In this document: piece after piece, positions 1 to 33,795 of the stretch
Position numbering within the stretch: position 1 is the first letter of the stretch
Layout: every line of letters begins with the position of its first letter
Source: Chitinophagaceae bacterium
GTDB lineage: Bacteria > Bacteroidota > Bacteroidia > Chitinophagales > Chitinophagaceae
Assembly (NCBI GenBank): GCA_947466405.1
Contig: CANICR010000011.1
Location: forward strand, 1 to 33,795
Length of the DNA stretch: 33,795 nucleotides
Direction of reading: 5' to 3'
The notes under the pieces: model-generated
Database searches by the model: none
What the model was told of the DNA's origin: nothing
The model's input: only the letters and a program-made list of their open reading frames with translations
Position numbers and translations under genes: made by a program

Positions 1-639
1 ATAAACACAGGAGCATTAATAATAAAAAACTATAATTTAATTTATGAAACAGCAATTGGTAAAAACGTTTCGTTTTCATTAGGATTAAGGTATATGCCAA
101 AATCTGCACCACCGTTTAAATCAACAATAGCAAATATGGTTAAGAGCCCAGATTTTAATATTGATAATTTTAAAATGGAGAATACGGCGGTAACTCCGGA
201 GTTCAGGTTTTACACGGGTAGAAAAAAAATGAAGGGCTTTTATTTAGCTCCATATGCTAGATATGCTACTTTTGATTTTACCTTTCCTGTAGCGCGGAAT
301 GGTTATGACCCTATTGTATTAAACGGAAAAATAAGTTCTTATAGCGCTGGTTTATTAATGGGCGTACAAAGTAACCTTTCAAAGCGATTTGTTTTTGATT
401 TTTGGTTATTGGGTGGTCATTATGGAAAAAGTAATGGCACGCTTTCCACATCAAGTATATCACCAGAAATGACAGCACAAGAACAACAAGACCTTCAAAC
501 TACATTTGATGAAACCGTAATAGACGGACCGATAAAATTAGAAGGAAAGGTGATAAATTCAACTTCTGCAGAAATAACTAGTAAGGGACCATGGGCAGGA
601 TTAAGGTGCTTTACTATAGCATTGGGATATAGATTTTAA
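1..639 (+). CDS. outer-membrane beta-barrel protein (DUF3575-like), 5' end missing
   Basis: The reading frame is open from the first base, so the gene begins before the window; the first in-window ATG (94) is an internal methionine. The visible 212 codons alternate short hydrophobic/aromatic strands with polar turns (for example a stretch around GFYLAPYARYATFDF) and finish on an aromatic residue (ALGYRF). A terminal phenylalanine and amphipathic strands are usual for Bacteroidota outer-membrane barrels. The pattern of an early strand about being a highly conserved membrane protein, then FYLAPYARY, resembles DUF3575-type proteins. It is followed by a hairpin and the convergent ssb gene. The function is unknown and the family call rests on pattern alone. 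Confidence 0.6.
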   Translation: MNTGALIIKNYNLIYETAIGKNVSFSLGLRYMPKSAPPFKSTIANMVKSPDFNIDNFKMENTAVTPEFRFYTGRKKMKGFYLAPYARYATFDFTFPVARNGYDPIVLNGKISSYSAGLLMGVQSNLSKRFVFDFWLLGGHYGKSNGTLSTSSISPEMTAQEQQDLQTTFDETVIDGPIKLEGKVINSTSAEITSKGPWAGLRCFTIALGYRF

Positions 640-643
640 AAAA

Positions 644-677
644 TGAAAGCCGATCTATTTTATACAATCGGCTTTCA
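644..677 (-). terminator. intrinsic terminator of ssb, possibly bidirectional
   Basis: A perfect 11-bp inverted repeat (TGAAAGCCGAT at 644-654 and ATCGGCTTTCA at 667-677) with a 12-nt loop lies between two convergent genes. Read on the minus strand the stem is followed by a run of T (complement of the A-rich 635-643), so it fits best as the ssb terminator. In the plus direction there is no T run after the stem. Confidence 0.8.
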
Positions 678-694
678 GTATCAACCGTCTATCA

Positions 695-1039
695 TTACGC
701 AGAATTTTTTGAACCTAGCAATAAAAGTTCGTTTACCTGAATTTCGGTAACATACTTTTTTTTACCATCTTTATCGGTGTAATCCTTTGTAATTAATTTC
801 CCATCAACGGCAACCTCAGAGCCCTTGTTTAGATATTTTTCTGCAATATCAGCCAACTTTCCCCAAGCAACTAAATTGTGCCATTGGGTTTCTTTTACTT
901 TTTCGCCTTTTGCGTTGGTGTATATTTCATTTGTAGCAAGAGAAAATTTTACCAGTCGCTTTCCAGAATCGGTTGTTTTAACTTCTGGCAGCTTTCCAAG
1001 GTTTCCAATTAATTGAACTTTGTTTCTTAGTGAGTACAT
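695..1039 (-). CDS. ssb: single-stranded DNA-binding protein, short form
   Basis: SSB binds single-stranded DNA during replication, recombination and repair. The 114-residue product starts MYSLRNKVQLIGNLGKLPE and contains the OB-fold signatures KFSLATNE and the ETQWHNLVAWGKLADIAEKYL segment typical of bacterial SSB. Bacterial SSBs are usually 140-180 residues with a disordered tail and an acidic tip (DDDIPF-like) that binds partner proteins. Here the protein ends LLLGSKNSA just after the OB fold, so the tip is absent. Bacteroidota often carry such a short paralogue besides a full-length SSB; whether a second copy exists cannot be seen here. The ATG at 1039 is the only sensible start. Confidence 0.9.
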   Translation of the reverse strand: MYSLRNKVQLIGNLGKLPEVKTTDSGKRLVKFSLATNEIYTNAKGEKVKETQWHNLVAWGKLADIAEKYLNKGSEVAVDGKLITKDYTDKDGKKKYVTEIQVNELLLLGSKNSA

Positions 1040-1226
1040 AATAGCGTGTTTTTTTGTTAATAATAAGTATTTCAGTTATTTCGAGGCGCCTTCGATTTAA
1101 CAGAACAAAATTGTGTCTACAGCAAGAAAATAACAAGCATTATTCGGTTGTTGTTGAAAAAAACTATTTGTAAGCGTTTAAAAAACGGGGAAATAATTTT
1201 ACTAAGTGCTTATTTTAAAATAAAAA

Positions 1227-1592
1227 ATGGAAAATATTTTACACGAAACCAAAAACTGCCTGTATTGTAAAAAACAAATTAAGGGAAGAACAGATAAAAA
1301 GTTTTGTAATGACTATTGCAGAAATATTTTTAACAATCAAATAAACGCAGCTTCAACAAACCTTATGCGCAACATTAACCATGTAATTGGAAAAAACAGA
1401 AGAATACTTAGTTTTTTTGTGAGCGAAGAAACAATAATTAAAATAAAAAAAGAAGATATGTTATTAGACGGCTTTCAATTTAAATATTATACACACGTTC
1501 AAACGATAAAAACGGGCGCAATGCTTTATTGTTGCTATGATGTTGGATATCTTTATTTAGACGAAGAAACACTACTGGTTACTAGGGTTTAA
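1227..1592 (+). CDS. hypothetical protein with N-terminal Cys4 zinc-ribbon-like motif
   Basis: Not recognised as a characterised family. The 121-residue product has four cysteines arranged C11-x2-C14-x12-C27-x3-C31 within a basic N-terminus (CLYCKK...FCNDYC), which looks like a small zinc-binding knuckle, followed by a basic helix and a C-terminal part rich in beta-strand residues (YYTHVQTIKTGAMLYCCYDVGYLYL). A nucleic-acid or protein-binding role is possible but unproven. The codon use and the even protein composition support a real gene. The stop codon directly abuts the stop codon of the convergent ABC membrane gene with no base between. A weak promoter-like pair (TTTG 1167-1170, N23, TAATTTTA 1194-1201) lies upstream. 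Confidence 0.7.
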   Translation: MENILHETKNCLYCKKQIKGRTDKKFCNDYCRNIFNNQINAASTNLMRNINHVIGKNRRILSFFVSEETIIKIKKEDMLLDGFQFKYYTHVQTIKTGAMLYCCYDVGYLYLDEETLLVTRV

Positions 1593-2519
1593 TTATGCAG
1601 AAAGTTTTAGTTTTCCTTGAATGTAAATATTCTTTTCTTTTTGAAAAGGGTAAGCAGAAATATCATCTTTTTGAAATTCAATTCTTCTTATAATATCTTT
1701 CAACGAGGATATCTTTTGAACAGAATAGGGAATTGTATCTAATCCTGAAACAAACTTTAAAATATAATTATAAATACCAATTAGATTTCCGGCTAGCATT
1801 GTTACACCAAATAAATTCGAAGAAATAATAAGAGAGCTCCCAATAACAAATAATACCATGAGCTCTATTAGACCAAAATTAATAGCCTCCTTATCAGATA
1901 TTTTGATTTGCCATTTTCTTAATGTTGAATAATGTTTTTTTATTGAAGCGTCATTACCAACAGCAATTATGCTTACTTGTTTTTCGAGCTCGTCATTTTT
2001 TAACCTAGTAAGACGACTCATTTTCTTACCATAAACATAGCTGATAATCATTACAGGAAGTAGTATAATAAAACAAACAAGAACAACCTTGCTGTTATAA
2101 AAATACAAAATGATTAGCGAGCCAATAATATTATAAAGCGCTTCAATTATATAAGGCAAGTCGCTTTCTAAAAAATCTACAAGCTCTCTTGAAAGTGTGC
2201 TATGCGCGCTTAATTTCGAAATGTCTGATCGTGCAATTCTCCTAGACAAAAAACGAGTTACTAAAGAAGCGTAAATACCAGAATATGTTCTAGTGTCATA
2301 CATATGCCTTGCGGTTCCAATAATTAACCAGGCCAAATGAACAATAGATAAAACAATGACACCGTGATAGCTTCCTTTAATTAAATCATTAACAGCCACG
2401 CCAAGAAAATAGGGCCTTAATAACGAACCAAGCATTTCTAAACAAAAAAGCGTGTACGTAAATGTTAACTTAAAACGATATCGCTTCATTAACTTTCCTA
2501 TTACATCCAAACCAGCCAT
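1593..2519 (-). CDS. ABC transporter six-transmembrane domain protein without ATPase domain
   Basis: A 308-residue membrane protein with the layout of a type-I ABC exporter membrane domain: helices near residues 17-37 and 50-67, a central pair near 122-162 (including GSLIILYFYNS and the VLVCFIILLPVMIISYVYG segment), and a last pair near 215-255. Charged coupling segments (KKMSRLTRLKNDELEKQ) lie between. It ends after IYIQGKLKLSA, about where an ATPase domain would normally begin. No Walker A, signature or Walker B motif is present here or in the DNA downstream, so this is not a simple frameshift. Stand-alone domains of this kind exist (PF13748-like). It lies 100 bp after the ATP-grasp/SET gene on the same strand, suggesting export of that locus's product, but the ATPase partner is missing from the window. 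Confidence 0.8.
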   Translation of the reverse strand: MAGLDVIGKLMKRYRFKLTFTYTLFCLEMLGSLLRPYFLGVAVNDLIKGSYHGVIVLSIVHLAWLIIGTARHMYDTRTYSGIYASLVTRFLSRRIARSDISKLSAHSTLSRELVDFLESDLPYIIEALYNIIGSLIILYFYNSKVVLVCFIILLPVMIISYVYGKKMSRLTRLKNDELEKQVSIIAVGNDASIKKHYSTLRKWQIKISDKEAINFGLIELMVLFVIGSSLIISSNLFGVTMLAGNLIGIYNYILKFVSGLDTIPYSVQKISSLKDIIRRIEFQKDDISAYPFQKEKNIYIQGKLKLSA

Positions 2520-2619
2520 AAATAATTATTTAAAAAATAAATAAAAACCGCAATAAATCACGGATCCAATAAAGGAATAAAAAGGGAAAGTAGTTAGTAT
2601 GGAAACAAGAAAAAAGATT

Positions 2620-4080
2620 CTAATTGTTGCCCGAAGACTCTCTTAAGCTTATAGAGTTTTTATTAACACCTACAATAAGTCCTTTGCATTTTTTGCTGCC
2701 ACAAGAACAAAGAAAAGGCTCCATGTTTTCATCCAAAAAATGAGCATAATCAAGGGTTAGTTCTTCGTTTTTATTAATCGCACGTAAAGCAACAACATTA
2801 AGACCTTTATAGACAGTATTGGCTTCGCAACTATGATTTTGAGGAGCCCACTCTGCCGGATTCTCATCCCAAAGCAAAAATACCTCATTGCTTACAGGAT
2901 AGGCGTATTTTTTAAAATTTTCTAAATCTTTAACATTCCAAGTTGAATTTATATGTGACTTTGTAGCAATCCGTTGTGCTCGCTCTTCCCCATTGAAAAT
3001 CACCTCACCCAACTCAATGTTACTGGCAGCATAGATACCATAACCTGCAATAGCATTGCCCTTCATTTTGTATACTTTTTGCTTTCTATTATGTCGTGCT
3101 ATTCCTTCGTTAATAATTTTTTGTAAAAAGTCAGATGGACTAACGCCGTTGTTTTTTAAAATATAATCAGCAGAACCCTCATAACCGTTTTCGTAAAAAA
3201 CAGAACAAGTAAAGTTAATTTCTAGAAAAAACAACTCTCCGTTATCGTTCATCCTAAAATCTAATCGTGCATAACCTACGCCACCAAAGCCATTAAATAT
3301 TGCCGCAGAGGCTTTTTTTAATTGTTGAACAATTGCTTCGTCTTTTAATTCCACATTTGAATTAGGATGTAGCGAAGATGTCTTTAGGTCGTATGTTTTA
3401 AAAAAAACACCCTCTGGAAAAATGTATTCAATAGGATTATATATCGTTTGTGTTTTATTGTTTTCTGGATTATTAACCAACATAACGGTAAACTCACGCC
3501 CATCGATATACTCTTCCACTAATACAGGTCCATAGTCATCAACGATGGTTGCAATTTTGTTTTTTAACTCTTGAATATTTTTCACAAAAGAAAAAGCGTC
3601 AATACCAAGACTATCTCCAGCTTTCGATGGTTTTACAAATAAGGGATAATGTAAATGACTACACGACAATTCAATATCTTCTATTTTTTCAATCAGGGCA
3701 TACTGCGGCGTTTTTATTCCTTCTAAATAGGCCACGTATTTCATTAACTCTTTTGAAGGGTCATATAAAACAGAAGACGGTCCGGTAAAAGGAAGGTTGA
3801 GTTGCTCTAAAAAATATACAACATCAATTGAGGGTACATCCCATTCTAAATAACCTTCGCAAAGGTTTACATATACGGTATAATTCTTTTTACTAAGCTC
3901 TTTAAGTTGTTTATAGGTAGATAGTTTATTTAAAAAAACATGATCAACAATAGCATTTGGAAGAAGTTTTGATAAGTCTCTTGGAGGGTCATAGTTTTTA
4001 TAATCAACACCTGATGTGGAGTAGTCTGGTTGTAATACACAAACCCTCATTATGTCATTTTCATTTTTTCGTTTGTCCAT
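2620..4080 (-). CDS. ATP-grasp ligase fused to C-terminal SET domain
   Basis: A two-domain protein of 486 residues. Residues about 10-330 form a D-Ala-D-Ala-ligase-like ATP-grasp: FVKPSKAGDSLG with the nucleotide lysine K150, LVEEYIDGREF (E189, E190, R195, E196), ARLDFRM (R272, D274) and the metal-binding FLEIN (E287, N289). Residues about 335-470 form a SET methyltransferase domain with GYGIYAA (GxG AdoMet loop), NHSCEAN at 415-421, LTLDYA with the expected catalytic Tyr445, and a post-SET CxCx4C zinc motif (C458, C460, C465). The expected activities are amide-bond formation and AdoMet-dependent amine or lysine methylation; the substrate is unknown. Its ATG overlaps the TGA of the preceding ligase gene by one base. 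An internal Met11 (4050) is an alternative start that better matches the first beta strand (MRVCVLQPD). Confidence 0.85.
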   Translation of the reverse strand: MDKRKNENDIMRVCVLQPDYSTSGVDYKNYDPPRDLSKLLPNAIVDHVFLNKLSTYKQLKELSKKNYTVYVNLCEGYLEWDVPSIDVVYFLEQLNLPFTGPSSVLYDPSKELMKYVAYLEGIKTPQYALIEKIEDIELSCSHLHYPLFVKPSKAGDSLGIDAFSFVKNIQELKNKIATIVDDYGPVLVEEYIDGREFTVMLVNNPENNKTQTIYNPIEYIFPEGVFFKTYDLKTSSLHPNSNVELKDEAIVQQLKKASAAIFNGFGGVGYARLDFRMNDNGELFFLEINFTCSVFYENGYEGSADYILKNNGVSPSDFLQKIINEGIARHNRKQKVYKMKGNAIAGYGIYAASNIELGEVIFNGEERAQRIATKSHINSTWNVKDLENFKKYAYPVSNEVFLLWDENPAEWAPQNHSCEANTVYKGLNVVALRAINKNEELTLDYAHFLDENMEPFLCSCGSKKCKGLIVGVNKNSISLRESSGNN

Positions 4081-5225
4081 CAGCTATTTAATTTAAACCC
4101 ATCTTTGTATCTATTAATTGCATTTATTAATATCGCCTCAATCAATTGTGTAAAAGTAACATCAGAGAACTTTAAAATAGCCCCGATTGAAGTAAAATTT
4201 TCATCTTCACTTATTCCGCATTGTGCATTCGTTTCTAATACAAATAACTTTTGGGATGATGCATCCATTCTAATATCAACCCGGGTATACCCCGTTCCTT
4301 TATTTGCTACAAAGGCATCCCAGCTTAATTTTTTAATGGAATCGATAAGGTTACTATTTGGTATTTGGTATTCGTAAAAGTTTTCTTCGTTTGGCATTGA
4401 AGTTTCTTTCTCATAGATTTCCCAAAGACGATCAAATGAAAGAAACCTTTCTTTTTCTGGCAATGAAGGATGAAAAACGCGTTCAACCGGCATAAACACT
4501 TTCGCTTCGGTTGGTTTATCATAATAACCGCAAACAAAAGAAGTGAATTCGGGACCAACAATAAAACGTTCTGCAATTAATCCATCCGTAGTTAAGTTCC
4601 ATCCGTGATACCCTTCAAATAAATCATTCAACAACAACCGAAGCTCTTCTTCTGTTTCAACAACATTTTTTATTCCAACACCCATGCTTCCTCCAGAAAC
4701 TGCAGGTTTTATGATTATTGGAGTGCCTAAATAATCAAAAACATCTTTTGTGTTAATAGCGGAAGAATAAATAGGCATCCATTTTGCATTTGTAACCCCC
4801 GCCTCATCAAAAGATTTTTTCATTGGTATTTTTGACGTGGTGATATTGTAAAAATATTCATCAGCACCAGTAAAAATAAGTTCATTTTCTATTAATGATT
4901 TAATGATAGAAATTCCGGGCGTTCCATTTATCTCATCTCCATCGCAAAGGTTGATAACAATAGGAAAACAATGGCCTAACTTTTTTTCATTGGCAATATC
5001 GGCAATAATTATTTTTTGATTTACTAAATTAATGGGTTGCCATTTCCAATTAATGGCCAGCGCTTTAAAAACTCTACTATACTCTTCAATGCTCTGAGAA
5101 AAATCATAATAGTAGTCTATGTTTTTGTCTTTAGATTCCAAATGAGGCGCTAGTACCCAAACTTTTAATTTAGAATACGCGTCACTAGAAAAGCTATTAA
5201 GAAGAGAAACTAAGGCGGTAGACAT
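4080..5225 (-). CDS. ATP-grasp ligase, D-Ala-D-Ala ligase-like
   Basis: A 381-residue carboxylate-amine ligase homologue. Visible ATP-grasp elements are IIIKPAVSGGSMGVG with K173, IAERFIVGPEFT (E219, E226), GYTRVDIRMD (R315, D317) and LFVLETNAQCG with the metal-binding E331 and N333. The N-terminal INLCDGD segment resembles the ligase N-domain strand that contacts the first substrate. It is longer than Ddl (about 300-320 residues), with extra sequence near 245-290. It is unlikely to be the housekeeping Ddl because it is paired with a second, SET-fused ATP-grasp and coupled to SET genes. Its start codon follows the stop codon of the SET gene with no base between, and its own stop overlaps the next start, so the three genes are almost certainly co-translated. 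Confidence 0.85.
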   Translation of the reverse strand: MSTALVSLLNSFSSDAYSKLKVWVLAPHLESKDKNIDYYYDFSQSIEEYSRVFKALAINWKWQPINLVNQKIIIADIANEKKLGHCFPIVINLCDGDEINGTPGISIIKSLIENELIFTGADEYFYNITTSKIPMKKSFDEAGVTNAKWMPIYSSAINTKDVFDYLGTPIIIKPAVSGGSMGVGIKNVVETEEELRLLLNDLFEGYHGWNLTTDGLIAERFIVGPEFTSFVCGYYDKPTEAKVFMPVERVFHPSLPEKERFLSFDRLWEIYEKETSMPNEENFYEYQIPNSNLIDSIKKLSWDAFVANKGTGYTRVDIRMDASSQKLFVLETNAQCGISEDENFTSIGAILKFSDVTFTQLIEAILINAINRYKDGFKLNS

Positions 5226-5729
5226 TTATGAAATAGATTTTTTACCGATCTCTCTTTGTACAAAATCAGTTAATTTATATTTTAATAGTAGATCAATTGG
5301 AACATGAAGTGCACCGCGAATGGTGTGTAAACAATTATTTGACCCGCACCTACATTCAAAAGGCTGAGCCATATCGAGTTCCGTTGAAGGATAAAAAAAA
5401 CAAAGCTGATCTTTTGCGCTAATCTCTTTTAATGCAATTAATTGCATTGAATTAGTGTCAAAGAAAACATTGGGATTACAACTATGGTTTGTGTATTGTA
5501 GAAATTCGGGGGACAGAGAAATGTGTGTATTTGTATCAATCTGAATAGTAAGATAATTTGGAACATAAAAAGTGTTGCCTGCAAAAAAAACAGTTAATAC
5601 ATCTCCCATTTTGAAATTACTTAGCGAGACGAGAGACTTTTCTCCCGAGAGGGAATTAACAACAACGGCCGCAAATTCATGACTGCTAAAAACCGATGGT
5701 TTGTTTTTTATTGTTACAGGTTGAATCAT
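5226..5729 (-). CDS. stand-alone SET-domain protein
   Basis: A 167-residue protein whose second half is clearly SET plus post-SET: QYTNHSCNPNVFF (NHSC at 81-84), an F-F-Y segment with the expected catalytic Tyr113, and the zinc motif C126-x-C128-x4-C133. The N-terminal half is poorly conserved: where most SET domains have the GxG AdoMet loop, this one reads VVVNSLSGEKSLVSL and no clear GxG is visible, unlike the SET domain of the fusion protein. It may be a divergent enzyme or a non-catalytic partner of the fusion. It is the first gene of the coupled SET/ATP-grasp/ATP-grasp-SET run. Bacterial SET proteins are mostly uncharacterised; protein-lysine methylation is the family's known chemistry, and the substrate here is unknown. 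Confidence 0.8.
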   Translation of the reverse strand: MIQPVTIKNKPSVFSSHEFAAVVVNSLSGEKSLVSLSNFKMGDVLTVFFAGNTFYVPNYLTIQIDTNTHISLSPEFLQYTNHSCNPNVFFDTNSMQLIALKEISAKDQLCFFYPSTELDMAQPFECRCGSNNCLHTIRGALHVPIDLLLKYKLTDFVQREIGKKSIS

Positions 5730-5751
5730 AAGAAATAGAACAAGGCCGAGT

Positions 5752-5767
5752 AATTTTCATGAAAGTT
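5752..5767. promoter_or_regulatory. palindrome upstream of the SET/ATP-grasp genes, possible operator
   Basis: The core TTTCATGAAA (5755-5764) is a perfect 10-bp palindrome, extended to 16 bp with one mismatched pair (AATTTTTCATGAAAGTT-like, 5752-5767). It sits about 25 bp before the SET gene start, in a 98-bp gap after the cupin gene. Position fits an operator, but a 10-bp palindrome in AT-rich DNA can arise by chance. Confidence 0.3.
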
Positions 5768-5827
5768 ATTAAGTCTATTTATTAAATCATAAAAAGTAGA
5801 CAGCAAGTTTTCAACAAGCAGCAAAAA

Positions 5828-6325
5828 TTATCTACATAATGATTTTATCGCAGCCGCATGCTTTGGATATGTGTTTGACAGGTCGTTTGCGTTTGCTAAT
5901 TCAAAGTCTTCAAAATCAAAGCCAGGAGCAACGGTGCACCCAACAAAAGAATAGAGAGCATCATTTGCTGGTTTGCTTGCAAACCAGCAATTTGCCGGAA
6001 CTACATATTGAAAAAGATCACCCTTCTCAATATTATTTCCAAGTGAAATAATATCCATTCTGCCATTATCTTGAATAATATATATTAGCAGAGGGCCGCC
6101 GAAATAAAAGTGCCAGCATTCATCACTTTTAATTCTATGAAAAGCAGAAAAATTTCCTTGTTCAAGTAAAAAGTAAATAGCGGTTGAAATTGATCTCGAA
6201 CCATTAAATCTTTCAGGTAGCATTGTCTTATCAAGACGCTCTTTGCTTCTATAGTTTTCCTTATACCACCCACCTTCTGGATGAGGAAGAAGGCCGAATT
6301 TATTAATGAGTAAAGAAGGCGTCAT
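5828..6325 (-). CDS. cupin-fold protein, DUF985 family
   Basis: The 165-residue product carries the family's hallmark segments: LLPHPEGGWYKENYR near the N-terminus, STAIYFLLEQGNFSAFHRIKSDECWHFYFG in the middle (His-containing cupin strand), and VGCTVAPGFDFEDFEL near the end. This is the single-domain cupin family PF06172. The biochemical role is not settled; members may be sugar isomerase-like or small-molecule binding. It lies 6 bp after the carbonic anhydrase gene on the same strand and is therefore probably co-transcribed with can and fabG. The SET/ATP-grasp genes begin 98 bp further on. Confidence 0.88.
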   Translation of the reverse strand: MTPSLLINKFGLLPHPEGGWYKENYRSKERLDKTMLPERFNGSRSISTAIYFLLEQGNFSAFHRIKSDECWHFYFGGPLLIYIIQDNGRMDIISLGNNIEKGDLFQYVVPANCWFASKPANDALYSFVGCTVAPGFDFEDFELANANDLSNTYPKHAAAIKSLCR

Positions 6326-6331
6326 AAGACT

Positions 6332-6967
6332 TTATAGGTTATCGTATTCATAAATTGGATCAATCCGACTACCGGGTTCCATTTCGCAAACCGGTTTTAT
6401 GATACCATCATTTAGCCCATACACCCAACCGTGTAAGTGAGGGCGTTGTTCATTTTTCCATGCTTTTTGAACAATAGATGTTTTAGCAAGATTTAAAATT
6501 TGTTCACGAACATTTAATTCAACCAGCTTATTGGCCTTTCCCTCTTCAGTTTTTTCATTATTAATTTCAGCTTCATGCATGCGATAAACATCTTTAATAT
6601 TTCTTAGCCATTTATTAATAATACCAAAAGACTCTTTACTCATAGCAGCCCTTACGCCTCCGCAACCATAGTGACCGCAAACGATAATATGTTTAATCTT
6701 TAGTACCTCCACCGCATATTCTAAAACGCTTAAAAGATTGATGTCTGTATGCACAACCATATTCGCAATGTTGCGGTGTACAAAAATTTCTCCAGGTTGC
6801 GTACCTGTAATTTTATCAGCAGGAACGCGACTATCACTACAGCCAATCCATAAAAATTCAGGTGTTTGAATATGAGATAAGCGGCTAAAAAAAGAAGGAT
6901 CTTTTTTTACTTGTTCGATTGCCCAATTTTTATTTTCCTGTAAGAGTTTTTCGTAAGAATTTAGCAT
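6332..6967 (-). CDS. can: beta-class carbonic anhydrase
   Basis: Reversible hydration of CO2 to bicarbonate in the cytoplasm. The 211-residue protein contains the complete zinc site and catalytic dyad of beta carbonic anhydrases: WIGCSDSRVPA with C43, D45 and R47, and CGHYGCGGV with H99 and C102. FVHRNIANMV follows the expected spacing. The length is normal for the family. It follows fabG by 32 bp and precedes the cupin gene by 6 bp on the same strand. Bicarbonate feeding acetyl-CoA carboxylase would make sense beside a fatty-acid reductase gene, but that link is inference. Confidence 0.95.
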   Translation of the reverse strand: MLNSYEKLLQENKNWAIEQVKKDPSFFSRLSHIQTPEFLWIGCSDSRVPADKITGTQPGEIFVHRNIANMVVHTDINLLSVLEYAVEVLKIKHIIVCGHYGCGGVRAAMSKESFGIINKWLRNIKDVYRMHEAEINNEKTEEGKANKLVELNVREQILNLAKTSIVQKAWKNEQRPHLHGWVYGLNDGIIKPVCEMEPGSRIDPIYEYDNL

Positions 6968-6999
6968 AAAGTATTTGTTACTAGGAAAAGCGGTTAAAA

Positions 7000-7755
7000 T
7001 TAAATATTCATTCCTCCACAGGCGCTGATGGTTTGCCCGGTAATATAATTCCCCAGATCGCTTCCTAAAAAAAGACAGACATTTGCAATATCTTCTGCGC
7101 TAGCAAATCTTCCAAGTGGTATCAATGATTTATATTTATCAGCACTATTTCCATCTTTTAAATAACTTGTCATATCGGTTTCTACAAATCCAGGCGCAAT
7201 CGCATTACATCTAATATTTCTACTTCCTAGTTCTTTAGCAACACTTTTTGTAAAACCAATAACGCCAGCTTTGCTTGCAGCATAACTACTTTGCCCAGCA
7301 TTTCCCATCTCTCCAATAACGCTACTCATATTAATAATACTACCGCTTTTAGCCTTCATCATGGGCTTGATTACGTGCTTGGTCATATTAAAGACGCTAT
7401 CAAGGTTTACGCGCATGACTTCGTTCCATTGTTCAGGTGTCATTCTAAGTAATAAATTATCTTTAGAAATCCCTGCATTATTTACACAGATATCTATTTG
7501 TCCGAATGCTGCAATAATATCATTTATCAGTTTTTCACAAGCATTAAAGTCAGCCGCATTGCTTTGAAATGCCATTGCCTTAGTTCCAAGTGCTTCGATT
7601 TTAAGAACAAGTGCGGCCGCTTTTTCGGCACTGCTATCACTAATATATGTAAACGCAATTTGAGCTCCTTGCTCAGCAAATTTTAATGCAACCGCTTCAC
7701 CAATTCCTCTTGCAGCACCTGTGATAACAGCAACTTTTCCTTGTAATAATTTCAT
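7000..7755 (-). CDS. fabG: 3-oxoacyl-ACP reductase (FabG-like SDR)
   Basis: NADPH-dependent reduction of 3-oxoacyl-ACP in fatty-acid elongation is the likely reaction. The 251-residue product is a classical short-chain dehydrogenase: TGAARGIG cofactor loop at 13-20, NNAG at 92-95, N117, catalytic Ser145-Tyr158-Lys162, the APGFVETDM segment, and a C-terminal TGQTISACGGMNI like FabG. No acpP or other fab genes are adjacent, so it could also be a paralogue acting on another 3-oxoacyl or hydroxyacid substrate. It heads the run fabG-can-cupin on the minus strand; a promoter -7 box (7786-7793) lies about 30 bp before the ATG. Confidence 0.88.
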   Translation of the reverse strand: MKLLQGKVAVITGAARGIGEAVALKFAEQGAQIAFTYISDSSAEKAAALVLKIEALGTKAMAFQSNAADFNACEKLINDIIAAFGQIDICVNNAGISKDNLLLRMTPEQWNEVMRVNLDSVFNMTKHVIKPMMKAKSGSIINMSSVIGEMGNAGQSSYAASKAGVIGFTKSVAKELGSRNIRCNAIAPGFVETDMTSYLKDGNSADKYKSLIPLGRFASAEDIANVCLFLGSDLGNYITGQTISACGGMNI

Positions 7756-7785
7756 TTTTAGTATTTAATAGTAGATAATAAAAAG

Positions 7786-7793
7786 CAAAAGTA
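7786..7793 (-). promoter_or_regulatory. promoter -7 box for fabG-can-cupin
   Basis: On the minus strand this reads TACTTTTG, an exact match to the Bacteroidota -7 consensus TAnnTTTG. It lies 30 bp upstream of the fabG ATG. No clear TTG/TTTG -33 partner is visible at the usual 17-23 bp. Confidence 0.4.
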
Positions 7794-7821
7794 ATATGGA
7801 TGAAGGTATAAAAAAAATAAC

Positions 7822-9333
7822 CTAGCTATTTATCATATTTAAAATTTCTTCTACAATAATTCTTTCATTGCTAAGCCTTGGTATTTTATGTTGGCCTCCA
7901 ACTTGACCTTTTTTTTGTAACCATTTAGAAAAAGTTCCTTTGGGTAATGAGTGAATTTTTGGTAAACCAAGCGCAATGTCTTTATACCTCTTCGCTTCGT
8001 AATCACTATTAACATTTTTTAAAGCAATGTCAAGCTCCTCGGTAAATATTTTTAAATCAACAGGTTCTCGATCAAATTCAATGAGCCATTCATGGGCTCC
8101 GTTTTTTTCTTCAGAAAAATAAATAGGCGCTGCGGTATAATCCGAAATAATAGCGTTTGTTTTTTTGGTTGCAACAGTAATCGCAGCGTCTGAATTATCT
8201 ACAATAACTTCTTCTCCAAAAGCGTTTATATAATGTTTCAGCCTTCCGGTTACTTTTATTTTATAAGGATCAACCGAAGTAAAAGCAATGGTGTCTCCTA
8301 CAAGATAACGCCATAAGCCACCGGTAGTAGTAATTATTATAGCATAATTTTTACCAGGAATAACCTTATCCAGCCCAATTGTATTTGGAATTTTTTTTCC
8401 ATATTCTTCAATGGGCATAAACTCATAAAAAATACCATGCTCTGTGAATAGCGTCATTCCATCATCATTTGGATTTTCCTGACCGGCAAAAAAACCTTCG
8501 CTTGCATTATATATTTCGAGGTAGTTTATTTTTTTACCAATAATTTTTTCAAATTGATCACGGTATGGAATAAACGAAACGCCTCCATTTATATAGAGCT
8601 CAAGATTTGGCCAAATATCTTTGATGTATTCCTTTTGCTTTATTTCTAAAATACGTTTGAGTAATAAAAGGGTCCACGTGGGAACGCCCGCTAAAGAGGT
8701 TACATTTTCGTTAGCGGTTGACTGAGCGAGCTTTTCAATTTTTTCTCCCCAATCGTCCATTAAGGCAACGCTAAGCTCCGGCGTTCGAAGCCACTGTCCC
8801 CAAAAGGGAGTGTTCTGTATTAAAACGGCGCTGAGGTCTCCATATTGAATATCTTCATTAAGTTGATTTATTTGGTGTGACCCACCCACCACCAAACCTT
8901 TTCCAGTGAGCAAATCGCTTGACGGAAAGTTGTTATAGTAATTAGTCAGCACATCTTTACTTGCTTTAAAATGGTTTTCTTGTAAACTTTCGTCGCTTAC
9001 AGGAATAAACTTGCTTTTATTGTTTGTTGTTCCGCTGCTTTTAGCAAACCATTTAACTGGTGTATTCCAAAGTACATTTTCTTCACCTTTCAGCATCTGT
9101 TCAATATAAGGTTGCAGGTCTTCGTATTCATGTATGGGCACTTTTCTTTTATATTCTTTCAAAGAAAAAAGCGAAGAGAAGTTATATTTTTTTCCAAATT
9201 GAGTGTATTGAGCTGTGGTAACAAGGTCTTGCAAAACGGCTCTTTGCGCATCAATAGAATGGCTTGTCCAATTTTTAATTCGCCAAAGGCGCATCCTTGC
9301 CAACTTTGATATTGTTGAAGAAAGAAACTTCAT
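7822..9333 (-). CDS. GH3 auxin-responsive-promoter family protein (acyl-adenylate amidoligase fold)
   Basis: A 503-residue member of PF03321. Adenylation motifs seen: FAKSSGTTNNKSKF (99-103 is SSGTT), YNASEGFF, and GLWRYLVGDTIAF, all in the expected order; the C-terminal GGQHKIPRLSNER segment is also typical. Plant GH3 enzymes adenylate hormone carboxylates and join them to amino acids. Bacteroidota carry a widespread GH3 gene whose substrate has not been established to my knowledge. It follows lptB by 53 bp on the same strand and precedes fabG by 66 bp. It is likely an acyl/carboxylate-activating enzyme; a direct role in envelope lipid chemistry is only a guess from the neighbour. Confidence 0.92.
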   Translation of the reverse strand: MKFLSSTISKLARMRLWRIKNWTSHSIDAQRAVLQDLVTTAQYTQFGKKYNFSSLFSLKEYKRKVPIHEYEDLQPYIEQMLKGEENVLWNTPVKWFAKSSGTTNNKSKFIPVSDESLQENHFKASKDVLTNYYNNFPSSDLLTGKGLVVGGSHQINQLNEDIQYGDLSAVLIQNTPFWGQWLRTPELSVALMDDWGEKIEKLAQSTANENVTSLAGVPTWTLLLLKRILEIKQKEYIKDIWPNLELYINGGVSFIPYRDQFEKIIGKKINYLEIYNASEGFFAGQENPNDDGMTLFTEHGIFYEFMPIEEYGKKIPNTIGLDKVIPGKNYAIIITTTGGLWRYLVGDTIAFTSVDPYKIKVTGRLKHYINAFGEEVIVDNSDAAITVATKKTNAIISDYTAAPIYFSEEKNGAHEWLIEFDREPVDLKIFTEELDIALKNVNSDYEAKRYKDIALGLPKIHSLPKGTFSKWLQKKGQVGGQHKIPRLSNERIIVEEILNMINS

Positions 9334-9386
9334 GTATGGAAAGATAATTAAATTATCTCGTATGAATATTTATTATAAATCTTTCT

Positions 9387-10157
9387 TTATTGTCTAGCGG
9401 CTTGTTCGTGCAAATAATCTTTACGCTTGAGTTCAAAATTTCTTCCGAGGTAAAGGCTTCTTACTTGTTCATCGCTGGCAAGCTCTTCTGCGGTGCCGTG
9501 TTTAAAAATGGTGCCGTCAATTAATAGATAGGCTCGGTCACAAATTGAAAGGGTTTCGTTAACGTTGTGATCGGTTATTAAAATGCCAATGTTTTTATAT
9601 TTAAGCTTCGCAATAATTTCTTGGATATCTTCAACGGCAATAGGGTCAACACCAGCAAAGGGCTCGTCCAATAAAATAAATTTAGGATTAACAGCCAATG
9701 CGCGGGCAATTTCGGTTCTCCTTCTTTCTCCACCACTAAGTGTATCCCCATTATTTTTTCTAACATGCTGAAGTCGAAATTCATTTAGAAGGGATTCGAG
9801 CTTTTCTTTTTGCTCCTCTTTATTTAATTTAGTCATTTCCAAAACGGCTATAATATTTTCTTCTACGCTTAGCTTTCTAAAAACACTTGCTTCCTGGGGT
9901 AGATAGCCAATGCCCATTTTTGCCCGCTTGTACATAGGGGCTTGCGTTATTTTTGAATTGTTTAAAAAAACATCTCCACTATCGGGCTTTACTAAACCTA
10001 CCACTTGATAAAAGGAAGTTGTTTTTCCTGCGCCATTAGGCCCAAGCAACCCAACAATTTCGCCTTGACTTACCTCAAAAGAAACATTATTAACAACAGT
10101 TCTGTTGCTATATCTTTTGACTAAGTTTTTGGTATAAATAGTTAAGGGCTCTTGCAT
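9387..10157 (-). CDS. lptB: LPS export ABC transporter ATP-binding protein
   Basis: LptB powers extraction of lipopolysaccharide from the inner membrane with LptF and LptG. The 256-residue ATPase shows Walker [10 protein letters not shown] (39-47), LSGGE signature (140-144), [13 protein letters not shown] with Walker B D164 and catalytic E165, and [10 protein letters not shown] with switch His197. [13 protein letters not shown] and the final LYLGRNFEL are LptB-specific signatures rather than generic ABC features. No lptF, lptG, lptA or lptC is adjacent. The GH3 gene follows on the same strand. A -7 promoter box ends 9 bp before the ATG, implying a very short leader. Confidence 0.95.
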
Positions 10158-10165
10158 GTTTTTTA

Positions 10166-10173
10166 CAAAAGTA
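10166..10173 (-). promoter_or_regulatory. promoter -7 box for lptB
   Basis: The minus strand reads TACTTTTG (TAnnTTTG consensus) ending 9 bp before the lptB ATG, so the transcript would start only a few bases before the start codon. The divergent metF promoter is about 75 bp away. No good -33 element is visible. Confidence 0.45.
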
Positions 10174-10247
10174 AATTAAATAACAAATAAGTAAGTAATA
10201 TTTTAATTATAAAAACTAAGAAATAGCAGATTATTTAGCAAACAGTC

Positions 10248-10278
10248 TTTGATAGTTTTTCTTTTGGTTATATCTTTA
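10248..10278 (+). promoter_or_regulatory. Bacteroidota-type promoter of metF
   Basis: TTTG at 10248-10251, a 19-bp spacer, then TATCTTTA at 10271-10278 (one base from TAnnTTTG). The spacing matches the Bacteroidota sigma consensus, and the box ends 16 bp before the metF ATG. No SAM-riboswitch-like structure is recognisable in the short leader. Confidence 0.5.
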
Positions 10279-10294
10279 TTTAAATATTGATTTC

Positions 10295-11248
10295 ATGAAA
10301 GTAACAGACCATATTGGCCAATCGGATAAAACAATAATTTCGTTTGAGATATTACCACCGTTAAAGGGAAAGGGCATTCAGTCTTTATATACGCATCTAG
10401 ACCCATTGATGGAATATAATCCTGCGTTCATAAATGTTACCTATCATAGAAGTGAACATACGTTTAAAAAAAGATCTGATGGTTCTTTTGAAAAAGTGGT
10501 TGTGAGAAAGAGGCCTGGCACAGAATCTATTTGTGCGGCTATTATGAATAAATATGAAGTGGACACTGTTCCGCATTTAATTTGTGGAGGATTTGGTGTT
10601 AGCGAAACAGAAGATGCCTTAATTAATTTAAATTATTTAGGAATAGACAATGTATTGGTGTTAAGGGGAGATGCTGCAAAGAACGAGTCGGCGTTTGAGC
10701 CAGAACCGGGTGGTCATAAATATGCGATTGATTTATTAAAGCAGGTCGTTAATTTAAACGAGGGTATTTATTTAGAAGAGGATTTAAAAAACACCTCTAA
10801 AACAAAGTTTTGTATAGGTGTGGCAGGTTATCCCGAAAAACATTTTGAAGCGCCTAATATGGAGAGCGACTTAAAACACTTAAAAGCAAAAGTAGATGCA
10901 GGGGCAGACTATATAATAACCCAAATGTTTTTTGATAATGCCAAGTATTTCTCTTTTGTAAAATCATGTAGAGATCTTGGAATTAAGGTTCCTATTATTC
11001 CAGGTTTAAAGCCAGTTTATACTAAAAAGCAGCTCACTATATTACCTAAAACCTTTCATATAGACTTACCAACACCCCTATCCGAAGCGGTTGCGAGCTG
11101 TAAAACTGATTTAGATGTAGAAAAGATTGGACAGGAGTGGCTTTTAGAACAATCCAAAGAGCTAAAAAAAGCTGGCGTCCCAGTGCTTCACTATTATACA
11201 TTAGGCCGACCACAACTAGTAGCCAATGTTGTAAAAGCGCTTTTATAA
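10295..11248 (+). CDS. metF: methylenetetrahydrofolate reductase
   Basis: MetF reduces 5,10-methylene-THF to 5-methyl-THF, the methyl donor for methionine synthase. The 317-residue product shows the family's ordered motifs: ISFEILPP (FAD/substrate residue Glu), FINVTYHRSEH, VPHLICGGF, NVLVLRGDAA, CIGVAGYPEKH, YIITQMFFD and PIIPGLKPV. The C-terminal PVLHYYTLGRP is the expected folate-side strand. Length and order are complete. It stands alone, with no metH next to it, under its own promoter, and is followed after 57 bp by a small hypothetical gene. Confidence 0.96.
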   Translation: MKVTDHIGQSDKTIISFEILPPLKGKGIQSLYTHLDPLMEYNPAFINVTYHRSEHTFKKRSDGSFEKVVVRKRPGTESICAAIMNKYEVDTVPHLICGGFGVSETEDALINLNYLGIDNVLVLRGDAAKNESAFEPEPGGHKYAIDLLKQVVNLNEGIYLEEDLKNTSKTKFCIGVAGYPEKHFEAPNMESDLKHLKAKVDAGADYIITQMFFDNAKYFSFVKSCRDLGIKVPIIPGLKPVYTKKQLTILPKTFHIDLPTPLSEAVASCKTDLDVEKIGQEWLLEQSKELKKAGVPVLHYYTLGRPQLVANVVKALL

Positions 11249-11305
11249 GTAATAACCACCAGTAAAAATCAGTATAAATATAATAAATGAGGTAAAACTG
11301 CGTTT

Positions 11306-11650
11306 ATGGGTATAAACAAAGTGTTTATGCCAAGATATTATAATGTACAAGAGGTGGTTATTGTTTCCGGAACAGAATTTACCAACAGAGAACAGCGTAA
11401 AAAAAACCAAACCAAACACCATAATCCACATCAGCAACGGTCACTCAAGGAAGCTTGTTGGAATGGTCAACTTAAAGAAATGATGCCCGAAATATTTAAT
11501 GATTTTTCAAAAGACTCGACACTTTTTTTATGGCACATGAAAGAGTGTAACAATATTTTTACATTAGAGTTAGCCGAAAGTCCAAATCAAATAGATTTTT
11601 CAAAATCAATAGACCCTTATTTATTTATGGAGCTGCAGGAGTATAATTAA
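11306..11650 (+). CDS. hypothetical protein, 114 residues
   Basis: Not recognised. The product is soluble, with a basic middle (REQRKKNQTKHHNPHQQR) followed by an acidic C-terminal half (EIFNDFSKDSTLFLWHMKECNN...). No signal peptide, membrane helix or metal motif is evident. Evidence that it is real: ATG start, normal-looking composition, and a strong intrinsic terminator 38 bp after its stop with no other gene in between. A 64-codon frame on the opposite strand (11243-11437) overlaps its first part and is unlikely to be coding. It may be co-transcribed with metF. Confidence 0.6.
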   Translation: MGINKVFMPRYYNVQEVVIVSGTEFTNREQRKKNQTKHHNPHQQRSLKEACWNGQLKEMMPEIFNDFSKDSTLFLWHMKECNNIFTLELAESPNQIDFSKSIDPYLFMELQEYN

Positions 11651-11687
11651 AAACAACTTAGCAATAATGGCATTATAATATAGAAAA

Positions 11688-11716
11688 CAAAAACCCCGAA
11701 ATTTTCGGGGTTTTTT
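11688..11716 (+). terminator. intrinsic terminator after the metF-hypothetical unit
   Basis: A GC-rich near-perfect palindrome (ACCCCGAAA / TTTTCGGGGT) flanked by A-tract and followed by TTTTTT. The bidirectional form would also stop minus-strand transcription. It separates metF/hypothetical from the gene-free stretch before paaA. Confidence 0.9.
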
Positions 11717-11806
11717 ATGCGGCTTCAAATATTTTTCTTTTTAAAGAATTACATAGGAAACGGAAGCCTTGTTTTCATTGGAGTTGGATAGTTTACTTAG
11801 GATATG

Positions 11807-11862
11807 GATTGCTTGTTATCTGATATAAAAGTAAATGCTTTAAAAGTCCCCGTCAAGCAATC
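11807..11862. repeat. 9-bp perfect inverted repeat spanning 56 bp
   Basis: GATTGCTTG at 11807-11815 and CAAGCAATC at 11854-11862 are exact reverse complements separated by 38 nt that includes a short CTTTAAAAG motif. It could be the closing stem of a structured RNA. There is no T run after it, so it is not a terminator. Confidence 0.35.
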
Positions 11863-11893
11863 GTTTAATAAAGCTATAAAAATGGGTCTTTAC

Positions 11894-11937
11894 ACTTGTT
11901 TATGTTAAGTAATGATACTTAAACACCTACAACAAGT
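11894..11937. repeat. nested inverted repeats (two-part hairpin)
   Basis: Outer arms ACTTGTT (11894-11900) and AACAAGT (11931-11937) enclose inner arms TTAAGTA (11905-11911) and TACTTAA (11916-11922), with a 4-nt apical loop and 4/8-nt internal loop. The inner repeat alone, 7 bp with a 4-bp gap, also has the shape of a regulator operator and the same spacer length as the paa operator 140 bp downstream. Confidence 0.4.
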
Positions 11938-12060
11938 ATATTATTCTTGGAATTACTGTGTCAATAAATATCCCCAGGCATTATCGAAAGAAGTAATTGC
12001 CTTTCCAGAAAGATCTTTATACTCATTTTTATCATTTTAACTAAAAACAAACACGATATT

Positions 12061-12080
12061 AAACTAACGATTGTTAGTTT
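12061..12080. promoter_or_regulatory. operator-like inverted repeat at the paa promoter
   Basis: AAACTAAC (12061-12068), spacer GATT, GTTAGTTT (12073-12080): a perfect 8-bp inverted repeat overlapping the probable -33 element of the paaA promoter. Size and position fit a TetR-family repressor site such as those that control phenylacetate genes through phenylacetyl-CoA in other bacteria. No regulator gene lies in the window, so the binding protein is inferred. Confidence 0.6.
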
Positions 12081-12103
12081 TTGAACTACATTTATTATAT
12101 TTG
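12071..12103 (+). promoter_or_regulatory. Bacteroidota-type promoter of the paa genes
   Basis: TATATTTG at 12096-12103 is an exact TAnnTTTG -7 box. A TTG at 12071-12073 lies 22 bp upstream, within the 17-23 bp spacing known for Flavobacterium promoters, and falls inside the inverted repeat. The box ends 16 bp before the paaA ATG. Confidence 0.6.
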
Positions 12104-12119
12104 ATTAAAATATACCAAC

Positions 12120-13067
12120 ATGTCATTACACGATCTGGAAAAAACTTTTCAAGATAAAATTGATAAGGAGATAAAAATAGAACCAAAAGATTGGATGCCA
12201 GAAGCATATAGAAAAACGAATCTCAGGCAGATAAGCCAACATGCCCATAGCGAAATTGTAGGAATGTTGCCAGAAGGGAATTGGATAACTCGTGCGCCTT
12301 CTTTAAAAAGAAAGGCGATATTAATAGCTAAGGTTCAAGATGAGGCTGGCCATGGTTTGTATTTATATTCTGCTGCTGAAACGTTGGGGACAAGCAGGGA
12401 GCAGATGGTAGAAGATTTGAATAGCGGAAAAGCAAAATATTCTTCTATTTTTAATTATCCAACGCTAACCTGGGCGGATATGGGCGCAGTAGGATGGCTG
12501 GTTGATGGTGCAGCAATATTAAATCAGGTAATGTTGTGCAGAACATCTTATGGTCCTTATGCAAGAGCAATGGTTCGTATTTGTAAAGAAGAAAGCTTTC
12601 ATCAACGTCAGGGATTTGAAACCCTGTTGGTGCTTAGCAAAGGAACAAAAGAACAAAAAGCAATGTGTCAGGATGCTATTAACAGATGGTGGTGGCCAAG
12701 CTTAATGATGTTTGGTCCAAAAGATAGCGAAAGTACTAATAGTGATCAAAGTATTAAATGGAAAATAAAAAGAAAAACGAACGATGAGCTTCGTCAACAG
12801 TTTGTTGACATGATTACTGAGCAAATAAAACTTTTAGGAATGACGCTCCCTGACGAAAGTATTCGATGGAACAAACAAAGAAATCATTATGATTTTGGTG
12901 AAATAAACTGGGATGAATTTTGGAGTGTTGTAAAAGGAAACGGCCCATGCAACAAGCAAAGGCTTGAAGCAAAAAACAAAGATCATCAAGAAGGGCTTTG
13001 GGTTAGAAAAGCCGCATTGGCTTATGCAGAAAAAAAACGATTACGCGTAACAGTTAAAGTAGCATAA
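12120..13067 (+). CDS. paaA: phenylacetyl-CoA epoxidase catalytic subunit
   Basis: PaaA is the di-iron subunit of the ring-1,2-epoxidase that converts phenylacetyl-CoA into its 1,2-epoxide. The 315-residue product is very close to the enterobacterial protein throughout: [45 protein letters not shown] and [17 protein letters not shown]. Likely iron ligands are E45, E75, H78, D129, E158 and H161. The gene is the first of the operon, 16 bp after the promoter box, with paaB 15 bp downstream. It works as a complex with PaaC (structural), PaaB and a reductase, PaaE, which is not encoded in this window. Confidence 0.98.
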
Positions 13068-13082
13068 CTTAAAAAAACAAGC

Positions 13083-13448
13083 ATGAATATTCAAATAAGA
13101 AAGTGTTATTACGGAGATATACCCGAAGAAAATAATTCTGGTGCTGGCACCCAGTCGGCATCTAATGAGTCGCTGTGGCCTTTGTGGGAAGTTTTTATTC
13201 GAAGCAAGCAGGGACTTGACCATAAACACGCCGGAAGTTTGCATGCTGCAGATGCGCAAATGGCGATGGAGAATGCGAGGGATGTGTATACAAGAAGACA
13301 AGAAGGCGTTAGTCTTTGGGTAGTTGAGAGTAAAAATATCCACGCGAGTAATCCAGATGAAGCAGAAATGTTTTTTGAACCATCTTCGGATAAGGCTTAC
13401 CGTCATCCTACATTTTATGATTTACCAGACGAAGTAAAACACATGTAA
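13083..13448 (+). CDS. paaB: phenylacetyl-CoA epoxidase subunit PaaB
   Basis: PaaB is the small subunit needed to assemble the active epoxidase. Residues about 30-121 match the family strongly: LWPLWEVFIRSKQGLDHKH, GSLHAADAQMAMENARD, YTRRQEGVSLWVV and YRHPTFYDLPDEVKHM. The 121-residue protein is longer than the usual ~95 because of an N-terminal extension of about 28 residues (IRKCYYGDIPEENNSGAG...). No internal ATG would give a shorter form, so the extension is probably translated. It sits between paaA (15 bp) and paaC (40 bp). Confidence 0.97.
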   Translation: MNIQIRKCYYGDIPEENNSGAGTQSASNESLWPLWEVFIRSKQGLDHKHAGSLHAADAQMAMENARDVYTRRQEGVSLWVVESKNIHASNPDEAEMFFEPSSDKAYRHPTFYDLPDEVKHM

Positions 13449-13488
13449 TCGCTATTAATTAAATAATTCGACTTTAGAATAATAATCA

Positions 13489-14256
13489 ATGAACCAGCAC
13501 CAACAAATAAATGAATCAATAAAGTGTTTAATTGATCAAACGCTACATTTAGCAGATACTTGCTTGATACTAGGACAACGAAATAGCGAATGGTGTGCGC
13601 ATGGGCCTATATTAGAACAAGATATCGCTATCACAAACATTACACTAGATTTAATAGGTCAAGCCAGAAATTTTTATCAATATGCTGCAAAGCTATTAGT
13701 GGAGTATGAGCAAAAGCAAGCAACAGAAGACACGTTGGCTTATTTGAGAACAGAAAGAGAATTTAAGAATTTGTTGATTTGTGAGTTACCTAATGGCGAT
13801 TGGGCAAATACGATTTTACGTCAGTTTTTTTTCAGCACATTTCAGGTATTATTATTTGAGGAAATGTCACACTCAAAAGACGCCCAACTTTCTGCTATTG
13901 CAATTAAGTCCATTAAAGAAACAAATTACCATGTTAAATGGAGCAGCGAATGGGTAATAAGATTAGGTGATGGAACGGCGGAAAGTAAAGAAAGAATGAT
14001 AAATGCGGTAGATAATTTATGGATGTATACTGGAGAGTTTTTTATTCCTGCGAAATATGAAACAATAGATGTTGTTTTATTAAAAGAAAAATGGTTGCAG
14101 AAAGTAAAAGAAGTTTTTGATGAAGCGACATTAATAATACCAGATAAAGGCTTTATGCAATCGGGTGGAAAATTAGGAGCGCATACAGAACACCTTGGAT
14201 TTATTTTATCAGAACTTCAATATTTACAACGAGTACACCCGGGTGCTGAATGGTAA
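13489..14256 (+). CDS. paaC: phenylacetyl-CoA epoxidase structural subunit PaaC
   Basis: PaaC is the ferritin-fold partner of PaaA, needed for complex stability but not carrying the catalytic iron. The 255-residue product has family segments LADTCLILGQRNSEWCAHGPILEQDIA, LDLIGQARNFYQYAA, and the C-terminal GGKLGAHTEHLGFILSELQYLQRVHPGAEW, ending in the conserved GAxW. Length is normal. It is 40 bp after paaB and 19 bp before paaD. Confidence 0.97.
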   Translation: MNQHQQINESIKCLIDQTLHLADTCLILGQRNSEWCAHGPILEQDIAITNITLDLIGQARNFYQYAAKLLVEYEQKQATEDTLAYLRTEREFKNLLICELPNGDWANTILRQFFFSTFQVLLFEEMSHSKDAQLSAIAIKSIKETNYHVKWSSEWVIRLGDGTAESKERMINAVDNLWMYTGEFFIPAKYETIDVVLLKEKWLQKVKEVFDEATLIIPDKGFMQSGGKLGAHTEHLGFILSELQYLQRVHPGAEW

Positions 14257-14275
14257 TAGATAATTAACTATAACA

Positions 14276-14890
14276 ATGCCAAAAAGTGAGGCACAAAAAG
14301 AACTGGAAGTATATCGTAAAACAGGCGATGCGTATTTAAGCAATGAAGATAAAAATATGAACTTCAGTAAAAGTGATAAGCCTAATAAAAACATAAAAGA
14401 AGAGATTCTTTTAATACTTCAACAGGTTTGTGATCCTGAGATACCTGTGTTGTCCATCCTTGATTTAGGAATTGTAAGAGGGATAATACCTATTGATGAT
14501 GAAATAGAAATAATCATAACACCTACTTATTCTGGCTGTCCGGCAATGGATGCTATAGCAATAGATATAAAATTAAAACTAATTGAATACGGCTATAAGA
14601 AAGTAAAGGTTTCCTATACATTAAGTCCTGCTTGGACTACGAGCTGGATGACGCTAGAAGGAAAAAATAAACTTAAGCAATATGGAATAGCTCCGCCAAA
14701 TGATAAAAACGAAAAAGATTTTCAAAAAAGAATCAACAACTTGCTGTTTAAGGAAGAAGAAAATATAGAATGTCCACAATGTCATTCTACGCATACAAAC
14801 CTATTGAGTCAGTTTGGTTCTACAGCTTGTAAGGCACTTTATCAATGCTTAGATTGCAGAGAGCCGTTTGATTATTTTAAGTGTCACTAA
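14276..14890 (+). CDS. paaD: PaaD, maturation factor for the epoxidase
   Basis: PaaD belongs to the SufT/MIP18 family and is thought to help mature the iron centre of the epoxidase system. The protein has QQVCDPEIPVLSILDLGIVRGI, TPTYSGCPAMDA, LSPAWTTSWMT and a C-terminal Cys cluster (C166, C169, C185, C191, C194, C203) ending FDYFKCH, all as in known PaaD. The 204-residue reading is about 35 residues longer than the usual ~165; the extension (MPKSEAQKELEVYRKTGDAY) is unlike known PaaD. A start at Met28 (14357) would remove most of it. The upstream start is tentatively kept because the frame stays open, but I am unsure. Confidence 0.93.
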   Translation: MPKSEAQKELEVYRKTGDAYLSNEDKNMNFSKSDKPNKNIKEEILLILQQVCDPEIPVLSILDLGIVRGIIPIDDEIEIIITPTYSGCPAMDAIAIDIKLKLIEYGYKKVKVSYTLSPAWTTSWMTLEGKNKLKQYGIAPPNDKNEKDFQKRINNLLFKEEENIECPQCHSTHTNLLSQFGSTACKALYQCLDCREPFDYFKCH

Positions 14891-14926
14891 TATTCTTAAC
14901 TTTAGCCTTATATTAATAATTAAGAA

Positions 14927-15571
14927 ATGAATATTGCCATTTATTTAGAGGAGGCGGCCCAGGTTTCAGTAGCGTTTGTAATTGGTGCTATTCTTGGTAT
15001 TGAAAGAGAGTTTAGAAGTAAGCCAGCTGGTTTTAGAACAATGATATTAATATGTGTGGGATCTTGTTTATATACCATTCTTTCGCAAGAGCTTGGAGGC
15101 ATCGCAAGTAGCGATCGAATAGCTAGTAATATAGTTACGGGCATTGGTTTTATTGGCGCTGGTGTAATATTTAAAGAAGGCATTTCTGTAAATGGCCTCA
15201 CTACAGCGGCTTTGATATGGGTAACCGCTGCTTTAGGAATGGCTATAGGGTATAAAAATTATCCACTTGCAATAGTGGTTACCGCCGTGGTAGTGGTTGC
15301 GTTGTTTGTATTAGAGCCCGTTCAAAGATTTATTAATAGATTCCATCGGGTTAAAGATTATAAAATCAGGACTGTTGAAATTGGAAATGATTTTAAATTA
15401 GATTTGGAAACATTTTTTAGTTCCAAGGATCTCACATTTAGATGCATGAAAATTTTAAAAGATAATTTTGATGCAGTATATACTTATAGAATCAGTTCAC
15501 CAGACAGAAATTATGATTTAGTAAATCATTTTCTTTTGGAACACCCTGGGGTAAAAAGTTTTGATGTTTAA
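14927..15571 (+). CDS. MgtC/SapB family membrane protein
   Basis: A 214-residue membrane protein with the MgtC hallmark N-terminal half: AFVIGAILGIEREFRSKPAG, FRTMILICVGSCLYTILS, GIGFIGAGVIFKEG and AALGMAIGYKNYPLA, covering four or five helices, followed by a soluble ACT-like C-terminal domain (from about residue 145). MgtC proteins affect magnesium-limited growth and ATP synthase activity in pathogens; the function in this phylum is unknown. It lies 36 bp after paaD and 14 bp before paaG, so it is embedded in an otherwise pure phenylacetate operon. A weak TAACTTTA box precedes it (about 14898), so a separate internal promoter is possible. Confidence 0.92.
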   Translation: MNIAIYLEEAAQVSVAFVIGAILGIEREFRSKPAGFRTMILICVGSCLYTILSQELGGIASSDRIASNIVTGIGFIGAGVIFKEGISVNGLTTAALIWVTAALGMAIGYKNYPLAIVVTAVVVVALFVLEPVQRFINRFHRVKDYKIRTVEIGNDFKLDLETFFSSKDLTFRCMKILKDNFDAVYTYRISSPDRNYDLVNHFLLEHPGVKSFDV

Positions 15572-15585
15572 TTTAAAATAAAAAA

Positions 15586-16362
15586 ATGGCGAGCATCTTA
15601 TTAGAAATAAAAAACAGCATTGGTTTAATAACCTTAAATAGGCCAGAAAAGTATAATTCATTTAATCGGGAAATGGCCTTATTGTTGCAAGAAAAACTAG
15701 ACGAGTGTGCGGAAAATAAAACGGTCAGGTGTATATACATAACAGCAACGGGTAAAGCATTTTGTGCTGGCCAGGATCTTGGAGAAGTAACGGGGGAAAA
15801 CCCGGCAACATTTGATAAAATACTCCTAGAGCACTATAATCCCATTATTAAAAAAATAAGAACAATACCGAAGCCTGTAATATGTGCTGTAAATGGCGTA
15901 GCGGCTGGTGCGGGAGCAAACATAGCCCTATGCTGTGATATTGTTATTGCAAGTGAGAATGCAACATTTGTGCAAGCTTTTTCTAAAATAGGACTTATAC
16001 CAGATTGTGGAGGCACCTTTTTTTTACCAAAACTGATTGGTTTTCAAAAAGCAACCGCATTAATGTTTTTGGGCGAAAAAGTAACCGCAATAGAAGCAGA
16101 AAGAATGGGGATGATTTATAAATATTTTTCTACAGAAATTTTTCAAGAGGAGTCGATAAAAATAGCAAACACATTGGCTTCAATGCCTACGAAAGCTTTT
16201 GCATTAACAAAACAAGCGCTCAACGAATCAATGCAAAACAATTTAGAGCAACAACTTCAACTAGAAGATAAGCTTCAATATATTGCAGCTCATACAAAAG
16301 ATTATAACGAAGGCGTAAGTGCCTTTTTAGAAAAAAGAAAACCCCTTTTTATTGGCGAATAA
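15586..16362 (+). CDS. paaG: 1,2-epoxyphenylacetyl-CoA isomerase
   Basis: PaaG converts the 1,2-epoxide of phenylacetyl-CoA to the oxepin-CoA form. The 258-residue crotonase-fold protein matches PaaG rather than a plain enoyl-CoA hydratase: NRPEKYNSFN, AFCAGQDLGEV, PKPVICAVNGVAAGAGAN, FSKIGLIPDCGGTFFLP (with the catalytic Asp140 and no glutamate pair), and a C-terminal DYNEGVSAFLEKRKP that matches the E. coli enzyme. It is 14 bp after the mgtC-like gene and 10 bp before paaI. The paaF, paaZ, paaH and paaJ genes for the following steps are not in the window. Confidence 0.93.
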   Translation: MASILLEIKNSIGLITLNRPEKYNSFNREMALLLQEKLDECAENKTVRCIYITATGKAFCAGQDLGEVTGENPATFDKILLEHYNPIIKKIRTIPKPVICAVNGVAAGAGANIALCCDIVIASENATFVQAFSKIGLIPDCGGTFFLPKLIGFQKATALMFLGEKVTAIEAERMGMIYKYFSTEIFQEESIKIANTLASMPTKAFALTKQALNESMQNNLEQQLQLEDKLQYIAAHTKDYNEGVSAFLEKRKPLFIGE

Positions 16363-16372
16363 ATAAAAGCAA

Positions 16373-16798
16373 ATGAGTTTAGAAAACGAAATCAATGCAA
16401 AAAAAGTAGTGCAGCATATGATGCAACATGATTTGTTTAGCCAATGGCTGGGTATTGAAGTGTTGGAAATTAAAGAAGGGGTTAGTAAAATAAAAATGAC
16501 GGTAAGGCCAGAAATGATCAATGGTTTAGGTATTGTTCACGGAGGAATAGCGTTTGCACTTGCAGACAGCGCATTTGCATTTGCTTGTAATAATCGAAAC
16601 AACCTATCTGTTGCGTTAGACACATCCATCAATTTTTTAAAACCCGTTCATGTAAACGATATATTAATTGCTGAAGCAAAAGAAATTCACAATGGAAGAT
16701 CCACTGGATTATATCACATTTCCATCACCAATCAGATTGATAAAGAGGTAGCCATATTTAAGGGAACTTGTTTTAGAACAAATAAAAATTTGATATAA
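16373..16798 (+). CDS. paaI: hydroxyphenylacetyl-CoA thioesterase
   Basis: PaaI is a hot-dog-fold thioesterase that removes CoA from dead-end phenylacetate intermediates. The 141-residue product has the family's NGLGIVHGGIAFALADSAFAFACNN signature with HGG at 57-59 and the catalytic Asp65, then SINFLKPVHVNDILIAEA. Length is normal. It is 10 bp after paaG and 7 bp before paaY. A related hot-dog thioesterase is possible, but position in the cluster makes PaaI most likely. Confidence 0.93.
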   Translation: MSLENEINAKKVVQHMMQHDLFSQWLGIEVLEIKEGVSKIKMTVRPEMINGLGIVHGGIAFALADSAFAFACNNRNNLSVALDTSINFLKPVHVNDILIAEAKEIHNGRSTGLYHISITNQIDKEVAIFKGTCFRTNKNLI

Positions 16799-16805
16799 AC
16801 TAGCA

Positions 16806-17402
16806 ATGATTTACAAATTCAAAGATAGTATACCCGTTATAGATGCTAGTTCGTTTATACATCCACAAGCCTCTGTTATAGGAAACGTAATCATTGGTAA
16901 AAATGTATATGTTGGTCCGGGTGCTGCATTAAGAGGAGATTGGGGGCAAATAATTATAGAAGATGGATGTAATGTTCAGGAGAACTGTGTTGTACACATG
17001 TTTCCAGGAACAACTGTTTTATTGAAGGAAGGCGCACATATAGGACATGGTGCTATTATACACGGAGCTTTGATAGGAAGAAATTGTATGGTAGGAATGA
17101 ATGCTGTAATTATGGACAATGTGATATTGGGAGATGAATGTATTGTGGGCGCCCTATCGTTTATCAAAGTAGGAGAAGTTTTTGAAAATCGAAGTTTAAT
17201 TGTTGGCAACCCTGCTAAAAAAGTGAAAGAGGTTTCTGACGAAATGATAAAGTGGAAAACAGCAGGAACAGAATTATATCAACGGCTTCCTAAAGAAATG
17301 ATGGAATTCTTGACAGTATGTGAACCATTAAGAACGCTGCCAACAGATAGAAAAATGGAATATCCGGAATATAAAAACTGGAAAGAAACAAAGCAGCAGT
17401 AA
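16806..17402 (+). CDS. paaY: PaaY, left-handed beta-helix (gamma carbonic anhydrase-like) thioesterase
   Basis: PaaY is a gamma-carbonic-anhydrase-fold protein reported as a thioesterase that rescues the phenylacetate pathway. The 198-residue sequence is a hexapeptide-repeat beta-helix (IIGKNVYVGPGAALRGDWGQI, EDGCNVQENCVVHMFPGT, GAHIGHGAIIHGALIGRNCMVGMNAVI) with the metal-binding histidines in VVH, GHG and IIHG, then a C-terminal helix and the LPKEM...EPLRT segment usual for PaaY. It ends the paa run. The next gene (obg) starts 63 bp later with its own promoter box. Confidence 0.9.
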   Translation: MIYKFKDSIPVIDASSFIHPQASVIGNVIIGKNVYVGPGAALRGDWGQIIIEDGCNVQENCVVHMFPGTTVLLKEGAHIGHGAIIHGALIGRNCMVGMNAVIMDNVILGDECIVGALSFIKVGEVFENRSLIVGNPAKKVKEVSDEMIKWKTAGTELYQRLPKEMMEFLTVCEPLRTLPTDRKMEYPEYKNWKETKQQ

Positions 17403-17451
17403 TAATCAAATATTTCAATTAAAATAATAATCGCCCCTAAATAAAACAATC

Positions 17452-17459
17452 TACCTTTG
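17452..17459 (+). promoter_or_regulatory. promoter -7 box for obg, decides the start
   Basis: TACCTTTG is an exact TAnnTTTG match ending 6 bp before the ATG at 17466. A transcript would begin at or next to that ATG, so it may be leaderless. The upstream in-frame TTG (17457) lies inside the box and is therefore not the start. No -33 TTG is evident. Confidence 0.55.
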
Positions 17460-17465
17460 CCCTTC

Positions 17466-18467
17466 ATGGAAAAGTCAAACTTTGTAGACCAGATAAAAAT
17501 ATTTTGCAGAAGCGGACACGGTGGCGCGGGCAGTAAACATTTTCTAAGAAATAAGTTAACAGCTATGGGAGGCCCAGATGGTGGTGATGGTGGAAGGGGC
17601 GCGCATATTATTTTAAAAGGAAATTCACAATTATGGACGCTGTTACATTTGCGCTATTTTAAAAACGTATTAGCTGATAACGGTGGCAATGGTAGCGGAA
17701 ATAATTCATCCGGCCGAAACGGACAAGATATCATCATAGAGGTTCCACTAGGAACTATTGCTAAAAGCGAAGAATCAGATGTATTAGAGGCAGAGATACT
17801 TGAACATGGTCAGGAGGTAATTTTAATGCGAGGCGGACGAGGTGGATTAGGAAATAGTAATTTCAAAACCTCAACTAATCAGGCTCCAGAATATGCACAA
17901 CCAGGTGAAGAAGGACAAGAAGGAATAAAAGTATTGGAGCTTAAGGTGTTAGCAGATGTAGGATTAGTTGGATTTCCTAATGCAGGAAAGTCGACATTAC
18001 TATCAAGTATAACCGCAGCGAAAGCCAAAATAGCCGATTATGCATTTACTACAATTGTACCTCAATTAGGGATGGTAGAATATAGAGATTCGAAAAGTTT
18101 TTGTATGGCGGATTTGCCGGGTATTATTGAAGGAGCAGCAGAAGGTAAAGGTTTGGGACACCGGTTTCTTAGGCATATAGAAAGAAATTCCGTGTTGTTA
18201 TTTTTGATACCTGCAGATAGCAAAGACCATCGAAAAGAATTTGATATATTAAAATCGGAGTTAGAAAAATACAATCCCGAAATGCTGCAAAAAGATTTCG
18301 TTATTGCAATTAGCAAATCTGATATGTTGGATGGTGAACTTAAAGAGGCCATAGCAATAGAATTACCCAAAAATATTCCACATGTTTTTATTTCATCTGT
18401 TACGGGTGATCATCTGCAAGCATTGAAAGATTTGTTGTGGAACACACTAAATACAACAAGGGTATAA
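17466..18467 (+). CDS. obg: GTPase Obg/CgtA
   Basis: An essential GTPase in ribosome assembly and stringent signalling. Starting at ATG 17466 the protein has 333 residues: a glycine-rich Obg fold ([41 protein letters not shown]) and a G domain with P-loop GFPNAGKST (169-177), TT in switch [10 protein letters not shown] (216-224), the G4 motif written SKSD instead of NKxD, and SSVTGD as G5. The C-terminal variable tail is short. It is followed after 20 bp by a lipid kinase gene. The SKSD variant occurs in Bacteroidota Obg. Confidence 0.95.
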
Positions 18468-18487
18468 ATATTTAGACAAATAAAAAG

Positions 18488-19390
18488 ATGTCAAGAAGAA
18501 TTCTTTATTTCATCAATCCTATTTCTGGCACAAAAGACAAACAGCGCTTATTAGAGCTTATTTCACATCGCACAAAAAAGGCAGGAATTGATTTTGAAAT
18601 ATTGAATACAATCAAGTCGGGCGACTACTCATTTCTCCCAGAAAAAATTACCACAGAAAAAATTACCGATATTGTTATTTGTGGAGGAGACGGAACCATT
18701 AGCAATATTACTTCCTACATAAAAGGCCTATCGGTTAATGTAGGAATAATTCCAATGGGGTCAGGAAATGGATTGGCTTTTGCCGCGGGCATTAGCAGAA
18801 ATCCCAAAAAAGCATTAGAAATTATTTTTGATGGAAAATCAAGATGGATAGACGGATTTACTTTAAATAATCATTTTAGCATTATGCTATCAGGTCTTGG
18901 ATTTGATGCTCAGGTTGCGCATGATTTTTCACAGCAAAAAAAGAGAGGTTTGTTTACTTATATTATTCAGGCCATGAAAAACTTTTTCAAGACAAAAAAT
19001 TATCCTTTTTCAATAGAAGTTAATAATCACACAGTTCATGTAGAAGCTTTTTTTATTTGTATTGCTAATAGCAATCAATTTGGAAATAATATAACAATTG
19101 CGCCAAAAGCAAGTTTGAGTGATGGGCTTTTAGATATCATCATTGTTACTAAAATGAAAAAAATAAAAACAATGTTCTTATTATTCAAACATATTTTTCA
19201 AGGAAAGGCACAAGAGAACGCAGGATTATTATCTAGCAAAAAAGGTATAATATATATACAGAGCGCCAATATCAAAATAATAAATACCTTAAGCGCACCA
19301 TTGCATGTTGATGGAGAACCCGTAGAATCGAGTGAAATAGTTGAGGTAAAAATTATTCCAAATGCTATTAAGCTGATACAGCCGATTTAG
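18488..19390 (+). CDS. diacylglycerol kinase-family lipid kinase (YegS-like)
   Basis: A 300-residue DAGK catalytic-fold enzyme. The phosphate-binding GGDGTISNI is at 66-74 and GSGNGLAFAAG at 91-101; FINPISGTKDK at the N-terminus and LHVDGEPVE near the C-terminus are also family signatures. It would use ATP to phosphorylate diacylglycerol, phosphatidylglycerol or a similar lipid. It follows obg by 20 bp, so the two are likely co-transcribed. Its last 23 bp overlap the 3' end of the convergent ctaA gene, with no terminator between. Confidence 0.92.
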   Translation: MSRRILYFINPISGTKDKQRLLELISHRTKKAGIDFEILNTIKSGDYSFLPEKITTEKITDIVICGGDGTISNITSYIKGLSVNVGIIPMGSGNGLAFAAGISRNPKKALEIIFDGKSRWIDGFTLNNHFSIMLSGLGFDAQVAHDFSQQKKRGLFTYIIQAMKNFFKTKNYPFSIEVNNHTVHVEAFFICIANSNQFGNNITIAPKASLSDGLLDIIIVTKMKKIKTMFLLFKHIFQGKAQENAGLLSSKKGIIYIQSANIKIINTLSAPLHVDGEPVESSEIVEVKIIPNAIKLIQPI

Positions 19391-20438
19391 ATTTCTTTAC
19401 TATAAACAATAAAACAGTTAAGCACATTATCAGCATCATTGCTACAAATTGATGCATTACGCCACATAAAATAAAAACGGGCGTGTTGGTAGCGTTTAAT
19501 AATGTACATATGCCTAGAATAATTTGTACCATTAATAAAATTAAAAAAGAGTTTCTTGTTTTATTAAATAAACTATTGTTTTTTATGCAGCGGCTTTTAA
19601 TAAAAAACCAACATGAAAGAATAAAAATTAAATAACCCATACCTCTATGCATAAATTGAACCATGATATTATTGTTAAAGAGATTCTTAATCCAGGGAGC
19701 TTGTTCATTTATTTCGGCAGGAAAAAAACGGCCATTAATAGTAGGCCAACTTGGAGCTGAGGCGGCGGCTTTTAATCCAGCCATAAATCCGCCAAATACA
19801 AATTGTACAAACACGAGACACAAGATTGTTAAAAGAATATTTTTAATTTTTTTATCGTACACAATATTATTTAGAAAGAAGGATGATTGAGATAGCGCAA
19901 ACCAAAGGGTATAGTTTAATAAAATAATTGCAGCAATAAAATGGGTGGTTAATTCAATGTGACCAACAAAATATTTTTCAGGCACCAAACCGCTTTTAAC
20001 CATCAACCATCCAATTGCGCCTTGCAAGGCACCTAAAAAAAACAACATCACCATTGGAAAAGTCATGGACTTGTTGAATTTCTTTTTAATAATAAAGTAT
20101 ACAAACCCAATTATAAAGACCAAGCCCATAGCTCTTGCCCAAAGCCTATGAAACCATTCCCAAAAAAAGATAAACTTAAAATCTTTCAGCGAAAAAAAGG
20201 GATGTACATATTTGAACTGATCAGTTTGTCTGTATTTGTCAAATTCATTCTGCCAAGCAGTATTATTTAACGGAGGAAGCACACCAGTGATTGGTTTCCA
20301 TTCTGTAATCGATAGGCCAGATTCTGTTAGTCTTGTTATCCCGCCTAATAAAACCTGAAATACAATCATGGCTACACCTATAAGTAACCATATTGCAATT
20401 TGTTTGTTATTTTTCTGTAATGTTAAATCGGCTGACAT
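19368..20438 (-). CDS. ctaA: heme A synthase (COX15/CtaA family)
   Basis: CtaA oxidises the C8 methyl of heme O to give heme A for cytochrome oxidase. The 356-residue protein has eight predicted helices and the type-2 family motifs: GGITRLTESGLSITEWKP near the N-terminus, FIFFWEWFHRLWARAMG with a heme His, GALQGAIGWLMVKSGL, VGHIELTTHFI (His) and FMHRGMGYLIF (His). The type-1 cysteine pair is absent, as expected. No ctaB is adjacent. A -7 promoter box sits 6 bp before its ATG. The gene converges on the lipid kinase gene with a 23-bp overlap. Confidence 0.95.
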   Translation of the reverse strand: MSADLTLQKNNKQIAIWLLIGVAMIVFQVLLGGITRLTESGLSITEWKPITGVLPPLNNTAWQNEFDKYRQTDQFKYVHPFFSLKDFKFIFFWEWFHRLWARAMGLVFIIGFVYFIIKKKFNKSMTFPMVMLFFLGALQGAIGWLMVKSGLVPEKYFVGHIELTTHFIAAIILLNYTLWFALSQSSFFLNNIVYDKKIKNILLTILCLVFVQFVFGGFMAGLKAAASAPSWPTINGRFFPAEINEQAPWIKNLFNNNIMVQFMHRGMGYLIFILSCWFFIKSRCIKNNSLFNKTRNSFLILLMVQIILGICTLLNATNTPVFILCGVMHQFVAMMLIMCLTVLLFIVKKSKSAVSA

Positions 20439-20443
20439 ATTCG

Positions 20444-20451
20444 CAAAGGTA
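20444..20451 (-). promoter_or_regulatory. promoter -7 box for ctaA
   Basis: The minus strand reads TACCTTTG (TAnnTTTG consensus), ending 5 bp before the ctaA ATG, so the message would be leaderless or almost so. No clear -33 element is seen. Confidence 0.5.
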
Positions 20452-20522
20452 ATACTGAAAAATTTCTTATCATCAGTTGAATGAACTTTGCTGTAATTTT
20501 ATAGATAATTATTAAACAGACG

Positions 20523-21107
20523 ATGTTAGAAAAGTATTATGATAAAGATAAAATAGAAGCTGGAATAGATGAGGCTGGAAGGGGTTGTTATGCTGGACCT
20601 GTATTTGCAGCAGCGGTAATTTTGCCAAAGGATTTTTATCATCCCTTATTAAATGATAGTAAAAAGCTCTCAAAAAAAAGCCGAGAATTATTAAGGCCAA
20701 TTATTGAAAAAGAGAGTATTGGTTTTGGGGTTGCGATGGTTGATAATAATGAAATCGATGTAATTAATATTTTACAGGCTTCCTTTAAAGCCATGCACTT
20801 GGCAATAAATAAAATAAAAAAAACACCCGAATTGCTGCTAATAGATGGAAACAGATTTAAGCCATATAAAAAAATAGCGCATCATTGTATCATTAAGGGC
20901 GACGGCAAGTATTCAAGCATTGCCGCCGCAAGCATATTAGCAAAAACGTATCGTGATGAGTATATGCAAAAAATACATGCAGAATACAATGACTATAGAT
21001 GGGATAAAAATATGGGATATGGAACGCTGGATCATAGATTAGCCATAGAAGAATACGGCTTGTGTAAATATCATCGGAAGAGTTTTAATATAGCCCCCAA
21101 AAAATAA
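20523..21107 (+). CDS. rnhB: ribonuclease HII
   Basis: RNase HII cuts RNA-DNA hybrids and removes misincorporated ribonucleotides. The 194-residue product has AGIDEAGRGCYAGPV (D16, E17), LLLIDGN (D108) and KGDGKYSSIAAASILAKTYRD (D127), the four acidic catalytic residues, and the final LCKYHRKSFN motif. Length is normal. It diverges from ctaA and its stop is one base from the stop of the convergent gene at 21109, with no terminator visible. Confidence 0.97.
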   Translation: MLEKYYDKDKIEAGIDEAGRGCYAGPVFAAAVILPKDFYHPLLNDSKKLSKKSRELLRPIIEKESIGFGVAMVDNNEIDVINILQASFKAMHLAINKIKKTPELLLIDGNRFKPYKKIAHHCIIKGDGKYSSIAAASILAKTYRDEYMQKIHAEYNDYRWDKNMGYGTLDHRLAIEEYGLCKYHRKSFNIAPKK

Positions 21108-21108
21108 A

Positions 21109-22251
21109 TTAATTTTCAGCAATTTTTTGGTGATATAATAAATCCGAAATAATAGGAAAATGATCGCTAAGCTTTTTTTCAATTCGTTTATATTGTAAAA
21201 CCTCGAAGTGTTTATCAACGAAAATATTATCAATTCTTAAAGCTGGAGAAATTCCGTCAAACGTAGCACCCACCCCAAATCCTTTTTCTGTAAAAGCGTT
21301 TAACATACCCTCTCCTATGGTGTTGTATGCATAACTATTTGGAACGTCATTGAAATCACCGCACAATATTACAGGGTAAGGACTTTCGCTTAAATTCTTT
21401 TTTATAAAATCACTTTGCATATGCCGATTAACTATTCCAATTTTATATTTAGATAGAATGTTTTTAGATTCTATAATATCGTTTTCGTCGCTCATGCTTG
21501 GGTGGTTAAGATAAATTCTATTATGTTCAGATAAGCGTAAGGTTTGTAAATGAATGTTTACAACCCTAAAAGTGTCATTGTTTTTTACGATGTCAATGTA
21601 TTGAAAGGTAGAATTATAATTGTGGGGATTAAGCGTAACCGTTTCCTTTTTAATAATTGGATACTTACTGAAAATGATGATACCAAAGTGATGCTTAGTA
21701 TCAAAATCAAACATCGGATTGAATGAATAGTAAAAGTTTTTTAATCCTATTTTATTTGGAAATTCAGCAATATTGTTGATGCATTTGCTTAAACTGTCTC
21801 CTGCTACCATCTCCTGAAAACATACAACATCTGGATTAATCTGATTTATCAATTCAAACATTTGTACTTTTTTTTCGGGATGAGATTTATATTCTAGAAT
21901 ATTAAACAGTTCAACATTCCAGCTCATAACCCGAATAATGCTATTTTTTTTATTAAACAAAAATTCATTTTTTACATGCAGCGGAAAAATTTCTTTGATA
22001 GGTGACCAGCATATAATTAACACAATAAAACTAAGTAGAGAACGAACGGGTTTTATAAAAAGCCAAAACACTAAAAACAACAGGTTAATAATAAGAAGAT
22101 AAAAACCAGCAGAAGACAATAAACCTAAAAACCAAAACTTTCCATTAAAAATAGAATTGCCATAACAGCTAAACAAAAAGCAAAGTCCAGCTAATATATT
22201 TAAAGTGACGATGATCGACCTTGCTGTTTTTCTAATAATTTGCTTAGCCAT
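21109..22251 (-). CDS. membrane-anchored endonuclease/exonuclease/phosphatase-family protein
   Basis: A 380-residue protein. Three hydrophobic segments (about residues 12-32, 40-65, 70-88) precede a soluble EEP (DNase I-like) domain with the full catalytic set: VMSWNVELFN (N112), VVCFQEMV (E147), PVILCGDFNDVPNS (Asp/Asn) and the terminal RIDNIFVD and SDHFPIISD (Asp/His). Such domains hydrolyse phosphodiesters or phosphate esters; the substrate is not predictable, and periplasmic exposure of the domain is likely. It is the last gene of the rlmD-rhomboid-rhomboid-EEP run, 52 bp after the second rhomboid. Confidence 0.9.
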   Translation of the reverse strand: MAKQIIRKTARSIIVTLNILAGLCFLFSCYGNSIFNGKFWFLGLLSSAGFYLLIINLLFLVFWLFIKPVRSLLSFIVLIICWSPIKEIFPLHVKNEFLFNKKNSIIRVMSWNVELFNILEYKSHPEKKVQMFELINQINPDVVCFQEMVAGDSLSKCINNIAEFPNKIGLKNFYYSFNPMFDFDTKHHFGIIIFSKYPIIKKETVTLNPHNYNSTFQYIDIVKNNDTFRVVNIHLQTLRLSEHNRIYLNHPSMSDENDIIESKNILSKYKIGIVNRHMQSDFIKKNLSESPYPVILCGDFNDVPNSYAYNTIGEGMLNAFTEKGFGVGATFDGISPALRIDNIFVDKHFEVLQYKRIEKKLSDHFPIISDLLYHQKIAEN

Positions 22252-22303
22252 AATTAAAGATAAGAATCAAAAGAATAATAGTATTCAAAAAATAACCGAG
22301 AAA

Positions 22304-23245
22304 TTATTTTTCTTCTGCTGAAGAGTTTTGCAGAAATGTTTTTTCTTCTGCTGAAAGCGAATCAAAGCCCTGCGCGTTAATTTTATCTAACAACGCATCT
22401 ATTTTCTGCTGATTATTATAGTCGGCTTTATTGTAAGACTCACTATTGATAGCAGGATATATTTTTTTATTTTTAAATGAATTGGCGCCTTTCGTTTTTT
22501 TTGGTGTAAATAAATTAAACAACTGGAAATAAAAACTATTCATCCAGGCGCCAGGGTTTTTTCCTTTTTTTAATAGAACAATAAAAACAATACCGGCTAA
22601 TAGTCCGCCAAAATGTGCTAAAGCGGTTTCGCTATATAGCGAATGAAAGCCTAAAAAATTAATAGCTAGATAAACGATAAATAAAACCCAAACAGGAATT
22701 CCCTTTCGAATGTGCGTTAGTATTCTATGATTGGGAGATAAAAATGTAGTTGCCCCTGCAATGGCTAATATGGAAGGGTTTGCGCCAATTAGAGTAGAGG
22801 CAGAAGAATTGACGAAAAAAAATGCATGGGCACCCATAAAAAACAAGCCGCCCAATAGTCCACCATAGATATAGATTGGTATGATTTTATCATTTCCCGA
22901 AAGCTCTTGTAATAAATAACCAAAAGTCCACAACCAAAACATGTTACTCAGCAATCGCCATAAGCCTTGACTTGTATCGCTAAACATAAAAGAAAGTAAG
23001 GTCCATGGGCGTTCAATGAAATTAGAAAAGTTTGACGGAAGCTCGAACCATTGAACTACTGCACTATTATATGTTTCGGCAGATTGCTGATAAAAAAAGT
23101 AAGTAACCTGAAGTGTTAATAGTAGCAGAAAAAAAATAGCATTAAGTGTAATTAATGTCATTAATGCATTCTGTTCATTTCCTAAAGAAAAACGATTTTT
23201 AGGTGCAAGATTTTTGTATTCTATATATCTATCAGATTCGCCCAT
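22304..23245 (-). CDS. rhomboid-family protein, probable pseudoprotease
   Basis: A 313-residue polytopic membrane protein of the rhomboid fold, with six or more helices and a charged C-terminal tail. The site equivalent to the catalytic GASG reads GANPS at 154-158 (Asn156 in place of Ser; codon at 22778-22780), and the TM2 HxxxN motif reads RLLSN (the His is missing). The TM6 His remains in AHFGG (His211). Loss of the serine predicts no proteolysis by the usual mechanism. An alternative is that Ser158, two residues later, is used, but the spacing is wrong. It starts 6 bp after a canonical rhomboid gene. The tail ends with a duplicated SAEEK segment. Confidence 0.88.
   Translation of the reverse strand: MGESDRYIEYKNLAPKNRFSLGNEQNALMTLITLNAIFFLLLLTLQVTYFFYQQSAETYNSAVVQWFELPSNFSNFIERPWTLLSFMFSDTSQGLWRLLSNMFWLWTFGYLLQELSGNDKIIPIYIYGGLLGGLFFMGAHAFFFVNSSASTLIGANPSILAIAGATTFLSPNHRILTHIRKGIPVWVLFIVYLAINFLGFHSLYSETALAHFGGLLAGIVFIVLLKKGKNPGAWMNSFYFQLFNLFTPKKTKGANSFKNKKIYPAINSESYNKADYNNQQKIDALLDKINAQGFDSLSAEEKTFLQNSSAEEK
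22307..22355. repeat. 16-bp direct repeat, 33-bp period, at the 3' end of the rhomboid-like gene
   Basis: TTTTTCTTCTGCTGAA occurs at 22307-22322 and again at 22340-22355. The 33-bp (11-codon) period keeps frame and encodes the repeated SAEEK of the C-terminus. It suggests a small in-frame duplication near the end of the gene. Confidence 0.7.
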
Positions 23246-23251
23246 AAAAAA

Positions 23252-23941
23252 TTAATAAAAGTTTTTTTTATCTGTTTTGTTCCAATAAAGTACAATTAAA
23301 AACCCAACGATAGCTCCGCCTACGTGAGCAAAGTGCGCAACATTATCGGCTGCTGCATTGGCAATACCACTAAAAATATCAAAAGCTAAAATTCCTATAA
23401 TAGCCCATTTGGTTTTAATCGGAAAAGGAATAGGAAAAATAAAAAGCTGTGTATTAGGGAACGTGTATCCATAAGCCGCAAGAACACCCATGATTGCACC
23501 AGACGCACCAACGGTAGCATTTCTTCTCAGTATATCTGTATACATTGATTGCTCTTCGGCACTAAGAATTATATGATCAAAGGCCCAGTAATCATGTACA
23601 TAACTTCCTAATTGTGCAAATCCTGCGGCTATGCCGCAGATTAAAAAGAAAGCTAAAAATCTTTGAGGGCCCCACATTCTTTCCATCATACTTCCAAACA
23701 TCCATAGGCCAAACATATTAAGCAATAAATGAAAAAAGCCACCATGCATAAACATGTGGGTAATCAATTGATAAGGCTTAAATAATGGTGAATAAATATG
23801 ATGTAGTGCAAACAGATCGTTTACTTTATTTGCATCATTCATTCCACCAAAAGCGGTTTGAGCGAAATAAACCAATGCGTTAATGATAATTAAATTTAAA
23901 ACAATGGGTGGGGTATCGCTAAAGCTATTTCTTGAATTCAT
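23252..23941 (-). CDS. rhomboid intramembrane serine protease
   Basis: A 229-residue polytopic protease of the canonical rhomboid type. The catalytic dyad is intact: VGASGAIMG with Ser147 and FAHVGGAIVG with His206; HGGFFHLLLNMFGLW in TM2 supplies the HxxxN oxyanion motif. Rhomboids cut membrane-embedded substrates; none is known here. It follows the rlmD-like gene by 21 bp and precedes the divergent, serine-less rhomboid by 6 bp on the same strand, so the two are made together. Confidence 0.95.
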   Translation of the reverse strand: MNSRNSFSDTPPIVLNLIIINALVYFAQTAFGGMNDANKVNDLFALHHIYSPLFKPYQLITHMFMHGGFFHLLLNMFGLWMFGSMMERMWGPQRFLAFFLICGIAAGFAQLGSYVHDYWAFDHIILSAEEQSMYTDILRRNATVGASGAIMGVLAAYGYTFPNTQLFIFPIPFPIKTKWAIIGILAFDIFSGIANAAADNVAHFAHVGGAIVGFLIVLYWNKTDKKNFY

Positions 23942-23962
23942 AAAATAAAGGTAGGGGTTAAT

Positions 23963-25369
23963 TTATTTTAAAGTTAGTAATGCAACACATTCAATGTGGT
24001 GTGTATGAGGAAACATATCTACGGCTTGTATTTTTTCTAGTTTATATTTTTCAGAAAGCAAGGCAATGTCTCTCGCCTGTGTGGCGGTATTACAGCTTAC
24101 GTATACAATTTTTGGCGATTGCATTTCCAATAGTTTTATGATCAACTTTTCGTGCATTCCTGCTCTTGGAGGATCGGTAATAACAACATCGGGCTTTCCA
24201 TGGGTATTAAAAAAAGCGTCATTGCAAATTTTGATAACATCGCCAGCAAAAAAATGGGCATGATTAATATTATTGAGTGCTGCATTTTTTTTCGCATCTT
24301 CAATAGCATCTTCAATTACTTCTACGCCGATAATTTTTTTCGCATGTTCGCTAATGAAGATTCCAATACTCCCTGTGCCACAGTACAAATCATACACGGT
24401 TTCTGTGCCCGTAAGAGCGGCAAATTCTTTGGTAATGCTATATAGTTTTTCTGCTTGTTTGGTATTGGTTTGAAAAAAAGATTTTGGGCTAATGATAAAA
24501 TTGAAGCTGCCGAGTTTTTCAGTAACATATCCCTTACCGTAATAAACTTGTGGAACAAGGTCATAAATACTATCATTCCACTTGGGATTAATGGTATAAA
24601 GCAATGTGGTTATAGAGGGTACTTTTTTTAATAAATGATCTAATAGTAAAACCCTGTCAGATTCTGCATCGTGATTTAAACAAATGTTAACCATCAATTC
24701 ACCTGTGCTAGTGAGTCGGATGATAATATTTCTTAACCATCCTGTATGATTTCTGATATCATAAAATTCAAATCCCATCTCTGTAGCAAAGGTCCTGATG
24801 GTATTTCTGATATCATTATTTACGCCATCCAATAAATGACATTCCTGAATATCAATAATTTTATCAAAGATTCTTGGGGCATGATATCCAAGCGCATTTT
24901 GTTGTATTAAAGCAGCATCGGTATTTATTTCTTCATTTGTTAAAAACCGTTTGTTGCTAAAAGTAAATTCAAGTTTATTTCGATATTCTGTGGTATTGTC
25001 GGAACCTGCAATAGGTAATAAAACAGGAATCTCTGTTTTTCCAATGCGCGTGATATTTTGTACAGCTTCTTGTTGTTTAAATTGCAATTGTTTTTCATAG
25101 GGAAGCATTTGCCATTTGCATCCTCCACAGAGTCCAAAATGTTTACAGAAAGGAACTAGTCTATCGTTAGCCGGTTTAATAATTTTAATGGCCCTACCTT
25201 CTGCCCAATCTTTTTTGTTTTTTACAATCTGTATATCTACAATATCTCCAGGAACAGCCCCAGAAACAAAGAGTACTTTTCCATCATGTCTTACAAGAGA
25301 TTTTCCTTCAGCAGCATAATCGGTTATGGTGATATTTTCTAATATCGTAATACTTTTATTTTTTCGCAC
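23963..25369 (-). CDS. rlmD: 23S rRNA (uracil-C5)-methyltransferase, RlmD/RumA type
   Basis: AdoMet-dependent m5U methyltransferase for rRNA or tRNA. The 468-residue protein starts at a GTG. It has an N-terminal TRAM domain, an iron-sulfur cluster motif C75-x5-C81-x2-C84 with a fourth Cys at 177, then SFFQTNTKQAEKLY, DLYCGTGSIG, TDPPRAGMHEKL and VYVSCNTATQARD with the catalytic cysteine of SCN. Which uridine is modified (RlmD, RlmC or TrmA-type) is not certain from sequence. A TAATTTTG box lies just upstream, so the mRNA may begin at or next to the GTG. It leads the run with the rhomboids and the EEP protein. Confidence 0.93.
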   Translation of the reverse strand: MRKNKSITILENITITDYAAEGKSLVRHDGKVLFVSGAVPGDIVDIQIVKNKKDWAEGRAIKIIKPANDRLVPFCKHFGLCGGCKWQMLPYEKQLQFKQQEAVQNITRIGKTEIPVLLPIAGSDNTTEYRNKLEFTFSNKRFLTNEEINTDAALIQQNALGYHAPRIFDKIIDIQECHLLDGVNNDIRNTIRTFATEMGFEFYDIRNHTGWLRNIIIRLTSTGELMVNICLNHDAESDRVLLLDHLLKKVPSITTLLYTINPKWNDSIYDLVPQVYYGKGYVTEKLGSFNFIISPKSFFQTNTKQAEKLYSITKEFAALTGTETVYDLYCGTGSIGIFISEHAKKIIGVEVIEDAIEDAKKNAALNNINHAHFFAGDVIKICNDAFFNTHGKPDVVITDPPRAGMHEKLIIKLLEMQSPKIVYVSCNTATQARDIALLSEKYKLEKIQAVDMFPHTHHIECVALLTLK

Positions 25370-25373
25370 AATG

Positions 25374-25381
25374 CAAAATTA
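25374..25381 (-). promoter_or_regulatory. promoter -7 box for the rlmD-rhomboid operon
   Basis: The minus strand reads TAATTTTG, matching TAnnTTTG and ending 4 bp before the GTG start. This supports GTG 25369 as the start of a near-leaderless message. The divergent promoter of the thioredoxin-like gene is about 70 bp away. Confidence 0.45.
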
Positions 25382-25448
25382 ACCTTTATCGAAACAAAAA
25401 AAATTGTTAATGAAATGTAATTTTCTTCTTTTATATAAATCATAACTA

Positions 25449-25478
25449 TTGAAAAACTCTTTTATTTGAATATATTTG
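25449..25478 (+). promoter_or_regulatory. promoter of the thioredoxin-like/parvulin pair
   Basis: TTG at 25449-25451, a 19-bp spacer, then TATATTTG at 25471-25478: an exact Bacteroidota -33/-7 pair. It ends 17 bp before ATG 25496. An upstream in-frame TTG (25466) overlaps this box and is therefore rejected as the start. Confidence 0.65.
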
Positions 25479-25495
25479 TTCATAAAATCAGACGC

Positions 25496-26923
25496 ATGAA
25501 AAAAATATGTTTACTTCCTTTATCGCTGCTTTTTTCAGCATTTTCATTTTCTCAAACATTTACCGTTACATTAAAAACGCCAAGTTATAAAGGAGGCGTA
25601 GCTTTTCTGTGTTATCACATGGGAAAAAACTTAAATATTGAAGATTCTACTGTAGTCAATACGCAGGGTGTTGCTGTTTTTACAGGAAATAGGACATTGC
25701 CAGGAGGTATTTATTCCATCGTTTTTCCGGGCAAAAGATTAACAATGGATTTTTTTATAGATAAACAACAAACAATTGAAATTATAGCAGACAGTGCCGA
25801 TTTAACTAATGCGGTGGTGAAAGGATCTAAGGAGAATGATCTTTTTCAACAGTATCAGCAATATGTAGTGTCAAAAGGAACCCAAATGCAAGTAGAAAAA
25901 ATCGGGTATAGTAATTCAAGAACAAAGAAAGACTCTTCGCTTCATGAAGAAAACTACGCAAGATTAAATAAAGAGCTTAATGAATTTAGAGACAGTATAA
26001 TTCTACATTCCCCGCAATCAATGATGACGCTGTTTTTAAAAACAATGAAAGAGCCAGAGATACTTTATCGGTCACCAAAAAACAGAAAAGACTCAGTTGA
26101 AAATTTTAATTATTATAAAGCACACTATTGGGACGGCATAACGTTTATGGATGACCGAATTTTAAGAACGCCTTTCTTTTTACCGAAGCTGGAAAGATAT
26201 TATAGAGAAGTGATTCCTCAGTCGTCAGATACAATAATAAACGATATTGACTATAAGCTTTTACTCGCACGTACTTGTCCTGAAATGTATAAATTTTTAT
26301 TAAACTGGCTTACAGATGAGTACATCAATCCTAAATATATGGGGCAAGACGCCATCTTTGTTCACTTGTTTGAAAAGTACCACAGTAAGGGTGTTAGTAG
26401 TTGGTTAAATGAAAAACAGATGGAAACAATTTCAAGAAGAGCGTATATGCAAATGAGTAATTTAATCGGGGTAAAGGCGGCAAATATTGACATGGTAGAT
26501 TCAACAGGTAAGAAAAGAGCATTGTATGATCAGCCGGCCGACTATATGCTGATTATTTTTTGGGATCCAACATGTGGGCATTGTAAAGAAGAGCTACCGA
26601 GAATTGATTCTATTTACAAAGCGTCATGGAAGAAACACGGCGTAAAAATTTATGCTGTATTATCAGAAAATGATAAAAAAGCAGATTGGGTGAACTATAT
26701 CATCGAGCATAATATTGGAGACTGGATACATGTTTATGAAACCAAAGAAATGGAAAAAAATATAGCAGATGCTCAAAAGCCTGGATTTAGACAGCTATTT
26801 GATGTAATTCAAACTCCAACACTTTTATTGCTTGATAATGAAAAAAGAATTATTGGTAAAAAACTTGGCTGGCAACAATTGAATGATTTGCTTGAAACAA
26901 AATGGGCTTCAAAAAAAGAATAA
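25496..26923 (+). CDS. secreted thioredoxin-fold protein (TlpA-like, DUF5106-type)
   Basis: Starting at ATG 25496 the 475-residue product has a signal peptide (MKKICLLPLSLLFSAFSFSQ), an N-terminal beta domain like DUF4369, a long charged helical middle (DUF5106-like), and a C-terminal thioredoxin fold with the active-site CGHC at residues 360-363 (FWDPTCGHCKEELPRID), cis-proline QTPTLLLL, and LGWQQL. It probably handles disulfides or reductive steps in the periplasm. A parvulin isomerase gene follows 20 bp later, giving an envelope-folding pair under one promoter. The redox partner is not visible. Confidence 0.88.
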   Translation: MKKICLLPLSLLFSAFSFSQTFTVTLKTPSYKGGVAFLCYHMGKNLNIEDSTVVNTQGVAVFTGNRTLPGGIYSIVFPGKRLTMDFFIDKQQTIEIIADSADLTNAVVKGSKENDLFQQYQQYVVSKGTQMQVEKIGYSNSRTKKDSSLHEENYARLNKELNEFRDSIILHSPQSMMTLFLKTMKEPEILYRSPKNRKDSVENFNYYKAHYWDGITFMDDRILRTPFFLPKLERYYREVIPQSSDTIINDIDYKLLLARTCPEMYKFLLNWLTDEYINPKYMGQDAIFVHLFEKYHSKGVSSWLNEKQMETISRRAYMQMSNLIGVKAANIDMVDSTGKKRALYDQPADYMLIIFWDPTCGHCKEELPRIDSIYKASWKKHGVKIYAVLSENDKKADWVNYIIEHNIGDWIHVYETKEMEKNIADAQKPGFRQLFDVIQTPTLLLLDNEKRIIGKKLGWQQLNDLLETKWASKKE

Positions 26924-26942
26924 CAACTAAATTAATCAGTCA

Positions 26943-28856
26943 ATGAAGAAGTGTTTTTTTTTAGTAATTATTTTTGTTTCAAAAATTGCGTTAGCTCAAA
27001 CAATTATTTCCTACGGCAACTATACCGTCTCTAAGGATGAATTTTTACGGGCTTATAATAAAAACAAAACACCGGTAGAGGATAAAGAAAAAGCAATAAG
27101 AGAATACACCGAACTGTATACAAATTTTAAGTTAAAAGTAAGGGCAGCGCAAGATTTACGAATAGACACCTTGAATCAAATAAAAAATGATGTAGAAAAC
27201 TTTCGACATCAGGTAGAGGAAAACTATTTGAATGATGAAACTACCTTCAAGGTATTATTAAACGAGGCTTTACGCAGAAGTCAACAAGACTTAAGGGTTT
27301 TTCATTATTCAATACAAATGGATCCCAACGACAAATCTGAAGACACGCTACAAAAATATCAAACAATATTTTCTTTTTATAACAACCTAAAAAACGGAGC
27401 TCCTAATTTAAAAATACCTGAAGGAATTAAGGCTTCTGATTTGGGATACATCACCGTTTTTTCCTTACCGTATCAATATGAGAATATTGTTTATGGGCTA
27501 AAGGTTGGTGAATTTTCACAACTATACAGGTCTAAAAAAGCCTGGCATATTTTTCAAATAACAGAACAGCGAGAAAGTGTTGGTAAATGGAAGATTGCGC
27601 AAATACTTTTAACCTTTCCACCCAATCCAGATGACAATATAAAAACCAGCACTAAAAAAAGAATCGACTCTATTTATCTGTTATTAAAAAACGGAGTTGA
27701 TTTTTCAAAAATGGCTACCAATGTGAGTGAAGATAAACTGTCGAATACAAATGGTGGAGAAATGCCAGAATTTGGAGTGGGGAAATTTGATTATTCGTTT
27801 GAAAAAGAAATAAACAACTTAAAAACAGATGGAGAAATTTCAAAACCATTTGAAACCGCATTTGGATATCACATCATCAAAAGAATTAAGTATACACCAA
27901 CACCTCAATCTATAGATGATGAAAACCTTCAGTTTGAAATAAAACAGAAACTGATGCAAGAAGAAAGGATTAGGCTTGCTAAAGAAAAATTTTACACACA
28001 GATTTCAAAAAAGATTGGGCTTAAGCTTTATACTTCGGTCAAAGAAAAGGAATTATATAGATATGCCGATTCTGTAATTAGCAGTATAGAGGCTAAGGCA
28101 ACATTGAGTCAGCCAATTAGCAATCAACCAATAATAGGATTTATAAAAGGCGCCCCATTAAAAGGAAAAGACTGGTTAGCTTATGTTAGAGACTATAAAT
28201 TAAACAACGAATTATATAACGGTGAAACCAATGAACAGATTTGGAAAAGATACATAGAAACATCTTCACTAGAGTATTATAAAAAACATTTAGAAGAATT
28301 TAATGCAGATTTTGCTTATCAATTGCAGGAGTTTAAAGAAGGTAATTTATTATTTGAGGTAATGGATAAAGAAGTTTGGACTCGTGCCAGTACAGATTCG
28401 GTAGGGCTTTTAAAATATTATAATTCCAACAAAGAAAAATATATTTGGGGAGCAAGCGCTGATGCGTTGGTTATGAATAGTACAACAGAAGATTTGGCTC
28501 AGGAAATGATGAACGAGTTAAAGTCGGGTAAGACTTGGCAATCGCTAGTTGAATTAAAAGAAGGAGAAGTGCAGGCAGATAGCAACAGGTTTGAACTCAT
28601 TCAAATTAACGCTTCGGCTTCAGCAACGCCTGGCTCCTATTCAGAAATTACCAAAAACTCCGATGGTACTGCAACTTTTATAAAGTATTATCAATTTTAC
28701 CCTGCAGGCTTACAAAGAAGTTTTTCGGATTCAAAAGGATTATTAGTAAATGATTATCAAACGGTTGTGGAGAAAACCTGGGTTGATCAATTGAGAAAAA
28801 AGTACCCAGTAAAAATAAACGAATCCCTGCTGATAAATATTATAAAAGGGCAATAA
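26943..28856 (+). CDS. periplasmic peptidyl-prolyl isomerase, parvulin/SurA-like
   Basis: A 637-residue exported protein with signal peptide (MKKCFFLVIIFVSKIALAQ). A good parvulin domain lies around 213-315 (KIAQILLTFPPNPDD, SEDKLSNTNGGEMPEFGVG, ISKPFETAFGYHIIK), preceded by a weaker parvulin-like segment (about 115-205). A SurA-like N-terminal helical region (SKDEFLRAYNKNK) and a long C-terminal region complete it. It likely assists folding of outer-membrane proteins. Coupled to the thioredoxin-like gene by 20 bp. No terminator is evident; recA starts 195 bp later with its own box. Confidence 0.9.
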   Translation: MKKCFFLVIIFVSKIALAQTIISYGNYTVSKDEFLRAYNKNKTPVEDKEKAIREYTELYTNFKLKVRAAQDLRIDTLNQIKNDVENFRHQVEENYLNDETTFKVLLNEALRRSQQDLRVFHYSIQMDPNDKSEDTLQKYQTIFSFYNNLKNGAPNLKIPEGIKASDLGYITVFSLPYQYENIVYGLKVGEFSQLYRSKKAWHIFQITEQRESVGKWKIAQILLTFPPNPDDNIKTSTKKRIDSIYLLLKNGVDFSKMATNVSEDKLSNTNGGEMPEFGVGKFDYSFEKEINNLKTDGEISKPFETAFGYHIIKRIKYTPTPQSIDDENLQFEIKQKLMQEERIRLAKEKFYTQISKKIGLKLYTSVKEKELYRYADSVISSIEAKATLSQPISNQPIIGFIKGAPLKGKDWLAYVRDYKLNNELYNGETNEQIWKRYIETSSLEYYKKHLEEFNADFAYQLQEFKEGNLLFEVMDKEVWTRASTDSVGLLKYYNSNKEKYIWGASADALVMNSTTEDLAQEMMNELKSGKTWQSLVELKEGEVQADSNRFELIQINASASATPGSYSEITKNSDGTATFIKYYQFYPAGLQRSFSDSKGLLVNDYQTVVEKTWVDQLRKKYPVKINESLLINIIKGQ

Positions 28857-28990
28857 CCGCACAGGTAATAAGTGTAATTATCATATAAAAGAGGTATTGC
28901 ATTCAAAATAGCTGTTTTTTTCTCTTCGCCGCATGTATAAAAAACTTAGCAAAAAATACTAAATAAATTAGTTTTTTAAAAAAAACCTCT

Positions 28991-28998
28991 TATCTTTG
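28991..28998 (+). promoter_or_regulatory. promoter -7 box for recA
   Basis: TATCTTTG, a full TAnnTTTG match, 53 bp before the recA ATG. No convincing -33 TTG, and no LexA-type palindrome is seen around it. Confidence 0.45.
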
Positions 28999-29051
28999 TC
29001 TCCGGCATTTAAATTAAACGATTTCAGATACATCACTTAAAAAAGAAAAAA

Positions 29052-30050
29052 ATGAGTAACACAGAAAAATTAAAAGCGTTAAAATTAACGATGGACAAGA
29101 TTGACAAAGACTTTGGAAAAGGGTCTGTCATGATGATGAACGAAAAGCCACCAATGGAACAAGGCGTTATTTCAACAGGATCAATTGGATTGGATGTTGC
29201 ATTAGGAATTGGTGGATTGCCAAAGGGACGTGTAATAGAAATATATGGTCCTGAATCATCCGGAAAAACCACATTAGCTACGCATGTAATTGCTGAGGCT
29301 CAAAAAAGAGGAGGACTTTGCGCATTTATAGATGCAGAGCATGCTTTTGATAGTAACTATGCGCAAAAATTAGGTGTGGATATAGACAGTTTATTAATAT
29401 CACAACCAGATTATGGTGAACAGGCTTTAGAAATTGCAGATAGATTAATTCTTTCAGGAGCTTTAGATGTTGTTGTAATAGATTCGGTTGCGGCATTAGT
29501 ACCTAAGAGTGAATTAGAGGGTGAGATGGGAGATAGCAAAATGGGATTGCATGCAAGATTGATGAGTCAGGCTTTGAGAAAACTAACGGCTACAATATCT
29601 AAAACAAATAGTTGCTGCATCTTTATTAATCAGCTAAGAGAAAAGATTGGAGTGATGTTTGGAAATCCGGAAACAACAACTGGCGGAAACGCATTAAAAT
29701 TTTATGCGTCTGTTCGTTTGGATATTCGCAGAATGGCACAAATAAAAGACGGAGATGAAGTAATTGGAAATCATATTAAAGTTAAGGTGGTAAAAAATAA
29801 AGTAGCCCCACCTTTCCGTCAAGCAGAGTTTGATATTATTTATGGTGAAGGAATTTCAAAGGTTGGCGAAATAATAGATATGGGAGTAGAAATGGGTATT
29901 GTTCAAAAAAGCGGTAGTTGGTTTAGTTATAATGCTGAAAAAATGGGTCAAGGAAGAGAGTCGGTTAAACAGCTTTTGATAGACAATCCTGAAATGGCCA
30001 ATGAGATTGAGGCTAAAATAAGAGAGAAAATTAAAGAAATGCAAGCTTAG
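29052..30050 (+). CDS. recA: recombinase RecA
   Basis: RecA forms filaments on single-stranded DNA, drives strand exchange and triggers the SOS response. The 332-residue product has Walker [10 protein letters not shown] (66-74), [42 protein letters not shown] and the L2 loop, in the usual order. It is about 20 residues shorter than E. coli RecA because the C-terminal acidic tail is missing (it ends REKIKEMQA), as is common in this phylum. It is closed by a strong terminator. Confidence 0.98.
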
Positions 30051-30136
30051 TTATTAGGCTTTAATATGTTTACAAATAGATTTTTTCAATTATTTCTATA
30101 GTTGAATAATATGGGTTAGTAATTAAATAATCATCC

Positions 30137-30171
30137 AACCGTCTTTTTCTAAAGACGGTTTTTTGTTTTTT
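30137..30171 (+). terminator. intrinsic terminator of recA
   Basis: A perfect 10-bp stem (AACCGTCTTT 30137-30146 and AAAGACGGTT 30151-30160) with a TTCT loop, followed by TTTTGTTTTTT. It is the clearest terminator in the window. Confidence 0.93.
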
Positions 30172-30246
30172 GACTAAGTGTTTATATTTTTTGATTAGGA
30201 CTTAATAAATTAGCTTAATTTCAAAGACACAAAAAAATCAACCAAA

Positions 30247-32178
30247 ATGAAAAAGTTTTATTTTTTATTTTTATTCTCTGCCATAACATTTATGTCTCAG
30301 GCACAATGGAATCCTAATACTTCTGTTAATTTAGCCTTTTCAACTTCGGATGTATCAGATTTGCAATCTTTAGCAACCTCCGATGGTAAAACATGGATAG
30401 CTTTTTATACAAGTAGTGGAGGTGGATATCAAATGAGGGCGCAATTGCTTGATGTAAATGGATTTCCGTTATTGGGATCAAATGGTGTATTGGTAAGCAA
30501 TCAAAATTCCGGCTCCGCCACTTACGTATTCAATATATGTATTGATGATCAAAATAATTTAATAATCGGACATCAGTACGAATCCGGAGGATCTCTCATT
30601 GCAGCTTTGTCAAAAGTAAATATAGACGGAACTTTACCTTGGGTAAATGACGTCGTATTAGGCCCCGGTTTAGCGGTATATCCAGCAGTTGATAACAATA
30701 ATGACATTTTTGTTGCTTGGATTAATGAAAGTCCCTCCACATTAGTTATGCAAAAAGTGAGCAATAGCGGGTCTATATTATGGCCATCAAATATTTCCGT
30801 AACTGTTGACGCTACAAATACAACGCGCGGACAAATTGTAACCCATTCAAATGGAGACTTTACTTTATTGTTTCAAAAAAGAGCCGGTGTAATTAATACA
30901 TTTTTATACGCGCAAAGGTATACCACAGATGGTGCTTCTATTTGGGCTGCGCCTGTTTTATTATCTAATTTAGGCACATCTGGTGCTAGATATTATAGCG
31001 TTTTTGCTGATGGAAATACTACCTATGTTGGATATTATGCAAGTGGTGGTTTTAGGTTCGCAGCCTTTTTACAAAAAATATCATCAGATGGAATATTGCC
31101 ATGGGGACTTGATGGTTCGCCTATATCAACTTATTCAACAGATCCAGATCCAATACAAATGACAACCAGCGTTGCTCATTATCCTAATTCACCTTATGTA
31201 TGGGCGGCAACAACATATTCGGATATCAATCAAAATAATTATGGGGTTTTTGTGCAAAAATTTGATACACTAACAGGTGCAGTGCAATTAGACCCATTAG
31301 GAAAAGAGGTTTATCCAATATCTGCAAGCAGAGATCAGTTGTGCGGAAAATTATCATTATATAATGACGGACCTGTTTTTTTAAACTATGATAACGACTA
31401 TAAAATTTATGTAACAAGGTTAAATAGCAGTGGAGATTTTGTATGGACCAATCAAAGAACAGAGGTAAGTTCAACAACCTATACGCTTGGCAATCCAAAA
31501 GGTCGTTTTGCTTTCACTGATATTGTCAATAATCAAGCAGTTGCAATGTGGACAGAAAACAGAGGCGTGGAAGATAAGGGCTATGCGCAAAATGTACTAA
31601 TTTCAAGCGGCCTGCCAATAAAATTAATAGAATTTAAAGGATTGATTAAGGATAAACAATCAAATTTATTCTGGGAAACATCTGCAGAAATAAATAACAA
31701 AGGATTTGAGATAGAAAAAAGTATTGATGGAAAAACGTTTAAAAAAATCGCCTTTGTAAACAGTTTGGCGAATAAAAACAATAGTGATACAAGACTAAAC
31801 TATTCATTTATAGATAAAGAGGAGTTGTTTCCAAATAACTATTATCGTCTGAAACAAATAGACTTACAAGGCACATACGACTATACTAAAACGATATTAT
31901 TGCGAGCAGAAAAAGAGGATATCTTTTTAATCAAAACGATATTTCCCACGCCAACGATAAAAAATTTAAATGTATCTTTTCAATCATCAACTCAAACAAA
32001 AGCAGATATAATTGTGCTAGACAATAAAGGAAAAATTGTTAAGAAAAGTTCGATAAATAGTCTTGTCGGTGAAAATAATATATCAATTGACGTTTCATCG
32101 TTTTCAAAAGGCATTTACTATTTAAAAATTATTAGCAATAACGGACAAATTGCTGAGCAAAAATGGATTAAGCAATAG
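30247..32178 (+). CDS. secreted protein with T9SS type A sorting domain
   Basis: A 643-residue exported protein with signal peptide (MKKFYFLFLFSAITFMSQAQ). The large N-terminal part (about 25-455) is a beta-rich, Gly/Asn/Ser-rich region of short repeated strands (WNPNTS..., WIAFYTS, GSNGVLV, WAAPVLLS), likely a beta-propeller. Next comes the Bacteroidota IEFKG...NNKGFEIEKSIDGKTFKKIA domain, and finally a C-terminal sorting domain (about 565-643) with ISIDVSSFSKGIYYLKIISNNGQ and the basic end. It should be released or anchored at the cell surface by T9SS. Substrate or ligand unknown. Confidence 0.88.
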   Translation: MKKFYFLFLFSAITFMSQAQWNPNTSVNLAFSTSDVSDLQSLATSDGKTWIAFYTSSGGGYQMRAQLLDVNGFPLLGSNGVLVSNQNSGSATYVFNICIDDQNNLIIGHQYESGGSLIAALSKVNIDGTLPWVNDVVLGPGLAVYPAVDNNNDIFVAWINESPSTLVMQKVSNSGSILWPSNISVTVDATNTTRGQIVTHSNGDFTLLFQKRAGVINTFLYAQRYTTDGASIWAAPVLLSNLGTSGARYYSVFADGNTTYVGYYASGGFRFAAFLQKISSDGILPWGLDGSPISTYSTDPDPIQMTTSVAHYPNSPYVWAATTYSDINQNNYGVFVQKFDTLTGAVQLDPLGKEVYPISASRDQLCGKLSLYNDGPVFLNYDNDYKIYVTRLNSSGDFVWTNQRTEVSSTTYTLGNPKGRFAFTDIVNNQAVAMWTENRGVEDKGYAQNVLISSGLPIKLIEFKGLIKDKQSNLFWETSAEINNKGFEIEKSIDGKTFKKIAFVNSLANKNNSDTRLNYSFIDKEELFPNNYYRLKQIDLQGTYDYTKTILLRAEKEDIFLIKTIFPTPTIKNLNVSFQSSTQTKADIIVLDNKGKIVKKSSINSLVGENNISIDVSSFSKGIYYLKIISNNGQIAEQKWIKQ

Positions 32179-32224
32179 TTGAAAAACGCTATCAATAAAC
32201 AAGAATAAAAAGAATTTTTTAAAA

Positions 32225-32617
32225 ATGACATTAACCATTGAAACGCCCACGTTGCTTTTTTCGGCATGCTCGTTAATATTATTAGCATATACAAACAGAT
32301 TTTTAACAATAGCTCAATTAATAAGAGGACTCAAAAAAACATATCTTGAAAAAGAAAACCAAAGCATTTTATTAGAAATAAAAAATTTAAATCTTCGGTT
32401 ATCATTAATTCGATACATGCAACTTTGTGGAGTGCTTTGTTTGTTTTTATCTGTATTTACAATGCTGTTGTTGTATGTAGGACTAATTAATTACGGAATT
32501 TATTTTTTTGGAGCTAGCCTACTTTTTTTGTTAGTCTCACTTGGTATTTCTTTTTGGGAAATTAGCATTTCGGTTCATGCGCTTAGATTGCATTTAAAAG
32601 ACCTCATTGAAGAATAG
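32225..32617 (+). CDS. DUF2721-family membrane protein
   Basis: A 130-residue protein with three hydrophobic segments (about 6-24, 65-85, 88-112). The N-terminal ETPTLLFSACSLILLAYTNRFLTIAQLIR, the charged linker EKENQSILLEIKNLNLRLSLIRYMQ and C-terminal SVHALRLHLKDL resemble DUF2721 (PF11026). The function is not known. It follows the T9SS protein gene by 46 bp and is closed by a shared bidirectional terminator. Confidence 0.8.
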   Translation: MTLTIETPTLLFSACSLILLAYTNRFLTIAQLIRGLKKTYLEKENQSILLEIKNLNLRLSLIRYMQLCGVLCLFLSVFTMLLLYVGLINYGIYFFGASLLFLLVSLGISFWEISISVHALRLHLKDLIEE

Positions 32618-32633
32618 AAAGTGCATTATAAAA

Positions 32634-32660
32634 AAAGTCTCGTAGTTTTTACGAGACTTT
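32634..32660. terminator. bidirectional intrinsic terminator
   Basis: A perfect 11-bp stem (AAAGTCTCGTA 32634-32644 and TACGAGACTTT 32650-32660), loop GTTTT, with further A/T flanks that serve as the T run in both directions. It lies between the convergent DUF2721 and DoxX genes. Confidence 0.92.
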
Positions 32661-32681
32661 TTTTATATATAAATATCTAAT

Positions 32682-33050
32682 TTATTTTCCTAAAATTCTG
32701 TTGGAAAATTCAGGGAAGCGAAGCATTCCTACAATCCAAACAAAAGCAGCAATAACAACAGGAGCAGTAGTTGACTGGCCATGTTCTAAGTGGGTAGCGA
32801 TTCCGCCGCCCATATAAGCCACAAGCAACAAGGTTCCTATTACACCTGTGCGAGGTATAATAAATAGAACAATTGCAGCTAATTCAATAAATCCAAGAAG
32901 TTTAAAATTAACAGCATTTAGACCAAAGCTTTCTGCCATTTTTAAGCCTTCAGGATTGCCGGTAATTTTTCCATAAGCGCTTCCTAAAAAGACAAAAGCG
33001 ATCAAGCTAGTAAGAACCCAAAAGATAATATTTTTTGTTTTTGTATTCAT
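32682..33050 (-). CDS. DoxX-family membrane protein
   Basis: Start taken as ATG 33050, giving 122 residues; a TTG further upstream (33071) lies inside the promoter box. Four helices are visible (about 7-26, 47-64, 67-85, 96-113), with DoxX-like segments FLGSAYGKITG, AIVLFIIPRTGVIGTLLLVAYMGG and ATHLEHGQ. DoxX proteins are small membrane proteins linked to redox or quinone systems; the role here is unknown. It converges on the DUF2721 gene across a shared terminator. Confidence 0.88.
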   Translation of the reverse strand: MNTKTKNIIFWVLTSLIAFVFLGSAYGKITGNPEGLKMAESFGLNAVNFKLLGFIELAAIVLFIIPRTGVIGTLLLVAYMGGGIATHLEHGQSTTAPVVIAAFVWIVGMLRFPEFSNRILGK

Positions 33051-33068
33051 ATTTTTAAGTTTAGAATT

Positions 33069-33076
33069 CAAATATA
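33069..33076 (-). promoter_or_regulatory. promoter -7 box for the DoxX gene
   Basis: The minus strand reads TATATTTG, an exact TAnnTTTG match, about 19 bp before the ATG at 33050. No -33 TTG is evident. Confidence 0.45.
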
Positions 33077-33256
33077 GTTAATAATTAACCTGTGAATATT
33101 TATAATCCTTTATTTTTTATTATGAAGCACTTTTGTGTTTTTTGAAAAACATACAAACAAATACTTCTGAAACTTGCTTTAATTTATTCCATTTTGTAAT
33201 TGCTGGCTATCTATATTAATAAAACAATAAGATGCATACGTTTTTATTAAACAAGA

Positions 33257-33288
33257 TTTGAGGGTATGGTATTCATTTGATACTTTCG
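33257..33288 (+). promoter_or_regulatory. promoter of the desaturase gene
   Basis: TTTG at 33257-33260, a 20-bp spacer and TACTTTCG at 33281-33288 (one base from TAnnTTTG). The box ends 16 bp before the ATG at 33305. Confidence 0.5.
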
Positions 33289-33304
33289 CGTTCAATTTTA
33301 TTAG

Positions 33305-33795
33305 ATGATTATTTTTATTTTTCTGGTTTTACATTGGTATTTATCTTTATTTGGACAAACATTTTACCTTCATCGTTATGCTGCACATAAGATGTTTACC
33401 ATGAATCCTTTTTGGGAAAAATGTTGGTATATATATTGCTGGATAACACAGGGGAGCTCTTATTTAAATGCGAGGGCATACGCGATTTTACATAGAATGC
33501 ATCATGCATACAGCGACACAGAAAAAGATCCACATACGCCACATTTTTTTAAGGAAGTGTTTACCATGATGTTGCACACCAGAAAAATTTACAATGGAGT
33601 TTTAAACAACACTTTACAAATCGAAGAAAAATTTGACAAGAATTTTCCAGTGTATCCAACGGTAGATAAAATAGCAGACAGCTGGATAACAAGAATATTT
33701 TTTGCGATGTTATATATTGCTTTTTATATAGTGTTTGCAACTAGTTGGTGGATGTTTTTATTACTACCTATTCATTTTTTAATGGGTCCAATACA
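33305..33795 (+). CDS. fatty-acid (acyl-CoA) desaturase, 3' end beyond the window
   Basis: The first 163 codons of a membrane di-iron desaturase. The first histidine box is HRYAAH (HxxxxH) and the second is HRMHH, after a hydrophobic first helix (MIIFIFLVLHWYLSLFGQTFYL). SDTEKDPHTP is also typical of the acyl-CoA or acyl-lipid desaturase family. The third histidine box (HNxHH) would lie beyond the window, so completeness cannot be judged. It probably introduces a double bond into membrane acyl chains, using electrons from a ferredoxin or cytochrome b5-like donor. Confidence 0.88.
   Translation, partial: MIIFIFLVLHWYLSLFGQTFYLHRYAAHKMFTMNPFWEKCWYIYCWITQGSSYLNARAYAILHRMHHAYSDTEKDPHTPHFFKEVFTMMLHTRKIYNGVLNNTLQIEEKFDKNFPVYPTVDKIADSWITRIFFAMLYIAFYIVFATSWWMFLLLPIHFLMGPI

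Follow-up and report, generated by a model that had tools for sequence, protein, structure and literature searches.

A recurrent SET and ATP-grasp gene module of Chitinophagaceae and its possible small-molecule product

SET domains are chiefly known for methylating lysines in proteins. In the stretch of Chitinophagaceae DNA analyzed here (the window; 33,795 nucleotides of contig CANICR010000011.1), SET domains are encoded side by side with ATP-grasp ligases and, in one gene, within the same chain as a ligase. This raises the question of what such a compact core of three enzymes might make, and whether the membrane gene next to it takes part. The features of the locus are as follows:

5226-5729, minus strand: SET, 167 aa; open reading frame with Pfam SET PF00856
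4080-5225, minus strand: GRASP, an ATP-grasp protein of 381 aa; carboxylate-amine ligase of predicted Ddl fold, Pfam Dala_Dala_lig_C PF07478
2620-4080, minus strand: FUS, an ATP-grasp-SET fusion of 486 aa; PF07478 and a C-terminal SET PF00856
1593-2519, minus strand: TMD, an ABC-exporter-type membrane domain of 308 aa; ABC_membrane_3 PF13748

Gene order and recurrence in Chitinophagaceae

The list of open reading frames bears out the four minus-strand genes of the initial annotation, with their ends and their tight spacing: SET abuts GRASP, GRASP and FUS overlap by one base, and 100 bp separate FUS from TMD. The SET, ATP-grasp, and ATP-grasp-SET assignments likewise hold, as the Pfam domains of all four proteins are above curated cut-offs. 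FUS divides into an ATP-grasp part (approximately residues 10-333) and a SET plus post-SET part (approximately residues 335-486).

FUS is carried by 103 of 394 sampled Chitinophagaceae genomes, in 35 of 92 genera, and a strong FUS match was found in 37 of 59 genus members versus none of 39 genomes from other families of the order. Relatives of FUS are present on 361 contig stretches in a species-level genome collection; among the carriers are the culturable Terrimonas ginsenosidimutans and Sediminibacterium soli. The named loci compared here are the best 80 of these 361. Counts were made on the 62 loci in which FUS is flanked by 3 kb or more on each side, and the 18 with less were left out. 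Among the 62, the three-gene core is collinear in 53 loci and all four genes are collinear in 30. This collinear grouping is not due to chance. The order is thus not unique to one genome; the check initially proposed was for recurrence without fixed neighbors, which is seen within Chitinophagaceae, while Bacteroidota as a whole proved too wide a range for the four-gene order. A further 35 loci were taken from 34 genera of the family (all fusion-positive genera except g246); the cluster holds GRASP in 35 of them, SET in 32, and TMD in 16. In the alignments of these proteins, 4 of 35 genus rows were left out of A5, 5 of 35 out of A6, and 7 of 32 out of A7, and A8 was built on 20 of the 40 rows of A5; residues are called invariant below with respect to aligned rows only.

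Four fusion-positive genomes without an adjacent SET gene were searched, and three of them encode a full-length SET elsewhere (E values of 1e-63 to 1e-68); in genome G506, the non-adjacent gene lies approximately 1.7 Mb away on the same contig. One genome of 280 contigs and 97% completeness (G044) contains FUS and GRASP and gave no stand-alone SET match. In another (G1035), GRASP-SET, FUS, and TMD are distributed over three contigs, and all are present. The SET genes located elsewhere in three of four genomes, together with this complete set on three contigs, suggest a functional tie beyond linkage. Five genus mates without FUS gave no SET match at E ≤ 1e-8 and no TMD match at E ≤ 1e-15. As a side observation, the distance matrices of the three proteins are correlated (r 0.52-0.68), a value that has no housekeeping-gene baseline and was not used as evidence.

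No gene outside the set occurs in more than 11 of the 35 loci among the clusters listed, and the most recurrent outside genes, by our reading, resemble housekeeping genes belonging to a single common site. Upstream genes for a cupin, a carbonic anhydrase, and an SDR were rejected as members, being within 5 kb of FUS in only 9, 8, and 8 of the 62 loci, respectively. The GH3 and LptB-like genes were rejected because they lie at or beyond 5 kb from FUS even in the window; GH3 was found in 7 of 80 gene rows, which extend over at most seven genes ahead of FUS and six behind it (best 80 of 361 relatives). Spread on plasmids or phages was also dismissed, since no record covers 80% of FUS and partial matches fall mostly over the ATP-grasp part; GRASP had no plasmid match at E ≤ 1e-6. 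A search of the four proteins with PADLOC for a known defense system returned a single match, FUS to Csx1, with an E value of 0.033 over 22 residues, and this candidate was set aside.

Graspetide (RiPP) pathways resemble the module in that an ATP-grasp ligase is accompanied by further modifying or transport genes. Their ligases are of another ATP-grasp type, whereas those of the module are of the Ddl type. Unlike these pathways, the module has no recurrent precursor candidate nearby in the 35 loci: 144 small open reading frames lie within 1.5 kb, and the largest related group among them comes from 2 loci. Since no small-ORF group is found in more than 2 of 35 loci, no local ribosomal precursor is seen, and a RiPP with a local precursor was rejected.

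Relationship of the two ligases to Ddl

The AlphaFold models of GRASP (pLDDT 88.0) and FUS (pLDDT 89.9, pTM 0.87) predict a Ddl fold for both ligases. In Foldseek searches, the 50 matches listed for GRASP are Ddl or D-Ala:D-lactate ligases and the matches of FUS are Ddl, with a probability of 1.00 and TM-scores of up to approximately 0.8 by target length, at sequence identities to Ddl of 14-22% among the matches listed. K173, D317, E331, and N333 of GRASP are invariant in 34/34 aligned rows, and so are K150, D274, E287, and N289 in the ATP-grasp part of FUS in 40/40. We take the invariant Asp, Glu, and Asn to be Mg/ATP ligands, as in Ddl.

With such a fold, one of the ligases might simply be the only Ddl of the organism. 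This was ruled out by a canonical Ddl of 327 aa encoded on contig C13. Moreover, FUS and GRASP form one clade (100/100) and eight Ddls form a separate clade (100/100) in the tree; the canonical Ddl elsewhere and this separation together argue that neither ligase is the organism's Ddl. The fold and the Ddl-family profile matches would also suit a variant of cell-wall precursor synthesis, in which the ligases, like VanA or Ddl paralogues, make an unusual peptidoglycan dipeptide. We consider this very improbable, as the Ddl and Van profile scores listed fall far short of the curated cut-offs; for the curated NCBIfam Ddl models, the best score was 88.1 against 245.65 for FUS and 61.2 against 243 for GRASP. 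In the ligase alignment, two motifs of the Ddl encoded by this genome were not seen, the N-terminal Glu motif and N-x-x-P-G, and an invariant Cys stands at the Pro position of the latter. Furthermore, no additional gene recurs widely with the set, and SET methylation has no obvious place in a cell-wall route.

The SET domains and BurB

BurB is the closest solved relative of the stand-alone SET, far ahead of any histone methyltransferase in both profile and single-sequence searches. The SET profile matched BurB with an E value of 3.2e-20 over positions 19-147 of 167 (next match, 5.9e-9), and the single sequence matched it with 2.2e-14 (next match, 3.9e-5). Two other SET proteins of the same genome, serving as controls, gave no BurB match at E ≤ 1. 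BurB is described as a SET-domain methionine S-methyltransferase of the malleicyprol pathway in Burkholderia thailandensis that acts on free methionine (PMC12542666, PMC7496086). In the second report, the DMSP route to which the enzyme belongs supplies an NRPS-PKS line, and BurB is introduced as a SET enzyme of a kind rarely seen in prokaryotic secondary metabolism; the passages considered mention no ATP-grasp partner, whereas two are present here (PMC7496086).

N81, H82, Y113, and four Cys of SET are invariant in 30/30 aligned rows. In a hand-read alignment, BurB and SET share the Y-x-S-T-E motif, the His of the SAM-adenine site, the equivalent of Tyr124, and the post-SET Cys residues, the roles of the BurB residues being taken from PMC12542666. 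They differ in the same hand-read alignment at Leu92 of BurB, which corresponds to Asn81 in SET, and Asn is typical of protein lysine methyltransferases; because this Asn stands at the Leu92 position, a lysine-like amine acceptor is possible. The kinship to BurB is one of sequence similarity. In the SET tree, which has two very long branches and represents BurB only by an ortholog located in a polyketide cluster of Eleftheria terrae, deep forks are weak (52/88), and no two of BurB, SET, and the fusion SET are united with support.

In the SET half of FUS, N415, H416, Y445, C418, C458, C460, and C465 are invariant in 40/40 aligned rows. The FUS-SET profile matched BurB first (3.2e-14), over the C-terminal half, and MLL1 with 4.4e-13 over nearly the full domain; the single sequence from the window gave 5.8e-8 for MLL1 versus 1.2e-4 for BurB. 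In the reading preferred below, this half would probably also methylate an amino acid or an amino-acid-derived acceptor. To judge from these alignments, the catalytic residues checked in the module enzymes are intact.

The locus had initially been read as building a small amide or peptide-like product that is N-methylated and exported, or else as modifying a cellular protein. A small-molecule product is favored, as free methionine is the substrate of BurB, the enzyme that the stand-alone SET most resembles. The same similarity does not speak for N-methylation, since BurB methylates sulfur.

Export, variant layouts, and candidate products

TMD has six hydrophobic segments by hydropathy, and its only Pfam matches are PF13748 and PF00664, the membrane domains that it has in common with ABC exporters. 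The nucleotide-binding domain of these exporters is absent from the window protein, in which no Walker A motif, LSGGQ-type motif, or ABC_tran match was found. The ABC exporter membrane domain initially placed 100 bp beyond FUS therefore stands as a membrane domain but not as a complete exporter. TMD is present in 36 of 294 family genomes, and 34 of these 36 are on the fusion-positive list. Of the two others, G695 lacks a GRASP match, its SET match being short (E 1e-10), and G598 contains SET and a GRASP that runs off the contig end, so its fusion was probably lost to assembly. In 20 of 22 fusion-positive genomes without TMD beside the fusion, none was found elsewhere at E ≤ 1e-15. As TMD is in only 16 of the 35 loci and is missing from these 20 genomes, export is not essential. 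The initial claim of export was not sustained, as TMD has no ATPase domain and many systems lack it; we regard export as a plausible, secondary feature, with TMD as an accessory.

Other classes of the phylum contain variants with different layouts. In one genus of family f104, the order is SET, fusion, full ABC exporter, and second SET, and by test, 7 of 9 loci have the full exporter behind the fusion. At the locus of another relative, L189, the fusion lies among gamma-glutamyltranspeptidase, formylglutamate amidohydrolase, and glutathione-synthetase-like genes. Related tandem ATP-grasp genes adjoin a GNAT acetyltransferase gene and a lysine 2,3-aminomutase-type gene in 5 of 5 loci tested, a pairing known from the synthesis of the osmolyte acetyl-beta-lysine. 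This neighborhood, together with the patchy occurrence of TMD, would fit a small product that stays in the cell (a compatible solute, for instance, or a storage peptide) and has no dedicated exporter, with TMD serving, say, self-protection or signaling. We regard this as doubtful, given the full exporter behind the fusion in the f104 genus and the near confinement of the Chitinophagaceae TMD to fusion-listed genomes.

SET domains mostly methylate protein lysines, and the module could accordingly modify proteins: a protein would receive amino acids from the ligases and methyl groups, on itself or on the tag, from the SET domains. The nearly full-length match of the FUS SET to MLL1 agrees with this, and a MATCAP-type peptidase gene lies near the fusion at L189; however, this neighborhood was seen in one genome, of a family in which 1 of 58 genomes carries the fusion. 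In the literature searched, two papers mention both domains, and one of them describes a single protein that combines a SET-like with an ATP-grasp-like domain, eukaryotic TTLL12; this architecture might suggest the same. In the TTLL12 report, its N-terminal SET domain is most like SETD3/4/6, methyltransferase activity was not found in assays, and the ligase is of the TTL type (PMC3520985). The domain order of FUS is reversed, with the SET domain C-terminal and its motifs intact, and its ligase is of the Ddl type. Moreover, the best match of the stand-alone SET is a small-molecule enzyme rather than a histone enzyme, in contrast to the two control SET proteins without a BurB match; Ddl, whose fold the ligases are predicted to have, uses free amino acids; and among the clusters listed, no candidate gene for a substrate protein accompanies the set in many loci. 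Protein modification thus seems unlikely to us.

The reading that we prefer, at about an even chance, is a dedicated small-molecule pathway that forms a short methylated amide or peptide-like product from free amino acids and exports it where TMD or an exporter is present. In such a pathway, the BurB-like SET, and probably also the SET half of FUS, would use S-adenosylmethionine to methylate an amino acid or an acceptor derived from one. The two ATP-grasp enzymes of predicted Ddl fold would convert a carboxylate to its activated acyl phosphate and couple it with an amine, resulting in a short methylated amide or peptide-like compound. The membrane protein, where present, or the full ABC exporter in the distant version may then move the product across the membrane. 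We infer free amino acids as substrates, methylation and ligation acting on one product, and its export.

A bolder and rather improbable version is a ribosome-independent peptide pathway of a new class, with SET domains as tailoring enzymes. Here, SET would produce a sulfonium or permethylated amino acid (e.g., S-methylmethionine). The two ligases, of which one carries its own SET domain, would assemble it into a charged methylated di- or tripeptide for export. Such a pathway would have spread within Chitinophagaceae, and another class of the phylum would harbor its simpler relatives (SET, fusion, full exporter, and second SET).

Should a methylated peptide prove to be the product of the module, SET domains would have a tailoring role in a bacterial peptide pathway that is widespread, as FUS relatives on 361 contig stretches indicate. 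The label 'protein-lysine N-methyltransferase', carried by 8 of 10 matches among plasmid relatives of SET, would then need re-reading.

Gene organization and co-occurrence

The four genes lie on the minus strand of the window, within a source assembly of 2.08 Mb in 188 contigs, and are listed here in transcription order with their Pfam assignments.

5226-5729 (-): SET, first; SET-domain protein of 167 aa
4080-5225 (-): GRASP, second; ATP-grasp protein of 381 aa
2620-4080 (-): FUS, third; ATP-grasp-SET fusion of 486 aa
1593-2519 (-): TMD, fourth; ABC-type membrane-domain protein of 308 aa

The initial annotation had placed all four at exactly these positions, and its domain assignments are borne out by Pfam. 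Its label of exporter over-reads the TMD protein taken alone, because Pfam and a motif check found no ATPase domain or motif in it. The recurrence of the gene order without fixed neighbours, for which it proposed a search, holds within Chitinophagaceae. Among the 62 of 80 named loci (the best 80 of 361 relatives of FUS) that extend at least 3 kb on either side of FUS, 53 have SET, GRASP and FUS in collinear order and 30 have all four genes so arranged; GRASP lies within 5 kb of FUS in 62/62, SET in 54/62 and TMD in 37/62. Packing is tight, the SET-GRASP gap being 0-19 bp in 42 of 61 cases. Across 35 loci from 34 Chitinophagaceae genera, the cluster contains GRASP in 35, SET in 32 (placed after TMD in one locus, L131) and TMD in 16, while flanking genes differ from genus to genus.

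Several neighbours were also recorded. At 695-1592 lie an SSB-like gene and a small gene with a weak PF09889 match, possibly encoding a treble-clef protein; they have counterparts within 5 kb of FUS in 21/62 and 20/62 loci, respectively, accompanied in several loci by a helicase-like gene. The pair probably marks a chromosomal location shared since long ago and is not a component of the set. A GH3-family protein (PF03321) is encoded upstream at 7822-9333 on the same strand, and GH3 appears in 7 of the 80 named gene rows, which extend no further than seven genes before FUS and six beyond it. One record titled as a Streptomyces griseus MAG (L050) carries the module without SET beside GRASP and has the same neighbours as the window; its title looks like that of a mislabelled or mixed bin.

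The genes also occur together without being linked. When four FUS-positive genomes lacking an adjacent SET (G506, G531, G668 and G044) were searched, a full-length SET was found elsewhere in the first three, in G506 on the same contig about 1.7 Mb from the module; the genome search of G044 found no SET beyond that of FUS itself. TMD sits on a separate contig in G525, and a GRASP-SET pair, FUS and TMD are spread over three different contigs in G1035. TMD is present in 36 of 294 Chitinophagaceae genomes, and 34 of these 36 are among the listed FUS-positive genomes, against a base rate of 103/394 (binomial P = 5e-18, ignoring relatedness). Of the remaining two, G598 probably misses FUS through an assembly break, since SET and GRASP are present and GRASP lies at a contig end, and G695 yielded neither a GRASP match nor a full-length SET. 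Neither TMD nor SET was found in five FUS-less genus mates, and TMD (E<=1e-15) is absent from 20 of 22 FUS-positive genomes without TMD next to FUS. Co-occurrence without linkage argues more strongly than operon layout alone that SET, GRASP, FUS and TMD serve one function, TMD being an optional part.

Distribution of the fusion and likely export

Named carriers of close FUS copies, among the best 80 of 361 relatives, belong to Chitinophagaceae (for example Ferruginibacter paludis, Sediminibacterium soli and Terrimonas ginsenosidimutans), and the host family is assigned accordingly. FUS is present in 103 of 394 sampled genomes of the family (35 of 92 genera). Strong matches (E<=1e-130) occur in 37 of 59 members of the host genus, own genome counted, and in 0 of 39 genomes from other families of the order. 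At class level, 395 genomes were sampled and seven gave matches at E<=1e-20: four at full length, all from Chitinophagaceae, and three over the ATP-grasp part. Outside the class, a phylum-level search and a search around G1034 recovered fusion proteins in families f104, f110, f140, f114 and f143, the last with two hits, one spanning the ATP-grasp part only.

All nine loci from one f104 genus contain FUS, with SET ahead of it in seven and a second short SET in eight. A full ABC exporter with ATPase follows FUS in seven (two by Pfam, five by BLAST to one of those two); L187 has a 694-aa ORF in its place, and the L210 stretch ends at FUS. This gene content supports product export in that lineage and makes export likely in TMD-bearing Chitinophagaceae.

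The ligases and SET domains

Whether either ligase is the organism's only D-alanine--D-alanine ligase (Ddl), a question raised by the initial annotation, is answered in the negative: the genome encodes a separate canonical Ddl of 327 aa, adjoining a putative PASTA-type gene. Structural models of FUS and GRASP (AlphaFold pLDDT 89.9 and 88.0) find Ddl-type structures as their best matches, at 14-22% identity among the matches listed. ATP and Mg residues are invariant across the aligned rows of both ligases, as is a Cys three residues past the Mg-binding Asn, whereas the substrate-site motifs seen in the host's own Ddl are replaced. Both score far below the cut-offs of the Ddl profiles listed, and together they form one clade (support 100/100) that is distinct both from eight Ddls and from the ATP-grasp proteins of other lineages, many of these tandem pairs. 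On profile scores, phylogeny, replaced motifs and the presence of a canonical Ddl, GRASP and FUS are judged not to be the organism's Ddl.

BurB, a SET-domain methionine S-methyltransferase (PDB 9l4t), was the best match of the stand-alone SET profile among solved structures (E 3.2e-20; 75.6 bits), and a histone enzyme came second (5.9e-9, 39 bits); the window SET as a single sequence gave 2.2e-14 for BurB and 3.9e-5 for the next. Two other SET proteins of the host genome, searched likewise as a control, had no BurB match at E<=1. BurB converts free methionine to S-methylmethionine, according to two reports (PMC12542666; PMC7496086). In the profile alignment, read by hand, its Tyr124, His93 and Thr73 correspond to SET Tyr113, His82 and Thr61, and a common Y-x-S-T-E motif is also present. 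The fusion SET gives a less clear-cut picture: in its profile search BurB leads (3.2e-14, C-terminal half), closely followed by the histone methyltransferase MLL1 (4.4e-13, nearly full domain), and as a single sequence the window domain is nearer MLL1 (5.8e-8) than BurB (1.2e-4). SET and fusion-SET form separate lineages in a tree that does not settle the placement of BurB.

Among plasmid relatives of SET from outside Bacteroidota, an Eleftheria terrae BurB ortholog (L226 7914-8435, 249 bits) belongs to a type I polyketide/thioester-reductase cluster that also encodes a dioxygenase, an aminotransferase and an aldehyde dehydrogenase. A SET protein annotated as hypothetical on a Rhizobium bangladeshense plasmid (L224 5952-7864) is flanked by asparagine-synthase-like and SAM-decarboxylase genes. 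Plasmid SET neighbourhoods in Streptomyces and Sphingomonas gave no clear lead.

Related arrangements and the proposed product

Tandem Ddl-like ATP-grasp genes without SET were found at L194 6687-8797, L195 6364-8552, L196 5929-8145, L198 7310-9524, L202 5403-7414 and L197 6006-8230. By Pfam, genes for a GNAT acetyltransferase and for a radical SAM enzyme of the lysine 2,3-aminomutase type adjoin them in 5/5 loci (L194, L195, L196, L198 and L202), which possibly make small products containing beta-lysine; L195 additionally encodes a membrane protein with PF13748, truncated where the stretch ends. In one genome (L189 2041-10099), from a family with FUS in 1 of 58 genomes, FUS lies amid gamma-glutamyltranspeptidase, N-formylglutamate amidohydrolase, MATCAP-type peptidase and glutathione-synthetase-like ATP-grasp genes. 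In the literature searched, SET and ATP-grasp domains are joined in one published protein, TTLL12 (PMC3520985). No published description of this gene set was found there, and its novelty is claimed relative to that literature.

The main rival to a small-molecule product is a protein-modifying role for the module. A local ribosomal precursor is disfavoured because no small ORF recurs by the module: among 144 such ORFs from 35 loci, the largest related group spans 2 loci. By analogy with BurB the methyl acceptor would be sulfur; given the Asn-His in these SETs, it may also be an amine. The simplest account remains that SET, GRASP and FUS constitute a small-molecule pathway, in which an amino acid would be methylated and ligated and, in part of the systems, the product would be exported.
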